DNA of 64,000 nt, from positions 1 to 64,000 of the forward strand of contig CAITNS010000078.1 of NCBI GenBank assembly GCA_903893815.1, in the 5' to 3' direction. The position numbers and the translations under genes were made by a program. The DNA is from an uncultured Bacteroidota bacterium. Its GTDB lineage: Bacteria > Bacteroidota > Bacteroidia > B-17B0 > Aurantibacillaceae. The notes beneath the pieces were generated by a model. It was given only the letters and a program-made list of their open reading frames with translations. It did not search any database and had not been told where the DNA came from. Positions 1 through 64,000 of the stretch are shown here, piece by piece; position 1 is the first letter of the stretch, and each line of letters starts with the position of its first letter.

Positions 1-1
1 T

Positions 2-634
2 ACTTACGAAGAAGGTATGAGGCTGTTGAGAGAATCGGGATTAGATTCGATGCCAGGCGGTGGTGCTGAGATTTTTGACAAAGAAATTAGAGATAAAATT
101 GCTGGTGGAAAATGTAGTGCCGAAGAATGGTTAAGTATTCATGAAATTTGGCATGGACTAGGAATGCAATCTAATGCAACCATGTTATATGGACACATTG
201 AAACTTTTGCTCATAGAGTAGATCATTTAGAAAGATTACGTCAATTACAAGATAAAACGAAAGGTTTTAATGCCTTTATCCCATTAAAGTTTAGAAATGG
301 CAACAACGACATGTCAGATGTGCCAGAAGTAAGTGTGATTGAAGATTTAAGAAACTATGCTATAAGCAGAATTTATTTAGATAATTTTGATCATATAAAA
401 GCTTATTGGGCAATGATTGGCAGAAGTACCGCACAATTATCTTTAAATTTTGGAGTAGATGATATGGATGGAACCATTGATGATACCACTAAAATTTACA
501 GTATGGCTGGTGCAGAAGAACAAAATCCTAAATTAACTACGCAAGAGTTGGTTGATATTATTACGCAAGTAAAACGTACGCCAGTTGAGCGAGATACATT
601 ATATAATATCGTTAAAGATTATTCGATTAATTAA
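2..634 (+). CDS. mqnE: Aminodeoxyfutalosine synthase MqnE, C-terminal part (5' end outside window)
   Basis: This reading frame is open from the left edge (frame starts at base 2) and shows the last 210 codons of a radical-SAM enzyme. MqnE joins an enolpyruvyl compound to SAM to make aminodeoxyfutalosine, an early step of the futalosine route to menaquinone. The segment GLDSMPGGGAEIF, followed by HEIWHGLGMQSNATMLYGH and the tail of the TIM barrel, is typical of the MqnE/MqnC/CofH group; the fit is best to MqnE. The N-terminal CxxxCxxC iron-sulfur motif is off the window. A glycosyltransferase begins 5 bases after the stop, so the two are probably co-transcribed. Confidence 0.9.
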   Translation, partial: TYEEGMRLLRESGLDSMPGGGAEIFDKEIRDKIAGGKCSAEEWLSIHEIWHGLGMQSNATMLYGHIETFAHRVDHLERLRQLQDKTKGFNAFIPLKFRNGNNDMSDVPEVSVIEDLRNYAISRIYLDNFDHIKAYWAMIGRSTAQLSLNFGVDDMDGTIDDTTKIYSMAGAEEQNPKLTTQELVDIITQVKRTPVERDTLYNIVKDYSIN

Positions 635-639
635 TCTTG

Positions 640-1815
640 ATGGGATTTGTTTTTTTTATACTTTTTTTAATTTGCTTGCTGGTTCCAGTATTTAGCTACG
701 TGATTTTTCCGTGGTTAATGAAACAAGCGGCTTCTAAAATTACCTATTCTAAAAATGAGTATGCTAAAATTACAGAATGGCCTTCTGTAACTATTGTGTT
801 TTCTGTATTTAATGAAGAAAAAGTAATTAGAAGAAAGTTAGAATCTATTTTAAATTCTGATTATCCCAAAGATAAATTACAGGTTTTAATTGGCTCCGAT
901 AATTCAACAGATATTACCCATTCAATTATTGAAGAGTTTGTTGCTAACAATTCTAATATCACTTTAGTTAAGAAAACATCTCGTCATGGTAAACTTAAAA
1001 TTATTAATGAATTAATTGATTTAACAACAACCGAACATTTGGTGTTTACAGATGCCAATGTTTTTTTTGAACCAATAACTCTTAAAGCTTTGGTGTATAA
1101 TTTACTTGCAAAGGATGCTAAAATGGTTTGTGGAAATATTTTAAAATTCTCTCCAAAAAATCAAGGCATTTCCGACCAAGAAATTTTTTACATGAATTTC
1201 GAAAATCAATTAAAGCATCATGAGAGTTTAAAATATGGTTTTTGTGTTGGAGTAGAGGGTGGTTGTTATGCAATTTTGAAATCTCATTTTGTAAAAGTGC
1301 CAGATGGTTTTTTAATGGATGATTTTTTTATTACGTTGGATGTTATTTCTAAAGGCGGTAATGTGTTATTTGAGCCAGAAGCCTTATGTTATGAGGATGT
1401 AAACGATGCGCCAATGATTGAATTTAAGCGTAAAATCAGAATATCGTTAGGTAATTTTAGAAATTTAAAGTTTTATAAACATTTATTATTCCCCATCACC
1501 AGCGGCTTCGGCTTTGCATTTTTCTCACACAAAGTGTTGCGTTGGTTCACTCCTTTTGCTATTATTTTTTCGTTTGTATTATCGGTGATATTGTCAATGT
1601 ACTGTCCCTTTTTTAAATGGATTGCAGTAGCTTATACGCTATTAGTTGCATTACCAATTTTCACCATTTTTCTTGAAAAAATTAAATTAAAAATCCCTTT
1701 TGTGAATGCACTAGGCCATTTTATTTTAATGAACTTTGCTTTGTTATTAGGTTTTTTTAAATTTATTTCAGCTTCACACGAAAGTGCTTGGGAGCCGCCT
1801 AAACGCAATGTTTAA
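640..1815 (+). CDS. Family 2 glycosyltransferase with C-terminal membrane segments
   Basis: This 391-residue protein looks like a processive or chain-extending GT-A (family 2) glycosyltransferase acting at the inner membrane. An N-terminal hydrophobic segment (about residues 3-25) precedes a GT2 domain (about 45-260) with the nucleotide-binding stretch SVFNEEKVIRRKLESIL, the acidic motif TDAN (around residue 137), the FLMDDFF acidic pair and an RKIRIS motif in the place of the usual QxxRW. Three hydrophobic helices fill residues 280-380. I chose ATG 640 over the TTG three bases upstream because ATG is the stronger start. The donor and acceptor cannot be read from the sequence. It follows mqnE by 5 bases, but no functional link is evident. 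Confidence 0.85.
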   Translation: MGFVFFILFLICLLVPVFSYVIFPWLMKQAASKITYSKNEYAKITEWPSVTIVFSVFNEEKVIRRKLESILNSDYPKDKLQVLIGSDNSTDITHSIIEEFVANNSNITLVKKTSRHGKLKIINELIDLTTTEHLVFTDANVFFEPITLKALVYNLLAKDAKMVCGNILKFSPKNQGISDQEIFYMNFENQLKHHESLKYGFCVGVEGGCYAILKSHFVKVPDGFLMDDFFITLDVISKGGNVLFEPEALCYEDVNDAPMIEFKRKIRISLGNFRNLKFYKHLLFPITSGFGFAFFSHKVLRWFTPFAIIFSFVLSVILSMYCPFFKWIAVAYTLLVALPIFTIFLEKIKLKIPFVNALGHFILMNFALLLGFFKFISASHESAWEPPKRNV

Positions 1816-1854
1816 TATTTCTGACTTTAAAGTCTTATTTAGGTGAATTTCCAA

Positions 1855-1885
1855 TTGGCTAATCACCTATTTTTCACTATCTTTG
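1855..1885 (+). promoter_or_regulatory. Bacteroidota-type promoter for the ABC-F gene
   Basis: TTG at 1855-1857 and TATCTTTG at 1878-1885 match the -33 and -7 (TAnnTTTG) elements of Bacteroidota housekeeping promoters with a 20-base spacer. The start codon lies 32 bases downstream. Confidence 0.6.
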
Positions 1886-1917
1886 CGCCCTTAAAATTTA
1901 TTTTATAACTAATTGCA

Positions 1918-3846
1918 ATGGTTTCTATTAATGGTGTTACGGTTTCGTTTGGCGGGTATAATTTATTCGACAATGTTTCTTTTTTAATTAATCCGAAAGA
2001 TCGTATTGGTTTAGCAGGAAAAAATGGAGCGGGAAAAAGTACCATGCTTAAAATTTTAGCGGGGTATCAAACTCCTACTAAAGGGGAAGTATCACGTCCT
2101 AAAGATTGCAAAATTGGTTATTTGCCTCAGGATATGACGCATCAGCACGGGCGCACTGTTTATGAAGAAACGGAATCTGCTTTTGAGGAAATAAAGCAAT
2201 TACAAGCAAAATTAAACGATATTAATCATCAGTTAGAAACACGTACCGATTACGAAAGTGATGCGTATATGGATTTAATTCATGATTTGACTGATATCAA
2301 TGAGCGTTTAAATATTATTGGTGCTGATAACACAGAAGAGGAAATAGAAAAGGTATTAATTGGTTTAGGATTTCAACGTAAACAATTTCACATGCAAACA
2401 TCTGAGTTTAGTGGAGGATGGCGTATGCGTATTGAACTTGCTAAATTATTATTACAAAAACCAGATGTGTTGATGCTTGATGAGCCTACTAATCACTTGG
2501 ATATTGAAGCAATTCAATGGTTAGAGGATTTTATGGAGATATTTTCGGGAGCTGTTATTTTAATTAGTCACGATAAAACATTTTTAGATACTGTTACCAA
2601 ACGTACAATTGAAATCGTCAATCAAAAAATTTACGATTACAAAACAAATTATTCGCATTATTTGATTTTGCGTCAAGAGCGTAAACAACAACAAGAAAAT
2701 GCTCAAAAAAATCAACAAAAAATGATTGATCAAACGGAAGTGTTGATTGATAAATTTAGAGCAAAGGCTAGCAAATCAGCTATGGCTCAATCGTTGATTA
2801 AAAAATTAGATAGATTAGATAGAGTTGAAGTAGATGATATGGATACGGCTTCCGTCCGTTTCCGTTTTCCGCCTCCCGCACATAGCGGTAAAATTGTGAT
2901 TACAGCTGAACATGCAGGAAAATCCTATGGCGATAAATTTATTTTTGGCGGTGCTAACTTCATTATTACTAAAGGAGAAAAAATTGGTTTAGTTGGAAGA
3001 AATGGCGAAGGAAAATCAACCATGATGAAAATGATTGCCAATAAAATTAAATATGATGGAACTATTCAATTAGGACATAATATTTTAATGGGATATTTTG
3101 AGCAAGATCAAGAAGAGAAAGTTGATTTAGATAAAACTGTTTTTGAAACAATTGATGAATTGGCGGTTGGCGATGTTCGTAGACAAGTGCGTAGTTTATT
3201 AGGTTCGTTTTTATTTCAGGGAGACGATATTGATAAGAAAGTAAAAGTATTAAGTGGTGGAGAGCGCGGCCGTTTAGCTTTATGTAAGTTGTTATTAGAG
3301 CCGTATAACTTATTGTTATTAGATGAGCCTACGAATCACTTAGACATTAAATCGAAAGAAGTATTAAAACAATCGCTTCAGGATTATGAAGGAACTTTGG
3401 TGATGGTAAGTCACGATAGAGATTTTATGACTGGTATGTGCGATCGTTTATTCGAATTTAGAGATGGTCATGTGAAAGAGTACTTATGTGATATTAAAGA
3501 GTTTATGGAGATTCGTAAGGTAGAACGATTAAACGAATTGGATTTAGATAAATCGGGTGTGAAAGCAGTTCCGGTTGCAGAAAAGAAAGTTGCTCCCTCA
3601 TCTGATTTTGAAGCCGCTGAAAAGAAAAAAATACAGACGCAAATTGCATCTCAAATAAAAAAAGCAGAAGAGCAGATTGAGAAATTGGAAGCTGAAATAA
3701 AAAGTTTAGATACTAAATTAGCTGATCCAGCTGCTTATGAAGAATTGACTAAAAATCCTAATTTTTTTAATTCCTATAATAAATTAAAAAAAGATTTAGA
3801 AGTTGAAATGACTAAGTGGGAAGATTTGAGTGCGAGATTGGTTTAG
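1918..3846 (+). CDS. ABC-F family ATPase (ribosome-associated translation factor type)
   Basis: A 642-residue soluble protein with two ABC domains and no membrane segments, the hallmark of the ABC-F family, whose studied members bind the ribosomal E site and help stalled translation. The first domain has Walker A GKNGAGKS (about residue 35), signature FSGGW and Walker B LMLDEPTNHLD; the second has GRNGEGKS (about 362), LSGGERGRL and LLLLDEPTNHLD. A charged linker rich in Lys and Gln (about 245-300) joins them and a C-terminal coiled coil (about 565-640) resembles that of Uup and YheS. It could be a housekeeping factor or an antibiotic-protection protein; the coiled coil favours a Uup/YheS-like role. 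It ends at a bidirectional terminator. Confidence 0.9.
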   Translation: MVSINGVTVSFGGYNLFDNVSFLINPKDRIGLAGKNGAGKSTMLKILAGYQTPTKGEVSRPKDCKIGYLPQDMTHQHGRTVYEETESAFEEIKQLQAKLNDINHQLETRTDYESDAYMDLIHDLTDINERLNIIGADNTEEEIEKVLIGLGFQRKQFHMQTSEFSGGWRMRIELAKLLLQKPDVLMLDEPTNHLDIEAIQWLEDFMEIFSGAVILISHDKTFLDTVTKRTIEIVNQKIYDYKTNYSHYLILRQERKQQQENAQKNQQKMIDQTEVLIDKFRAKASKSAMAQSLIKKLDRLDRVEVDDMDTASVRFRFPPPAHSGKIVITAEHAGKSYGDKFIFGGANFIITKGEKIGLVGRNGEGKSTMMKMIANKIKYDGTIQLGHNILMGYFEQDQEEKVDLDKTVFETIDELAVGDVRRQVRSLLGSFLFQGDDIDKKVKVLSGGERGRLALCKLLLEPYNLLLLDEPTNHLDIKSKEVLKQSLQDYEGTLVMVSHDRDFMTGMCDRLFEFRDGHVKEYLCDIKEFMEIRKVERLNELDLDKSGVKAVPVAEKKVAPSSDFEAAEKKKIQTQIASQIKKAEEQIEKLEAEIKSLDTKLADPAAYEELTKNPNFFNSYNKLKKDLEVEMTKWEDLSARLV

Positions 3847-3864
3847 ACAATTTTAATATTAAAT

Positions 3865-3900
3865 AAAAAACTCCCACCTAAATTGAAGTGGGAGTTTTTT
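3865..3900. terminator. Bidirectional intrinsic terminator
   Basis: A perfect 7-bp stem (CTCCCAC at 3871-3877 with GTGGGAG at 3888-3894) is flanked by six A and six T residues. It sits between the convergent ABC-F and uridine kinase genes and can serve both. Confidence 0.85.
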
Positions 3901-3918
3901 ATTTGGTTAAAATCCTAT

Positions 3919-4563
3919 TTAGTGAAAAACAGAATTAATATCTTGATCTTTATTTAAACCTAATTTTTGACGTATGGTAGATGCTAAAATATTTATGGCA
4001 ACAGTATTTTCTCCACCCAAAGGCACAATGATATCAGCATAACGTTTGGTAGGTTCAATAAATTGATCGTGCATTGGTTTTACAGTCTCAGTGTATCTAT
4101 CTAATGTTTGTTCCACATTTCTGCCTCGCTCAATAATGTCACGTTTAATTACCCGTAACAATCGTTCGTCGGCAGGAGCATCCACAAAAACTTTTACGTT
4201 GCAAATATCTCGTATACGTTTATCTGTAAATAATAATATACCTTCTATTAAAATAACTTCCTTACTTTCAATATGAATCGTTTCAGCAGAGCGATTACAA
4301 GTGATGTATGAATAAATTGGTTTTTCGATGCTATGACCTTTTTTTAATTCATTAATGTGTTTTAGAAGCAAATCAAATTCTATAGCATCAGGATGATCGA
4401 AATTAATGTGTTTTCGCTCTTCAATCGAAATATTTGAATTGTCTTTATAGTAAGAATCTTGAGACAATATAGCAACATGATTTGCAGGTAGTATTTCTAA
4501 TATCTTATTTACTACAGTTGTTTTACCTGAACCTGTGCCACCGCAAATACCAATAATTAACAT
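3919..4563 (-). CDS. udk: Uridine kinase
   Basis: A 214-residue kinase that phosphorylates uridine and cytidine with a nucleoside triphosphate in pyrimidine salvage. It begins with the P-loop GGTGSGKT (residues 8-15), followed by SQDSYYKD, NFDHPDAIEF and the YSYITCNRS stretch that are typical of bacterial Udk, and later RLLRVIKRDIIERGR in the lid region. Length matches the family. The gene is convergent with the ABC-F gene and lies about 100 bases downstream of an ABC transporter ATPase gene read in the same direction. Confidence 0.93.
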   Translation of the reverse strand: MLIIGICGGTGSGKTTVVNKILEILPANHVAILSQDSYYKDNSNISIEERKHINFDHPDAIEFDLLLKHINELKKGHSIEKPIYSYITCNRSAETIHIESKEVILIEGILLFTDKRIRDICNVKVFVDAPADERLLRVIKRDIIERGRNVEQTLDRYTETVKPMHDQFIEPTKRYADIIVPLGGENTVAINILASTIRQKLGLNKDQDINSVFH

Positions 4564-4662
4564 AATAGATTTAAAAAAGTATGGTGTAAAAGTAGTAAAT
4601 TATTTAAACGGATTATGTTGAAGAGGTAATTATAAAAAAGTTTAATTCTTCTTTTTAATCTA

Positions 4663-5388
4663 TTAGCTAAAACTTTCCATTCTTGATTTATATGTTGTAA
4701 TGGCTGTATTTTGATTGTCAGACTCCACTTTGCCATCTTTTAATCTTACAATGCGATGCGCGTGAGCCGCAATATCTTCCTCATGAGTAACAAGGATGAT
4801 CGTATTTCCGTTTTTATGAATATCTTCCAATAAACCCATAATCTCAACGGATGTTTTACTATCTAAATTCCCAGTTGGTTCATCCGCTAAGATAATAGCA
4901 GGATTATTTACTAAAGCTCTGGCAATAGCAACACGCTGACGTTGACCACCTGATAATTCGTTTGGGCGGTGACTCATTCTGTTTCCTAAACCCACTTGTT
5001 CTAAAACTTTAGTTGCCATTTCAATACGCTTTGTTTTTTCAATGCCAGCGTAAACTAATGGTAACATTACGTTTTCTAATGTTGTAGAGCGTGGTAATAA
5101 ATTAAAAGTTTGAAAAACGAATCCAATTTGTTTGTTTCTTACTTCTGCTAACTCATTATCACTCATTTGAGCAACCGCTAATTTATTAAGGATGTATTCG
5201 CCTGAAGTAGGGGAGTCTAAGCAACCCAACATGTTCATAAGGGTTGATTTTCCGCTACCACTTGGCCCCATTAAAGCTACGTATTCGTTTTTGTAGATGT
5301 TAAGAGTTACGCCGCTAAGTGCATGAATTTCTTCTGTACCAATTTTGTACTCTTTCTTAATGTCGCTTAATTCAATAATGGGTTCCAT
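4663..5388 (-). CDS. MacB/LolD-type ABC transporter ATP-binding protein
   Basis: A 241-residue ABC ATPase. Walker A GPSGSGKS is at residues 41-48, the signature LSGGQRQR near 145 and Walker B ILADEPTG near 165, with the H-loop in VTHEE. The segments [15 protein letters not shown] and [16 protein letters not shown] place it in the MacB/LolD/FtsE branch, which powers mechanotransmission or lipoprotein release at the inner membrane. No permease gene adjoins it, so the partner must be encoded elsewhere and the substrate is unknown. Confidence 0.88.
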
Positions 5389-5459
5389 AGAATAAAGGTA
5401 AAGATTTTAAATTATACTATAATTGAATTATTTTATTGGTAATTATAGCAGATTAAGGG

Positions 5460-6062
5460 TTAATTAAATCTATAACCTAATTTCACAAAATTACCCGAAA
5501 ACGAAACGCTCGCTTGTTTTAAAAATGGATCTAGGTGTTTTTTACGATTGCGATTATTTAAAATTGTCATAGCCATATCAAATACCATTAAACCTGCGCC
5601 TTGAATAATCACTGAATTCCCAAAGCCATTAAACCTCTCTTGTTTTTTTATGTCAGTTTGATTATTTCCATATTCTTTTAAATAAAAGCCACCCGAAATA
5701 TAGGCTACATCTAAAATGGCATTGGCTAAAAAGAGTTTTTCAATTTTTGTTTGATTTTTTTGTAAATCATAAAGAGTAGGGGTTGGTTTTGCTTTTGATA
5801 ATAATCCAGGTAAAGCAATCCCTAAATTAATAATGCCCCAAGCGCCATTCATGAGGTAAAATTCTTTTTCTTCGTAGCTGTTGGTTAGAGCATATCCTAC
5901 ACCACTGCCAATAATGTTAGCACCAGCCCAGGAACTTAATACAATCATACCATTATGGTTTAATTTATTTTTTCTGTTATCAAATTGCTTGATAATAGAA
6001 TCGGTTTGAGCAATTGAACATTTTAGTGAAAAGAATAAAGTAAATAGTAAAATCTGTTTCAT
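5460..6062 (-). CDS. Unidentified exported or membrane protein
   Basis: I do not recognise this 200-residue protein. The start at 6062 gives a clean signal-peptide-like N-terminus (residues 1-19, ending SIAQ); a longer reading from 6131 would run through a terminator hairpin and is rejected. After the signal there are four hydrophobic stretches (around IVLSSWAGANIIGSGVGYAL, WGIINLGIALPGLL, LANAILDVAYISGGFYL and VIIQGAGLMVFDMAMTIL) separated by short charged loops, so it may be a small four-helix integral membrane protein. The last residues (SFSGNFVKLGYRFN) resemble the aromatic end of an outer membrane strand. Its neighbours give no clue to function. Confidence 0.6.
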   Translation of the reverse strand: MKQILLFTLFFSLKCSIAQTDSIIKQFDNRKNKLNHNGMIVLSSWAGANIIGSGVGYALTNSYEEKEFYLMNGAWGIINLGIALPGLLSKAKPTPTLYDLQKNQTKIEKLFLANAILDVAYISGGFYLKEYGNNQTDIKKQERFNGFGNSVIIQGAGLMVFDMAMTILNNRNRKKHLDPFLKQASVSFSGNFVKLGYRFN

Positions 6063-6095
6063 GTTAGTTATTTCTATATCAAACATACATAAATT

Positions 6096-6125
6096 AAAAA
6101 GGTTCTCAAACGAGAACCTTTTTTT
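6096..6125. terminator. Intrinsic terminator after the secreted hydrolase gene
   Basis: GGTTCTC at 6101-6107 pairs with GAGAACC at 6112-6118 around a 4-base loop, extended by A/T tracts on both sides. On the minus strand it ends transcription 20 bases past the stop of the hydrolase gene. Confidence 0.8.
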
Positions 6126-6144
6126 AAGCATTTAATAGATGAAA

Positions 6145-7386
6145 TTACTGTTTAATGATTTTATAAGCGTTTGTCACTTCGTTTTGACGAACATATAATA
6201 TGTAAGAGCCTTTATCCATATTTTCTAGATTTAATTCTTTTTTTGTAGTAGTAGAATTTTCGATTGATGTTAAAACCAGTCTTCCCGAAATATCATATAG
6301 TTCAAAGGTAATTGGAGTTGTAATTTCTGAAGAAAAAGAAATATTTAATTTTCCTTCCGTTGGATTTGGAGACACTGTTAAATTGTTTGAAAAAGATTGT
6401 TCTTGTATTCCGGTAACAGAACAGGCAATATTTCCTATTACTTTTCTCCCAACTCTATCAGCTGAAGGATTTAAAATTAAAGTCATAAAATTATTACCTG
6501 CTACGCAATCATTTTTAAGTTGATGTGCTAAAAATGGTTCAATATAACTCATGTATCTATTAAAGTAAATCGTGTTACAAGAAGGAGTGTTGCAAGCGGC
6601 TTGCCCAATAGTGCATGTTCCACTAGTACCATTTCCAAAATCGCAATGTGTTACGTCTTTAACGATGGAATGAAATTTTATGGTGGAAGCAGTAGGATTA
6701 TAATGACTGTTTTGAACAGTAGTGTCGGCAACGTTATCTTTTTCACCAGAAATGACTAAAGCAGGCACAGTTACTAAGTTTGCACCAGCAACCGATGAAA
6801 TACCTGCTGTATTTGATGTAGCGGCTGCTAAGTTAAAAACACAAGTAATAGTGTTGTTATTTTGTGCTGCTATATATGAGCAGCCTGCGCCCATTGAGTG
6901 ACCTCCAATAGCAGATTTTTGTAAAACTTTTCCGTTAAAGGTTGCTAAAGCAGTTGGCGTACTTGTTGTGTTTAATAATAAGCCTTGAGTTGCTAATAAT
7001 TTCATGTCGTCAGCAAAGTTTGCATGGTTAGGAGTTGGAAAAATGGAGCTTTCTGTACGTGGTAATAAAACTATATACCCTAAAGATGCTAAACGATTAT
7101 ATATATTATCATAACTATCCCAAGTCATAGCAAAGCCATGCCCGAAAACCACTACGGGGAATTGACCATTTGCAACCGTCGTATTATTTCCAGCTACAGT
7201 TGCAGGATAATACACTTCGGTTCCAATATTTCTTCCAGTTCCTGGCATGGCAATTCCACCAGAGATTGAAAATCCACCGGTTCTAGTAGCATCTTTAAAA
7301 TTGATACTCATGTGTCCCACTGGAAATGTTTGCGCTTGACTAACTAATGTAAAGCATGTAGTAATAAGTAGTATTAATTTTTTCAT
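6145..7386 (-). CDS. Secreted alpha/beta hydrolase with T9SS C-terminal sorting domain
   Basis: A 413-residue secreted serine hydrolase. Residues 1-19 form a signal peptide (start chosen at 7386 for that reason). The hydrolase domain shows an oxyanion-hole motif FGHGFAM (81-87), nucleophile elbow GGHSMGAG with Ser164, a likely catalytic Asp in ISGEKDNVAD and a likely catalytic His in DVTHCDFG. This layout is that of the cutinase/dienelactone-hydrolase group, which includes polyesterases and lipases. Paired cysteines (CTIGQAAC) suggest disulfides. From about residue 335 a type A T9SS sorting domain follows (SPNPTEGKLNISF, then GSYILYVRQ). Its substrate is unknown; an extracellular or surface ester is likely. 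Confidence 0.85.
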   Translation of the reverse strand: MKKLILLITTCFTLVSQAQTFPVGHMSINFKDATRTGGFSISGGIAMPGTGRNIGTEVYYPATVAGNNTTVANGQFPVVVFGHGFAMTWDSYDNIYNRLASLGYIVLLPRTESSIFPTPNHANFADDMKLLATQGLLLNTTSTPTALATFNGKVLQKSAIGGHSMGAGCSYIAAQNNNTITCVFNLAAATSNTAGISSVAGANLVTVPALVISGEKDNVADTTVQNSHYNPTASTIKFHSIVKDVTHCDFGNGTSGTCTIGQAACNTPSCNTIYFNRYMSYIEPFLAHQLKNDCVAGNNFMTLILNPSADRVGRKVIGNIACSVTGIQEQSFSNNLTVSPNPTEGKLNISFSSEITTPITFELYDISGRLVLTSIENSTTTKKELNLENMDKGSYILYVRQNEVTNAYKIIKQ

Positions 7387-7486
7387 GTGATTTATGTGTT
7401 TGCTTGAAAACAAAGTAACAGATATAAAACTGTATAATAAATTCCCTAAATTTTAAAAAACAAGATGAGCGATAATGCGGTCCAAC

Positions 7487-7518
7487 AAAAAAGCCTGATC
7501 TTTTTAGACCAGGCTTTT
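7487..7518 (-). terminator. Intrinsic terminator of the coiled-coil lipoprotein gene
   Basis: AAAGCCTG (7490-7497) pairs with CAGGCTTT (7510-7517), with A tracts that become a T run on the minus strand. It lies about 30 bases past the stop at 7547. Confidence 0.8.
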
Positions 7519-7546
7519 CAAGGCTTTCTGTAGTAATTCTGAATTA

Positions 7547-8407
7547 TTATTCAGTAATAATTACTAAATATTTTGAGTTTGACCAGAAATCTTCTGTATT
7601 TAAAATTTCTATTTTTTCAACAGTTTTTTCTCCAACTAATTTATATGAACTTGTTGGGTGACTAGTAATGATTTTTGCTTTTTTAGCACCAATATTAATT
7701 GATGTAACTTGAGAAGCATCTACTTTAGTAAAGTATTCTTTATTGAAATCATCTTTCAATTTAGTTGATTTTCCCATTCCAATAAATCCGCCTTCTTTAG
7801 TAATCACATTTTTTTCTTTTAATTCTTTAGAAGTACCAAAAGCATAAAACGCTGTGTTTAATTTTTCTGTTTTAGCAGAACTTTCAGCTTCAACGTTTTC
7901 TAAATTCATAACGATATTGCTTAACTCAATATTTTTAGATTCTAATTGAGCTTTCAAATCAGAAATCTCGCCATCTTTTGCATCAATTTGAGCTTGAAGA
8001 GTAGCAATCATTTGCTCTAAACCAGCAATTTTTGAGTTCGCATTTTTTAATTTTTTGCTTAAAGAACCAATACGGTTTTTGTTTTTAGCCATTAAATCGT
8101 AAATAGCTTGAATGTCTTCTTTAATAGTCTCTTCTTTGCTTTTTACGTCGCCACTTTGAGAACTAGCCGTTACAATTTTTTCTTTTTCCTTAATAGCATT
8201 TAAGTTTTCTTGAATTTCGTTGAATGAATTAACAAATTCTTGCAAAGCCACTTCTTTTTCAGATAACTGACCGTTTAATTCTCCATTTACAGAAGCTAAA
8301 CTATCTGCTAACGGATTTGCTTCTTTTTCTGAACCACCGCAAGAGATGGTAAATAAACTTGATGCAGCGATAACTGCGGCAGCTACTACTAATTTTAATG
8401 TTTTCAT
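7547..8407 (-). CDS. Coiled-coil lipoprotein of unknown function
   Basis: A 286-residue lipoprotein: the N-terminus is hydrophobic and ends in FTISCGG, giving a lipidated Cys23. Residues from about 30 to 190 are dominated by heptad-like Leu/Ile/Glu/Lys/Asn sequence (for example QIDAKDGEISDLKAQLESKN), so a long periplasm-facing or surface coiled coil is expected. A compact C-terminal domain (about 195-286) follows with GGFIGMGKSTKL and HPTSSYKL. Proteins of this plan are common in Bacteroidota and have no assigned function. It stands alone, with a TAnnTTTG promoter upstream and a terminator downstream. Confidence 0.75.
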   Translation of the reverse strand: MKTLKLVVAAAVIAASSLFTISCGGSEKEANPLADSLASVNGELNGQLSEKEVALQEFVNSFNEIQENLNAIKEKEKIVTASSQSGDVKSKEETIKEDIQAIYDLMAKNKNRIGSLSKKLKNANSKIAGLEQMIATLQAQIDAKDGEISDLKAQLESKNIELSNIVMNLENVEAESSAKTEKLNTAFYAFGTSKELKEKNVITKEGGFIGMGKSTKLKDDFNKEYFTKVDASQVTSINIGAKKAKIITSHPTSSYKLVGEKTVEKIEILNTEDFWSNSKYLVIITE

Positions 8408-8429
8408 TTATATATTTATTTTAGGGTTG

Positions 8430-8437
8430 CAAATTTA
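8430..8437 (-). promoter_or_regulatory. TAnnTTTG promoter element of the coiled-coil lipoprotein gene
   Basis: The minus strand reads TAAATTTG here, 22 bases before the start codon at 8407. No clear -33 TTG was identified. Confidence 0.5.
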
Positions 8438-8504
8438 GGTATTAATACCATAAGCTTGTAAAAGTAACCTTAAAATTCACATTTTTTTGTTTTTTAGTTT
8501 TAGC

Positions 8505-8512
8505 TACATTTG
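8505..8512 (+). promoter_or_regulatory. TAnnTTTG promoter element of the DUF5819-like/HTTM-like pair
   Basis: TACATTTG lies 29 bases before the ATG at 8542, with TTTG at 8486-8489 upstream, a spacer of 15 that is shorter than usual. Confidence 0.45.
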
Positions 8513-8541
8513 TTTCACAATCCTTATTAATTAATATAAAC

Positions 8542-9084
8542 ATGAATCAAACCACTAAACGCCTTTTTGCTATCGTTTTAGGCGTAGTGTTGTGTTTTCA
8601 TTTTATGATGATTTTGTTTTATTGTTATCCGAATAAAATTAAGCAGGAGAAGTTCAATTTTGTAAATACTCTGTACATCTATCCTGCTTTTCATCAAAAC
8701 TGGAATTTATTTGTTCCAGCCCCAAATGTTGAAAGGAAACTATTTGTTAGATATAAAACAAAAATTGGTTTTACAAATTGGCAAGATATTTTAAGTCGAG
8801 AAATTGTTCATCATAAACAAAACAGATTATTAGGAAATGAATCTCGAGTGTTATTACTTTCTAACTCCTTAATTTACGAATTGAATTCAATGGATGATAA
8901 AGAATCCTGTGTTTTTAATAATAAACCAAGTAATAATGAATTTAAAGTGTTGCAATTTGAAATTGAAAAATATGTAAGATTAGAATTTCAATTAAATGGT
9001 ACTATAAACTACGAATTACTATTAGTTTCTACTGGTAAGACCAAAACCAAATCGTATTATATAAAATCACTAGCTGCAAATTGA
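8542..9084 (+). CDS. DUF5819-like single-pass membrane protein
   Basis: A 180-residue protein with one membrane helix (about residues 8-28) and a soluble remainder. The motif HQNWNLFVPAPN (around residue 51) is the kind of Trp-Asn-Phe-Ala/Val-Pro-x-Pro signature seen in DUF5819 proteins, which are known to be encoded next to HTTM-domain (gamma-carboxylase-like) proteins. The next gene starts one base after the stop and is HTTM-like, which supports the assignment. I name the family from memory of its motif, not from a search. Function is unknown. Confidence 0.6.
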   Translation: MNQTTKRLFAIVLGVVLCFHFMMILFYCYPNKIKQEKFNFVNTLYIYPAFHQNWNLFVPAPNVERKLFVRYKTKIGFTNWQDILSREIVHHKQNRLLGNESRVLLLSNSLIYELNSMDDKESCVFNNKPSNNEFKVLQFEIEKYVRLEFQLNGTINYELLLVSTGKTKTKSYYIKSLAAN

Positions 9085-9085
9085 T

Positions 9086-9940
9086 TTGAATTATATCACT
9101 ACATATTTATTTAATACTCAAAAACAAATCAAAGAAGTTGGTTGGTTTCGGAATGCTTTGTACTTGTTTATATTTTACAAGGTTATGGTGTATTTATTTC
9201 AATTTAAAGCTTTGTTTTCTGAGCAAGGATTTATTTATCATCATGTTAATCATATCAATCCAGTTGTTGATTCCGCATTTTTTCTCAATAACCATTATTC
9301 TGTTTTATTGGCATTACTTTTTATTTTTAGTGTAGGCATCTTATCTATTATTGGTTTACTAAGAAAGTCAAATTATATCAGTAACCTTACTTTGTGGCTA
9401 TTGTTAATGAATTTAACCAGCTTTTTGTACCCAACTTTAACCGCTGGCGATTATTTATTAAATCAGTTATTGTTTTTTAATTGTTTTTTTATGCCTCAAG
9501 CATCCAAAAATTCAGTTTTGAATGATATGAAAACTGCTTTGCACAATACCGCTTTATTAGCCATTAAGTTGCAAGTATGTTTAGCGTATTTTTTAGCAGG
9601 CTATTTTAAAGTAATCGACGATTCATGGATGAATGGTGACGCTATTTATCAAACGTTTCAAATTCCTGAATTTTCAAATGCACTATTAGTTTCTATCCCA
9701 TATTCAATAACAGTAGTGCTCACTTATTTTACAATAGCCTATCAATTGTCTTTTGCTTTTTTAGTGTGGTTTCGTCCGTTTAAAATTTATTTATTTTCAT
9801 TCGGAATTATGCAACACTTGCTAATTGCTTTTGGAATGGGATTATTTCAGTTTGGAGTTATTATGTGTATTTGTTATATCTTGTTTTTGAAGTATGATAA
9901 TAGGTTTCAAGCAGATTTCGCAGATGGCGCTGATAAATAA
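9086..9940 (+). CDS. HTTM-like polytopic membrane protein
   Basis: A 284-residue protein with about seven hydrophobic segments. The stretch LAYFLAGYFKVIDDSWMNGDAI matches the HTTM (vitamin K-dependent gamma-carboxylase-like) pattern of a membrane helix, a Lys and an invariant Trp-x-x-Gly. No in-frame ATG exists before residue 36, so I take TTG 9086, one base after the stop of the preceding gene; an ATT two codons upstream is less likely. The last dozen residues (FQADFADGADK) are encoded by one arm of an intergenic inverted repeat, so the natural C-terminus was probably altered. The reaction, if any, is unknown. Confidence 0.65.
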   Translation: MNYITTYLFNTQKQIKEVGWFRNALYLFIFYKVMVYLFQFKALFSEQGFIYHHVNHINPVVDSAFFLNNHYSVLLALLFIFSVGILSIIGLLRKSNYISNLTLWLLLMNLTSFLYPTLTAGDYLLNQLLFFNCFFMPQASKNSVLNDMKTALHNTALLAIKLQVCLAYFLAGYFKVIDDSWMNGDAIYQTFQIPEFSNALLVSIPYSITVVLTYFTIAYQLSFAFLVWFRPFKIYLFSFGIMQHLLIAFGMGLFQFGVIMCICYILFLKYDNRFQADFADGADK

Positions 9941-9968
9941 AACTGCATAATCTGTCTGATCTGCGGGC
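9909..9968. repeat. Degenerate inverted repeat (CGCAGAT type) covering the 3' end of the HTTM-like gene
   Basis: The left arm reads GCAGATTTCGCAGAT (9911-9925) and the right arm, on the other strand, reads GCAGATCAGACAGAT (from 9964 leftwards), an imperfect hairpin. The same CGCAGATTT unit recurs at 18611-18704. Confidence 0.6.
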
Positions 9969-9995
9969 TATTATTTTTTTATCCAACAATAATTT

Positions 9996-10003
9996 TAACT
10001 TTG
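9996..10003 (+). promoter_or_regulatory. TAnnTTTG element immediately before prfB
   Basis: TAACTTTG ends four bases before the ATG at 10008. If used, transcription would start at or near the start codon and the mRNA would be leaderless. No convincing -33 TTG is visible. Confidence 0.4.
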
Positions 10004-10007
10004 CCTC

Positions 10008-11100
10008 ATGTTTACAACCGACCAATTAAAGGACCTTCACGAACGACATACCGCTCTGAAGGGATTTCTTTGACTATGATAAGAAAAGTCACGAGCTAAG
10101 AGAACTCGAAGAAAAAACTCTTGATCCAAATTTCTGGACCGATTCCAAAAAAGCAGAAGCCGTTTTAAAAGAAGTAAAATCACGTAAATCATGGGTAAGT
10201 GCTTATGATAAGCTAACTTCCGCTATTGACGATTTGGATACCATGTACGAGTTTTTTAAAAGTGGAGATGCAACAGAGGCAGATGCCGATGAGTTATATC
10301 AAGCTGCTTTAAAAATACTAGATGATGTAGAGTTTAAAAATATGTTGAATTCTCCTGACGATGCTTTAAGTTGCGTACTACAAATTAATGCAGGTGCAGG
10401 CGGAACAGAAAGTTGCGATTGGGCTAGCATGCTCGAGCGTATGTATATGATGTGGGCCGAAAAACAAGGCTTTAAGTTATCTGAATTAGATAGACAAGAT
10501 GGTGACGTTGCTGGTATTAAATCAGTATCTATACAAATTGATGGCGATTATGCTTATGGTAATTTAAAGGGCGAAAACGGAGTACACCGTTTGGTTCGCA
10601 TTAGTCCGTTTGATAGTAATGCCAAACGCCATACGTCCTTTGCCTCTGTTTACGTGTATCCTGTAGTTGACGATACGATTGAAATTAATATCCACCCAAA
10701 TGATATTGAGATTCATACCTCGCGAAGTGGCGGTGCTGGTGGACAAAACGTAAACAAAGTAGAAACTAAAGTTCAATTAACCCATAAACCAACTGGCATA
10801 GTCGTAGTTTGTCAGGTAGACCGCTCGCAATTGGGAAACAAGGAAAGAGCGATGCAAATGTTGCGTTCTCAGTTATATGAGTTAGAAATGCGGAAGCGTA
10901 ATGAAGCCCGCGACGCTGTTGAAGATGGAAAAATGAAAATAGAGTGGGGAAGCCAAATAAGAAGTTATGTGCTACATCCATATAAAATGGTGAATGACCA
11001 CAGAACAGAATTGAAAATTACAGATGCTGAAAGTGTATTGGATGGAAACATTGATGAGCTATTGAAAACCTTTTTAATGAGTCAGGGCAAGAGGAAATAA
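10008..11100 (+). CDS. prfB: Peptide chain release factor 2, expressed by programmed +1 frameshift
   Basis: RF2 recognises UAA and UGA stop codons and triggers peptide release. The coding region is 10008-10070 joined to 10072-11100, giving 363 residues. The first 21 codons end in CTT (10068-10070) followed by an in-frame TGA (10071-10073); slipping one base on CTTTGAC restores the frame as GAC-TAT-GAT. An SD-like AAGGGA (10059-10064) sits just upstream of the slippery codon, as in other prfB genes. The long frame contains the SPF tripeptide ([14 protein letters not shown]) that reads the stop codon and the GGQ catalytic motif ([14 protein letters not shown]). The internal TGA makes RF2 control its own synthesis. 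Confidence 0.95.
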
Positions 11101-11112
11101 ATTATTAAAATT

Positions 11113-11217
11113 GGAACACAGATGAAACAGATGAAACAGATTAAAACGTTTTTTTTATACAAGTGGTAATAATTTAAAATCTGTGTTAATCAGCCTAATT
11201 CTTATTATCCGTGTTCC
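11113..11217. repeat. Degenerate inverted repeat (GGAACAC / CTGTGTTAATC type)
   Basis: GGAACACAGATGAAACAGAT at the left faces ATCTGTGTTAATC and CCGTGTTCC at the right, forming an imperfect hairpin of about 105 bases. The right end (TTATCCGTGTTCCTATTG) is almost the same as at 25278-25295 (TTATCCGCGTTCCTATTG), so the two are copies of one family. Confidence 0.65.
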
Positions 11218-11233
11218 TATTGAATAATACAAA

Positions 11234-11593
11234 ATGAAAAAAGTACAAATATTATACAACCCACGTTGCAGCAAATGCCGCGAAGCATTAGGTTTTTTAG
11301 AGGGCGAAAACTGCGAAATTGAAGTTAAAGAGTATCTAAAGGGAACTCTCACTAAAAAAGAATTAAAAGACATTTTAATCAAATTGGGATTAAAGGCTTT
11401 TGATATTGTTCGACAAAAAGAAGCCCTTTTTATTAAGAATTTTAAGGGTAAAAAGTTTACAAACGACGAATGGATTCAAATTTTATTAGAAAACCCCACT
11501 TTAATTGAGCGTCCCATCATCATTGATGGTTATAAAGCCATTATTGGCAGGCCACCAGAGCTGGTAATTGATTTAGTTAACAGGAAGAATTAA
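11234..11593 (+). CDS. arsC: ArsC/Spx-family protein, probable arsenate reductase (glutaredoxin type)
   Basis: A 119-residue thioredoxin-fold protein. The N-terminal YNPRCSKCREAL carries the catalytic Cys of the ArsC family, here with a second Cys (CSKC), and the family's later RPIIIDGYKAIIGRPPE supplies the conserved Arg-Pro segment and substrate-loop Arg. Arsenate reductases of this type reduce arsenate to arsenite with glutathione or glutaredoxin. No ars regulator or efflux pump is nearby, and the ArsC fold is also used by Spx and YffB, so a stress or general redox role is possible. The start at 11234 gives the expected length. Confidence 0.8.
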   Translation: MKKVQILYNPRCSKCREALGFLEGENCEIEVKEYLKGTLTKKELKDILIKLGLKAFDIVRQKEALFIKNFKGKKFTNDEWIQILLENPTLIERPIIIDGYKAIIGRPPELVIDLVNRKN

Positions 11594-11640
11594 ATTGTGA
11601 ATAAATCAGTCATTTTATTCTACTAAAATGTACTTTTTGG

Positions 11641-13204
<1,564 letters not shown>

Positions 13205-13215
13205 TATTTGCAACA

Positions 13216-13452
13216 ATGAACTTAGAAATTATAACACCAGATAAAAAATTATTCGAAGGACAAGTGAAATCAGCTGTATTTCCTGGTGCTGAGGGTTCTT
13301 TTGGATTATTAAATAATCATGCCGCTATGATTGCTACTTTAAAAAAAGGTAACATCGAGTTAATTGAAGAAAACAATACAGCTCATACCTTTGAAGTAAA
13401 AGGTGGCGTTGTTGAGGTGTTTAAAAACAAAGTGATTGTTTTAGCAGAGTAG
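13216..13452 (+). CDS. atpC: F1 ATP synthase subunit epsilon, short form
   Basis: A 78-residue protein that contains only the N-terminal beta-sandwich of epsilon (FEGQVKSAVFPGAEGSFGLLNNHAAMIATLKKG), which joins the rotor. The C-terminal helical hairpin that inhibits ATP hydrolysis in longer (about 130-residue) epsilon subunits is absent. Short epsilon is common in Bacteroidota, so this is probably natural and not a truncation. It begins 11 bases after atpD and ends before a strong terminator. Confidence 0.95.
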   Translation: MNLEIITPDKKLFEGQVKSAVFPGAEGSFGLLNNHAAMIATLKKGNIELIEENNTAHTFEVKGGVVEVFKNKVIVLAE

Positions 13453-13471
13453 TTTTCTGTTAGTAATAATT

Positions 13472-13508
13472 AAAGCCTGTTCGTGTTTAATGAACAGGCT
13501 TTTTTTTT
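13472..13508 (+). terminator. Intrinsic terminator of atpD-atpC
   Basis: An 11-bp perfect stem (AAAGCCTGTTC with GAACAGGCTTT) with a 9-base loop is followed by a T run, 20 bases past the atpC stop. Confidence 0.9.
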
Positions 13509-13575
13509 ACATTTCTTTGAGTTATATGGAGATAACGTTTTACTGCCTTTGCCAAATTTAATAAGCGATGTGGAT

Positions 13576-14127
13576 TTATTTTTGATCGACTTCCAGTCGT
13601 TTTTTAAACGCCTCCCAATCAAAATTCCAAGGGTCTGTTTTACGCACAGGAGCAATGTCGCTGTGGCGTAACACATATTTAATGCTATATCTTTTTTTAA
13701 TGCTATTAATTAAATTTAATAAAGCTTTGTTTTGTTCTTCAGTTGGACTCTCCGTATAAGACGTCATCAATTCAATACCAATTGAACAGGAGTTTACGTT
13801 ATTAGTGCCATCAGGTAAAGAACTTTTACCAGCATGATACGAATTATCTTTTTCATCTACTAACTGATACACGTTGCCATCTCGTCCAATAACATAATGT
13901 GCCGACACACCATACGTAGAAAATTGTTTGATAACTAAATCAATATCGTATTTATCTCCGCCTGAATTATTAAAAGTAGAGTGTACAATAACCGCGTTGA
14001 CGTTGCGGTTACTATTAGGTGCAAAACCAAAGCTTACTTTTTTATTAACGATGTTTAATGAATCTCCAGCAAAAGCAGATAAGCTAGATGTGATTAAAAA
14101 TGTAAATAGGATTACTAATGGTTTCAT
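13576..14127 (-). CDS. Exported N-acetylmuramoyl-L-alanine amidase (Amidase_2 / AmpD fold)
   Basis: A 183-residue zinc amidase that should cleave the bond between MurNAc and L-Ala in peptidoglycan or muropeptides. Residues 1-21 form a signal peptide (start chosen at 14127), so it acts in the periplasm or outside. The zinc ligands of the fold are recognisable: His in VIVHSTF, His in LRHSDIAP and Asp in RKTDPW, with SAHYVIGRDGNVYQLV in between and SIGIELM as the conserved core strand. It is close in length to phage-type and PGRP-like amidases. It stands alone between the atpDC terminator and dnaK. Confidence 0.88.
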   Translation of the reverse strand: MKPLVILFTFLITSSLSAFAGDSLNIVNKKVSFGFAPNSNRNVNAVIVHSTFNNSGGDKYDIDLVIKQFSTYGVSAHYVIGRDGNVYQLVDEKDNSYHAGKSSLPDGTNNVNSCSIGIELMTSYTESPTEEQNKALLNLINSIKKRYSIKYVLRHSDIAPVRKTDPWNFDWEAFKKRLEVDQK

Positions 14128-14237
14128 TGCACTAATTTTTCTTATCAAAGATAATTGTTTTAAGATAATTGAAGGATGATGTTTAGTTATATTGTGTTAA
14201 CGAGATTGATCGTAGTAAGGTTTAGATCAAATATAAA

Positions 14238-14277
14238 TAAAAAATCCCCTTCAAATTTCTTTGAAGGGGATTCAACT
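14238..14277 (-). terminator. Intrinsic terminator of dnaK
   Basis: A 13-bp perfect stem (AATCCCCTTCAAA at 14243-14255, TTTGAAGGGGATT at 14260-14272) with a 4-base loop. The flanking A run gives the U tract on the minus strand, just past the dnaK stop at 14300. Confidence 0.9.
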
Positions 14278-14299
14278 TTAAAAACTAGAACTGAAAAAT

Positions 14300-16210
14300 T
14301 TATTTTACTTCTTCGTAATCAACATCAGTTACACTTTCGTTTTTGTTTCCTTCAGCGTTAGCATTTGCATCAGCATTTGGAGTTGCGTTAGCGCCACCTT
14401 GTTGTTCGTTCATTGCAGCATACATTTCTTGACTAGCTGTTTCCCAAGCTGCATTTAAAGATGTCATTGCTGAATCAATACCTGCAATATCTCTTGCATC
14501 ATGAGCAGTTTTTAATCCAGCTAAAGCTGTTTCAATCGTTGCTTTTTTCTCTGCTGGTATTTTATCTCCGTAATCTTTTAATTGTTTTTCTGATTGGAAA
14601 ATTAAACCGTCAGCTGCATTAATTTTATCTGCTTCTTCTTTTGCTTTTTTATCAGAATCTGCATTCATTTCTGCTTCACGTTTCATTTTCTCAATTTCTT
14701 CTTTGCTTAATCCAGAAGAAGCTTCGATACGAATGTTTTGTGCTTTACCAGTTGCTTTATCTTTAGCAGATACTGATAAGATACCGTTTGCATCAATATC
14801 AAATGTTACTTCAATTTGCGGAACCCCACGTGGAGCTGGCATAATACCATCTAAGTTAAACTGACCAATTGTACGGTTATCTTTTGCCATCGGACGCTCA
14901 CCTTGCAATACATGTAATTGTACACTTGGTTGGCTATCGCTAGCTGTCGAGAATGTTTCTGTTTTTTTAGAAGGAATCGTTGTATTTGATTCAATTAATT
15001 TAGTGAACACTCCACCGTAAGTTTCGATACCTAAAGATAAAGGTGTTACATCTAATAATAATACATCTTTTACTTCTCCTGTTAATACACCACCTTGGAT
15101 AGCAGCACCTAAAGCTACAACCTCATCAGGGTTAACCCCTTTGCTTGGTGATTTTCCGAAGAATTTTTCAACCGCTGCTTGAATAGCTGGAATACGAGTT
15201 GAACCACCTACTAAAATAATTTCATCAATATCAGAAGTTGATAAACCTGCATTTTTTAAAGCTGATTTACAAGGCTCAATTGTTCTGTTGATTAAGCTAT
15301 CTGCTAATTGTTCGAATTTAGCACGAGTTAATTGTTTTACTAAATGTTTTGGAATTCCATTAACTGGCATAATGTAAGGCAAGTTAATTTCAGAAGTCGT
15401 AGTACTTGATAATTCAATTTTAGCTTTTTCAGCAGCTTCTTTTAAACGTTGTAAAGCCATTGGATCTTGACGTAAATCAATTCCTTCGTCTTTCTTAAAT
15501 TCGTCAGCTAACCAATCAATGATTAAGTTATCAAAGTCATCACCACCTAAGTGAGTATCACCGTCGGTAGATTTTACTTCAAATACACCATCACCTAATT
15601 CTAAAACAGATACGTCATGAGTACCACCACCGCAGTCAAAAACAACAATTTTCATGTCTTTGCCTTTTTTGTCCATACCATAAGCTAAAGCAGCTGCTGT
15701 AGGCTCATTGATGATACGTTTTACTTTTAAACCAGCAATTTCGCCAGCTTCTTTAGTTGCCTGACGTTGTGCATCGTTAAAGTAAGCAGGCACTGTAATA
15801 ACCGCTTCGTCAACCGTAGTTCCTAAGAAATCTTCCGCTGTTTTTTTCATTTTTTGTAAAATGATAGCTGAAATCTCTTGAGCAGAGTAGTTTCTATCGT
15901 CAATCGTTACACGTGGTGTGTTATTGTCGCCTTTTACTACTTTGTAAGTCATACGAGAAATCTCTTTTTGAGCTTCGTCGTAAGAGCTTCCCATAAAACG
16001 TTTAATTGAAGAAATCGTTTTTGTAGGGTTTGTGATAGCCTGACGTTTAGCAGGATCTCCTACTTTACGTTCGCCACCTTCTACAAACGCCACTACTGAT
16101 GGAGTTGTTCTTTTTCCTTCGTTATTTGCAATAACAACAGCTTCGTTACCTTCCATAACCGCTACGCAGCTATTGGTAGTACCTAAATCTATTCCTATAA
16201 TTTTTCCCAT
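14300..16210 (-). CDS. dnaK: Hsp70 chaperone DnaK
   Basis: A 636-residue Hsp70 with the canonical start [19 protein letters not shown], the ATPase phosphate loops ([17 protein letters not shown] and [13 protein letters not shown]), the substrate-binding domain from about residue 390 ([17 protein letters not shown]) and a helical lid ending in a low-complexity Gly/Asn/Ala linker and the acidic tail [10 protein letters not shown]. It binds unfolded proteins with DnaJ and GrpE, which are not encoded nearby. A sigma-54-like element lies upstream. Confidence 0.98.
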
Positions 16211-16257
16211 AATATATGTTTTTTAATTGTTTACTTTTTAATTGTGGCATTACTTAG

Positions 16258-16273
16258 TCAATGTTTATGCCAA
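16258..16273 (-). promoter_or_regulatory. Possible sigma-54-like promoter element before dnaK
   Basis: On the minus strand the sequence TTGGCATAAACATTGA has the -24 GG and a G at the -12 position with correct spacing; the consensus has GC at -12 where this has GA. It would give a leader of about 37 bases. This is inference from one near match. Confidence 0.3.
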
Positions 16274-16312
16274 TCCAAAATACTTCGGTAATTATGACAG
16301 GCTGGCACAAAC

Positions 16313-16366
16313 ATAAAAAAACCACCTAAAATTTGTCATTTTAGATGGCTTTAAAGCGGTTTTTTG
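16313..16366 (-). terminator. Intrinsic terminator of the DUF4249 lipoprotein gene
   Basis: CCACCTAAAAT (16322-16332) pairs with ATTTTAGATGG (16338-16348) with one mismatch, preceded on the plus strand by seven A residues that form the U tract on the minus strand. It lies just past the stop at 16376. Confidence 0.7.
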
Positions 16367-16375
16367 TCAGATTTA

Positions 16376-17542
16376 TTAAGGGCAAATGAATGTATAGCGC
16401 TTAGCAAATAAAAGTGAGCTAGTTAAAGGATTATCGGAAATTTCATCAATAAAATCGCTTTTTAACTCTTTTCCTAAGGCTGTTTTAGAAATTCCAGCAA
16501 AAACACCAACACCTCCATTAATGTTAGTGTAATTGGGTTTGTCCTGTGCAATAGAATTTGAAGGCTGATTTACTTGTAAAAATGTATTCATATCTTCATT
16601 ACTTGCATAAATTATATATTCTATGAAATGAGCTCTTCTTAATTTAATAGCACCAACCGTTTGTTTAGGTATTTGACTAGCAATATTTGAATAAAAATCA
16701 GGGGTACTAAAAGAAACTTCCAAAGGTTCTCCACCAGCAAGTGTGCTAGAGGTTTGAGTAGGAAAATTCATATCCACAAATCTTCTATAGCCTGTAACAT
16801 TATCTGTTAAAGAATCTATATAATGAAATCGCAGGATAACTTTATAATTTTTGGCATTTACAACTGATTTGAATGATATTTTTGGTGTACCAGTTAAAAC
16901 ATGATAATCAATATATGCAAGTTGTTGCGTTTGAATACTAGCAGTAGGCGGAGTGTAGCCACCATTGCCAATTCCGCAGTGAACTGGATAATGACCTGGA
17001 GGCGCAAATGCAGTGTAAATAAATGGAGGAAGATTACCCGTAGCTTTCACACTATCCACCATAATAGTTTGAGAAGTAAATTCTTTTCCAGTATTTATAT
17101 TTTTGATCGTTAATTTGTATTCGCCGCTGTTATAGAGTTTATCAGTAGTTTGCCAAATACGTTGTTGTGTATTAAAGTTTCCACCAGCAGTAGTAACAAC
17201 AGTTTCAGTTAATACAATTTCTTTTTTGGCACCAATGGTTCCAGTTCCAATTGATGTAACGGTTGGAGTTGTGCTTCCAGTCATAAAACGCTGTAAGGTT
17301 ACTTTCAATTCTCCTGGGCCATAATTAATAGTTTCTCCGTTTTGACCTGCTGTTAAACCATCTCCATCTGTTAAATAAACCTTATTGATTCTAACGTTTT
17401 GAATAGGTTCATTTGGATTAATAATTCCATAAACAGATACAGATTCTTCTCCTGGTGCTAGAACGTCTAAGTCGTTTTTACATGAATTTAAAGTAAAAGC
17501 AGTAATAAACGATAATCCAATATATAATATGCTATTTTTCAT
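16376..17542 (-). CDS. DUF4249 family lipoprotein
   Basis: A 388-residue lipoprotein with lipobox LNSCKN (Cys21), start chosen at 17542 to give a normal signal peptide. The opening SVYGIINPNEPIQNVRINKVYL is characteristic of DUF4249, a Bacteroidota family of beta-rich surface or periplasmic lipoproteins usually encoded beside a TonB-dependent receptor. No receptor adjoins this copy. Function of the family is unknown. Confidence 0.78.
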   Translation of the reverse strand: MKNSILYIGLSFITAFTLNSCKNDLDVLAPGEESVSVYGIINPNEPIQNVRINKVYLTDGDGLTAGQNGETINYGPGELKVTLQRFMTGSTTPTVTSIGTGTIGAKKEIVLTETVVTTAGGNFNTQQRIWQTTDKLYNSGEYKLTIKNINTGKEFTSQTIMVDSVKATGNLPPFIYTAFAPPGHYPVHCGIGNGGYTPPTASIQTQQLAYIDYHVLTGTPKISFKSVVNAKNYKVILRFHYIDSLTDNVTGYRRFVDMNFPTQTSSTLAGGEPLEVSFSTPDFYSNIASQIPKQTVGAIKLRRAHFIEYIIYASNEDMNTFLQVNQPSNSIAQDKPNYTNINGGVGVFAGISKTALGKELKSDFIDEISDNPLTSSLLFAKRYTFICP

Positions 17543-17560
17543 TTTATTTTTGAGTAAATA

Positions 17561-17568
17561 CAAAGTTA
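17561..17568 (-). promoter_or_regulatory. TAnnTTTG promoter element of the DUF4249 gene
   Basis: The minus strand reads TAACTTTG, 18 bases before the start codon at 17542. Confidence 0.5.
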
Positions 17569-17613
17569 CCATTTTTAAGCTAACTCCAAATTAATTCAGT
17601 AATTTTACATGAT

Positions 17614-17753
17614 TTTAAACACATAGGCACACAGTTAAGATAGAATAAAGTGAAATTTTTAGTAAACATAGGTGAAACGACGCTTCACTTCTATGAGTAG
17701 CTGTTATTTTTTGCTATTTTATTATTCCAAAACCTATGTTTCTATGTGGTTAA
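17614..17753. repeat. Degenerate inverted repeat (CACATAGG / CCTATG type)
   Basis: TTTAAACACATAG at the left pairs with CTATGTGGTTAAA at the right with one mismatch, and an inner hairpin (CATAGGTGAA with TTCACTTCTATG) lies between. It fills most of the 244-base gap between the DUF4249 gene and panB. Confidence 0.6.
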
Positions 17754-17786
17754 ATTAAATATATTTTGTTATTAAAAGCATTAATT

Positions 17787-18602
17787 ATGTCAGTTCATAA
17801 AGAAGTTAAAAAAGTTACCACTCACCAATTGCAGGAAATGAAGCGCCGTGGCGAAAAAATTGCAATGCTAACAGCATACGATTACACCATGGCTAAAATT
17901 ATTGACCATGCTGGAATTGATGTCATATTAGTTGGTGATAGTGCGAGTAATGTAATGGCGGGCCACGAAACTACCTTACCAATTACTTTAGATCAAATGA
18001 TTTATCATGCTTCTTCGGTAATTAGAGCAATAGATAGAGCTTTGGTAGTTGTAGATTTGCCTTTTGGTTCATACCAAGGTAACTCAAAGGAAGCATTAAC
18101 TTCTGCCATTAAAATTATGAAGGAAAGTGGTGCACATGCTGTTAAATTAGAGGGCGGACGAGAAATAAAAGATTCGATAGAACGTATTTTATCTGCCGGA
18201 ATTCCAGTAATGGGTCATTTAGGTTTAACCCCACAATCTATATACAAATTTGGAACGTATACGGTTAGAGCTAAAGAAGAAGAAGAAGCACAACGATTAA
18301 TAAATGACGCAAAGATATTAGAGGAATCAGGTTGTTTTGCTTTGGTTTTAGAGAAAATACCTGCCAAATTAGCCACTGAGGTTTCAAAAAGTATTTCAAT
18401 ACCTGTTATAGGAATTGGCGCTGGTGGCGGAGTGGATGGTCAGGTTTTAGTCACGCATGATATGTTAGGCATGACGCATGAGTTTAGTCCTCGCTTTTTA
18501 AGAAGATATTTAAACTTATACGAAAGTATGAGTAACGCTTTTCAGCAATATATTAAGGATGTAAAGAGTAAAGATTTTCCAAACGAAAGCGAGCAATATT
18601 AA
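17787..18602 (+). CDS. panB: 3-methyl-2-oxobutanoate hydroxymethyltransferase
   Basis: A 271-residue enzyme that transfers a hydroxymethyl group from 5,10-methylene-THF to ketoisovalerate, the first step of pantothenate and CoA synthesis. It shows [18 protein letters not shown], the metal-binding [22 protein letters not shown] and [13 protein letters not shown], all standard for PanB. The start at 17787 gives the usual length. It is monocistronic here; folD, which acts in one-carbon metabolism, is 20 kb away. Confidence 0.95.
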
Positions 18603-18610
18603 TTAAGGTC

Positions 18611-18704
18611 TCCCGCAGATTTCACAGATAAGCGCAGATTTTTTTAGAAGTATTTAACTGGAAAGTCAAAATCAGATTTGCGAAAATTTGCGAAATCTGC
18701 GGGA
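18611..18704. repeat. Degenerate inverted repeat (CGCAGATTT type) after panB
   Basis: TCCCGCAGATTT (18611-18622) pairs perfectly with AAATCTGCGGGA (18693-18704), and the arms continue with partial pairing for about 35 bases. It starts 8 bases after the panB stop and may act as its transcript end. Confidence 0.7.
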
Positions 18705-18711
18705 CATAATT

Positions 18712-18771
18712 TTATCCTATTGCCTCATTTAAATCAGGCATTTTACCAAAGCTGACAATAGCTCTAACATG
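18712..18771 (-). pseudogene. Fossil 3' end of a second fatty acid desaturase gene
   Basis: On the minus strand these 60 bases encode HVRAIVSFGKMPDLNEAIG and a stop, identical in protein to the last 19 residues of the intact desaturase that ends at 19831. The DNA differs at five positions, all silent third-position changes. Just upstream an extra A breaks the frame and similarity ends within a few bases. Everything else of this second gene is missing; a T9SS cargo gene now lies between the fossil and the intact copy. Confidence 0.85.
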
Positions 18772-18772
18772 A

Positions 18773-18872
18773 GAATTTTAATCTATCAAATTTTAACACA
18801 GAGATTTTGAGCAAAAGAGTTCTCAGAGAAAAGATAATAACTGATTTTAAAACTAAAAACTCAGAAAGTACT
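18773..18872. other. Gene-free stretch with ACACAGAG/CTCAGAG sequence
   Basis: This AT-rich remainder of the 18603-18872 gap contains AACACAGAGA and TTCTCAGAGAAAA, which look like another degenerate intergenic repeat type. I see no gene or clear hairpin. Confidence 0.35.
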
Positions 18873-19766
18873 CTACTTAGCTAAAATAATTTTTTGAGGT
18901 AAACTTTGAGAAGTTCCAGATTTTAATTGAAAGATATAAACCCCTGAACTTAAATCGGACATGTTTACACTAACAGAACCTGATTGATTTGTAATCTTAA
19001 CTGTTTTTACTTGACTGCCACCAATATCAGTAATAGTTAACTCACCATTTTGTTTATCTTTTGGTAAAGTATATTGAAACGTAAAATCACCCGAGCTTGG
19101 GTTTGGTAGCACATTTACTTTCATGCCATCTGCACTATTAGCTCCTTGGCTTATAAAACCAGTTGGCATTGAGCACGTTTCGCATGGTAAAAAACCAGGA
19201 AGATTGTAAACAGAAGTAGAATATCCAGTACTAATAACTAGTTTAGAAAAAGTACTTCCATCAGAATAGTAAAAGGAAGCAAAAATAGGATTACCATAGC
19301 AACTAGTGCCATTGGTAAAGGTAGCAAGAACGACTCCGTTTTCATTCATGACATAAGCGACAGAAGAATCTTGTGGCTGTTGGAAAGCAGAACACGGATT
19401 TAATTGGTTAGAGATACCTTGGTATTTAACAATAAATTCTATGCTGTTATCTAAATTAAATAAGTGATCAGAAATAAAAGAATTATAGCGTCCAGTGACT
19501 TGAATATAGCCTGGCCAACTAAATATTGGAAGTAGAATAGTTTTTATGGGATTTAGATTCAAATCATAAATTCGAATAAAACTATAGTTAGTCATTGATG
19601 GTGTAGTTGAATCAACACGTTGAACAAAATTATAACCACTGCTAAAATGAACCATTTGTAGACCCGATATAGCTGAGCTATAATTCAATTGTCCCGCCAA
19701 CGTAATTTGAGCATTAAAACTGTTTGCGCTAATTAGGAACATAAAAATGTAAAAAAGTTTTTTCAT
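18873..19766 (-). CDS. T9SS-secreted protein of unknown function
   Basis: A 297-residue protein with a signal peptide (residues 1-19, ending FNAQ) and a type A T9SS C-terminal sorting domain (about 215-297: NVLPNPSSGDFTFQYTL, then SGVYIFQLKSG). The middle part (about 25-200) has two cysteine clusters (PCSAFQQP and CETCSMP) and no motif I recognise. It is expected to be exported across the outer membrane and anchored or released. It sits between an intact desaturase gene and the fossil end of another, so it may have been placed there by the rearrangement that destroyed the second copy. Confidence 0.78.
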   Translation of the reverse strand: MKKLFYIFMFLISANSFNAQITLAGQLNYSSAISGLQMVHFSSGYNFVQRVDSTTPSMTNYSFIRIYDLNLNPIKTILLPIFSWPGYIQVTGRYNSFISDHLFNLDNSIEFIVKYQGISNQLNPCSAFQQPQDSSVAYVMNENGVVLATFTNGTSCYGNPIFASFYYSDGSTFSKLVISTGYSTSVYNLPGFLPCETCSMPTGFISQGANSADGMKVNVLPNPSSGDFTFQYTLPKDKQNGELTITDIGGSQVKTVKITNQSGSVSVNMSDLSSGVYIFQLKSGTSQSLPQKIILAK

Positions 19767-19830
19767 GGTTTTTAGTTTTAGTGTAATTGGTTTTGTGTTG
19801 TTATTTTATGTTTTTATAGTTAACAAAATT

Positions 19831-20946
19831 TTACCCAATAGCCTCATTCAAATCAGGCATTTTACCAAAGCTAACAATAGCTCTAACATGAGATTTTAAT
19901 GCTGTCCAAAATGTTGGGTTTTCTAAATAAGGTACTCCAAATTCTTCGGCTGTAGCTTTTACAATTTCAGATACTGCCGGATAATGCACATGGCAAATCG
20001 TTGGAAATAAATGATGCTCCACCTGAAAATTTAAACCGCCAACATACCAGGAAATCCATTTGCTTTTTCGAGAAAAATTTACAGTCGTATTCATTTGGTG
20101 AACCGCCCAATTATTTTCGATGGTATAATCAACATTTGGTAATGGATGCGAAGTGCCTTCAACTGTATGTGCTAATTGAAAAACAACAGTTAATACAACT
20201 CCTGAAATAAATTGCATTAATAAATATCCCCATAAAATTTGTAAAAAAGGAATATGAAAAACAAAAACAGGAAGCGCAAACATAACTGCCCAATAAAATA
20301 CTTTACTTAAAAATAGTTTAAACCAAATTACACGATTTTGCTCTTTAGTACTTGTGTTTACGCCTTGTTTGGTGTATTTATTAAATTGAATAAAATCCTT
20401 TAATACTGACCAATATAAAGTTAGGATACCGTAAAATAAAAAAGCGTAAACTACTTGTAGTTTGTGATACCATTTTACTTTGGTGTGTGGATTAAATTTT
20501 AAGATTAATTTATCAGCAATATCATCATCATAATCTAAAATATTAGTGTAGGTGTGATGCATCACATTATGCTGTAATTTCCAGTTAAATACTGATCCTC
20601 CAACTAAATTTAAGGTATGTCCCAACCAATAGTTAGTTTTATGATTTGATGAATATGCCCCATGATTGGCATCGTGCATTATACTCATGCCAATACCAGA
20701 TAACGAAAAGCCCATAACAGCCCATAATGCTAATGCAATACTAAAAGATGGATTGAAAACTAAAATAGCAACAAATGGTAAAATGTATGCTGATAAAAAA
20801 ACAACCGTTTTTACAACCATGGTTGTATTATAATGCTTAGAAATTTTATTTTCTTTGAAGTAAGAATCAACACGTTTACGAAGCGTTGCAAAAAAAAGAG
20901 CTTTATCTTTGTCTTTATCAACAAAGCGGATATGTGAAAATGCCAT
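19831..20946 (-). CDS. Membrane fatty acid desaturase (acyl-lipid/acyl-CoA, front-end type)
   Basis: A 371-residue di-iron desaturase that inserts a double bond into membrane fatty acids. The three histidine boxes are present: HDANH (around residue 90), HNVMHH (around 126) and QVEHH (around 310), with HQMNTTVNF between. Four to five hydrophobic helices flank them. The QxxHH third box is that of delta-6/linoleoyl desaturases; no cytochrome b5 domain is fused. The C-terminal 19 residues are matched by a gene fossil 1.1 kb downstream. A TAnnTTTG element precedes the gene. Such enzymes often respond to temperature, but no regulatory site was seen. Confidence 0.9.
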   Translation of the reverse strand: MAFSHIRFVDKDKDKALFFATLRKRVDSYFKENKISKHYNTTMVVKTVVFLSAYILPFVAILVFNPSFSIALALWAVMGFSLSGIGMSIMHDANHGAYSSNHKTNYWLGHTLNLVGGSVFNWKLQHNVMHHTYTNILDYDDDIADKLILKFNPHTKVKWYHKLQVVYAFLFYGILTLYWSVLKDFIQFNKYTKQGVNTSTKEQNRVIWFKLFLSKVFYWAVMFALPVFVFHIPFLQILWGYLLMQFISGVVLTVVFQLAHTVEGTSHPLPNVDYTIENNWAVHQMNTTVNFSRKSKWISWYVGGLNFQVEHHLFPTICHVHYPAVSEIVKATAEEFGVPYLENPTFWTALKSHVRAIVSFGKMPDLNEAIG

Positions 20947-20967
20947 AGGTTTTAATTATTAAAAGTA

Positions 20968-20975
20968 CAAAAATA
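20968..20975 (-). promoter_or_regulatory. TAnnTTTG promoter element of the desaturase gene
   Basis: The minus strand reads TATTTTTG, 21 bases before the start codon at 20946. Confidence 0.5.
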
Positions 20976-21014
20976 CTTATTTTTTAAAATTACAAAAAAA
21001 AGCTGAGTTTTATG

Positions 21015-21022
21015 TAATTTTG
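21015..21022 (+). promoter_or_regulatory. TAnnTTTG promoter element of murI
   Basis: TAATTTTG ends eight bases before the TTG start at 21031, so the murI leader would be only a few bases long. Confidence 0.5.
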
Positions 21023-21030
21023 TTTTAATA

Positions 21031-21873
21031 TTGACTATTATCAATCACCCAAAAACATATTCTCCCATTGGAGTCTTCGATTCTGGCTATGGTGGCTTAA
21101 CTATTTTGAAAGAACTGGTAGCTACTTTGCCGCAATATGATTATTTGTATTTGGGAGATAATGCCCGCGCGCCTTATGGCTCGAGATCATTTGACACAGT
21201 ATATGAATATACTTTGGAATGCGTAAAAGCACTATTTGACCAAGGATGTGAGTTAGTAATTTTAGCTTGTAATACAGCATCTGCTAAAGCATTAAGAACC
21301 ATTCAGCAAAAAGATTTACCAAAAATTGCACCCAATAAAAGAGTGCTAGGTGTTATTAGACCTACAACAGAAATTGTTGGAAATTATACTAAAACAAAAG
21401 AGGTAGGCATTTTTGCAACAAGCGGAACGGTAACTTCGCAATCATATGTTATTGAAATTGAAAAGTTTTTTCCAAACATTAAAGTGTTTCAAGAAGCTTG
21501 CCCCATGTGGGTTCCATTAATTGAAAATAATGAATTAGATGGAGTAGGGGCTAATTATTTTGTAGAAAAACATGTTCAGCAATTACTTCAACAATCTCAA
21601 AACATCGATACAGTTGTTTTAGGATGCACCCATTATCCTTTATTGAAATCTTTGATTGAAAAGCATCTACCGAAAAATATTCACATATTAACCCAGGGTT
21701 CCATTGTTGCTAATGGTTTAAAAGATTATTTATTCCGTCATCCGGAGATGGAAGCACGAATTAGTAAAACTAAGTCACTAAATTTTTTAACGACTGATAG
21801 TACAGAGTTATTTGATGGTCACGCTTCTTTGTTTTTTGGACAAGAAGTGAAATCTAAGCATCAGGTGTTATAG
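21031..21873 (+). CDS. murI: Glutamate racemase
   Basis: A 280-residue racemase that makes D-glutamate for peptidoglycan. GVFDSGYGGLTIL, YLGDNARAPYG, the first catalytic Cys in LACNTASA and the second in LGCTHYPLL are all present. No ATG exists in frame near the start, so translation must begin at TTG 21031 or a rarer codon. The 3' end overlaps the convergent DUF3592-like gene by 20 bases. Confidence 0.95.
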   Translation: MTIINHPKTYSPIGVFDSGYGGLTILKELVATLPQYDYLYLGDNARAPYGSRSFDTVYEYTLECVKALFDQGCELVILACNTASAKALRTIQQKDLPKIAPNKRVLGVIRPTTEIVGNYTKTKEVGIFATSGTVTSQSYVIEIEKFFPNIKVFQEACPMWVPLIENNELDGVGANYFVEKHVQQLLQQSQNIDTVVLGCTHYPLLKSLIEKHLPKNIHILTQGSIVANGLKDYLFRHPEMEARISKTKSLNFLTTDSTELFDGHASLFFGQEVKSKHQVL

Positions 21874-22360
21874 TTTTTCTTCGATTAATGATAGATATTA
21901 TGACACCTAAAAAACCTACTATAATTAGAACGAATGATGCTATAAATAGATTATCACTATTTAGTTGATCTACTTTCATAACGTCAACAATAATATCTTG
22001 ATGATTTGTTGGATTATATAAAATGTGAATTTTACAGCCTTCTATTAATGGAGCATTGTTAACTGTTTTTATAGCGTTACTTGTTTTAGTTATACTTGAT
22101 TTTTCTTCACCATCTATGTTATAAGAAAATGTCACCTCGTCAAAAGTTGTAGAACTGGATGTTTTGCTTCCAAAATTACTTGTTCCGTTTGATATACTAG
22201 AACGATTGCATTTCGTTACAATTCCTTCAGTTGATAACCAGTTTTTGTATTTCTGATTTTTACCTTCAATATTTTTTATTACAAAAGCTGGGATTAAAAC
22301 AAATAATCCAACTATTAAACATGCTATGAATAAGTTATTTTTCTTTTGTTGTTTTTTCAT
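21854..22360 (-). CDS. DUF3592-like membrane protein
   Basis: A 168-residue protein with two membrane helices (about 10-28 and 137-158) flanking an extracytoplasmic domain. The pattern of GIVTKCNR, a Ser-rich loop, TFSYNIDGEEKSS and YNPTNHQD fits DUF3592, a family of small bacterial membrane proteins with a beta-rich loop and no known role. The start at 22360 places a Lys-rich cytoplasmic end before the first helix. The stop lies inside the 3' end of murI on the other strand. Confidence 0.7.
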   Translation of the reverse strand: MKKQQKKNNLFIACLIVGLFVLIPAFVIKNIEGKNQKYKNWLSTEGIVTKCNRSSISNGTSNFGSKTSSSTTFDEVTFSYNIDGEEKSSITKTSNAIKTVNNAPLIEGCKIHILYNPTNHQDIIVDVMKVDQLNSDNLFIASFVLIIVGFLGVIISIINRRKTITPDA

Positions 22361-22403
22361 ACAAACTAATATATAAAAAATAATTACATTTACCACGAAT
22401 CTT

Positions 22404-22571
22404 TTAGGGGTGCTTTAAAAGTTTTGATTTTTTAGTGTTCAGTTTTTAATATTTAAAACTAAACACTTCCAACTAAAAACTATTCGAGCTGAGATTATAC
22501 CCATTACACAAAAACGCCAAACGTTTATGTGTATGCACCTGATCAGGATAATGCCTGCGTAGGGAAATAGT
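22404..22571 (+). promoter_or_regulatory. TPP (thiamine pyrophosphate) riboswitch
   Basis: All conserved parts of a THI-box are present in order: GGGGTGC (22406-22412), CTGAGA (22489-22494) followed by TATACCC, then GCACCTGAT and GATAATGCCTGCGTAGGGA (22535-22566). Between GGGGTGC and CTGAGA an extra hairpin (AGTGTTCAGTTTT with TAAAACTAAACACT, 22433-22468) forms a long P3a arm. A further hairpin (TCGCA with TGCGA, near 22581-22598) lies before the start codon and may take part in the switch. It should turn down the TonB receptor gene at 22630 when TPP is plentiful. Confidence 0.95.
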
Positions 22572-22629
22572 TAACAACGATGTCGCATCCCCTTGCGATA
22601 TTATTATTAACAAGAAAAAAAATAAAAAA

Positions 22630-25077
22630 ATGAACACCAAAACAATCAAACATGCAATGGCCTTAGCCTTGTTTTCAACTTGCTCGTATATATTGCAAGC
22701 ACAACTCACTTTAAGTGGCTCGGTAATTTCACCGGAAAAAACACCAATTCCTTTTTCGGTAATAGGAATAAAAAATACTTTTTTATCCACACAATCTAAT
22801 TCGTTAGGTCAATTTGAATTTAAAAATTTAAAAGCCGGAGCTTATGTTTTAATTACTAAATGCGTTGGTTACAAAGTAAAAATAGATTCAGTTGAAATAA
22901 AAGATAATTTATCATTTGAAATTGTTTTAAATCAAGATGATAAATCTTTAGATGAAGTTGTTGTTAGTTCAACAAGAGTAAATAATAATTTAGGTTTTGC
23001 TTATTCAGACTTAAGTAGTGAAGAAATTAAAAAGCAAAATGTAGGACAAGATTTGCCATATGCATTAAATTCGATGGCTTCAGTTGTTGTAAATTCGGAT
23101 GCCGGAAATGGCGTAGGTTATACTGGTTTGCGAATAAGAGGAACAGATGGAACTCGAATTAACGTAACGGTTAACGGAGTGCCTATTAATGATGCCGAAA
23201 GTCAAGGAACATTTTTTGTAAACATGGCTGATATTTTATCGTCAACTAATAATTTGCAAGTGCAACGTGGTGTTGGTACTTCAGCTAATGGGGCAGGGGC
23301 TTTTGGAGCGAGTATTAATATGCAAACCAATGAACTAAATGAAAAAGCGTATGCTCAAATAAATAATAGCATTGGTTCCTTTAAAACGATGAAAAATACT
23401 GTTGCTGCAGGAACGGGTATAATAAATAATCATTTTACGTTTGATGCGCGTGCTTCACAAATAATGAGTGATGGCTACATTGATAGAGCAGCTTCAAAAT
23501 TAAATTCGTTTTATGTTTCGGGTGGATTTTATGGTAAAAAAACGGTGGTAAAAGCAATTCTATTTAGCGGTTGGGAAAAAACATATCAAGCTTGGTATTA
23601 TGTGCCATCAGATAGTTTAAATAATGGTAACCGAACATTTAATCCAAGTGGTATGTATACCGACTCTAATGGTAATATTAAATATTACAATAACGAAACT
23701 GATAATTACCGCCAAGATAATTATCAGTTACATTTCATTCATTCGTTTAATAGTAAACTAAATGTTAATGTTACAGGGCATTACACAAAAGGTAAAGGCT
23801 ATTATGAGCAATACAAACAAGGCGAATCATTAGCGGATTATAACATGCCAGAGGTTTTAGTAGATAGTAATACCACACTATCATCTACTGATTTAATTAG
23901 ACGACGTTGGTTAGATAATGATTTTACGGGTGTTATTGCTAACATTAATTATAAGCCAAATACTCTTTTAAACTTTGTGTTAGGTGGGGGTTATAATACG
24001 TATTTTGGTAAGCACTTTGGCGAAGTTATTTGGGCACAATACAGCAACCCAAACGATTTTAAGCCTGTGTATTATAACAATCAAGCTAACAAATATGATG
24101 CGAATGTGTATTTAAAAACGACCATTCGTCCAACAGATAAATTAACTGCTTTTGTTGATTTACAATACCGAAATGTGAATTACAATTTCTTAGGTTTTGA
24201 TACGTCGTTAATTGAAAAGAAACAAGTATATACTTCCTATGGATTTTTTAATCCTAAAGTGGGTGTAAATTATTTGCTAACTAAAAACACAAATGTTTAC
24301 GCTAGTTATGGCATCGCTAATAAGGAGCCTAACAGAGATGATTTTATTAATTCAAGTAAAAAAAGCCGACCAAAACATGAGCAATTAATTGATTTGGAAA
24401 TTGGAGCAACTCATCGTTTTAAAAATGTAAGTATTGGGTTAAATTTTTATGATATGCAGTATAAAAATCAATTGGTATTAAACGGACAAATAAATGATGT
24501 TGGTGCATACAACAGAGTAAACGTGAAAAGTAGTTATAGAAGAGGCTTAGAGTTGGAGTTAAATGCGAATATCACTAAATATTTTACGTTTAATGGTAAT
24601 ATTACTTTATCTCAAAATAAAGTAAAAAATTATTCCGAGTTTATGGATAATTATGACATTTATCCGGGCCAAGATACCATCAAACATTCTAATACGGATA
24701 TTTCGTTTTCACCGAATGTAATTGCAGCAGCTAACTTTATTTTTAAACCAATTAAAAATTTAGAAGTTGGATTTTTAAATAAATACGTCGGTAAACAATA
24801 TTTAGATAACACCTCTAACGGACAAAGAGCTATTCACGATTATTTGGTGTGTGATTTTAGAGTAAATTATACGATTCATACTAAATTAATTAAAGAAATT
24901 AATTTGATTGCTGTGATTTATAATTTGTCTAACACACAGTATGAAACTAACGGATACAACTACACTTATTCAATGTCGGATAGTAATGGTAATGGTGATA
25001 AACAGATGTATTCATCTAACTATTTAGCGCCTGCTGCACCAACTAATTTTATGGTAGGATTGAATTTGAAGTTTTAA
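22630..25077 (+). CDS. TonB-dependent receptor, predicted thiamine-compound transporter
   Basis: An 815-residue outer membrane receptor: signal peptide (1-25), carboxypeptidase-like regulatory domain (about 27-105, SGSVISPEKTPIPFSVIGI), a DEVVVSSTR segment before the plug (about 115-235, with YTGLRIRGTDGTRINVTVNG and the RGVGTSANGAGAFGASINM loop) and a 22-strand barrel ending in the aromatic NFMVGLNLKF. A TPP riboswitch directly upstream makes thiamine, TPP or a precursor the likely substrate. TonB receptors under THI-box control are known in Bacteroidota, usually with inner-membrane PnuT; no such partner is adjacent here. Confidence 0.9.
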   Translation: MNTKTIKHAMALALFSTCSYILQAQLTLSGSVISPEKTPIPFSVIGIKNTFLSTQSNSLGQFEFKNLKAGAYVLITKCVGYKVKIDSVEIKDNLSFEIVLNQDDKSLDEVVVSSTRVNNNLGFAYSDLSSEEIKKQNVGQDLPYALNSMASVVVNSDAGNGVGYTGLRIRGTDGTRINVTVNGVPINDAESQGTFFVNMADILSSTNNLQVQRGVGTSANGAGAFGASINMQTNELNEKAYAQINNSIGSFKTMKNTVAAGTGIINNHFTFDARASQIMSDGYIDRAASKLNSFYVSGGFYGKKTVVKAILFSGWEKTYQAWYYVPSDSLNNGNRTFNPSGMYTDSNGNIKYYNNETDNYRQDNYQLHFIHSFNSKLNVNVTGHYTKGKGYYEQYKQGESLADYNMPEVLVDSNTTLSSTDLIRRRWLDNDFTGVIANINYKPNTLLNFVLGGGYNTYFGKHFGEVIWAQYSNPNDFKPVYYNNQANKYDANVYLKTTIRPTDKLTAFVDLQYRNVNYNFLGFDTSLIEKKQVYTSYGFFNPKVGVNYLLTKNTNVYASYGIANKEPNRDDFINSSKKSRPKHEQLIDLEIGATHRFKNVSIGLNFYDMQYKNQLVLNGQINDVGAYNRVNVKSSYRRGLELELNANITKYFTFNGNITLSQNKVKNYSEFMDNYDIYPGQDTIKHSNTDISFSPNVIAAANFIFKPIKNLEVGFLNKYVGKQYLDNTSNGQRAIHDYLVCDFRVNYTIHTKLIKEINLIAVIYNLSNTQYETNGYNYTYSMSDSNGNGDKQMYSSNYLAPAAPTNFMVGLNLKF

Positions 25078-25082
25078 TGATT

Positions 25083-25293
25083 AAATAGGAACATGGTTGG
25101 GACAGATTGGAAAGATTAACACTGATTTTTTTTTGATTACATAGTGTTGATTTGTTACATGTATTTAATCTGTGCTCCTTTTTTATTTAGGCTTTAGGAA
25201 TTGCAGTAAGAGTTTTATTGATTATACGAATTAAAACAGATTTTATTTTCATCGGTATAAATCCATTGCATCTATTTTATCCGCGTTCCTATT
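25083..25293. repeat. Degenerate inverted repeat (GGAACAC / CTGTGTTAATC type), second copy
   Basis: AAATAGGAAC (25083-25092) faces GTTCCTATT (25285-25293). The right end closely matches the repeat that ends at 11217. The middle has GATTAACACTGATTTTT and TTTAATCTGTG arms. It fills the gap between the TonB receptor gene and the next gene. Confidence 0.6.
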
Positions 25294-25306
25294 GTATAGG
25301 GTAGGG

Positions 25307-25813
25307 TTAAAGCTTCTTAACTTGTGGCCAGATATTATCTTTTACAATATTAAAAAAACATTCAGCGGCCTTTTTTATTTGTTCGGTATCGTTTTTAGGA
25401 ATGCTAAATTCAACCGTTTCATTAAATATAATTTTCACCAGTCCAAAATCCTTGATATTATCAAGATAGTAGGTATTGTTTAAGTCAATGATAAAATAAG
25501 CTGAGGTTTTATCAATTATATTAAGGGTTGTAGATTTAATATAAATCTGTTTTTTTACAGATTGTAATAATAACGAACCCTTTTTTCCAAAACCTAAATC
25601 ATCTTTAATGATAATTTTTAGATAATTTTTTTTGTCTTGTTTAATGAATTGAACTTGGTAGTTGTTTTTAATTTTCACTTCCATCATTTCAACGGATTCT
25701 TCTTTTCCAGGCGCGATAGCAGCAGTTGCAGCGCCTAAGTTATAAGCACAGGTAGTTTGTGCATAAGATGCGATTGAAAAAAATAACGAACAAACAATAA
25801 AAAGATGTTTCAT
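25307..25813 (-). CDS. Exported protein of unknown function
   Basis: A 168-residue protein with a signal peptide (1-18, ending ASYAQ) and no further membrane segment or lipobox. The mature part is Lys/Ile-rich with alternating strands (NYLKIIIKDDLGFG, SAYFIIDLNNTYYL, GLVKIIFNETVEF) and two cysteines, one near each end. I do not recognise a family. It may be periplasmic or outer-membrane associated. It is downstream of the secreted protein gene at 25898 but a terminator separates them. Confidence 0.65.
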   Translation of the reverse strand: MKHLFIVCSLFFSIASYAQTTCAYNLGAATAAIAPGKEESVEMMEVKIKNNYQVQFIKQDKKNYLKIIIKDDLGFGKKGSLLLQSVKKQIYIKSTTLNIIDKTSAYFIIDLNNTYYLDNIKDFGLVKIIFNETVEFSIPKNDTEQIKKAAECFFNIVKDNIWPQVKKL

Positions 25814-25837
25814 AATTCTATCAGTTTTTCATGTTAA

Positions 25838-25877
25838 ACAAAAAAGGATAAAGCCACACAGTACTTTATCCTTTTTT
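25838..25877 (-). terminator. Intrinsic terminator of the 26353/25898 gene pair
   Basis: A 13-14-bp stem (AAAAAAGGATAAAG with CTTTATCCTTTTTT) and a 10-base loop lie about 20 bases past the stop at 25898. The A/T tracts allow function on either strand. Confidence 0.85.
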
Positions 25878-25897
25878 AATGTTTTGTGTGTTGAATA

Positions 25898-26329
25898 TTA
25901 TTTTTGTTTGAATCCAATTAAAATAACTGCGCAGCCAGAACCTGCATTTTTATTTGCATCTAATTGAGCTTCAATTGTACACTCTAAGGTAGATTTTACT
26001 CTAAAATCCCAGTGAGGCGCATTAGCGTAGTTTTTATTTGTAAATAATAAATGACGATCTTGATCGTAAATATTAAAAATTAAATTACCATCTGTTTTTC
26101 CGCTACACGCAGCAATACGGTATGTAGTTTCTCCAAAAAATGTTGTGTGAAACTCCGCCATTTCTTCTGAGTTTAATAATAATGAACGGTATGATTGTCC
26201 ATCAGAAATAAACTTAGCAATAATGTGTTTTGAACATAAGCTAGCAATTGAATCGCATTGAGCTTTTGCTGTAGCTGATAAACCTACGACAGATAAAATT
26301 AATAGACTTTTGTATAAATTTTTCTTCAT
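25898..26329 (-). CDS. Small exported protein of unknown function
   Basis: A 143-residue protein with a signal peptide (1-23, ending TAKAQ). The mature part has six cysteines (CDSIASLC, AACSG, LECTI, SGCAV), suggesting disulfides, and ends GCAVILIGFKQK. I do not recognise the family; the look is that of a compact beta-sandwich. It starts 23 bases after the lipoprotein gene at 26353 and the pair is probably one transcript, so a joint role at the cell envelope is plausible. Confidence 0.68.
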   Translation of the reverse strand: MKKNLYKSLLILSVVGLSATAKAQCDSIASLCSKHIIAKFISDGQSYRSLLLNSEEMAEFHTTFFGETTYRIAACSGKTDGNLIFNIYDQDRHLLFTNKNYANAPHWDFRVKSTLECTIEAQLDANKNAGSGCAVILIGFKQK

Positions 26330-26352
26330 AATAATTAATTAGTTAATTAAGA

Positions 26353-27261
26353 TTATTTTACGTTAATAATTTTATCACGGATAGCCTTAATTTTTGTAGC
26401 TATTTGACCTATTTGCTCTTCGCTAATTGTAATTTCTGTGGTACTGTTAATGTAAGTTGTTTTTTTAGCTTCGTCAGTGGTTGGTTCAACAAAATTGTAT
26501 TTTGTAGTAATACCTTCATAAACTTTAGCTAAATCTTTCAAATCAGTAACTAAGCCAGCTGCATCAGCCATATTATGAGAAGAAATTAATTTAATAATGC
26601 TTCCTAATGCTTGTTTTTGTTCTGCAATACGGTATTTAACTTCGCTCGTTGGTTTTGATTTATAAGCTGATATAGAAAAATTCATACTTTCAATCCAACC
26701 ACCAGTTAAAATTAAGTTACTGATTTCTGAACGTTTGTTAGTTTTTAAATAAGCATCACTAGCTCTGTAAGCAATACCTACTAATACTAACATACTATCT
26801 TTGTTAGAGATATTATCGTTGATACGTTTCATTGTACTTTGATCGAAAGCAGAAGATACGCCTAATTTATCAGCTAAATTTTTAAGAGCTCCTAAATACC
26901 CTAAAGCATCTTGAGATTGGTTATACATACATACGTAACCTAAATCAGCACCATAAATCCCTAAATTTAAAGATCTAGCATAGTCAGTAGTATATTGGCC
27001 GTTTTTATTACCAGCATTTAAAATAGCTTTATCATAAGTAACTCCAGATTTTTGAATCAATAAAGCCGTTTGAATAGGAGATGGAATACTAAATAATTCT
27101 CCGCCAACATTTAACGCAATAGCTTTAACTGTATCCGTATCAGGTAATTCTTCTCCAGTATCAATATCACTTGCCGTTGGATCGCCACAAGAATAAATTA
27201 ATAAAGAAGCTAAACCTAAAGCAATTACTTTGGCATTTAACCTGAAATTTTTAGTGTTCAT
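26353..27261 (-). CDS. Lipoprotein of unknown function
   Basis: A 302-residue lipoprotein with lipobox IYSCGD (Cys25) and an acidic linker after it. The rest (about 45-302) is mostly alpha-helical with few aromatic residues (YARSLNLGIYGADLGYVCMYN, LGYLGALKNLADKLGV). I do not recognise a family. A start six bases upstream (27267) is possible; 27261 gives a normal signal. It heads a two-gene unit with the small exported protein at 25898. Confidence 0.7.
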   Translation of the reverse strand: MNTKNFRLNAKVIALGLASLLIYSCGDPTASDIDTGEELPDTDTVKAIALNVGGELFSIPSPIQTALLIQKSGVTYDKAILNAGNKNGQYTTDYARSLNLGIYGADLGYVCMYNQSQDALGYLGALKNLADKLGVSSAFDQSTMKRINDNISNKDSMLVLVGIAYRASDAYLKTNKRSEISNLILTGGWIESMNFSISAYKSKPTSEVKYRIAEQKQALGSIIKLISSHNMADAAGLVTDLKDLAKVYEGITTKYNFVEPTTDEAKKTTYINSTTEITISEEQIGQIATKIKAIRDKIINVK

Positions 27262-27358
27262 CGTCATAATTTAATTGTTTATTGCTAAAAAACCTATGCA
27301 AGTAAATAATTTTTAGCGACATAGCCAAATAATAATTTAGCCAATTATCGACAAATGT

Positions 27359-28135
27359 CTATATAATACCTAAAGCCTCTTCAATGTATTTAAAAGTAGA
27401 TAAAATCTCAGGTTTTCCGTCAATTTGTGCTACATCATGTTCAAAATGAGCAGATGGTTTACCGTCGGCTGTTAAAATTGTCCAACCGTCTTTTAATTGC
27501 TTAATATTTCGGGTTCCCATATTAATCATAGGTTCAATCGCAATTACCATCCCATCCTTAATCTTAGGGCCATCGCCACGTTTTCCGTAGTTTGGTACTT
27601 CTGGATCTTCGTGTAGTTTTTTTCCTAATCCATGTCCACATAATTCACGAACTACTCCATATCCGTTGTTTTCGGCATGTTGTTGTATGGCAAATCCTAC
27701 ATCTCCAATTCTGTTTCCACTTTTAAATTGTTCAATTCCGATATAAAGGCATTCTTTGGTTACATCTAATAGCTTTTGAACTTCTGGTGCTATTGGTCCA
27801 ACCGCAAAAGTATAGGCATGATCGCCAAAATAACCGTTTTTAATAACACCACAATCTACCGAAATAATATCCCCTTCTTCTAATGGTTTATTGTTAGGGA
27901 TACCATGAACAACAGAGGCATTTAATGACATACAAAGCGTATTTGGGAAACCATACATGCCTTTAAATGCAGGCACTCCACCGTTATCTCTGATATATTC
28001 TTCGGCAATTTTATCCAAGTGTAATGAAGTTACCCCTGGTTTAATTTCTTTAGCAATAATACCTAAGGTGCGAGAAACGCTTAATGCAGACTCACGCATT
28101 AATTCAATTTCCTCTCTGTTTTTTAATATAACCAT
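27359..28135 (-). CDS. map: Methionine aminopeptidase, type I
   Basis: A 258-residue enzyme that removes the initiator Met from nascent proteins. The five metal ligands are recognisable: the two Asp residues in ISVDCGVIKNGYFGDHAYTF, His in GHGLGKKLHEDP, Glu in IAIEPMIN and Glu in SAHFEHDVAQ. The start at 28135 (MVILKNREEIELMRES) is preferred over a TTG- or ATG-like codon upstream that lies in repeat sequence. It is the last gene of a probable operon beginning at proS, though a repeat lies in the 70-base gap before it. Confidence 0.95.
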   Translation of the reverse strand: MVILKNREEIELMRESALSVSRTLGIIAKEIKPGVTSLHLDKIAEEYIRDNGGVPAFKGMYGFPNTLCMSLNASVVHGIPNNKPLEEGDIISVDCGVIKNGYFGDHAYTFAVGPIAPEVQKLLDVTKECLYIGIEQFKSGNRIGDVGFAIQQHAENNGYGVVRELCGHGLGKKLHEDPEVPNYGKRGDGPKIKDGMVIAIEPMINMGTRNIKQLKDGWTILTADGKPSAHFEHDVAQIDGKPEILSTFKYIEEALGII

Positions 28136-28151
28136 TTTATTATTTTTTGTT

Positions 28152-28197
28152 AACCGCAAAGTGCGCTAAGTTTTTTCGCTTAGAGTACAAAGAGGTT
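28152..28197. repeat. Degenerate inverted repeat (AACCGCAAAG type)
   Basis: AACCGCAAAGTGCGCTAAG pairs partly with CTTAGAGTACAAAGAGGTT (about 13 of 19 positions) around a short loop. It occupies most of the gap between map and the HAD gene. A related sequence is at 34471-34525. Confidence 0.5.
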
Positions 28198-28205
28198 TTT
28201 GATAT

Positions 28206-28667
28206 TTATTTTCCAAATAGTTTTTTGAAAAATGATTTTTCTTCTTGTTTGTAATTATGGTGTGCTTCTGGATTTTTTACCATGTGATTAAAATCGCCAC
28301 CTTCTGGATGAAGAATTTGCCATGTAGCACTCCATCCTAAAAAACCACCAACATTTCTATCATCAATAAAAATATCTACGTTTAATTTTCTCGGAGTATC
28401 TTCTGTAATGACTTCTTCTGGATAATTTTTATTGACTGCATAAAATTCAACACCATTTTGCTTACAATACTCTACAGCCTCATCCAATAAGCTCCCTGTA
28501 CGATAAGTATGTAAAATTAATTTATGCCCTTTTTTTTGCAATTCTTTAATCGTTGCAAATGCAAATAACATTTCTTTACCAATACGCGGATATTGGTGTT
28601 CCACAATGGTTCCATCAAAATCAATGGCAATGGTTTTACTGTTATTTCCTATAAAATTTTGTTCCAT
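28206..28667 (-). CDS. HAD-superfamily phosphatase-like protein (BT0820 type)
   Basis: A 153-residue protein with the HAD nucleophile motif AIDFDGTIVE (around residue 15), motif II Thr in LILHTYRTG and an acidic motif DIFIDDRNVGG, so magnesium-dependent phosphoryl chemistry is likely. The pattern with KLNVDIFIDDRN and FLGW is shared with a small conserved Bacteroidota group. The substrate is unknown. It lies 4 bases downstream of gpmA and is surely co-transcribed. Confidence 0.78.
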   Translation of the reverse strand: MEQNFIGNNSKTIAIDFDGTIVEHQYPRIGKEMLFAFATIKELQKKGHKLILHTYRTGSLLDEAVEYCKQNGVEFYAVNKNYPEEVITEDTPRKLNVDIFIDDRNVGGFLGWSATWQILHPEGGDFNHMVKNPEAHHNYKQEEKSFFKKLFGK

Positions 28668-28671
28668 GTTC

Positions 28672-29277
28672 TTAAAGATTCTCTACTTTTAAAACTTTTA
28701 AATCTGCATCTAATTCATAGTGACGAGGAATAGCAGTGCCAATTTCAAACTCTAATATTTGTTGTGGCGTCATGTTTTCTAAATACATAATCAAAGCACG
28801 TAAACTATTACCATGTGCAGCAATAACAATATTTTTTCCTTCTTTCAATTTTGGTTCAATTTCTGTTTTAAAATAAGGTATTACGCGTGCAGCAGTGTCT
28901 TTTAAACTTTCTCCGTTTGGAGGAGCAATATCATAACTTCTTCTCCAAATTTTTACTTGCTCTTCTCCAAATTTTAAAGCAGTTTCTGTTTTGTCTAATC
29001 CCTGTAAATCGCCATACATACGCTCGTTTAAAGCTTGGTTATAAGTAGTGGGCACGTTAGGCTGATTAGAAACTTCTAAAGCTAATGTTAAGGTGTTTTG
29101 AGCACGTTTTAAATCTGATGCATAAGCTAAATCAAATTTGAAAGCTTTTAATTTTTCACCTGCATTTTTAGCTTCTTGAATTCCTTTTTCAGTTAATTCA
29201 ACATCCACCCAACCTGTAAATTTGTTTTCTAAATTCCAAACGCTTTGTCCGTGACGAAAGATTACTAATGTTGCCAT
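28672..29277 (-). CDS. gpmA: 2,3-bisphosphoglycerate-dependent phosphoglycerate mutase, short form
   Basis: A 201-residue glycolytic enzyme that interconverts 3- and 2-phosphoglycerate. The phospho-His motif is FRHGQSVWN (residues 7-15), followed by NKFTGWVDVELTEKG, the ALNERMYGDLQG segment that binds substrate, and the second His in AAHGNSLRALI. At 201 residues it lacks parts of the insert and tail of the 250-residue E. coli enzyme, but key residues are intact. It is within the proS-fic-gpmA-HAD run. Confidence 0.93.
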   Translation of the reverse strand: MATLVIFRHGQSVWNLENKFTGWVDVELTEKGIQEAKNAGEKLKAFKFDLAYASDLKRAQNTLTLALEVSNQPNVPTTYNQALNERMYGDLQGLDKTETALKFGEEQVKIWRRSYDIAPPNGESLKDTAARVIPYFKTEIEPKLKEGKNIVIAAHGNSLRALIMYLENMTPQQILEFEIGTAIPRHYELDADLKVLKVENL

Positions 29278-29317
29278 ATAATTTTAATATTTTATTATTT
29301 TTTTGTAATTATTAATT

Positions 29318-29875
29318 TTATTCGCCCTCATTTTCTTTTTTATAACCTTCGTAGTAATACGATTGGTCAATACCTTTAAAAATAATTTCACGATTATCTA
29401 CCTCGTTTGTTAAATTATTAATTAATAAAGTTCTTAACTCTAAATCATTTATTGGACTTCGTTCCATGGCTTGTAAATATAGTTCTTTGCTTACAAATTG
29501 CCAGTTTACAACTTTTTTTAGTGATTTTTTTAATATCAAATCTAACCAAATCCGCATTGTTCTACCATTGCCCTCCATAAATGGATGCGCAATATTCATT
29601 TCTACATACTTTGCAATAATTTCTTCAAAGGTATGTTGCGGCATTTGTTCAATCTTTATTAAAATTTCGGTTAAGTATAAAGTGTTTGCAAACCTAAAAC
29701 CTCCTTTACTAATATTTACAGTACGTATTTTACCAGCAAAATCATGCAAGCCATCAAAAAGATAATGATGAATTTGTTTTAAACCGTTAGTTGTGCCAAT
29801 TTCAATAGTATTAATATCTTTAGATAAAAATAATCTATAGGCGTTTTCTAAACTATGCTTATCTATGTTTTTCAC
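29318..29875 (-). CDS. fic: Class III Fic-domain AMP transferase (NmFic-like)
   Basis: A 185-residue Fic protein, expected to move AMP from ATP onto a target protein. The active-site motif [12 protein letters not shown] is at residues 97-108. The C-terminal helix carries SYYYEG (172-177), which fits the class III inhibitory motif [S/T]xxxE[G/N] that blocks ATP binding in the same protein. The overall sequence strongly recalls Neisseria NmFic, which modifies the gyrase B subunit. The start is GTG (29873-29875) with an AGGA ribosome binding site six bases upstream. It begins 22 bases after proS and is followed by gpmA. Confidence 0.92.
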
Positions 29876-29896
29876 GGATTATCCTATCATTTTTTA

Positions 29897-31375
29897 TTAG
29901 TAAGCCCTCGCAAACATAACGCGCTGCGTACTAGGTTTACCACTATAAATACAAACTCCAGCTTCCTGCACGTTGTTTAAAGGAATGCAACGAATAGTAG
30001 CTTTTGTTTCTTCTTTTATTTTTTCTTCAGTTTCTGGCGTTCCATCCCAATGAGCATAAACAAATCCAGTTTTTTCATCCAATACTTTTTTAAATTCTTC
30101 GTATGAATTTACAGTAGTTGTTAATTCTTGGTTACGAGCTTTTGCTTTATTAAATAAGTTTGCTTGAATCTCATTTAATAAATTATCTACTAAAGTATCT
30201 ATTCCTTCAATGCTTACTGTTTCTTTGGTTAATGTATCTCTACGAGCAACTTCTACAGTTCCGTTTGCTAAATCTCTTTCACCAATAGCAATACGCACAG
30301 GCACACCTTTTAATTCATATTCAGCAAATTTCCAACCTGGACGTTGAGAATCTCTATCATCGTATTTTACAGAAATACCTTTTGCTTGTAATTTCTTTTT
30401 AATCTCATTCGCTGTTTCAGATACTTTTGCTAAACCTTCGTCACCTTTATAAATAGGAACAATTACCACTTGTATTGGTGCTAATTTCGGAGGTAAAACG
30501 AGTCCATTATCATCGCTATGACTCATGATTAAAGCTCCAATTAAACGTGTGGAAACACCCCAAGAGGTTGCCCAAACATATTCTTGTTTGTTGTCTTTAG
30601 TTACATATTTTACATCAAATGCTTTCGCGAAATTTTGACCTAAAAAGTGAGAAGTGCCTGCTTGTAAGGCTTTCCCGTCTTGCATTAAGGCTTCAATACA
30701 GTAAGTGTCATCAGCACCAGCAAAACGTTCGTTAGCTGATTTTACTCCTTTTACAACAGGTACAGCCATCCAATTTTCAACAAAGTCAGCGTATACTTCT
30801 AACATTTGTTTGGTTTCAGCTATTGCTTCTTCTTTAGTGGCATGCGCTGTATGCCCCTCTTGCCAAAGGAATTCGGCAGTACGTAAAAATAAACGTGTAC
30901 GCATTTCCCAGCGCACTACATTAGCCCATTGATTTACTAAAATAGGTAAATCACGGTACGATTGAATCCAACTTTTATACGTATTCCAAATAATAGCTTC
31001 ACTTGTAGGGCGAACAATTAGTTCTTCTTCCAATTTGGCTTCTGGGTCAACAATTAATTTTCCTTTGTTATTAGGATCTGTTTTTAAACGGTAATGAGTA
31101 ACAATAGCACATTCCTTAGCAAATCCTTCTGCATTTTTTTCTTCTGCTTCAAATAAACTCTTTGGAATAAACAATGGAAAATACGCATTTTGATGTCCTG
31201 TATCTTTAAACATTTTATCTAATGCTTTTTGCATGTTTTCCCAAATACCGTATCCGTATGGTTTAATAACCATACAACCTCTAACGGCCGAATGGTCTGC
31301 TAAATCTGCTTTAACAACTAAATCGTTATACCATTTACTGTAATCTTCTCCGCGTGATGTTAATTCTTTACTCAT
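29897..31375 (-). CDS. proS: Prolyl-tRNA synthetase (archaeal/eukaryotic-type)
   Basis: A 492-residue class II synthetase that charges tRNA-Pro. It has motif 2 ([20 protein letters not shown]) and motif 3 ([18 protein letters not shown]), the [15 protein letters not shown] stretch and a Pro-specific C-terminal domain with [17 protein letters not shown]. It lacks the large insertion (editing) domain of the bacterial type, so it belongs to the ProS type 3 form common in Bacteroidota. Start at 31375 ([17 protein letters not shown]). It heads an operon with the Fic gene. Confidence 0.96.
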
Positions 31376-31508
31376 CTTTATTAACAAATGTTAAATAATA
31401 AATTTAATAATCGGGTTGGCACTTAATTTGGTAACTTTACAGTGCATTCCCCGTGCAAATTTAAACTTTTATTGGACGTTTTCGTCTGATATTTAAAAAA
31501 CTAATAAA

Positions 31509-32858
31509 ATGAAAACATTAGTTATCATATCAAGCATTGCTTTGGCAATATTATCATCTTGCGTAACTCAAAAAAAAGGGGCTTCTACCTATAGTGATGA
31601 CGTGTACGCCAATCCTAAAGAAGATAGAATTGAGGAAGCTCGTTTAGTAGCTGAGAAAAAACAAAAACAAGATGCTATTGATAAACGTTACAACGATTCA
31701 ATAGCCGCTGTAAAACAAGCTCAAAAAGAGAAAGACGACGCTAATCCTTATTATAAAGATAGAGAGTTTAAGTATGATGATTATTATGATTATGAATATG
31801 CTACTCGTGTAAAACGTTTCAATAATAATATTGATGGTTTAAGTTATTATGATAATTACTACACTAATTCATATTGGTATAGCCAAAACCCTTATAACTA
31901 TGGAGTGAGCGTTTACAATGGATATAGCTGGTGGGGTTCTAATTACAATAACTATAGTTATAATCCATCTGTAAATTTTTATAACAGTTGGGGTTGGGGT
32001 TACGGTAATCAGTTTAACTGTTTTAATGGCTATAATCCATATATGGCTGGATATGCAGCAGGATATAATAACGGTTTTAATAATGGAATGTGGGGTAATT
32101 ATTATGGATTTGGAAATCCTTATGGTTACGGAAATGGTTTTGGTTACGGAAATGGTTTTGGTTTCGGTAATTATTACGGTTATGGAAACCCATACGGTTT
32201 TGGATATAACAACCCATATAATAACGGTTGGGGATATTATAATGTTTTTGACAATAATAGTAGTTATACATACGGGCCACGCTCGTCAAATGGAGGAGGA
32301 AATAGCAGAAGAACATCAAACCCAGGAATGGATCCAGTAAAAAGAGATTTATCTGCTTCAGAAGTATACATTAGAGATGTAGCTGTTCGACAAGATGCTG
32401 CCGTGAAATTTACGGAAGTTAAACCTTTAAGACCTACTGGTAATAACGATCCAATTAGAGTAAATAATACCGGTACACCCATTGGAACTGGCGGTGTAAA
32501 GCCTATTAGAAATATTAATACTGATACAGAACCAGTTCGCAATCCAATTAGAGATCATGAAGGAACGGCCCCTATTAAGGAACCAACCACAAATCCAGTA
32601 AGAGTGTTTGAACAACCTGTTTCTGAGCCGGTTCGAAATAATCCTATCAGAAATTCGGAACCAGTTAAAAACCAACCGGAAACTCCGATAAGACAAACGC
32701 CTATTAGAAATACAGAGCCTGTGAGACAACCTACACAAACACCAAGACAGGAAGCGCCAGTAAGACAAGCACCTGTTTTTCAAACACCTAGTGTGCCAAG
32801 TAATAATGGAGGAGGAAGTGCTCCATCTAATAATGGTGGTGGACGAAGACCAAGATAA
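31509..32858 (+). CDS. Gly/Tyr/Asn-rich low-complexity lipoprotein
   Basis: A 449-residue lipoprotein (lipobox ILSSC, Cys18) in three parts: an N-terminal charged region (about 20-95) rich in Lys, Asp and Glu; a central region (about 95-260) made almost only of Gly, Tyr, Asn, Phe and Trp, with repeats such as GYGNGFGYGNGFGFGNYYG; and a C-terminal region (about 290-449) of Pro-Val-Arg-Asn-Pro-Ile-Arg type repeats ending in Asn/Gly-rich sequence. It looks like a disordered or self-assembling surface protein. Low-complexity lipoproteins of this kind occur across Bacteroidota without a known role. An OmpP1/FadL-like gene follows 35 bases later. Confidence 0.75.
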   Translation: MKTLVIISSIALAILSSCVTQKKGASTYSDDVYANPKEDRIEEARLVAEKKQKQDAIDKRYNDSIAAVKQAQKEKDDANPYYKDREFKYDDYYDYEYATRVKRFNNNIDGLSYYDNYYTNSYWYSQNPYNYGVSVYNGYSWWGSNYNNYSYNPSVNFYNSWGWGYGNQFNCFNGYNPYMAGYAAGYNNGFNNGMWGNYYGFGNPYGYGNGFGYGNGFGFGNYYGYGNPYGFGYNNPYNNGWGYYNVFDNNSSYTYGPRSSNGGGNSRRTSNPGMDPVKRDLSASEVYIRDVAVRQDAAVKFTEVKPLRPTGNNDPIRVNNTGTPIGTGGVKPIRNINTDTEPVRNPIRDHEGTAPIKEPTTNPVRVFEQPVSEPVRNNPIRNSEPVKNQPETPIRQTPIRNTEPVRQPTQTPRQEAPVRQAPVFQTPSVPSNNGGGSAPSNNGGGRRPR

Positions 32859-32893
32859 ATTAAACATCCCCTATTTAATTTTAATAATACGTT

Positions 32894-34384
32894 ATGAAAC
32901 TTTTATTTAGTGTAACAACATTGAGTTTGTTATCTATATCGCTTATATCTCAAAACGACATTGATGCGATGAGATATTCCCAAACATTTTTTGGAGGAAC
33001 GTCTCGCAGTAAAGCAATGGCGGGTTCTTTTGGCGCTTTAGGAGCCGATGGTTCTTGTATGGGCGCTAATCCTGCTGGAATTGGTTTGTATAAAAAAGGA
33101 GATATTAATATTTCTTTTGGATTAAGATTTTTTTCGGTTGATGCCACTCACAACGGAACATCCAACAAAAATTTTAAAGCCAATGTTCCCTTTGACGGAT
33201 TAACTTTAGTGGGCGCTTGGGATAGTAAACAGCAGCCAGATAATCATCATGCTATAGGCTTATCATGCAATCAAATTGTTAATTTTAATAGTAATACAAC
33301 TATCGAAGGACGATCTAATTTTAAAAGTATTGCTAATGATTTTTTATCATCAGCCAATGGCAAGGGATTATCGAATTTAGATAATGGTTATTCAGGTATG
33401 GCTTATGATAATTATTTAATTGACATGTATGATACTTTAAATAATAAATATGCTAGTATTATTAATACAAAATATGATGTTCTGCAATCAAAAACCATTG
33501 AAACAACGGGTAGAATAAACGAATGGAATATTAACTATGCTTATGGCTATAAGGATAAATTGTATTTAGGCGTTTCATTAGGAATACCAATGCTAACCTA
33601 CAATCATAATTCGGTTTATTCAGAAGTGGATGATAAAGATTCGATGAGGCTTTCAACTAATTCCTCTCCTACTTATAGTTATTCGGGCGTGGGTGGTTTT
33701 AAAAGCATGTCGTATCAGGAAACCTATAAAACAACAGGAACGGGGTATAATTTAAAAGTAGGTTTAATATATCGAGCGGCCGACTTTATTAGATTAGGAG
33801 CAAGTTTCCATTCGCCAACCGTTTATAATTTATCGGACGGTTATTTATATAAAATGAATGCTAATTACGATGAGGGCGGAGCCTATACTACTCAATATCC
33901 TCCCGATAATGGTGGTAAATTTAATTATCAGGTAATTACTCCTATGAAATTTACGGGAAGCGTTGCTTTATTGTATAAAAAAATGGGAGCTATAAATATT
34001 GATTATGATATTATTAATTATAAGCAAGCCTCATTACAAAGCTCTCCACAAGTATTTACAGGTGTTAACACTACCATCAGAAATAAATACAGCCAAACCT
34101 CTAATTTAAGAGTGGGAGCCGAAGCTAATTTAAAACCTATGTTTGTAAGATTAGGTTATGCGATGTATGGTAGTCCATTTGGAGAAACTTTTTCTGGAGA
34201 TTTTGTAAGAACCTTTTTTACTGGTGGAGTTGGTTTTAAAAGAGAGAAAATGTATGTAGATGTATCATTTACCAGAAGTATGAATAGCGAAAATTACTAT
34301 ATGTATAACCCTAATTTCGTCGATAAATCCACTTTAAAAAATTATGGCACGACAATTGCTGTTACAGTTGGCAGTAAGTTTTAG
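32894..34384 (+). CDS. OmpP1/FadL-family outer membrane beta-barrel protein
   Basis: A 496-residue outer membrane protein with a signal peptide (1-19, ending LISQ). The N-terminal GGTSRSKAMAGSFGALGADGS followed by NPAGIGLYKKGDINIS is the typical plug-like hatch and first strand of the FadL/OmpP1 group. The remainder is a string of amphipathic strands and ends with aromatic-terminated TIAVTVGSKF. FadL members take up hydrophobic compounds; the ligand here is not evident. It lies downstream of the low-complexity lipoprotein gene and ahead of a strong terminator. Confidence 0.85.
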   Translation: MKLLFSVTTLSLLSISLISQNDIDAMRYSQTFFGGTSRSKAMAGSFGALGADGSCMGANPAGIGLYKKGDINISFGLRFFSVDATHNGTSNKNFKANVPFDGLTLVGAWDSKQQPDNHHAIGLSCNQIVNFNSNTTIEGRSNFKSIANDFLSSANGKGLSNLDNGYSGMAYDNYLIDMYDTLNNKYASIINTKYDVLQSKTIETTGRINEWNINYAYGYKDKLYLGVSLGIPMLTYNHNSVYSEVDDKDSMRLSTNSSPTYSYSGVGGFKSMSYQETYKTTGTGYNLKVGLIYRAADFIRLGASFHSPTVYNLSDGYLYKMNANYDEGGAYTTQYPPDNGGKFNYQVITPMKFTGSVALLYKKMGAINIDYDIINYKQASLQSSPQVFTGVNTTIRNKYSQTSNLRVGAEANLKPMFVRLGYAMYGSPFGETFSGDFVRTFFTGGVGFKREKMYVDVSFTRSMNSENYYMYNPNFVDKSTLKNYGTTIAVTVGSKF

Positions 34385-34412
34385 TGTAGTTTTGTTCTAG
34401 ATTAATTGGTTA

Positions 34413-34449
34413 GAAAGTCTCGGGGTAGTGGCCGAGACTTTCGTTTTTT
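34413..34449 (+). terminator. Intrinsic terminator of the OmpP1/FadL-like gene
   Basis: An 11-bp perfect stem (GAAAGTCTCGG with CCGAGACTTTC) with an 8-base loop, followed by GTTTTTT. Confidence 0.88.
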
Positions 34450-34470
34450 ATAGACTTTTTTTTGTTTTTT

Positions 34471-34525
34471 TACCGCAACTCTTACGCTAAAGCTTCAGCG
34501 AAGGCGCAAAGAATTGCAGAGTTTT
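34471..34525. repeat. Degenerate repeat (ACCGCAA...GGCGCAAAG type) at the mobile mystery protein B break point
   Basis: The sequence ACCGCAACTCTTACGC and AGCGAAGGCGCAAAGAATTGCAGAG resembles the repeat at 28152-28197. It begins where similarity of the Fic pseudogene stops. Confidence 0.45.
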
Positions 34526-34736
34526 ATAGCTTGATAAAATTTTATTCCAATGTTTTTTTCGGTTAACCTAAATTCACCAGCCTATTTCCAAACATCTTTA
34601 AGCATTCGTTTATGTAATTCTTTAGCGCAAATTCATCCAATTCACCATGTGTGGTTATAGAATCAATTAATAATCCATCTTGCGCCTCTTCACTCAAAGG
34701 AGTTTGACCATCTTTATATTCTAGTTCTAATCCCAT
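34519..34736 (-). pseudogene. Mobile mystery protein B (Fic family), degenerate
   Basis: The minus strand from ATG 34736 encodes MGLELEYKDGQTPLSEEAQ, then the start of a Fic-type fold (LLIDSITTHGELDEF), typical of mobile mystery protein B (TIGR02613). After about 39 codons an internal stretch is missing and the frame changes: from 34620 another frame reads ELHKRMLKDVWK, a TAG stop (34582-34584) where the family has Trp, then AGEFRLTEKNIGIKFYQ. The Fic active-site motif is lost because the 3' end is replaced by an intergenic repeat. The start overlaps the mobile mystery protein A gene by 10 bases, as in intact pairs. The family name rests on motif recall. Confidence 0.85.
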
Positions 34737-35191
34737 AAGTGTTTTGGCATTGTATCAATTAATTCTCTTGCTTTACTTTTAATATTTTTCTCTAACCTCT
34801 TCTTAGAATTTTCCTGATCTTCTAATTTCATAGTGTTCGATGTTCTCATAACAATTTTTAATGCAATCTCAGTGGCTCTTTTTTCAATCATTTTTTCTAA
34901 ACTACCTTCCTTAGGAATAAAGCCATATACCAATTGCATATCCAATGCTTGTGCTGTTTCTCTTAAAGACTTTAATGTTATAGACTGACTAGCTTCTCTT
35001 TGTTCTATTTCGCTAATACTTTGTGGAGTAATTTCCATTTTTTCTCCTAATTGCCTTAAAGACATTTTCAGAGCAGTTCTTACAGTATAAATCCATCCCT
35101 TTTTAGGAACTATTACTTCATTTAAAGCTCTAAAGCTCTTTAACTTTCTATCTACTTGCTCAATTAAGAGTGCATGTTTTGAATTATTCAT
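34727..35191 (-). CDS. Mobile mystery protein A (XRE-type HTH regulator)
   Basis: A 154-residue protein with a helix-turn-helix at about 43-66 (MSLRQLGEKMEITPQSISEI) followed by QREASQSITLKSLRETAQAL and QLVYGFIPKEGSLEKMIE, the pattern of TIGR02612. This family is found with mobile mystery protein B in scattered genomes and mobile regions, and the pair resembles an HTH antitoxin with a Fic toxin. Here the regulator is intact while the partner is broken. Three CCTGATA boxes upstream are candidate binding sites. Confidence 0.88.
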   Translation of the reverse strand: MNNSKHALLIEQVDRKLKSFRALNEVIVPKKGWIYTVRTALKMSLRQLGEKMEITPQSISEIEQREASQSITLKSLRETAQALDMQLVYGFIPKEGSLEKMIEKRATEIALKIVMRTSNTMKLEDQENSKKRLEKNIKSKARELIDTMPKHLWD

Positions 35192-35196
35192 AAGGT

Positions 35197-35277
35197 TATA
35201 GCCTGATAATTTATTTCAAAATTAAGGATATTACCTGATAAATACAAATTATTTTAAGTATATAACCTGATAAATAT
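35197..35277 (-). promoter_or_regulatory. Three CCTGATA boxes at exact 32-bp spacing, candidate operators
   Basis: CCTGATA occurs at 35202-35208, 35234-35240 and 35266-35272, each in the context TTA/TAA-CCTGATAA-AT. The period of 32 bases is three turns of the helix, so all boxes face the same side. They begin 10 bases upstream of the regulator start codon. Confidence 0.6.
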
Positions 35278-35656
35278 ATAATTTTTTAAGCTTAAAACCT
35301 TAAATATGTAAATTCAAATAAATGATTTTCAAGTACTTAAATTCAATCGTGCCCGTAAAAGGTTGATTGCTCAACACCTTCGGTCCGGAAGGGACCCGAA
35401 ATAATTTTAAATTTAACTAAATTACAGTAATTTCCGCTTTTTCTGAATGAAAAACTACGGTATACCGAAGTTTTTACAAATTCGTTTTATAAAATTGGAA
35501 AATTCTTACCTATTTTGAATGGTAAATCCCAACTAAAAAACAATAAATAACTACACATGAAATTTTTACAGAATGGCATCACAAATTTAATACTAGTGCA
35601 TAAATGCAAACTTAAAATGAGTGAATTTGATTACTCACATAAATATAAATTTAAAG
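35278..35656. other. Gene-free stretch with structured and palindromic elements
   Basis: This AT-rich gap has no gene that I can support. It holds a GC-rich double hairpin segment (35349-35401), a palindrome CGGTATACCG (35458-35467, extended to 16 bases with one mismatch pair), a hairpin TGAGT/ACTCA (35618-35637), and a 16-base direct repeat AAATGCAAACTTAAAA at 35602-35617 that recurs at 35662-35677 inside the antitoxin gene. Confidence 0.5.
35349..35401. other. GC-rich segment with two hairpins
   Basis: Two adjacent imperfect hairpins: AAGGTTGA with TCAACACCTT, and TTCGGTCC with GGGACCCGAA. Base composition contrasts sharply with its surroundings. It may be a mobile-element remnant, a recombination site or a small RNA; none can be decided from sequence. 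Confidence 0.45.
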
Positions 35657-35896
35657 ATGGCAAATGCAAACTTAAAAAAGAGAATAGTTGATTGCGTAGA
35701 GCAAATTGATGACGAAAAAATATTAGAAGCTGTTTATACGTTATTAAATGGACAAGTTGCTAATAGTGATTATGAATTAAGCGCAGAAGATATAAAAATT
35801 ATAAATGCCCGAAGAAAAGCGGTCTTGAAAGGTTCAGAAAAGACTTATACAGTAGCACAAGTAAAGAAGAAATTATTAAAGAATTTAGGTAAATGA
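35657..35896 (+). CDS. Antitoxin of a RelE/ParE-type toxin-antitoxin module
   Basis: A 79-residue acidic-basic protein (MANANLKKRIVDCVEQIDDE, then ILEAVYTLLNG and LSAEDIKIINARRKAVLKGSEKTYTVAQV) of the kind found as the first gene of RelE/ParE modules in Bacteroidota. The C-terminal half with RRKAVLKGSEKTYT is the likely toxin-wrapping segment. The stop overlaps the ATG of the toxin frame (ATGA at 35893-35896), typical for such pairs. I start at 35657; the codon at 35621 gives an unsupported extension. The toxin gene is broken. Confidence 0.75.
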   Translation: MANANLKKRIVDCVEQIDDEKILEAVYTLLNGQVANSDYELSAEDIKIINARRKAVLKGSEKTYTVAQVKKKLLKNLGK

Positions 35897-36129
35897 TTTA
35901 TTAAATAATAGTTCTCGAAAGTGTTTATCTGGAACTGAAGGAGGTATCGTCTTATTATTAATCTAAGCAAAAAGATTTAGGTATTAGGTTTGTTTTAAGT
36001 TGGGAAACTGCAATGGGACATATAAAAGAAGCGCCCTTATTATATCAAAAGAAAAACAAACAATTAAGAACAATCAAGTTAAATAAGTTTCCGTATTTAT
36101 TAGTTTTTGAAATTATTGAAAATAAACTA
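35893..36129 (+). pseudogene. RelE/ParE-type toxin gene with two stop codons and lost 3' end
   Basis: Read from ATG 35893, the frame gives MIY-stop-IIVLESVYLELKEVSSYY-stop-SKQKDLGIRFVLSWETAMGHIKEAP, then RTIKLNKFPYLLVFEIIENKLI. This is a RelE/ParE toxin sequence (LKEVSSYY, KQKDLGIRF, LNKFPYLLVFEI) with TAA at codon 4 (35902-35904) and at codon 23 (35959-35961), each explained by one base change from AAA and GAA or AAA. After KLI the expected C-terminal strand with its catalytic residues is absent: the frame runs into the 3' end of a T9SS cargo gene on the other strand. Confidence 0.85.
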
Positions 36130-36870
36130 ATATCTAATAACAACTATTTTTCTCATAATAACTTTTTTGTTAGCAGTAACATAAACAGTATAGAATCCAT
36201 CTTGCAAACTTTCAGTGCTTACTATAAGTTTATTATTTTCATTACTTTTCATGTTTTTCCGATCCTTTAAAACTAATTCTCCTAACTGGTTATAAACAGA
36301 AATATCAGCAAATAAACTTTTAGCTGATTTAAATTCTATTGTAAAATGAGATGACGTCACGCTTGGATAAATATTTATATTTTCTTCGTTTTCTAATTCT
36401 TTTACCGAAATGGCATTTATTGCATTGTAAATTACATCACAATATGCAGAATCAGAGTTATTAGTAGTAAAAAAAACATACCGGTATATACTTTGTCCAA
36501 CTTGTCCTTCTGGTAAATAATGTCCAGAAAACGATTTATTAGAATCTGCTAATGCAACTATATCACCATGAATATAAAAAGGAGAAGATCCAGCCAAACG
36601 TGGGTTACCACAAAGAATTCCCCAGCACATATAATTAAATGTATTTGAAGTAAATGAAACCTCATACCTTTTTACTTTTACATCTAACTCGGCTTGTATG
36701 GTATTAATAATAACAATTTTATTTGCAACTAACTCCGCATCTAAAGCATTACCATTTATTGTAATCGTAGAAGCAGTAATATCAATTCCTTCTCTATAAA
36801 TTTTTAATACTTGAGAAAAACCTAGCTGCTTTAGGAATAATACGATTACGATAATATAAAATGTTCGCAT
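36127..36870 (-). CDS. T9SS-secreted protein of unknown function
   Basis: A 247-residue protein with a signal peptide (1-19, ending LGFSQ) and a type A T9SS sorting domain (about 165-247: IYPSVTSSHFTIEF, DISVYNQLGELVLKD, DGFYTVYVTANKKVI). The central part has strands such as KVKRYEVSFTSNTFNYMCWG and looks like the GldM-C/beta-sandwich type region of some Bacteroidota proteins, but I cannot name it. It lies 34 bases downstream of another T9SS cargo gene and its 3' end is fused to a truncated toxin gene. Confidence 0.75.
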   Translation of the reverse strand: MRTFYIIVIVLFLKQLGFSQVLKIYREGIDITASTITINGNALDAELVANKIVIINTIQAELDVKVKRYEVSFTSNTFNYMCWGILCGNPRLAGSSPFYIHGDIVALADSNKSFSGHYLPEGQVGQSIYRYVFFTTNNSDSAYCDVIYNAINAISVKELENEENINIYPSVTSSHFTIEFKSAKSLFADISVYNQLGELVLKDRKNMKSNENNKLIVSTESLQDGFYTVYVTANKKVIMRKIVVIRY

Positions 36871-36904
36871 GATATAAATTTTTAGTTGAAAAAAATTAAA
36901 GTAA

Positions 36905-38089
36905 CTATTTAGAAATAACTATTTTTCTTGTGTGAAATATTCCTTCTGCTTTAAAACTTACAAAGTATATACCATTGCTTAAATCACTTACATCAATTGT
37001 TGCTTTAGAAACAGAAGTATTATACTCTAAATTATTTAAAGTTTTAATTATTTGCCCTACAGAATTATACACATAAATATGTCCCACACCATTTGTAGTA
37101 GAAGAATAATTTAAAAATAAAGTATTTCCAATTGGATTAAGTACATTAAACTGCAAATTGCTTAAACTATTTTCTTGAATTCCAACTGCTGGCGTTACTA
37201 AATATTTTTTATTTGCATTAAGCACTTCTCTATTTTGAAATGCGCCATTTTTTACAACCGCGGCTACAATTTGAATGCGATTAGGCTCAATATTCATTGC
37301 TTCTGTTGTACTATTTTTAAGAGGAAGTGTAAAAGAAAAGTTTTCAGTATAATTATTACCAATAACTGGATTTGCGGGAATAATACCAGCGTTACCAAAA
37401 AAACCTGAAGGTTGATATTTTACGGGATTGATAAAAGCATATGACTCTGCCCAATTTCCAATACTATTTGGATAAGTAACTACATTGTAACCATCAAGTA
37501 CACCATTTGAAGCATTTACATTTTGACCGTATGATTCTCCAGCAGGACCTTTTACAGTGTCCTGGGTTAAAACTGCGTAAATTCTTAAATCACCAGATGC
37601 AATATCACAAAAATTAGCTGTTACATTAATATTTACAGCACGCGTTGTTGAATTATATGTATTCGTGATATTAACCGAAACTGGTACATTTATGGAATTA
37701 ATTTGATTATTAAACGCAATTGCTTCACTCTCTACGCCTTCAGATGTAGGTCCTTGTTGAAGCATGTAATTGTTAGGGAAAAAAGTACGATCTATCATAA
37801 CCATCGATTGATATTCGAGATTAAAAATACTACCAAAAGCATAATAAGGCTTATTTTGTTCAGACCAAGAGCCAACACCAATTGGAGCTTGGTTGTAAAC
37901 TACCATAGCAATTTGATTTTTATGAGCTGCGTATAATGGATTAGTATAATCGCGGATATGAAAGTAGCAGGGGCCGCAATTTTTAGCACAGGACTGTTCC
38001 ATAAGCACCATTTTTGTTGCACATGGATTTTGAGCAATAAGTGAGTTAACTATAATAACTGATAAACTGACTAGTAAGGAATTTTTCAT
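36905..38089 (-). CDS. Omp28-like secreted protein with thioredoxin-type CxxC and T9SS sorting domain
   Basis: A 394-residue exported protein. After the signal peptide (1-20) a thioredoxin-like segment carries the pair CGPC (38-41) in AKNCGPCYFHIRDYTN; Omp28-family proteins of Bacteroidota have the same plan (VLMEQSCAKNCGPC, then PLYAAHKNQIAMVVYN). A beta-rich central domain (about 150-300) follows, then a type A T9SS sorting domain (about 310-394: GHIYVYNSVGQIIKTL, SNGIYFVSFKAEG). A role in disulfide chemistry or adhesion is possible. Start at 38089 chosen for the signal peptide. Confidence 0.8.
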   Translation of the reverse strand: MKNSLLVSLSVIIVNSLIAQNPCATKMVLMEQSCAKNCGPCYFHIRDYTNPLYAAHKNQIAMVVYNQAPIGVGSWSEQNKPYYAFGSIFNLEYQSMVMIDRTFFPNNYMLQQGPTSEGVESEAIAFNNQINSINVPVSVNITNTYNSTTRAVNINVTANFCDIASGDLRIYAVLTQDTVKGPAGESYGQNVNASNGVLDGYNVVTYPNSIGNWAESYAFINPVKYQPSGFFGNAGIIPANPVIGNNYTENFSFTLPLKNSTTEAMNIEPNRIQIVAAVVKNGAFQNREVLNANKKYLVTPAVGIQENSLSNLQFNVLNPIGNTLFLNYSSTTNGVGHIYVYNSVGQIIKTLNNLEYNTSVSKATIDVSDLSNGIYFVSFKAEGIFHTRKIVISK

Positions 38090-38251
38090 GATTTCTTTTA
38101 TTTTGTTTATTACGGAAAAAGTAAAGAAAATTTTGTAACTGTGCAAATAAAATTCAATATTTTTTGAATCCTAATAGCAATTGGGATTATTGAAACCTGT
38201 TATCACGATAGTAATCGGGATCGTTTGATAGGTATTATGATTCTAAAAAGC

Positions 38252-39127
38252 TTAAAACTCTCTTTTAGCAGCAATTAAGGTGTTTTTTAACAAGGAAGCA
38301 ATGGTCATGGGACCAACGCCACCTGGCACGGGTGTAATATAACCAGCTTTTTTAGAAACCTCTTCAAATTGCACATCGCCCACTAATTTAAAACCACTTT
38401 TTTTAGAAACATCATCCACGCGATTAATGCCTACATCAATAATCACAGCACCTTCTTTAACCATATCGGCTGTTACAAAATTTGGTTTACCAATAGCAGC
38501 AATAATGATATCAGCGTTTAAAGTATGTTCTTTTAAATTTTGAGTATGGCTATGGCAAAGTGTAACCGTGCAATTACCTAAATTGGTGTTTTTAGCCATT
38601 AAAATACTCATGGGTGAACCCACAATATGGCTTCTTCCAATAACTACACAATGTTTACCATCGGTTGGAATATTATAACGTTCTAATAATTGTACAATAC
38701 CAAAAGGCGTAGCGCTCACATAAGTTGGTAAATTCAATACTAAACGACCAACGTTTATTGGATGAAAACCATCTACATCTTTACTTGGTTTGATAGCTTC
38801 AATAATTTTTTGTTCGGAAATATGACGAGGCAATGGCAATTGAACAATGTAACCATCAATATCATCATCGTTATTTAAGTCTTCAATTTTTGCTAATAAT
38901 TTTTGTTCAGAAACATAAGCTTCAAAGGTTACTAATGTTGATTTAAATCCAACATTTTCACAAGCTTTTACTTTACTTCCCACATAAGTTTGAGAAGCAG
39001 GATCATCTCCCACTAAAATAGCGGCTAAATGTGGTTGCTTTTTTCCTTTGGCAATTAATTCTTTTACTTCTAATGCAATTTCAGATTGAAGTTCAAGTGA
39101 TATTTTTTTTCCGTCGATGAGTATCAT
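38252..39127 (-). CDS. folD: Bifunctional methylenetetrahydrofolate dehydrogenase / methenyl-THF cyclohydrolase
   Basis: A 291-residue folate enzyme that oxidises 5,10-methylene-THF and hydrolyses methenyl-THF. It has the catalytic Tyr/Lys region [37 protein letters not shown], the NADP-binding [13 protein letters not shown] and the signature [19 protein letters not shown] 39127 is preferred to TTG 39133. It is separated from ffh by a repeat-rich 160-base gap. Confidence 0.96.
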
Positions 39128-39133
39128 TTTCAA

Positions 39134-39285
39134 ATTTTAGATTTACGAATTTAGATTTGCGAAGTACGAATTACGAAAGACGACGAAGTGTAAAATGCGA
39201 TTTGTCAATTAAGATGTTCGAGTAATGAATTACGATTTTTCGAATGGCGTTACATCTAAATTCTTAAATCGTAATTCGTCAATCT
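39134..39285. repeat. Degenerate repeat of ACGAATTACGA type between folD and ffh
   Basis: Several forms of TTTACGAATTTAGATTT and ACGAATTACGA occur, with inverse matches such as TAAATCGTAATTCGTC near the right end. The arms could form a long imperfect hairpin. No gene is present. Confidence 0.5.
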
Positions 39286-39288
39286 TAC

Positions 39289-40629
39289 TTACATCTTCGG
39301 CATTCCGCCTGGCATATTTTTCATCAATTTTGCCATTTGGTTTTTATCGCCCATCATACGCATCATTTTGCGAGTATCTTCAAATTGTTTCAGTAGTTTA
39401 TTTACTTCCTGAATAGATTGCCCGCTACCTTTTGAAATACGCTGACGACGTGAGCCATTTAATATTTCTGGTTGTGTGCGTTCTTTTGGAGTCATAGAAC
39501 CGATAATAGCTTCAATGCCTTTAAATGCATCATCATTGATTTCAGCATCTTTCATGGCTTTACCAACACCTGGAATCATACCAACTAAATCTTTGATATT
39601 TCCCATTTTTTTAATTTGCTGTAACTGACTTAAAAAGTCGTTAAAGTCAAATTGATTTTTGGCAATTTTTTTAGATAATTTTCTAGCTTCTTCTTCGTTA
39701 AATTGCTCCTGAGCACGTTCTACTAAAGTAACCACGTCGCCCATTCCCAAAATACGGTCGGCCATACGTTCTGGATAGAAAACATCTAATGCTTCCATCT
39801 TTTCGCCAGTACCAATAAATTTAATTGGTTTGTTTACTACCGATTTAATAGATAAAGCAGCTCCACCACGTGTATCACCATCTAACTTGGTTAATACAAC
39901 ACCATCAAAATCTAAACGATCATTAAAGGCTTTTGCTGTATTAACAGCATCTTGCCCTGTCATGGCATCAACAACAAATAAAATTTCGTTTGGATTAATT
40001 GCTTTTTTTAAATCAGCAATCTCCGTCATCATTTGCTCATCAACTGCTAAACGACCAGCAGTATCTATCAATACAATGCTATTTCCGTTTTCTTTAGCTT
40101 GTTGTATAGCGGCTTCTGCAATTTTTATTGGATTTTTTTCTTCTTTATTTGAAAAAACATCAACGCCAATTTGCGCACCTAAAACATGTAATTGATCAAT
40201 GGCTGCAGGACGATACACATCGCAAGCTACCAATAATGGTTTTTTTCCTTTTTTAGTTTTTAAGAAATTGGCTAATTTTCCTGTAAAGGTTGTTTTACCA
40301 GAACCTTGTAAACCGCTCATTAAAATAATGGTTGGATTTCCACCAAGGAAAATCTCTTCCATTTTTCCACCCATTAATTGTGTTAACTCATCATGTGTAA
40401 TTTTAACTAATAATTGACTTGGAGAAACTGCTGTTAAAACGTTTTGTCCTAAAGCTTTTTCTTTAACAGTATCAGTAAATGTTTTTGCTACTTTATAGTT
40501 AACATCGGCATCTAATAAGGCTTTACGAACTTCTTTCAACGTTTCGGCAACGTTGATTTCAGTTATTTTTCCTTGACCTTTAAGGGTTTTAAGGGCTCTT
40601 TCGAGCTTATCGGATAAATTATCAAACAT
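39289..40629 (-). CDS. ffh: Signal recognition particle GTPase Ffh (SRP54)
   Basis: A 446-residue protein that binds signal sequences and 4.5S RNA and delivers ribosomes to the membrane. N domain (1-90), G domain with GLQGSGKTTFTGKLA, DVYRPAAIDQL, DTAGRLAVDE, TKLDGDTRGG, and a Met-rich M domain (about 300-446, with MRMMGDKNQMAKLMKNMPGGM). RRQRISKGSG is the RNA-binding motif. All parts are complete. Confidence 0.97.
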   Translation of the reverse strand: MFDNLSDKLERALKTLKGQGKITEINVAETLKEVRKALLDADVNYKVAKTFTDTVKEKALGQNVLTAVSPSQLLVKITHDELTQLMGGKMEEIFLGGNPTIILMSGLQGSGKTTFTGKLANFLKTKKGKKPLLVACDVYRPAAIDQLHVLGAQIGVDVFSNKEEKNPIKIAEAAIQQAKENGNSIVLIDTAGRLAVDEQMMTEIADLKKAINPNEILFVVDAMTGQDAVNTAKAFNDRLDFDGVVLTKLDGDTRGGAALSIKSVVNKPIKFIGTGEKMEALDVFYPERMADRILGMGDVVTLVERAQEQFNEEEARKLSKKIAKNQFDFNDFLSQLQQIKKMGNIKDLVGMIPGVGKAMKDAEINDDAFKGIEAIIGSMTPKERTQPEILNGSRRQRISKGSGQSIQEVNKLLKQFEDTRKMMRMMGDKNQMAKLMKNMPGGMPKM

Positions 40630-40724
40630 GGGTATTGTATTTTAAGGCAATAAAGATAATTAAAATTCAGGGAATAGGGCTGTAATATTTTAACCAATTT
40701 GGCTTGTAATTTCTTGAAGAATGT

Positions 40725-42266
40725 CTACTTTTTCACCTTATAAATAGAATTTATTTTACTTTTTAAAACATAAAATGATTTTACTTCTTTTACTCCTAAT
40801 GTATCATAATCCTTGGGGTGCCATCTATAGGTTACAATAAAATAATCGGATTTATGAATGGAATCCACGAACAAAATTCGTTTATGTTGTTCATCTGTTA
40901 ACATATCAGCGTTTGCTATAATCACAGGATTGTCGGAAGAAATTTTAATAACCTCAGAAGAATCAATTTCTAAAAGCGCTTCTAAAGCTTTATTATAACT
41001 CACTCCCCAATAATCCATTTCATAGTTTTTTCTAATATAATCTTCTCCGTTCAATGAAATAAATTGATTAAAATACACATGATGAAATGGGAAATAAGTG
41101 ATAATGTAAACAGAAACAGAAATGATAGAAACAGTTGTTACTGTATAAGCCGTTTTTTTAAATTTTGAATTGATACAATAATTTAAAAAGTAAATCCCTA
41201 GCAGAACAAAAGATGGATAAATGTAAAATAAATGCCTCCAAGTATCATATAGTACCGACTTTAAAACTATGATTGATAAAATTGGAGCAACAAAAGAAAA
41301 AAGGAATAATAAATTATTTTTACCTATGGATTTTAAATCAAAGTTTTTGAGATTTTTTAATAACCGAATTGTAAATAAAAGTATCCCAGAGAAACCAAGA
41401 ATTAAAAATATAATAGGTGTGTTGATACAAAACCAAGTTGGAATATAATCCCATCCTATTTTTGTGGCGTCAATAATTTCGCCTTTAAATAAGTTGGAAC
41501 CACCCCACGGATATTGAGATAGATTTTTAAAGGTGTAAATAAAATTGTCAATTAAATCATACCACAATAAAGGCCATGTAGCAATAGTGAAAATAATAGT
41601 GAAAAATAAATAAAGTAGTGTTTGTAGTATCAGTTTTTTTAGGATTCCTTTTTCTTTTCTGTGTGTTATAAAGTCGAGTGCTAAAAAAAAGATAACAAAA
41701 CCCACAAACAATATTCCCATCAATCGAATATTTATCACAAAGGAAGTGAATAGCGCTAACCAAATAAACTGAATGTGTTTTTTATCTCTAAAAGCTAACG
41801 CAAACTGGTAAAAGCAGATAATAAATAATGAAAGAAAAGGAACATCTTTAGAATTAAAAAATGAATGAGCGTAGATTGTTGGATGAATTACTAGCATTAA
41901 AAAACCGAGTATCGCCAGTTTTTTATTTTGGTACATCAGGAATATCAGTTTATATAAACATACAGCACTTATTAAGAACACTAAATGTGAAACGAGATGG
42001 CGGCAATGATATATGTCTCTATTAGTAGTGAGACCTGTAATTTTTTCAATAATATATAAAAACATTTCAAAAACAGCTCCATGATCTCTAGCGACGTATT
42101 CTAAATAATATTGGTCATTATTAAAAATGTAGTTGTAGCAAATTACACCAATATTTCTTTGCTCATATTCATCCCAAGCAAAGCCATAAGAGTTAGCTGT
42201 AAAAACACCTATTAAAGCAAATAATATAAATAATAAGTACTCTGGGTATTTTTTTACGAAAGTCAA
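40725..42266 (-). CDS. GT39/PMT-like polytopic glycosyltransferase
   Basis: A 513-residue membrane protein with about eleven hydrophobic helices and a small C-terminal domain (about 430-513). The first loop contains WDEYEQ (around residue 31) in the place of the catalytic acidic motif of PMT/ArnT-type GT-C glycosyltransferases that use polyprenyl-phosphate sugars, and the helix with FFNSKDVPFLSLFI fits the same class. Acceptor and sugar are unknown; glycosylation of protein or lipid at the outer face of the inner membrane is expected. No in-frame ATG is near the start; it begins at TTG 42266. Confidence 0.75.
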   Translation of the reverse strand: MTFVKKYPEYLLFILFALIGVFTANSYGFAWDEYEQRNIGVICYNYIFNNDQYYLEYVARDHGAVFEMFLYIIEKITGLTTNRDIYHCRHLVSHLVFLISAVCLYKLIFLMYQNKKLAILGFLMLVIHPTIYAHSFFNSKDVPFLSLFIICFYQFALAFRDKKHIQFIWLALFTSFVINIRLMGILFVGFVIFFLALDFITHRKEKGILKKLILQTLLYLFFTIIFTIATWPLLWYDLIDNFIYTFKNLSQYPWGGSNLFKGEIIDATKIGWDYIPTWFCINTPIIFLILGFSGILLFTIRLLKNLKNFDLKSIGKNNLLFLFSFVAPILSIIVLKSVLYDTWRHLFYIYPSFVLLGIYFLNYCINSKFKKTAYTVTTVSIISVSVYIITYFPFHHVYFNQFISLNGEDYIRKNYEMDYWGVSYNKALEALLEIDSSEVIKISSDNPVIIANADMLTDEQHKRILFVDSIHKSDYFIVTYRWHPKDYDTLGVKEVKSFYVLKSKINSIYKVKK

Positions 42267-42294
42267 ATGCCTATTAGTTTAGTTGCTATAAAAA

Positions 42295-43983
42295 TTATAC
42301 TCCAATCTTTTCATTTACTATTTTCAATATGTCTGTCTCTAATGAGATGGTTTTATTTTCAATGTCTTTTCCTTTAGCAATAATATCTGTAACAAAAATT
42401 TTATCATCGTAACCGCTAGCATTAATGCGAGCATTCATAAAAGCACCCATTACTGCACTGCGAGCACATAAAGCACCTACACCTGCATCCGAAACCGAAT
42501 TTGGATTTCCTACTTCTGCCATTGCTTTAATGATGGCTAAACTATCGTAAGATAATTGCATCACTTTAAATGGTACTTCAATAGCAAATTTTGTAGCATC
42601 TTGTATAGCTTGTTTGCGAGCAGCTTTTTCTTCGTCGGTTCCTTTTGGCAAACTAAAAGCCGTCATGATTTTATTGAAGGCTGCTGTATCTAAATCAACT
42701 AATTTGCTTAACTCATCTTTTATCTTTTGACCTTTTTCAGCCCAAACGCTAAATTCTTCCCAACGTGCATCCCAACCTTTTTTGTGCGACGATAAGTTAG
42801 CTACCATAGTTGCCAATGAAATTCCTAAAGCGCCAACATACGCAGAAATAGAACCGCCTCCTGGGGCAGGACTTTCACTCGCTGTTTCATCAGCAAAGTC
42901 GCTTAAAGTCATGCTCACTAATTTGCTATCTGCTTTATCTTTTAGTAAATATTCAATAATGCGTTCTTCTGACTTAAATGGACCTAATTCATCTAAGCCC
43001 ATAGTTTTAATAGCAATTTTAATTAATTCATTTTCCGAAACACCAGTGGAGCGTTGTTGTTTTTGTAGGAAATATCTTCCTGCATCTAATAATGATTTTA
43101 GAGGAACTAATCCTACTAATTCAGATCCAGTTACTCTAATACCGCGCTCTGTTGCTTTTTTACAAACTTCGTCAAACGCAATGTGTAAAGGTGTAATATT
43201 GATATTAGTTAAGTTCATGGAAATTTGTGCAACGCCATATTCCTCAATAAACCAGCCAATAGCTTTTACAGATTTTAAGCTGCCAGGAATAGAAACTGGA
43301 TTTCCATTCGCATCATTTACTACTTTACCGTTAATTGGATCGCCTTCACGTTTTACTCGTCCAGCTTCACGCACATCAAAAGCAATAGAATTTGCGCGAC
43401 GTGTTGAAGTTGTATTTAAGTTAACGTTGTAGGCTACTAAAAAGTCGCGAGCGCCAATAACGGTTGCACCGCGTTTCGCGTCAAATTCAGCTGGACCAAA
43501 ATCTGGTTTCCATTCAGGTAATTTAATCTTTTTGAAAAAGCCTTCGTATTCACCCGCTCTAATAACCGAAAGATTGTTCCGTTCTTTGTTTGGTTGCGCT
43601 GATTCGTATAAATAAATTGGTATTTGTAACTCTTTTCCTACACGCTCTCCTAATTTTTGAGCCCATTTAGCCGTTTCTTCCATACTAATGTTAGCAATAG
43701 GAATTAATGGACAAACATCGGTTGCTCCCATACGAGGATGTTCTCCTTTGTGTTTGCTCATATCAATTAATTCGCCTGCTTTTTTAATCGCTAAAAAAGC
43801 AGCTTCAATAACAGCTTGTGGGTTTCCAACAAAAGTCACTACGGTTCTATTGGTAGCTTTACCAGGGTCAACGTTTAACAGTCTCACACCTTCAACAGAC
43901 TCTACTTCGTTAGTAATTTGTTTGATGATAGATAAATCTATTCCTTCAGAAAAATTTGGAACGCACTCTATTAATTGTTGCAT
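42295..43983 (-). CDS. ftcD: Glutamate formimidoyltransferase / formimidoyl-THF cyclodeaminase fusion
   Basis: A 562-residue two-domain folate enzyme. The N-terminal transferase (about 1-300) starts CVPNFSEGIDLSIIK and contains HKGEHPRMGATDVCPLIP and VRVTGSELVGLVP-like sequence; the C-terminal cyclodeaminase (about 355-562) contains ESPAPGGGSISAYVGALGISLATM and is helical to the end. Together they move the formimidoyl group of formimino-glutamate to tetrahydrofolate and release ammonia during histidine breakdown. The hut genes are not in this window. Confidence 0.95.
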   Translation of the reverse strand: MQQLIECVPNFSEGIDLSIIKQITNEVESVEGVRLLNVDPGKATNRTVVTFVGNPQAVIEAAFLAIKKAGELIDMSKHKGEHPRMGATDVCPLIPIANISMEETAKWAQKLGERVGKELQIPIYLYESAQPNKERNNLSVIRAGEYEGFFKKIKLPEWKPDFGPAEFDAKRGATVIGARDFLVAYNVNLNTTSTRRANSIAFDVREAGRVKREGDPINGKVVNDANGNPVSIPGSLKSVKAIGWFIEEYGVAQISMNLTNINITPLHIAFDEVCKKATERGIRVTGSELVGLVPLKSLLDAGRYFLQKQQRSTGVSENELIKIAIKTMGLDELGPFKSEERIIEYLLKDKADSKLVSMTLSDFADETASESPAPGGGSISAYVGALGISLATMVANLSSHKKGWDARWEEFSVWAEKGQKIKDELSKLVDLDTAAFNKIMTAFSLPKGTDEEKAARKQAIQDATKFAIEVPFKVMQLSYDSLAIIKAMAEVGNPNSVSDAGVGALCARSAVMGAFMNARINASGYDDKIFVTDIIAKGKDIENKTISLETDILKIVNEKIGV

Positions 43984-44125
43984 AAAAAGGGTTTTAAAAT
44001 GGTGCTTAAAAGTATAAAATTTCCGCTTTGTTGAGAGAAGATAGGCTTATTCAATATTATTTTTAATTAACAATTGCTTATAAATAACAATATTTTGGGT
44101 TATGATAACGTTTGACAAAGGCTGC

Positions 44126-44133
44126 TATATTTG
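44126..44133 (+). promoter_or_regulatory. TAnnTTTG promoter element of the deacetylase-like/asnB operon
   Basis: TATATTTG lies 17 bases before the TTG start at 44151. No clear -33 TTG at the right distance. Confidence 0.45.
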
Positions 44134-44150
44134 TTTAGCTAAACATTCAT

Positions 44151-45473
44151 TTGAATCCAAACGCACATATCCTCATTTATACTCATAAAACCACACCGAG
44201 GGTTAAGTATACGTTAAACCTAATTTTAAAAGATTGTTTGGGTTTAGAGTTTACAATTATCAATAGTATTGATGATTATAAGATGTACGAGGGGAATAAA
44301 TTTTCATATACAACTCAGGATGTAGAAAGTGATTTTCATATTGTAGGATGTTCTTTATTATTTGAATCTGGAATTAAGGAGCAAACGATTCAAATGCAAA
44401 ACCACGAAGCTTATTTTAAATATTTTTTTAAGACGTATCATAGTGCTTTGCCATTTGATGTATTTGCTGCATCTTTTTACTTAGTGAGTAGATACGAAGA
44501 GTATTTGCCTTTTATGCCAGATTCATTTAATCGTTTTGAAGCTGAAAATAGTTTGGCTTATCAAAATGATTTTTTAAATATTCCATTGGTTAATTTATGG
44601 ATTAATGAATTTGAAAAATTATTAAAGAAAAAATTTCCCTTATTAATCACTACACATAAACCATATCATTTTATTTCGAGCATTGATATTGATAATGCTT
44701 ATAAATATCAAGAAAAAGGAGTGATGCGCTCCATTGGTGGTTATTTAAAATCTATTGTGAGTTTGGATAAACATGATTTAATTGATAGAACATCTGTTTT
44801 AATGGGAAAAGAAAAAGATCCATTTGATTCGTATGATTATCAATTGCAAATTCAAGAAAAATATAAATTAAAGGTTATTTATTTCTTTCTATTGGGCGAT
44901 TATGGTGTGAATGATAAAAATCATCCATCTAATAATTATGGATTTCAAAAATTAATAAAACATTTGGCCGATTACTGTACTACTGGTATTCATCCGTCAT
45001 TTGGTTCAAATGGTAATTCAAAACAAGTAAAAATTGAAATTAATAGATTAGCGAAAATTACACATCGCGACATTTTTAATTCGCGCCAGCATTTTTCGAT
45101 GCTTAAATTTCCTGATACTTATTTTATATTGCAAGAACTTGGAATAACAGATGATTATAGCATGGGTTACGCTAATTTTAATGGGTTTAGAGCAAGTTAT
45201 TGTTTACCTTTTTATTGGTATGATTTAGATGATGAGTTAGAAACAGGCTTAAAAATTCACTCTTATTGTTTAAGCGAAACAACTTTGCGATTTAAAGATA
45301 AAGCAATTCCATCTAAAGTTGCAGAAATAGCAAAGCCTATCATAGACGAGGTTAAAAAATACAATGGAGAATTAATCACTATTTTTCATAATGATACCAT
45401 GGGCACTGCTCAAGATTGGATTGATTGGAGATACGTGTACGAAGAGATTGTGAAATTAGCAGCTGTAAAATGA
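44151..45473 (+). CDS. Polysaccharide-deacetylase-like protein (DUF7033 type), copy 1
   Basis: A 440-residue protein of a Bacteroidota group in which an N-terminal domain (DUF7033, about 1-165) precedes a NodB-like deacetylase fold. The motifs expected for metal and catalysis are recognisable: ISSIDIDNAYKY (Asp-x-Asp, about 178-189), GIHPSFGS (His-Pro), SRQHFSMLKFPDTY and TIFHNDTMG. No signal peptide or membrane helix is visible, so it acts in the cytoplasm. No ATG is available; it starts at TTG 44151. The stop overlaps the ATG of copy 2 (ATGA at 45470-45473). It is a likely enzyme of a polysaccharide or surface glycan pathway, by analogy only. Confidence 0.75.
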   Translation: MNPNAHILIYTHKTTPRVKYTLNLILKDCLGLEFTIINSIDDYKMYEGNKFSYTTQDVESDFHIVGCSLLFESGIKEQTIQMQNHEAYFKYFFKTYHSALPFDVFAASFYLVSRYEEYLPFMPDSFNRFEAENSLAYQNDFLNIPLVNLWINEFEKLLKKKFPLLITTHKPYHFISSIDIDNAYKYQEKGVMRSIGGYLKSIVSLDKHDLIDRTSVLMGKEKDPFDSYDYQLQIQEKYKLKVIYFFLLGDYGVNDKNHPSNNYGFQKLIKHLADYCTTGIHPSFGSNGNSKQVKIEINRLAKITHRDIFNSRQHFSMLKFPDTYFILQELGITDDYSMGYANFNGFRASYCLPFYWYDLDDELETGLKIHSYCLSETTLRFKDKAIPSKVAEIAKPIIDEVKKYNGELITIFHNDTMGTAQDWIDWRYVYEEIVKLAAVK

Positions 45474-46771
45474 TTTTAATTTATACGCATTCCATAACAT
45501 CACGTGTTACTTATACTATGGATTTAGTATTTGGTACAGTATTGAATACAGCATATAAATTAACTGATGATAAAAAGGAATTTGAAGAATATACTTTACC
45601 AAAGTTAGCCTATACAACAGAGTTAAATAAGTCACGAATTTTTATTTTATCAAATTCGTTATTGTTTGAAACAGTTGTCAATTCTACTATTCCAGTGGCG
45701 GAAAAAGAATTCTTGGGGTTCCCTAAATTTTTCAAATCAACTCAAAAAGATTTTTTAGGGTATGATATTTTCGCGATGGTGTTTTATTTTGTTTCTCGCT
45801 ACGAAGAATATTTAAATTCAGAAAAAGATACTCATCATCGATTTCAGGCAGAAAGTAGTTTAGCGTTTAAATATAATTGCTTACATATTCCTTTTTTAAA
45901 TCATGCCATTCAAGATTTTGCAGATAGGTTGAACCGAGAATTTCCAATTATTATTTTTAATAAACGCTCTTTCAATTTTTTATCGACTATTGATATTGAT
46001 AATGCCTTTGCATATGCTAATAAAGGATTTAAACGTAATGTGGGAGGCTTAGCAAAAGATCTATTGTCATTAAAATTCAGGCAGGTTTCTTCTCGTTTAA
46101 GTAGCAATTTGAATGATGAGAATGATCCTTATAATACTTTTGAGCAGATTAATCGTTTAAGTGAGGATACTCAAACGGCTTTGCAGTATTTTGTATTAAT
46201 TGGAGATTATGCAGCTTATGATAAAAATCCTCATTATCAGAACGAAGGATTTAGAAAGTTGTTAAAGGTATTGTCAGTTAAGCATACAATGGGTTTGCAT
46301 CCATCTTATGTGTCCTATAATAATCTCGAGCAAATTGGTATAGAGAAAAAACGTTTAGAAGATATTATAGGCAAAAAAGTAACTTCTGCTCGTTGTCATT
46401 TTTTAAGAGTTAATCTTCCTGAAACTTATAGAGAGTTTATTAAACAAGGAATAACAGATGATTACACGATGATATTTGCGTCTCAATCAGGATATAGAAC
46501 AGGTTTATGTGTACCTTATAAATGGTTTGATTTACAAAAAAATGAAACCACCAACTTAACTATTCATACAAGTATCATTATGGAAGGTACATTGAGAGAT
46601 TATAATAAGTTAAGTGCAGAAAATGCAAAACATTCAACTTTATATTTATTACAAGACGTTAAAAATTTTGGGGGCGAATTTATATCTATCTTTCATAATG
46701 ATAGTTTTGTGCCTGAAAAAATAGATTGGATTAAGTTTTATAAAGAATTACTTCAAACTTCTAAAATCTAA
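45470..46771 (+). CDS. Polysaccharide-deacetylase-like protein (DUF7033 type), copy 2
   Basis: A 433-residue paralogue of the preceding protein. The opening ILIYTHSITSRVTYTMDLV matches ILIYTHKTTPRVKYTLNLI of copy 1, and the active-site-like stretches are conserved as STIDIDNAFAYANKG, GLHPSYVSYN, ARCHFLRVNLPETY and SIFHNDSFV. Sequence outside these has diverged widely, so the two are old paralogues with separate substrates or a heteromeric pair. ATG 45470 overlaps the stop of copy 1. It is followed after 14 bases by the asparagine-synthetase-type gene. Confidence 0.75.
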   Translation: MILIYTHSITSRVTYTMDLVFGTVLNTAYKLTDDKKEFEEYTLPKLAYTTELNKSRIFILSNSLLFETVVNSTIPVAEKEFLGFPKFFKSTQKDFLGYDIFAMVFYFVSRYEEYLNSEKDTHHRFQAESSLAFKYNCLHIPFLNHAIQDFADRLNREFPIIIFNKRSFNFLSTIDIDNAFAYANKGFKRNVGGLAKDLLSLKFRQVSSRLSSNLNDENDPYNTFEQINRLSEDTQTALQYFVLIGDYAAYDKNPHYQNEGFRKLLKVLSVKHTMGLHPSYVSYNNLEQIGIEKKRLEDIIGKKVTSARCHFLRVNLPETYREFIKQGITDDYTMIFASQSGYRTGLCVPYKWFDLQKNETTNLTIHTSIIMEGTLRDYNKLSAENAKHSTLYLLQDVKNFGGEFISIFHNDSFVPEKIDWIKFYKELLQTSKI

Positions 46772-46785
46772 ATTCTTAAATAATT

Positions 46786-48672
46786 ATGTGCGGAATAGCA
46801 GGAATAATCTCTAAAACAAATACAGTATCTCTAAAAGATATGTTATTTGATATGAGTCAGGCTATCAAGCATCGTGGTCCAGATGGCGAAGGGTTCGCTT
46901 TTTTTTCTGATTCAAAATCAACTGCTGCATATTCATATGAAACACCTCAAGTAAATAGAGAAAGTAAATCCTATTTGTTTAATCCCGTGACTTCTTTGGA
47001 AAATTTAGAAAACGGTTATAAAATTGCTTTCGCACATCGTCGTTTATCAATTATTGATTTGTCAGAATCTGGTCACCAGCCTATGTGTGATACCACTGCT
47101 GATTATTGGATTACATTTAATGGAGAAATATATAATTACATTGAATTAAGAGAAGAGTTAAAAAATAAAGGACATGTTTTTGTAACACAAACCGATACCG
47201 AAGTAGTTTTAGAAGCCTATAAGGAATGGGGATTTGATTGCTTGGGAAAATTCAACGGTATGTTTGCTTTTGCTTTATTAGATAAAAAAATCAATCAAAT
47301 ATTTTGCGCTAGAGATAGAGTAGGAGTGAAACCTTTTTATTATTCTAATACTAATGATGCTTTTGCCTTTGCGAGCGAATACAAGGCATTTATTAAATCG
47401 AAATTAGTTGCATTTGAAATTAATGAAGTTCAACAATTTGATTTTATGGTGAATGGGAATCTTGAAAACACTGAGCAAAGTTTATTTAAAGGTATACATG
47501 AATTAAAATCTTCACAGTATTTAGTTTATGATTTAAATTCTCATAATTTTAAAATAACTAATTACTATAAATTACCAAGTCAATTGGTTTCTTCAAATAG
47601 CGACCAAGAAATTATAGAATTAATTGAAGGGAAATTGGTGAATGCTATTAAATTGCGATTACGCAGCGATGTTGAGGTTGGTTCTTGTTTAAGTGGAGGA
47701 TTGGATAGTACGATTATCGCTGGTATTGTTAAGTATTTACAACCTAACAAGCAAATGAAATTATTTACGGCTGTTTTCCCAAACGAAGCCTTTGATGAAA
47801 CTAATTATGCGAAACTAGCTTCCGAACACGTTAGTGGTAATTGGAAAACAGTTAGTCCAACTGCTGTTGAATTTTTTAAAGATATTGAAACTTTAAATTA
47901 TTTTCAGGATTTACCGGTGTGGAGTACAAGTACATACTCGCAACATCGAGTGATGAAGTTGGCAGCTGAAAATAATATTAAAGTGGTTTTAGATGGGCAG
48001 GGTGCTGATGAATTGTTTGCTGGATATTCTCATCATTATATGGCTTTATGGAAAGAAGAGTTTAGTTTTAAAAAATTAAACGATTCAAAACAAACCATTC
48101 CAAACGCCTATAAATTATTTGGGAAACAATTAGTGAAAGATACATTTGGACTAAGTGTTGATTATTCTAATTATTTTGTTGAAAATAAAAAACACTTTGG
48201 AAAAAGTAAAAACGAGAAATTAGCACCTTCTTTAAATGCACAGTTGGCTATAGATTACAACGGAAAACTAAAATCATTCTTGAAATGTGAAGATAGATGT
48301 AGCATGGCTTTTGGTATTGAAAGCAGAGTTCCTTTTGCAGACGATGTTGAATTGGTTAATTATATTTTTTCTATTCAAGGAAATAAGAAAATCAAGGATG
48401 GCGTTTCTAAATACTTATTGCGCGAAGCCACTAAACAATATATTCCTCAACAAATTTATAATCGTAGAGATAAAATAGGTTTTGAAACGCCTGTTCAAAA
48501 ATGGTTTGCTCCGTATAAAAAACATGTTTTGGATGTTATAATTAGTCAATCGGATTTTATTGATAAGGATTATTTGTTTTCAAATTTCGATTTGCTACTA
48601 TCTAGTAAGCCTAATTTCTTATTACGACTATATTCTGTCTCTGTCTGGAAAAAAGTATATTCTCAGTTTTAA
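46786..48672 (+). CDS. asnB: Asparagine-synthetase-type amidotransferase (glutamine hydrolysing)
   Basis: A 628-residue enzyme with an N-terminal class II glutaminase domain (MCGIAGI, Cys2 nucleophile after Met removal; KHRGPDGEG; HRRLSIIDLS; FNGEIYNYIELRE) and a C-terminal ATP-pyrophosphatase synthetase domain (CLSGGLDSTIIAGIVK, DGQGADELFAGY). It may make asparagine or, given its position behind two polysaccharide-deacetylase-like genes in one operon, amidate a sugar acid. Enzymes of this form occur in glycan loci with both roles. The spacing of 14 bases supports co-transcription. Confidence 0.88.
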   Translation: MCGIAGIISKTNTVSLKDMLFDMSQAIKHRGPDGEGFAFFSDSKSTAAYSYETPQVNRESKSYLFNPVTSLENLENGYKIAFAHRRLSIIDLSESGHQPMCDTTADYWITFNGEIYNYIELREELKNKGHVFVTQTDTEVVLEAYKEWGFDCLGKFNGMFAFALLDKKINQIFCARDRVGVKPFYYSNTNDAFAFASEYKAFIKSKLVAFEINEVQQFDFMVNGNLENTEQSLFKGIHELKSSQYLVYDLNSHNFKITNYYKLPSQLVSSNSDQEIIELIEGKLVNAIKLRLRSDVEVGSCLSGGLDSTIIAGIVKYLQPNKQMKLFTAVFPNEAFDETNYAKLASEHVSGNWKTVSPTAVEFFKDIETLNYFQDLPVWSTSTYSQHRVMKLAAENNIKVVLDGQGADELFAGYSHHYMALWKEEFSFKKLNDSKQTIPNAYKLFGKQLVKDTFGLSVDYSNYFVENKKHFGKSKNEKLAPSLNAQLAIDYNGKLKSFLKCEDRCSMAFGIESRVPFADDVELVNYIFSIQGNKKIKDGVSKYLLREATKQYIPQQIYNRRDKIGFETPVQKWFAPYKKHVLDVIISQSDFIDKDYLFSNFDLLLSSKPNFLLRLYSVSVWKKVYSQF

Positions 48673-48988
48673 TACTATTCTCTATTTAAAACTCGTCTAA
48701 GCTTTTTTTTGGTTCATCTATATTGTAGATAGTTTTACTTTTAGATTCTATCATTTGAAGCCTTACAAAATGCCTACAAAATATTTTTGGGTGAAATCTG
48801 ACTATCAGTTAGTTAAGCGCGTCTTTTTTTTAGTATAAAGTTTGATGTTTCGTTAAAATGTATATATTATTGTAAAGCTAAAAAATCATTAACTCACAAA
48901 TTAATGGTCTTTACTAAATGGGGTGTTACCCCTCTAATTTTTGAAAAAGATTTAACATAACATTGTGCAACAAACAATCATAACTAGA
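48673..48988. other. Gene-free leader region before the PKD-repeat gene
   Basis: This 316-base AT-rich gap has no gene. A small hairpin GGGGTGTTACCCC (48920-48932) with a 5-bp stem and 3-base loop lies 57 bases before the ATG and could be a protein-binding site or leader element. I see no strong TAnnTTTG promoter. Confidence 0.4.
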
Positions 48989-51900
48989 ATGAAAAACTTT
49001 ACAAAACTATTACTTGCTGCAGTTTGTTTAATGGTATTTCAATTTATTGGAATATCTCAAACAGACAATCATCATTTGCACAAAGATGCTAATGGCGGAA
49101 ACATAGATAAGTTTTACCTAGCACTTGAATATGACGCGGATTCATTAGTTGGTTTTGACGAGGCAGCTGCTTGGGATCAGGCCAAAATGAATTACTCTGA
49201 GGAGTGGATGCAAAAACGTTTTGTTGCTGTTTTAAAGCGTAATTATATAGATTTTCATTATGGTTATCAAGTTGCAAAAGAGTCAGATCCTACAGTGCAA
49301 GCTCCATGTACAAATCCAGGTTTTGAAACTGGAACATTAGCAGGGTGGACAGCTTTAGAAGGACCGAATAACAATTCTCAGACAATGGCTGGATGTTGTG
49401 CTGCAGCCACAACTCAAGCTGTTATTGTTGGCCCTGGAAATGATCCTAACGTTGGAGCAGCGGTTCCAATGGTGCCTCCCGGTGGAGGTAATTTCGCCGT
49501 CCGTTTAGGTCAAACAGGTACAGGAGGAATTTCGTACCGTTTAAATCAAACATTTACTGTAACAGCTGCTAACTCTGTGTTTATTTACAAGTATGCAGTT
49601 ATTTTACAAGATGGAACTCATTCTTGCGCAGAACAACCTTTCTTTAATATTAAATTTGAAACCTGTAATAATGTGGTTATCCCTTGTGCGCAATATCAAG
49701 CTTCTGCTGCTGGTTCAGGTTGTCCCGCTACTAGCGGTGCTGACCCTAGCTTTATTACTAGTGGAGCTTGGTTATATAAACCTTGGCAAACACGCTCTTT
49801 TGACTTATCGGCATATATAGGTCAGTGTGTAAATATTGAATTTACTGTTGGTGGTTGTGTGGCAGCTCAAGGTGCCCATCCTGGTTACGCTTATATCGAT
49901 GCTTCTTGCGAACCAATGACTTTGGAATTAAATGGAGTTGATATACCTGTTGGACAAACAAATACAGCTTTTTGTGCGGTTGGAAATAATACATTATGTG
50001 CCCCTCCTGGGTTTACTTCATACTCATGGAATGGTCCTGGAGTTACAGGTCAAACCTCGCAATGTATTAATGCCGCCGCTGTGGGGTCATATTCAGTAAC
50101 ACTCGGAATGCAGGGTACGAGTTGTCAGAGTCCTGTATTATTTTCGAATTTTGTATTGACCCCAAAACCTACCGCAAATTTTAACTTTACAACCACGGCT
50201 TGTCAAAGTACTTTTACCGTGCCTTTTGCAGATGCATCTACATTAAATGGTGGCCCAGCTTTAACAAATTGGACATGGGATTTTAATAATGACGGCGTTC
50301 CAGATAATATTACTCAAAATCCAACTAATACTTTCCCCGCTCAGGGCACATACAGTGTAGAGTTAAAAGTTTCTAATGGCGGTTGCACAGATAGTATTAC
50401 TCAAGTTGTTAATGTGTCACCAACAGTTGTAGCCAGTTTTACAAATTCAAGTGGATGTTTAAATACAGCTACCAACTTTACAGCAACCTCTACACCTTCC
50501 ACAGGCATTACTAGTCATGTTTGGGATTTTGGTGACGGAGGAACGGGCACAGGAGCAACTCTCAGTCACACGTATACAACGTCAGGACCTAAGGTTGTGA
50601 CATATACAGTAACAAATTCTGCAGGTTGTACAAGTGTAAATACCCAGACGATAAATGTATTTCCGAACCCAGTGATGGCGATCACTGCCAACACAGTGTG
50701 TTTGAACGTACCAACAACGTTTGTCAATACGAGTACGGTATCTGCGCCAGCGACGATAAGTACATGGGCATGGGATTTTGAGAACAATGGTTCGGTAGAT
50801 AGTGGAGTTCAAACGCCAACTAATACCTATACAACAGCAGGAACATTTGTAGCAGTATTAACGGCTACAACTAATAATGGCTGTGTCAATACAACGAGTG
50901 TTAATGTTAAAGTAAACCCATTGCCAACGGCTACGTTTACACCAGCACCAGCCTGTTTAAATGCTAATGTGTTATTAAACAATACATCAAGCATAGCAGC
51001 ACCAGATAATATTACAACTTCTACTTGGAACTTTGGAGTAGGAGCAAGCCCAGCAACAGGCTCAGGAACCAATGTAACACCATTGGTTTACACAACACCA
51101 GGAGTAAAAAATATTACCTTAAACTTAACTAGTAATAATAGCTGCACAGCAACGATTACACAAACTGTGGAAGTTTATGCCCAACCAGTAGCAAACTTTA
51201 GTACAACTTCGGTATGTCAGGGTATAGCAACTGCCTATACAGATTTATCAACGCCAACAGGCTCTATTACCGGATGGGCATGGGATTTTACTAATAATGG
51301 ATCAGGCGATAACTTTACTAATGCACCGAGCAATTTATTTTCACCATCAGGCACTTATACAACAGGATTAATCGTAACTGATAATCATGGCTGTAGAGAT
51401 ACCATCGCACTACCCGTAAATGTATGGGGACATGCGATACCTGATTTTACGCCAAACAATGTATGCTTTGGCACATCCAGTACCTTCAGTAATACAACTA
51501 ACACCACTACCAATGCCAACGTAGGAGGCACACCAACTTGGGGCTGGAACTTTGGAGACGGCTCAGCGCCGAATACACTGCAAGATCCAACACATACATA
51601 CACATCAACAACAATTATCTCGTATAGTGTTACCTTAACAGCAACCACCACCAATGGCTGTGTAGATAATATTACCAAAACAGTAATTGTTAATGTGATT
51701 CCAACAGCCACGTTTACACCAGTAAACGCCTGTATGAACACCAATGTCTTATTAAACAATGGCTCTACAGTGCCACTGCCAGATAATATTTCGAGTTACG
51801 TATGGAATTTTGGAACAGGCGCAGCACCAACAACAACTAGTAGTGTTCAAAACCCACCAACCTTAACGTATAATAGCAGCGGTGTAAAAACAATCACTTT

Positions 51901-54100
51901 AACCATTACCGCTAATACATCCTGTTCGGCAAGCATCACTCAAACAGTAACGGTTTACCCACAACCCGTAGCAAACTTTAGTACAACATCAGTATGCCAA
52001 GGAACAGCAACCGCTTATACGGACATGTCAACCCCAACAGGCTCAATTAACGCTTGGGCATGGGATTTCACAAACAACGGTTCAACGGATAATGCAACCA
52101 ATACACCAACAAATACTTACCCAACATCTGGAACATTTACTACAGGATTAATCGTAACAGATAATAATACTTGTAAAGACACGATTAAATTAGCAGTAGA
52201 TGTATGGGGACATACCATACCAAACTTTACCCCAGACAAAGTATGTTTTGGAACGGCGAGTGTATTTACAAACTTAACGGATGAGACGACTAATCCAAAT
52301 GTAGGATTAGGAACAACGTATGTGTGGGATTTTGCAGATACAAGCCCAACAACTACTATTTTTAATCCAAGTCATACGTATACATTAGGAGGAAATGCCA
52401 ACGCAACGTATAGTGTCGTCTTAACCGCAACATCTTTACATAACTGTGTAGACGTTATTACAAAGCCAGTAAGTGTGTATGCTATACCAACAGCGTCTTT
52501 CACCTCTGATTCGGTATGTTTAGGAAGCCTGTCACATTTAACAGATGCTAGTGTAGGTAACGGAAATGTGATTAACGCCTATATGTGGGATTATTTAAGC
52601 GATGGCACTGTAGATGTAGCAGGCGTAGCCAATCCAAACTTTGTGTTCCCAGCCTTTGGTAACAACAATGTAAGTTATACAGTATCTACTTCACCAGTTG
52701 TAGGCTTAGTATGTAGTAACATGACCAACACAATTCAGGTGTGGGTAAATCCAATCCCGCAACCCGACTTTACATTTGTAAACAATTGTATTAATTCACA
52801 ACCTAATACGTTTAATGGTTCAAGCAGTATGATTGCCATTGGTACGAACACAGCATTTGTGTGGGCTTATGGCGATGGCGCTGTATCAACACCAACATCG
52901 GCATCCACCTCTACACACACTTATGCAGCAGCAGGAGTTTACAATGCTACATTAACCTTAACGTCAAACAAAGGCTGTCAAAACATCATTGTTAAAGCAG
53001 TAGAAGTGTATGAAAAGCCAAAGATGTTAATCACTAATTCAACACCATGTGATCAATCAGCAATGACTTTTAGTGCAACGCAACAAGCAAATAGTGGTAC
53101 AGTTACTAATTGGTATTGGGATTTTAATAATAGTATCACCAGTGTAGAAGGCACGGGTCAAAACACGAGCTTTACATTTGCAGGCCCTGGAGATTATACG
53201 ATTCATTTAGTATCAGAGACGAATCATGGTTGTAGAGATACTATTCAGCAATTTGTATATGTAAATTATATACCACAACCTGATTTTACGGTAAATGATC
53301 CAGATGGCTGCCCTGAGCATTGTGTAACGTTTACTGATATGACACCAGCAATACCAGGACCAGCAAGTTTGGCAAACTGGACATGGACTTTAGGTGATGG
53401 CAGTAATCCAGTATCAAACACAAGTAACGCCACGGTTGCGCATTGCTATGTTAATAATAGTAGCAGTCAGTTGGCGCAGTATAGTGTTCAATTAATGGTA
53501 ACTACTAGTGCTGGTTGTACTGTAGCAGTAACCAAATCAAATTATATTACTGTGTTCCCTAAACCAATAGCACAATATGTTGCTAATCCAAATCCAAGTA
53601 ATGTATTAGAACCGTTAGTTTATTTTACAAATCAATCGATTGATTACACTAAATGGTGGTGGATGTTTGGAGATGGAAGTCCATTAGATTCAGTAAATGT
53701 AGATCCAGAGCATTTTTATAGTGATGAAACGGCACAGACTTATTATTCGGTATTATTGGTAGCAAATCAATATGGATGTTTAGATACGGCGTATTTGCCA
53801 GTTGAAATAGGGCCAGAGTTTACGTTTTATATTCCTAATGCCTTTACACCATCAAATGATGATGCTATTAATGATTACTTTAATGGAATAGGTATTGGTA
53901 TAGCCAAATATGAGATGTGGGTATTTGATAGATGGGGAGAGCGCGTGTTTTACACGGATGATATTAAGAAAGGATGGGATGGAAGAGTGCAAGGCAAATC
54001 AAATGAGGGTAAACAAGATGTATACACTTGGAAGGTTAAACTTACAGATGTGCTTGGTAAAAAACATGATTACATAGGGCACGTCACATTACTTAAATAA
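48989..54100 (+). CDS. Giant PKD-repeat secreted protein with type B T9SS (gliding-motility-associated) C-terminal domain
   Basis: A 1703-residue exported protein. Signal peptide at 1-24; an N-terminal region up to about 100; a CBM/lectin-like domain starting NPGFETGTLAGW; then about 14 PKD-type beta-sandwich repeats recognisable by WDFxNxG or WxFGDG motifs followed by an HTYT/NTYP-like turn; and a C-terminal CHU_C/gliding-motility-associated domain (IPNAFTPSNDDAINDYFNG, WVFDRWGERVFYTDDI, GWDGRVQGKSNEGKQDVY). It probably serves in adhesion or motility at the surface. Two large internal units (about 50930-51697 and 51698-52485) are near copies. Start at 48989 fits the signal peptide. Confidence 0.85.
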   Translation: MKNFTKLLLAAVCLMVFQFIGISQTDNHHLHKDANGGNIDKFYLALEYDADSLVGFDEAAAWDQAKMNYSEEWMQKRFVAVLKRNYIDFHYGYQVAKESDPTVQAPCTNPGFETGTLAGWTALEGPNNNSQTMAGCCAAATTQAVIVGPGNDPNVGAAVPMVPPGGGNFAVRLGQTGTGGISYRLNQTFTVTAANSVFIYKYAVILQDGTHSCAEQPFFNIKFETCNNVVIPCAQYQASAAGSGCPATSGADPSFITSGAWLYKPWQTRSFDLSAYIGQCVNIEFTVGGCVAAQGAHPGYAYIDASCEPMTLELNGVDIPVGQTNTAFCAVGNNTLCAPPGFTSYSWNGPGVTGQTSQCINAAAVGSYSVTLGMQGTSCQSPVLFSNFVLTPKPTANFNFTTTACQSTFTVPFADASTLNGGPALTNWTWDFNNDGVPDNITQNPTNTFPAQGTYSVELKVSNGGCTDSITQVVNVSPTVVASFTNSSGCLNTATNFTATSTPSTGITSHVWDFGDGGTGTGATLSHTYTTSGPKVVTYTVTNSAGCTSVNTQTINVFPNPVMAITANTVCLNVPTTFVNTSTVSAPATISTWAWDFENNGSVDSGVQTPTNTYTTAGTFVAVLTATTNNGCVNTTSVNVKVNPLPTATFTPAPACLNANVLLNNTSSIAAPDNITTSTWNFGVGASPATGSGTNVTPLVYTTPGVKNITLNLTSNNSCTATITQTVEVYAQPVANFSTTSVCQGIATAYTDLSTPTGSITGWAWDFTNNGSGDNFTNAPSNLFSPSGTYTTGLIVTDNHGCRDTIALPVNVWGHAIPDFTPNNVCFGTSSTFSNTTNTTTNANVGGTPTWGWNFGDGSAPNTLQDPTHTYTSTTIISYSVTLTATTTNGCVDNITKTVIVNVIPTATFTPVNACMNTNVLLNNGSTVPLPDNISSYVWNFGTGAAPTTTSSVQNPPTLTYNSSGVKTITLTITANTSCSASITQTVTVYPQPVANFSTTSVCQGTATAYTDMSTPTGSINAWAWDFTNNGSTDNATNTPTNTYPTSGTFTTGLIVTDNNTCKDTIKLAVDVWGHTIPNFTPDKVCFGTASVFTNLTDETTNPNVGLGTTYVWDFADTSPTTTIFNPSHTYTLGGNANATYSVVLTATSLHNCVDVITKPVSVYAIPTASFTSDSVCLGSLSHLTDASVGNGNVINAYMWDYLSDGTVDVAGVANPNFVFPAFGNNNVSYTVSTSPVVGLVCSNMTNTIQVWVNPIPQPDFTFVNNCINSQPNTFNGSSSMIAIGTNTAFVWAYGDGAVSTPTSASTSTHTYAAAGVYNATLTLTSNKGCQNIIVKAVEVYEKPKMLITNSTPCDQSAMTFSATQQANSGTVTNWYWDFNNSITSVEGTGQNTSFTFAGPGDYTIHLVSETNHGCRDTIQQFVYVNYIPQPDFTVNDPDGCPEHCVTFTDMTPAIPGPASLANWTWTLGDGSNPVSNTSNATVAHCYVNNSSSQLAQYSVQLMVTTSAGCTVAVTKSNYITVFPKPIAQYVANPNPSNVLEPLVYFTNQSIDYTKWWWMFGDGSPLDSVNVDPEHFYSDETAQTYYSVLLVANQYGCLDTAYLPVEIGPEFTFYIPNAFTPSNDDAINDYFNGIGIGIAKYEMWVFDRWGERVFYTDDIKKGWDGRVQGKSNEGKQDVYTWKVKLTDVLGKKHDYIGHVTLLK
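50930..52485 (+). repeat. Tandem internal duplication of a three-PKD-module unit
   Basis: The unit at 50930-51697 repeats at 51698-52485. Both begin PTATFTP followed by ACxNxNVLLNN, carry AVANFSTTSVCQGxATAYTD-like sequence (GTAGCAAACTTTAGTACAAC in DNA in both), and end with a module rich in HTY. Shared DNA stretches of up to 20 bases point to a fairly recent duplication. Confidence 0.7.
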
Positions 54101-54133
54101 AAAAATCCCCGAAGAAATTCGGGGATTTTTTTT
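54098..54133. terminator. Intrinsic terminator of the PKD-repeat gene, bidirectional
   Basis: AATCCCCGAA pairs with TTCGGGGATT around a GAAA loop, with A and T tracts on both sides. It lies directly after the stop at 54100 and before the convergent phosphoribosyltransferase gene. Confidence 0.9.
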
Positions 54134-54153
54134 GAAGTTTTTTTTCTTATTTA

Positions 54154-54657
54154 TTAAACCAAATAAACGGCTTCTTTTCCTTTTTTAGAAAAATCTGTAT
54201 CTATTCTTTCTTGAAGTGTAGTTGATAAGGAAAGTCCAACAAAATCAGCCTTTACAGGAAAACGAGTATGACTCCTATCAACTAAAATTAATGTATTTAA
54301 TTGTTTAACAGGTTTATTTAAAAATAATTTTACAGCATAAATTAAAGTCTTTCCGCTATTTAAAACATCGTCCACTAAAATCACTGATTTGTTTTCAAAA
54401 TCTTTTTCCGTAAAATCAATTTTAGGTTCAGTAGACCATGGATTTTCTTTATCCATTTTTATTTTGCCTAATTTAGTTTTGATAGTGGAAATAGAATTTA
54501 AAATAGCAACAATACGTTCCGCTACTTTGTAGCCATTGCCTTCAATCCCCACAATTAATAACTCTTTCTCTTTAAAATTATTTTCGTACACCTGATAAGC
54601 CATACGGTTTAATTTTTGATTAATTTGAGTTGAATCTAAAATCTTAGTTTTTTCCAT
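54154..54657 (-). CDS. PyrR-like phosphoribosyltransferase
   Basis: A 167-residue PRTase-fold protein. The PRPP-binding motif VILVDDVLNSGKTL (about 94-107) and the ELLIVGIEGNGYKVAERI segment fit the PyrR/uracil phosphoribosyltransferase branch; RSHTRFPVKADFVGLSL is the typical hood and C-terminal part of PyrR. PyrR both makes UMP from uracil and regulates pyr genes by RNA binding in Gram-positive bacteria; which activity persists here is unknown. Start at 54657. Confidence 0.8.
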   Translation of the reverse strand: MEKTKILDSTQINQKLNRMAYQVYENNFKEKELLIVGIEGNGYKVAERIVAILNSISTIKTKLGKIKMDKENPWSTEPKIDFTEKDFENKSVILVDDVLNSGKTLIYAVKLFLNKPVKQLNTLILVDRSHTRFPVKADFVGLSLSTTLQERIDTDFSKKGKEAVYLV

Positions 54658-54763
54658 ACACAAATCTAATTTATTTTCATTTATTATGAGCTACTGTTGA
54701 AATATATTCGTGATAAAAATTAAGATAATTCATGAGCAATTAGTGTCATTTCACTAAAAATAA

Positions 54764-54771
54764 TAGATTTG
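54764..54771 (+). promoter_or_regulatory. TAnnTTTG promoter element of the BNR-repeat gene
   Basis: TAGATTTG lies 19 bases before the ATG at 54791. Confidence 0.45.
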
Positions 54772-54790
54772 TATAACTAAAATTTAACAA

Positions 54791-57700
54791 ATGAATTTAT
54801 CTTCTAATTTCTTATTTGCGATAGCATTGTCAATTGCATTTACTATAAACGCGCAAAAACCAACAAATACTAAAGACTCAAAACCGGATCAAAAAGACGC
54901 ATTAAATAAAGCGGAAACCTATTCGGCTTTATCTTTTCGTTCTTTAGGCCCTGCCGTGACTTCAGGAAGAGTAGGTGATATTGCCGTTAATCCAAATAAT
55001 AAAAATCAATGGTATGTAGTTGCTGCTGCTGGAGGGGTTTTTAAAACCGATAATGCAGGTGTTTCTTTTTACCCAATTTTTGATAATCAAAATTCATACT
55101 CTATTGGTTGTATTACCATTGATCCTAGTAATTCAAATGTAGTATGGGTAGGCACAGGCGAAAATAATAATCAACGTGCGGTTGGTTATGGAGATGGTGT
55201 TTATAAAAGTGAGGATGGCGGAAAAACATGGAAAAATATGGGTTTAGAGAAATCAGAGCACATTGGAAGAATCTCAGTTGACCCAACAAATTCTGATATA
55301 GTTTATGTAGCGGCTTACGGACCATTATGGAGCGCCGGTGGTGAGCGTGGTATTTATAAAACTACCGATGGAGGGAAAACTTGGAAACAAACATTAATGG
55401 TGAGCGAACATACAGGCTTTAACGATGTGTTAGTTGATACTAAACATCCTAATATTGTTTATGCTGCTGCCCATCAACGTCGCCGTCATGAATATACATA
55501 CATTAGCGGAGGACCAGAAAGTGCTATTTATAAAAGTACAGATTATGGTGTAACGTGGAATAAACTAGCTAATGGTTTACCAAGTGGAGATGTTGGAAGA
55601 ATTGGTTTAGCTATTTCTCCTGCTAATACAGATTTTATTTATGCCATTATTGAAGCTGCAGAGGGTAAGGGATTTTATAAAAGTACCAATCGTGGGGCAA
55701 GCTGGGAAAAACAAAATGATTGGTCAACGGCAGGAAATTACTATCAAGAAATTGTTGCCGATCCAACAGACGAAAACAAAGTATATAGTTTAGATACCTG
55801 GGCTCAAGTAACAACCGATGGTGGTAAAACATTTAAGCCAGTTGGCGAAAAAAATAAACATGTAGATAATCATGCTTTATATATTGATCCAAAAAATACA
55901 GGGCATTTAATCATGGGTTGCGATGGTGGATTATATGAAAGTATGGATGGCGCTAAAACTTGGCGTTTTTGCTCGAACTTACCTATCACTCAATTTTATA
56001 GAGTATGTGTAGATAATAGCAAACCATTTTATTATGTATATGGTGGCACACAAGATAATAATACGCTTGGTGGTCCAAACAGAACTATCAGCGCTAGCGG
56101 AATTACCAATGCAGATTGGTTTGTAACGGTTGGGGGCGATGGTTTTCAATCTCGTGTTGATCCAACAGAACCAAACATTGTCTACAGTCAATGGCAATAT
56201 GGAGGCTTAGTGCGTTATGATAGAAAGAATGGTGAAGCCATTGATATTAAACCGATGGAAAAAAATGGGGAGCCTGCTTATCGTTTTAATTGGGATGCGC
56301 CTTTAATCATTAGCAAATTTGATAACAAGCGTATTTATTTTGCTGCCAATAAATTATTTAGAAGTGACGACAGAGGAAATTCTTGGAAAGTGATTAGCCC
56401 AGATTTATCAGTTGGAATCGATAGAAATAAATTGCCAGTGATGGGTAAAGTATGGAGCATGGATGCCGTTGCAAAAAATCAATCCACTTCTATTTACGGA
56501 AATATTACCGCTTTATCTGAATCTCCATTAAACGAAAAATTATTAGTAGTTGGTACAGATGATGGATTAATTCAAGTGTCAGATAATGGTGGCGCTAGTT
56601 GGGTAAAAGTAGCAACGTTTGCAGGTGTTCCAAATCAAGTATTATTACAAAATGTATTAGCGTCTCGTCACGATGAAAATGTGATGTATGCTTGTTTCAA
56701 TAATCATCGTAATGGAGATTTTAAACCGTACTTAATGAAGAGCTCTGACAAAGGAAAAACATGGACAAGCATCAGTAATAATTTACCAGTTCGTGGTTCA
56801 GTATATTGCATTACCGAAGATTATAAAAACAAAAACTTATTATTTTGTGGAACAGAGTTTGGGTTTTATTTTAGTATAGATGGAGGAAAAAATTGGATGG
56901 AGTTAACTGGTGGTTTACCTCAATCTATTTGCGTGAGAGATATTGCTATTCAGGAACAAGAAAATGATATTGTAATCGCTACGTTTGGTAGAGGCTTTTA
57001 TATTGTAGATGATTATTCTGTTTTACAAACGATTAAAAAAGAAGATTTAGAAAAGAAAGCAAACATTTTTCCAATCATGGATGGTGTAGTATTTAATCAA
57101 TCTCAACCATACGGACATAAAGGTAAATCATTTCAAGGCGAATCATTTTATGTAGCAGAGAATCCACCAATCGGTGCAGCCATCAGGTATTATGTAAAAG
57201 ATGATTATAAATCATTAAAAGATAAACGTAAAGAATTAGAGAAAGAAAAGATTAAAAATAATCAAGCCGTAGCTTATCCATCAAAAGATAGTATACGCTT
57301 AGAAGATAATGAAGAGGCTCCGTATGTGTTATTAGTCATAACAGATGAGCAAGGAAATGAAGTTAGAAAATTAAAACAATCAGCTACCAAAGGCATGAAT
57401 CAAGTTGTGTGGGATGGTAGATTAGAATTAACCTCTCCAGTTTCTTTTTACACGCCTGATCCAAATAATCCATACGAAAGTGATGAACAAGGCCCAGTGG
57501 CATTACCAGGAAAGTATTTCGCTCAAGTAGTAAAAATAGAAAATGGTGTTTTAGAAAATTTATCGGATAAGATGAACTTTAATTTAACATCATTGTCTAA
57601 TTCAACATTACCGGAAGTTGATAAAGCAAAATTATTGGTGTCTAATAAATCATTAGGCGAATTTAGAAGAGTAGTATTAGGCACTAATCAATTTATGGGA

Positions 57701-58093
57701 AGTATGAATGAGCGTATTAAATTTTTAAAAGCAGGTATTCAAAAAGGACCATCAACTAGTATGTCTTTTATGGCTGATCTAAAATCAATTGAAAAGCAAA
57801 TGAAGGACGCTGAAATAGCAATGCATGGTGATAGAAGTATAGAGAGAAGAGAATTTGAAGCACTTTCCGGTATTGTAGGCTCTGTGGAAACGATTGTTGG
57901 TGGCACATGGAATCAATCATTAGGAATGACAGGGACTTTTGAAGAAAAACTAGCGGAGATAAAACCTAAATTTAAAACTGTGTATGAATCAGTAATTGAT
58001 TTGAATGCGAAATTAATAGCTATTGAAAATAAATTGGAGGAATTAAAATTACCGTCAACGCCAGGAAGATTGCCTAAGTGGAATGGTCAGTAA
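54791..58093 (+). CDS. Large exported BNR/Asp-box (sortilin-like VPS10) repeat protein
   Basis: An 1100-residue exported protein (signal peptide 1-21). About ten Asp-box repeats, such as GVYKSEDGGKTWKN, GIYKTTDGGKTWKQ, LFRSDDRGNSWKV and LMKSSDKGKTWTS, indicate one or two beta-propellers (about 45-750) of the sialidase/sortilin type. The C-terminal part (about 800-1100) has a FlgD-like beta segment (VRKLKQSATKGMNQVVWDGR) and a long helical end. Proteins of this architecture are widespread in Bacteroidota and usually annotated as glycosyl hydrolases without direct evidence. No T9SS domain is present. It ends 2 bases from a convergent gene. Confidence 0.82.
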   Translation: MNLSSNFLFAIALSIAFTINAQKPTNTKDSKPDQKDALNKAETYSALSFRSLGPAVTSGRVGDIAVNPNNKNQWYVVAAAGGVFKTDNAGVSFYPIFDNQNSYSIGCITIDPSNSNVVWVGTGENNNQRAVGYGDGVYKSEDGGKTWKNMGLEKSEHIGRISVDPTNSDIVYVAAYGPLWSAGGERGIYKTTDGGKTWKQTLMVSEHTGFNDVLVDTKHPNIVYAAAHQRRRHEYTYISGGPESAIYKSTDYGVTWNKLANGLPSGDVGRIGLAISPANTDFIYAIIEAAEGKGFYKSTNRGASWEKQNDWSTAGNYYQEIVADPTDENKVYSLDTWAQVTTDGGKTFKPVGEKNKHVDNHALYIDPKNTGHLIMGCDGGLYESMDGAKTWRFCSNLPITQFYRVCVDNSKPFYYVYGGTQDNNTLGGPNRTISASGITNADWFVTVGGDGFQSRVDPTEPNIVYSQWQYGGLVRYDRKNGEAIDIKPMEKNGEPAYRFNWDAPLIISKFDNKRIYFAANKLFRSDDRGNSWKVISPDLSVGIDRNKLPVMGKVWSMDAVAKNQSTSIYGNITALSESPLNEKLLVVGTDDGLIQVSDNGGASWVKVATFAGVPNQVLLQNVLASRHDENVMYACFNNHRNGDFKPYLMKSSDKGKTWTSISNNLPVRGSVYCITEDYKNKNLLFCGTEFGFYFSIDGGKNWMELTGGLPQSICVRDIAIQEQENDIVIATFGRGFYIVDDYSVLQTIKKEDLEKKANIFPIMDGVVFNQSQPYGHKGKSFQGESFYVAENPPIGAAIRYYVKDDYKSLKDKRKELEKEKIKNNQAVAYPSKDSIRLEDNEEAPYVLLVITDEQGNEVRKLKQSATKGMNQVVWDGRLELTSPVSFYTPDPNNPYESDEQGPVALPGKYFAQVVKIENGVLENLSDKMNFNLTSLSNSTLPEVDKAKLLVSNKSLGEFRRVVLGTNQFMGSMNERIKFLKAGIQKGPSTSMSFMADLKSIEKQMKDAEIAMHGDRSIERREFEALSGIVGSVETIVGGTWNQSLGMTGTFEEKLAEIKPKFKTVYESVIDLNAKLIAIENKLEELKLPSTPGRLPKWNGQ

Positions 58094-58095
58094 TT

Positions 58096-59046
58096 TTATT
58101 TTAAGAAATTTATTATTGCTTGATTCACTTTTTTACTTTCTCTAAAGTGAGCATCATGCTTAGCCTTAGGGAAAACTAATAATTGAGTGGTATTTGGAAA
58201 CTCATTATGTAAATTGTTTCCCACAGAAACAGGAACTGCTCCATCTTTTTCTCCCCAAATCAACAAAGTAGGGGTTTTATCGATGTTGTAGCTATAACCT
58301 TGATAAATAGATTGACGTTCAAATAAATAATCCATTTGCGCATCTCTTATCGTTTTTGTAGGCATAAAAAAGTGAGTAATTATTTTACGTTTCAATTTTT
58401 TGGTGGCAGGAAAGTCTCTCGACATCACTGCTTTTTTCATGCCATCAAAATCTGAAATAGTGGGAGGAACAATTACGTTTTTAATCGTTTTTACGCCCAC
58501 TAAATTCGCCAAGCTATCTGCTAGTTGTCCCGAATAAAATTTTACTGGCCCGTCAATAATAATTAATTTAATAATATCCTGATGATGTAATTGATTATAC
58601 ATAGCCGCGGTTAAGCCACCATAGCTAAATCCCATCACGTTTATTTTTGAGGTGACACCTAATTTCACTAAGGCTTCATGAATTTGTTCTACTTGTAATT
58701 CTATCGAATAATTATTGGAAGCAGAAGTGCTTTCCCCAAAATAAATTAAATCTGGTAATATTAAATTAAAGTGTTTGGATAATTCCTTTATTTGACTTCC
58801 CCAATTGGTTCGAGCATTAGCGCCCATGCCATGAAGCATTAATAAATAAGGCTTTGTATTATCTTTGCTATAATGAAGATGTATGACCGCATTACTTGTG
58901 TTAATAAGCGTATCACATTTTACATATTTATGAATATTTTTTGTAGCGTATTTATCCTGCCAACGAAACATGGCAGGTATTTTAGTTTGAGATACCAACG
59001 AAAAAAAAGAAGAAATAAAAAGGATATAGAGAACTGTTTTTTTCAT
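58096..59046 (-). CDS. Exported alpha/beta hydrolase
   Basis: A 316-residue serine hydrolase with a signal peptide (1-20, ending LVSQ). The oxyanion region LLMLHGMGANARTNW, nucleophile elbow GFSYGG, catalytic Asp in IWGEKDGAVP and His in KAKHDAHFRE form the full triad. Ser lies in the GxSxG motif of lipases and esterases. It starts 14 bases after the small protein gene at 59061, so it is the third gene of the carboxylase operon. Confidence 0.85.
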   Translation of the reverse strand: MKKTVLYILFISSFFSLVSQTKIPAMFRWQDKYATKNIHKYVKCDTLINTSNAVIHLHYSKDNTKPYLLMLHGMGANARTNWGSQIKELSKHFNLILPDLIYFGESTSASNNYSIELQVEQIHEALVKLGVTSKINVMGFSYGGLTAAMYNQLHHQDIIKLIIIDGPVKFYSGQLADSLANLVGVKTIKNVIVPPTISDFDGMKKAVMSRDFPATKKLKRKIITHFFMPTKTIRDAQMDYLFERQSIYQGYSYNIDKTPTLLIWGEKDGAVPVSVGNNLHNEFPNTTQLLVFPKAKHDAHFRESKKVNQAIINFLK

Positions 59047-59060
59047 TACAATTTTTGGTG

Positions 59061-59477
59061 CTATGACATTTTGAATGATTTCAACCACGTAACAGCTTCT
59101 TTTTCGTTACTAAACGATTTAAATGGACGTTTTGGTTTATTAAACCTTATGTAGAAATTGGCAATTAATTTGTAGGCTAGATTATTAACGATTACAGCGG
59201 AAGCACCTACGGGGGAAATGCTTTCTAGTGAGGTGGCGTTGTCTCTGGCTTCCTTAGTAATCATTACATTTTCAGCAGCTAAAAAAATAAATGGCATTAA
59301 TTTTCCACTGGTTATTTCGTTGTACAAATCTAACAAACGAAATTGTAAATCAATATCTAACACACAATCATCCTTAAATAAAACGTACACAATCCCATTC
59401 GACTTCAGAACAATATTTGCTTCTTTGGAGTCAATTTCTTTTATATTAGTAATTATAGATTTTTTAGTGACCATCAT
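59061..59477 (-). CDS. Small conserved protein, possibly STAS/SpoIIAA-like
   Basis: A 138-residue cytoplasmic protein of alternating strand and helix (IVYVLFKDDCVLDIDLQFRLLDLY, MPFIFLAAENVMITKEAR, AVIVNNLAYKLIANFYIRF, KSFSNEKEAVTWLKSF). This order resembles small STAS-like proteins found in Bacteroidota, but the match is weak and I would not assign a function. It begins 3 bases after the carboxylase stop and precedes the hydrolase gene by 14 bases. Confidence 0.6.
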   Translation of the reverse strand: MMVTKKSIITNIKEIDSKEANIVLKSNGIVYVLFKDDCVLDIDLQFRLLDLYNEITSGKLMPFIFLAAENVMITKEARDNATSLESISPVGASAVIVNNLAYKLIANFYIRFNKPKRPFKSFSNEKEAVTWLKSFKMS

Positions 59478-59480
59478 ATA

Positions 59481-61100
59481 TTAGGTTTGCAAAACCCCTA
59501 CGTTATATTGTTTTGTGATAGGAGAGTGATTTGATGCTTCAATTCCCATACTGATTACTTTACGTGTATCTGTTGGATTAATAATCGCATCTAACCACAA
59601 ACGAGAGGCTGCATAATATGGTGTTGTTTGCGTATCGTATTTATCTTTTGTTTTGTTGTATAATTCAGCTTCTTTTTCAGGAGTAATTTCTTCGCCTTTA
59701 GCTTTTAAACTTGCTACCTCAATTTGAACTAACACTTTAGCTGCTTGCGCTCCACCCATTACGGCTACTTGAGCAGTTGGCCAACCTACAATTAAACGAG
59801 GATCGTAAGCTTTACCGCACATTGCGTAGTTTGCAGCGCCATAAGAGTTACCAACAATAATAGTAAATTTTGGTACTACTGAATTAGCCATCGCATTTAC
59901 TAATTTAGCGCCGTCTTTAATAATACCACCGTGTTCGCTACGAGAACCAACCATAAATCCTGTAGCATCCTGTAAAAATACTAATGGAATTTTCTTTTGG
60001 TTGCAGTTCATAATAAAACGAGCTGCTTTATCAGCACTGTCGCTATAAATAACGCCACCAAATTGCATTTCGCCTTTTTTGCTTTTCACTACTTTACGTT
60101 GGTTAGCAACAATTCCTACTGCCCAACCATCAATGCGAGCGTATGTACAAACGATGGATTGTCCGTATAATTCTTTATACTCATCATGCTCACCGTTATC
60201 TACAATACGTTCAATAATATCACGCATTTCATATTGTTTATCATTCAATATGCCATACATTTCTTTTTCATCTTTTTTAGGAAGAGCAGGTGTTTCTCTG
60301 TTAAAGCCAGCTTTATCATAGTCACCTACTTTACCCATTATATTGCGAATACGTGTTAAGCAATCCGCATCATCTTTACATTTATAATCTGTAACTCCAC
60401 TAATTTCGCAATGTGTGGTAGCACCACCTAAAGTTTCATTATCAATACTTTCGCCAACTGCCGCTTTTACTAAATAAGAACCAGCTAAGAAAATAGAACC
60501 TGTTTTGTCTACTATCATCGCTTCGTCACTCATAATTGGTAAGTAAGCACCACCAGCAACACAACTTCCCATTACGGCAGATACTTGTAAAATACCCATG
60601 CTACTCATGACTGCATTGTTACGGAAGATACGACCGAAGTGTTCTTTGTCTGGAAAAATTTCATCTTGCATTGGTAAGTAAACACCAGCACTATCAACTA
60701 AATAAATAATTGGTAATCGGTTTTCCATGGCAATTTCTTGTGCGCGTAAATTCTTTTTACCAGTAATAGGGAACCAAGCTCCCGCTTTTACAGTAGCATC
60801 ATTCGCTACCACAATACATTGTTTGCCACTCACGTAACCAATCACAATAACAACGCCACCACCCGGACAACCGCCATGTTCTTCATACATGCCGTAACCA
60901 GCAAAAGCACCCATTTCAAAACGAGGCGTGTCTTTATCTAATAAAAAATCAATACGCTCGCGCGCACTCATTTTTCCTTGTTCGTGTAATTTTTCGATGC
61001 GCTTTTTACCACCGCCTTCGTATATCTTATTTAAGCGTTGCTCCATTTGCGAAATCAGCAAACGCATCTTATCATCATTTTTATTAAATTCTAAGTCCAT
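59481..61100 (-). CDS. Acyl-CoA carboxylase, carboxyltransferase (beta) subunit, MCC/PCC type
   Basis: A 539-residue biotin-dependent carboxyltransferase that transfers CO2 from carboxybiotin to an acyl-CoA. MSARERIDFLLD, the oxyanion loop GGCPGGGVVIVIGYVSG, SAGVYLPMQDEIFPD, VMGSCVAGGAYLPIMSDE and FLQDATGFMVGSRSEHGG are conserved. The block HFGRIFRNNAVMSSMGI fits the methylcrotonyl-CoA branch best, but propionyl-CoA or another substrate is possible. The biotin-carrying alpha subunit is not adjacent. TATATTTG on the minus strand upstream is the likely promoter. Confidence 0.9.
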   Translation of the reverse strand: MDLEFNKNDDKMRLLISQMEQRLNKIYEGGGKKRIEKLHEQGKMSARERIDFLLDKDTPRFEMGAFAGYGMYEEHGGCPGGGVVIVIGYVSGKQCIVVANDATVKAGAWFPITGKKNLRAQEIAMENRLPIIYLVDSAGVYLPMQDEIFPDKEHFGRIFRNNAVMSSMGILQVSAVMGSCVAGGAYLPIMSDEAMIVDKTGSIFLAGSYLVKAAVGESIDNETLGGATTHCEISGVTDYKCKDDADCLTRIRNIMGKVGDYDKAGFNRETPALPKKDEKEMYGILNDKQYEMRDIIERIVDNGEHDEYKELYGQSIVCTYARIDGWAVGIVANQRKVVKSKKGEMQFGGVIYSDSADKAARFIMNCNQKKIPLVFLQDATGFMVGSRSEHGGIIKDGAKLVNAMANSVVPKFTIIVGNSYGAANYAMCGKAYDPRLIVGWPTAQVAVMGGAQAAKVLVQIEVASLKAKGEEITPEKEAELYNKTKDKYDTQTTPYYAASRLWLDAIINPTDTRKVISMGIEASNHSPITKQYNVGVLQT

Positions 61101-61117
61101 GGTGTTTTTTTAGGTAA

Positions 61118-61125
61118 CAAATATA
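61118..61125 (-). promoter_or_regulatory. TAnnTTTG promoter element of the carboxylase operon
   Basis: The minus strand reads TATATTTG, 17 bases before the start codon at 61100. Confidence 0.5.
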
Positions 61126-61189
61126 TAAGTATTGTAAAATTATGTGCAGTTTTTTTACATAAAATTATGATGTTTTGGGATATAGAGGA

Positions 61190-61372
61190 TTATTTTTGTC
61201 TGTTTGGGCGTGCCCCTGCGGGTCGGGCTGTCGCTTCAATCTTTTGTTCGTGCATCACAGGAGGATTTTCGCTTGCATTCCTCACTCAGTTATATTTATA
61301 GCCCCGATTGTAGCGGCATCCTTTTTGGTTGCCTCTTTGCCAAAAAGATACAGCGGAAAGCGGGAAATAGCT
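61190..61372. repeat. GC-rich dispersed repetitive element
   Basis: This stretch has GGGCGTGCCCCTGCGGGTCG and GGCTGTCGCTTCAATC near its left end and CCCGATTGTAGCGG, then ATCCTTTTTGG pairing with CCAAAAAGAT (61318-61349), and CAGCGGAAAGCGGGA at its right end. I recall this sequence as a common intergenic repeat of Bacteroidota genomes. It is far richer in G and C than its surroundings. The reading frame it contains is not a gene. Confidence 0.65.
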
Positions 61373-61412
61373 TCTAAAAATAAGTCAAATTATAAAATCG
61401 TTTTTTCTTTGT

Positions 61413-61420
61413 TAGATTTG
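61413..61420 (+). promoter_or_regulatory. TAnnTTTG promoter element of bioA
   Basis: TAGATTTG lies 26 bases before the TTG start at 61447. Confidence 0.5.
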
Positions 61421-61446
61421 CATACACCAAATTAATACATAAAATT

Positions 61447-62724
61447 TTGTCATCAATTACGGAAAAAGATCATCAATATGTTTGGCATCCTTTTACACAT
61501 TTAAAATATGCCGAAGTTCCGGTTCAAATTGTGAGAGGCGAGGGGGCCTTTTTTTATGATGCCGATGGGAATAAGTTATTAGATTCCATTTCGAGCTGGT
61601 GGGTTAATTTGCACGGACACTGTCATCCTTATATTTCTCAAAAAGTAAGCGAACAATTACACACGTTAGAGCATGCTATTTTTAGTTCATTTACTCATGA
61701 ACCAGCCGTTAAATTAGCAGAACGACTCATAGGACATTTGCCTAAAAATCAATCCAAAATATTTTACTCAGATAATGGTTCTACCGCCGTTGAAGTAGGC
61801 TTGAAAATGGTCCTACAATATTGGTATAATCAAGGAATTACTAAGAAAAAATTCATTGCGTTTGAAAATGCGTATCATGGCGATACCTTTGGTGGAATGA
61901 GCGTTGGAGCCCGAAATGTATTTAATAATGCTTTCGAGAATTTATTATTTGATGTGATTCATATTCCTTTACCCGATGCCGAAAATATTGATCAATTAAA
62001 AGATACCTTACAAAATTGGTTTACTAATCATAAACATATAGCTGGGTTTATTTTTGAGCCTTTGGTTCAAGGTGCAGCTGGGATGCAAATCTATGAAGCT
62101 CAGTATTTGGATGAATTAATTAGTATTTGCCAAGAGCATAAAGTGGTTTGTATAGCTGATGAAGTGATGACTGGTTTTGGGAGAACAGGGGAGTTTTTTG
62201 CTTCCAATTATTTAACCAATAAGCCCGACATCATTTGTTTATCAAAAGGGTTAACGGGCGGTTATATGCCTTTGGGAGTAACGAGTTGCGCCCAATTTAT
62301 TTATGATTCTTGTGTGAGCCACGATAAAACCAAAACATTTTTTCACGGGCATAGCTATACGGCAAATTCTACGGCATGTTCGGCGGCATTGGCTAGTTTA
62401 GATTTGATGGAAAAAGAAGAAACTTGGACGCAAATCCGTCTCATCTCTCAATTAAATCAAGGTTTTGTATCGAAACATCAAAAACATAAAGCATTGAAAG
62501 ATATGAGAAGTAAAGGCACTATTTTAGCTCTTGAAATTAATACCGAAGAACACACGCATTATCTGAACAATGCTTCCGAAAGTATCGCCTCTTATTTTCT
62601 TAAAAACGGCATTATTGTAAGGCCTTTGGGCAATATTTTGTATATAATTCCGCCTTACTGTATTACCGAAACAGAGCTAAAACAGGTTTTTGAGGTTATA
62701 GAGCGTTTTTTAGACCAATTATAG
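61447..62724 (+). CDS. bioA: Adenosylmethionine-8-amino-7-oxononanoate aminotransferase
   Basis: A 425-residue PLP enzyme that converts KAPA to DAPA with SAM as amino donor in biotin synthesis. It begins with the BioA-type HPFTHLKYAEVP, then SISSWWVNLHGHCHP, YSDNGSTAVEVGLK, CIADEVMTGFGRTG and the PLP Lys in LSKGLTGGYMPLG. No ATG precedes these motifs; TTG 61447 is the only good start. Biotin is the cofactor of the carboxylase whose gene lies on the other side of the repeat, which may be chance. Confidence 0.93.
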   Translation: MSSITEKDHQYVWHPFTHLKYAEVPVQIVRGEGAFFYDADGNKLLDSISSWWVNLHGHCHPYISQKVSEQLHTLEHAIFSSFTHEPAVKLAERLIGHLPKNQSKIFYSDNGSTAVEVGLKMVLQYWYNQGITKKKFIAFENAYHGDTFGGMSVGARNVFNNAFENLLFDVIHIPLPDAENIDQLKDTLQNWFTNHKHIAGFIFEPLVQGAAGMQIYEAQYLDELISICQEHKVVCIADEVMTGFGRTGEFFASNYLTNKPDIICLSKGLTGGYMPLGVTSCAQFIYDSCVSHDKTKTFFHGHSYTANSTACSAALASLDLMEKEETWTQIRLISQLNQGFVSKHQKHKALKDMRSKGTILALEINTEEHTHYLNNASESIASYFLKNGIIVRPLGNILYIIPPYCITETELKQVFEVIERFLDQL

Positions 62725-62760
62725 TTAATGCTTTTGAGCAATTATTTTCATAAAAAATGC

Positions 62761-62789
62761 TTGCTTTTACAATAAAAACCCTATTTTTG
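62761..62789 (+). promoter_or_regulatory. Bacteroidota-type promoter of sucC
   Basis: TTG (62761-62763) and TATTTTTG (62782-62789) are separated by 18 bases. The ATG is 30 bases downstream. Confidence 0.6.
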
Positions 62790-62818
62790 GGAGCAAATTT
62801 AGAACCAATCACTATCAT

Positions 62819-64000
62819 ATGAACATTCACGAGTATCAAGGAAAAAGTATATTAAAAAGTTTTGGTGTAGCTATTCAAGAAGGAATTGTTGCTGAAACTC
62901 CTGAGCAAGCAGTTGCTGCCGCTAAACAAGTTATGGAAACATACAAATGCGACGGTGTTGTTATTAAAGCGCAAGTTCATGCTGGTGGCCGTGGTAAAGG
63001 TGGTGGAGTAAAATTTGCACCTAATTTAGATAAAGTAAAAGAAGTTGCTACAAATATTATTGGCATGCAATTAATTACGCCTCAAACAAGTGCTGAAGGT
63101 AAATTAGTAAGTAAAGTTTTAGTAGCGCAAGATGTATATTATCCAGGTGCTAATCCAACTAAAGAGTTTTATGTAAGTATTTTATTAAACCGTTCAACTG
63201 GACGTAATATTATTATGTACAGTACTGAAGGTGGAATGGATATTGAAGAGGTTGCAGAAAAAACACCTCATTTAATTTGGAAAGAAGAAATTGACCCTAA
63301 AGTTGGATTACGTGATTTCCAATGTCGTAAGGTTGCTTTTAACTTAGGTTTAAGCGGTAACGCCTTTAAAGAAATGACAAAATTTATTGCAGCATTATAT
63401 AAAGCATACGATTCAACAGATTCATCGATGTTTGAAATTAATCCTGTATTAAAAACTTCTGATGATAAAATTATTGCTGTAGATGCAAAAGTATCTATTG
63501 ATGATAATGCACTTTATCGTCATAAAGATATTGAAGCGATGCGTGACGAAATGGAAGAAAATCCAGTAGACGTTGAAGCTCGTAAAGCAGAATTAAACTA
63601 TGTGAAATTAGACGGAAACGTTGGTTGTATGGTTAATGGTGCTGGTTTAGCAATGGCTACGATGGATATTATTAAATTATCTGGTGGTGAGCCAGCTAAC
63701 TTCTTAGATGTTGGTGGTACTGCAAATGCTGAGCGTGTTGAAAAAGCATTTCATATTATTTTAGGCGACAAAAACGTAAAAGCTATTTTAGTAAATATCT
63801 TTGGCGGAATTGTTCGTTGCGATAGAGTAGCACAAGGTGTTATTGATGCGTATAAAAATATGGGAACGATCAATGTGCCAATCATTGTTCGTTTACAAGG
63901 AACTAATGCAGTGGAAGCTAAAAAATTAATTGATGAGTCTGGATTAAAAGTTTATTCAGCTATTCAGTTACAAGAAGCTGCAGATTTAGTAGCAAAATTA
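62819..64000 (+). CDS. sucC: Succinyl-CoA ligase (ADP-forming) subunit beta, 3' end outside window
   Basis: Open to the right edge, with 394 codons visible, so only the last few residues should be missing. It starts MNIHEYQGKSILKSFGV and contains the ATP-grasp segment VVIKAQVHAGGRGKGGGVKFA, FEINPV, the phosphate-helix GNVGCMVNGAGLAMATMD and NIFGGIVRCDRVA. It makes ATP from succinyl-CoA in the TCA cycle with SucD, which is not visible here. Confidence 0.97.
   Translation, partial: MNIHEYQGKSILKSFGVAIQEGIVAETPEQAVAAAKQVMETYKCDGVVIKAQVHAGGRGKGGGVKFAPNLDKVKEVATNIIGMQLITPQTSAEGKLVSKVLVAQDVYYPGANPTKEFYVSILLNRSTGRNIIMYSTEGGMDIEEVAEKTPHLIWKEEIDPKVGLRDFQCRKVAFNLGLSGNAFKEMTKFIAALYKAYDSTDSSMFEINPVLKTSDDKIIAVDAKVSIDDNALYRHKDIEAMRDEMEENPVDVEARKAELNYVKLDGNVGCMVNGAGLAMATMDIIKLSGGEPANFLDVGGTANAERVEKAFHIILGDKNVKAILVNIFGGIVRCDRVAQGVIDAYKNMGTINVPIIVRLQGTNAVEAKKLIDESGLKVYSAIQLQEAADLVAKL

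Follow-up and report, generated by a model that had tools for sequence, protein, structure and literature searches.

A probable HTH–Fic toxin–antitoxin-like module, recently inactivated in a Bacteroidota genome, and a candidate inhibitory motif in its surviving partner

When a mobile gene pair has lost one of its two genes, can the surviving gene and its relatives tell us what the pair does? This question is raised by a 64,000-nucleotide stretch of contig CAITNS010000078.1 (assembly GCA_903893815.1; hereafter the window, its genome being G000) from an uncultured Bacteroidota bacterium of the family Aurantibacillaceae, in which a gene for mobile mystery protein A lies next to the remains of one for mobile mystery protein B, a Fic-family protein. 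The idea that the mobile mystery families form an addiction module appears in the TIGRFAM family notes. Known Fic proteins are restrained by a helix carrying the motif (S/T)xxxE(G/N), and in class I an antitoxin supplies that helix, according to PMC3667792. We examined whether A could be such a partner of B, drawing on profile searches, structure models and comparisons across genomes.

An intact A gene overlaps a B pseudogene

The pair is encoded on the minus strand, in the order A then B.

34727–35191, minus strand: mobile mystery protein A, intact, 154 aa, with an HTH_3 domain (TIGR02612, 147.6 bits; PF01381, 26.4 bits)
34934–35089, minus strand: helix-turn-helix of A, residues 35–86 (PF01381 match)
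34531–34736, minus strand: remnant of B, with 36 codons at 34629–34736 followed by 31 codons in another frame at 34531–34623 (profile matches and alignments)

The reading frame of A is free of stops, and its TIGR02612 match spans residues 9–154 and exceeds the family cut-off of 122.6 bits; the HTH_3 match exceeds its cut-off of 23. In fold and profile searches, A weakly resembles helix-turn-helix proteins of the HipB, HigA and MBF1 kind (best Foldseek E value 0.46). B begins with an ATG at 34736, so placed that the two genes overlap by 10 nt at the A stop; the 57-aa reading frame that it opens scores 21.7 bits against TIGR02613. A six-frame search of the genome recovered B in two frames with stops inside (profile positions 2–56 and 31–85; 36.7 and 20.2 bits, against a cut-off of 124.4), and B is thus a pseudogene of the TIGR02613 family rather than a full-length member.

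We mapped the lesions against the intact B of G748 (locus L221), a genome of the same family. Codons 37–64 (28 codons) are replaced by 5 nt, a net deletion of 79 nt by manual count that shifts the frame. Beyond it the other frame reads KELHKRMLKDVWK-stop-AGEFRLTEKNIGIKFYQ, in which a TAG at 34582–34584 occupies the Trp position of VWKWAG, following the KELHKRM...VWK segment. The 3' half of B, with its Fic motif, is missing: similarity stops near 34531, short of the motif. These results bear out the first-pass annotation, which had named both families and described a complete A beside a B wrecked by an internal deletion with a frame change, a TAG in place of Trp and loss of the 3' end with its Fic motif; only its count of 39 codons kept before the deletion has to be lowered, to 36. 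A separate genome-wide search for the palindrome at the 3' edge of B returned one exact match only.

Sequencing errors would have undone this description, and the nearest genome, G019, speaks against them. Its deletion junction and TAG are identical to those of the window, and it is a separate genome whose porin gene differs from that of the window at 70 of 1,491 bases. Because two genomes share the lesions, we rejected error as their source; a sequencing or assembly artefact, in favour of which we found nothing, is extremely improbable. B was lost before the G000 and G019 copies diverged from each other. The assembly of G019 breaks inside the B remnant, and A was not found in that genome. Over the 286-base B-remnant segment (34385–34670), the two genomes show 3 mismatches and 2 gaps. 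Because this segment is less diverged than the adjoining porin gene, it may have moved between lineages when already broken, and a recent exchange between the G000 and G019 lineages may thus have occurred.

The pair lies in an insert with a second half-dead pair

Comparison with same-genus genomes placed the pair in an insert.

34453–38251, no strand assigned: insert of about 3.8 kb between a porin-like gene and folD (same-genus comparison; junctions at 34452 and 38252 from blastn and sequences)
32894–34384: conserved porin-like gene, left flank of the insert
38252–39133: folD, right flank of the insert
35657–35896, plus strand: complete RelB-like antitoxin of 79 aa (identical at 64 of 78 residues to its intact counterpart in G013)
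35893–36144, plus strand: dead RelE/ParE-like toxin with in-frame TAA at codons 4 and 23 and the 3' end lost

The porin gene and folD are adjacent without the insert in 9 of 17 fetched same-genus stretches, with gaps of 52–127 bp in eight and about 340 bp in L131; the gap is about 10.9 kb in L127, and in the other 7 folD lies outside the fetched DNA. The ends of the insert are common to G019. Short dispersed repeats aside, its DNA matches G019 only, plus G013 for the RelB/RelE part, and no A match above the cut-off was found in 19 same-genus genomes. Besides A and the B remnant, the insert contains the genes for the RelB-like antitoxin and the dead toxin; two further proteins encoded there carry type IX sorting tails. 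The name RelB-like is loose, given an NF048017 score of 17.3 bits, far under the cut-off of 50. The dead toxin is 75% identical, over residues 1–79 and with two TAA codons inside, to the 99-aa toxin of G013 (L136), where the pair is intact (79 and 99 aa). With an intact antitoxin-like gene and a dead toxin-like gene in each, two adjacent pairs of one insert show an equal pattern.

Other elements lie nearby. A palindrome-like element at 35412–35489 with the core CTACGGTATACCGAAG has copies of 83–95% identity in G019, G003 and G007 and one in the window's own genome. The sequence CAATAAATAACTACACATGAAA at 35530–35570, directly before an ATG, occurs in many copies in this and several same-genus genomes and is perhaps a shared leader. 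An intact Fic protein is encoded at 29318–29875 on the minus strand, 5 kb from the dead B; it is class III-like near its C terminus and scores 301.7 bits against PADLOC PDC-S04.

B is lost beside A and not the reverse

If A and B form a toxin–antitoxin pair, decay is predicted to run one way, from loss of B. We surveyed two partly overlapping samples of 395 genomes each, one drawn from the phylum and one from the class, counting common genomes once. B was called intact if it scored over the cut-off, had no inner stop and lay away from a contig end, and doubtful loci were read individually. The first (phylum) sample yielded 32 intact B loci and the second (class) sample 22 more, and an open A stood directly upstream of all 54; 53 of these A genes are full length, and in G467 the match to the A profile begins at position 24. 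Neither sample yielded an intact B lacking A. The reverse case, an open A without an intact B, was found 14 times: in G000, G282, G269, G253, G225, G356, G414, G295, G141, G730, G457, G538, G659 and G703. A strict count of 10 omits G356 and G414, in which A aligns only from position 13–19, and the divergent G295 and G141. A B remnant is visible at 9 of the 14 loci, that of G253 near a contig end. If hits fell equally per base, with B taken as about 0.565 of the pair length, the chance of a 10:0 split would be about 0.003 and that of 14:0 about 0.0003, by our own arithmetic and ignoring kinship.

These counts omit B-profile matches below the cut-off (12 in the first sample and 19 in the second), which are mostly other Fic proteins without A (55–87 bits) together with fragments such as those of G269, G430, G146 and G455; intact-looking B genes at contig edges in G607 and G707 were set apart. 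Not every first-look candidate was scored per genome, and a few matches may be missing. Both genes are damaged in G149, G426, G102 and G353, and B is absent from G542, whose A-like gene is divergent. In an A-centred set of 80 loci, which by its construction is unable to show B without A, A was open at all 80 (contig ends cut it in L082 and L095), and B was broken or absent at 9 and at a contig edge in 2. Two decayed loci have unusual forms: in G102 (L222) one reading frame fuses A 1–100 to B 148–198, a natural deletion fusion, and in G269 (L170) an in-frame internal deletion of B joins profile positions 1–34 and 98–173. The comparative evidence supports A and B as a putative toxin–antitoxin pair, although part of the asymmetry could stem from a lag in the decay of A or from A having a use of its own.

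Operator-like repeats precede the A gene

An HTH protein might bind its own promoter, and the DNA in front of A carries repeats.

35202–35275, minus strand: three operator-like repeats with 32-bp spacing in front of A (core ATCAGG on the minus strand)

On the plus strand the cores read CCTGATAA and stand at 35202, 35234 and 35266. The window repeats match at 15 of 16 positions at a lag of 32, and a fraction of 0.001 of 2,000 shuffles did as well. Among 112 loci, a lag of 33 stood out with a z-score of 38 against mononucleotide shuffles, a value inflated by the relatedness of the loci. At least 12 of 16 positions match at some lag in 99 of the 112, and in 83 of these 99 the best lag is 32 or 33. 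With the lag restricted to 31–34 and at least 12 of 16 matches, repeats were found at 77 of 95 intact-B loci versus 1 of 95 after shuffling. Repeats at these lags also occur at 7 of 12 plasmid loci and, the window included, at 14 of 20 loci with a dead or absent B. Such promoter repeats would fit autorepression by A.

A candidate Fic-inhibiting motif in A

We next consider what A might do to B. The intact B of a relative (L019, modelled in place of the window remnant) is predicted to adopt a Fic fold (pLDDT 86.7), with which a profile search agrees; its nearest structural neighbours are FICD (TMq 0.69) and VbhT (0.66), and EcFicT was also matched. Its active-site motif is HxFxNGNGR. At position 5, the metal ligand, Asn stands in 95 of 97 B proteins, Asp in 1 and Ser in 1, so that the B proteins depart from the canonical HxFx(D/E)GNGRxxR. 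Given Asn instead of the Asp or Glu of AMPylating Fic proteins, the chemistry of B may be different; in a group of Doc proteins, an Asp-to-Asn change at the metal-ligand residue affects metal binding, as reported in PMC4454073. PADLOC matches of B (PDC-S04, 78 bits; SoFic, 39 bits) were dismissed as general Fic matches. A class II inhibitory motif within B was also considered and rejected: (S/T)xxxE(G/N) is absent from 86 of 97 B proteins and scattered in the remaining ones. A B family lacking a conserved inhibitory motif is what would be expected if the inhibitor were external.

The A proteins carry a motif, [T/S]MxLExQ, that resembles the Fic inhibitory motif.

34814–34834, minus strand: TMKLEDQ, residues 120–126 of A, candidate Fic-inhibiting motif (sequence comparison)

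Its Leu and Glu never vary among the A proteins compared (114 from Bacteroidota, 12 from plasmids); Met and Gln occur in 113 of the former and in all 12 of the latter. The inhibitory-type Glu is thus found in 126 of 126 proteins (113 collected A proteins, the window and 12 from plasmids), and Thr or Ser precedes it by four positions in 104 of 114 and 9 of 12, the arrangement of class I. Among separately fetched A proteins without B, G703 has Asp and G542 has Lys at the Glu position. The resemblance to (S/T)xxxE(G/N) is inexact: the window A (TMKLED) does not match it, and 12 of 113 A proteins match it formally at this place, the residue after E124 being Asp in most A proteins, including that of the window, and not Gly or Asn.

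The state of the motif was set against that of B. M.LE.Q is present in every A beside an intact B (96 of 96 from Bacteroidota and 11 of 11 from plasmids, 107 of 107 together) and in 13 of 13 beside a B remnant; of 8 A proteins with no B close by, 3 no longer have it (G703, G295 and G542; Fisher p = 0.0002, to be read knowing that the motif was picked after viewing the alignment and that G295 and G542 are divergent). It is kept without B in L030, G225, G414, G141 and Devosia, for which the absence of B was rechecked; L030 has no B match and was counted as having no remnant. In G703, the HTH half of A retains 18 of 18 conserved columns and the motif block 3 of 10. The three loci that have lost both B and the motif are L217 (G703), L223 (G542) and L230 (G295), and the repeats are also gone in G703. 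The model of A is of low confidence around the motif (pLDDT 59), as might be seen if this part of A took shape on contact with its partner. These comparisons suggest that the A family may restrain its toxin through a small Glu-bearing motif.

Distribution and relation to known systems

A matches occur in 237 of 72,556 plasmid records, 101 of them typed as conjugative, and A alone without a B remnant occurs in other genomes. A phage origin was considered and rejected, because a search of 50,697 phage records gave no match to A. In the accessible parts of the open-licence literature on mobile mystery proteins, Fic-antitoxin-HTH and solo or anti-addiction antitoxins, we found neither a functional test of the two proteins nor any mention of the motif or the repeats.

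The window belongs with the mobile mystery A/B pairs by the A score, the two-frame profile matches of B and the overlapping gene order; it differs in its dead B, and the operator-like repeats and the motif are undescribed in the parts of the literature that we found. The class I Fic pairs (VbhT/VbhA, EcFicT/EcFicA and Fic-1/AntF) are alike in the fold of the toxin, in the (S/T)xxxE-type motif and in having the partner encoded upstream (as class I is defined in the accessible part of PMC3667792). Unlike them, A is an HTH protein whose residue after the Glu is usually Asp, and B has Asn for Asp or Glu in the Fic motif. In the accessible part of Makarova et al. 2009 (PMC2701414), Xre–Fic pairs are listed as toxin–antitoxin candidates, with xre beside Fic_Doc 22 times in Table 2, and solo antitoxins are described as common; the A/B families are unnamed in that table, and neither a decay asymmetry nor an inhibitor motif is given in that part of the paper. 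A shares its HTH fold, weakly, with HigA- and HipB-type antitoxins and differs from them in its toxin partner. The A and B families are already named; how the pair works is a new, testable idea.

Explanations for the surviving A gene

On balance we favour, with reasonable confidence, the reading that the window holds a recently inactivated mobile HTH–Fic toxin–antitoxin-like module, in which A would repress the operon and hold B inactive, likely through E124. In intact copies, A and B would be made from one operon, the start of B overlapping the end of A. A would bind the repeats spaced 32–33 bp before the operon and thereby repress it. It would also keep B inactive, and the most likely way is that the invariant E124 of its motif enters the nucleotide site of B, in line with the inhibitory helix of known Fic antitoxins. 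Here, B has been destroyed by the lesions described above, leaving A and its putative operators. The first-pass annotation took the surviving A for a harmless regulator; with both the repeats and the motif intact, A may still act on its own promoter or counter a B that arrives from outside. The first-pass annotation had likewise proposed an HTH antitoxin and a Fic toxin; one-way decay, the similar second pair and a motif whose losses are confined to some of the A proteins that lack B speak for that proposal. The toxicity of B, its neutralisation by A, the action of A as a repressor and the part played by E124 are inferred.

It is quite possible that the whole module is decaying, that B was simply hit first and that A survives unselected, as a lag. 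The loss of B does appear recent: its remnant codons share a mean 66.8% identity with those of relatives, intact pairs of like distance share 66.9% (sd 5.8; 530 pairs), and we detected no mean drift since its death in this comparison. Remnant codons as similar as intact ones place the loss recently relative to the split from those relatives, so the survival of A may partly be lag, and the near-identity of the remnant segment in G000 and G019 points the same way. The window A also deviates at 7 of 59 conserved columns, against a median of 1 beside intact B, and B-dead loci show slightly more A changes at such columns (one-sided p = 0.03), which points to some relaxation. A lag is harder to reconcile with decay that ran one way in both samples, with no intact B lacking A against 10–14 of the reverse, or with the absence of excess changes in the window A compared with the A of G748, where B is intact: the window branch was longer with 3 of 15 outgroups, none significantly. 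Between these two A genes, dN/dS was 0.163, with dS near saturation.

Selection could instead have kept A as a solo antitoxin or repressor, neutralising the B of incoming mobile elements (anti-addiction) or controlling other promoters. The gene, motif and repeats are all intact, A–B pairs travel on many plasmids, conjugative ones among them, and A persists elsewhere without any B remnant; yet no incoming B was seen for this host, and the nearest intact pair lies in another genus of the family (G748), so that we regard this use of A as possible and somewhat doubtful. We consider it unlikely that A and B are no toxin–antitoxin pair at all, B being a Fic enzyme with another task, A its ordinary repressor and the loss of B that of an accessory gene. 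The near-universal Asn in the Fic motif would suit such a task, and the accessible literature naming 'mobile mystery protein' yielded no functional test to set against it, but a plain repressor needs no invariant motif outside its HTH domain, and the absence of intact B without A would be left unexplained.

Returning to the favoured HTH–Fic module, we tentatively propose a more specific form of it. A could represent a new Fic antitoxin architecture, in which an HTH repressor acts on a 32–33-bp-spaced operator array and a variant motif, [T/S]MxLE[D/N/G]Q, blocks the active site of a Fic toxin with Asn in place of Asp or Glu. After permanent loss of B the motif could erode and the HTH domain stay, so that a former antitoxin becomes a plain regulator; G703 would be an example.

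Taken by itself, the window locus is an ordinary, recently decayed module of a known kind of pair; the interest lies in reading the motif as inhibitory, an idea that can be tested. Mobile mystery A/B pairs are found on many plasmids and across phyla and are named in databases, and we found no functional study of them in the literature searched. The Asn in the active-site motif raises the question of what chemistry B performs. Together, decay in one direction, the motif and the array of operator-like repeats would give the loose idea of an addiction module the form of a concrete mechanism that can be tested at a single residue.
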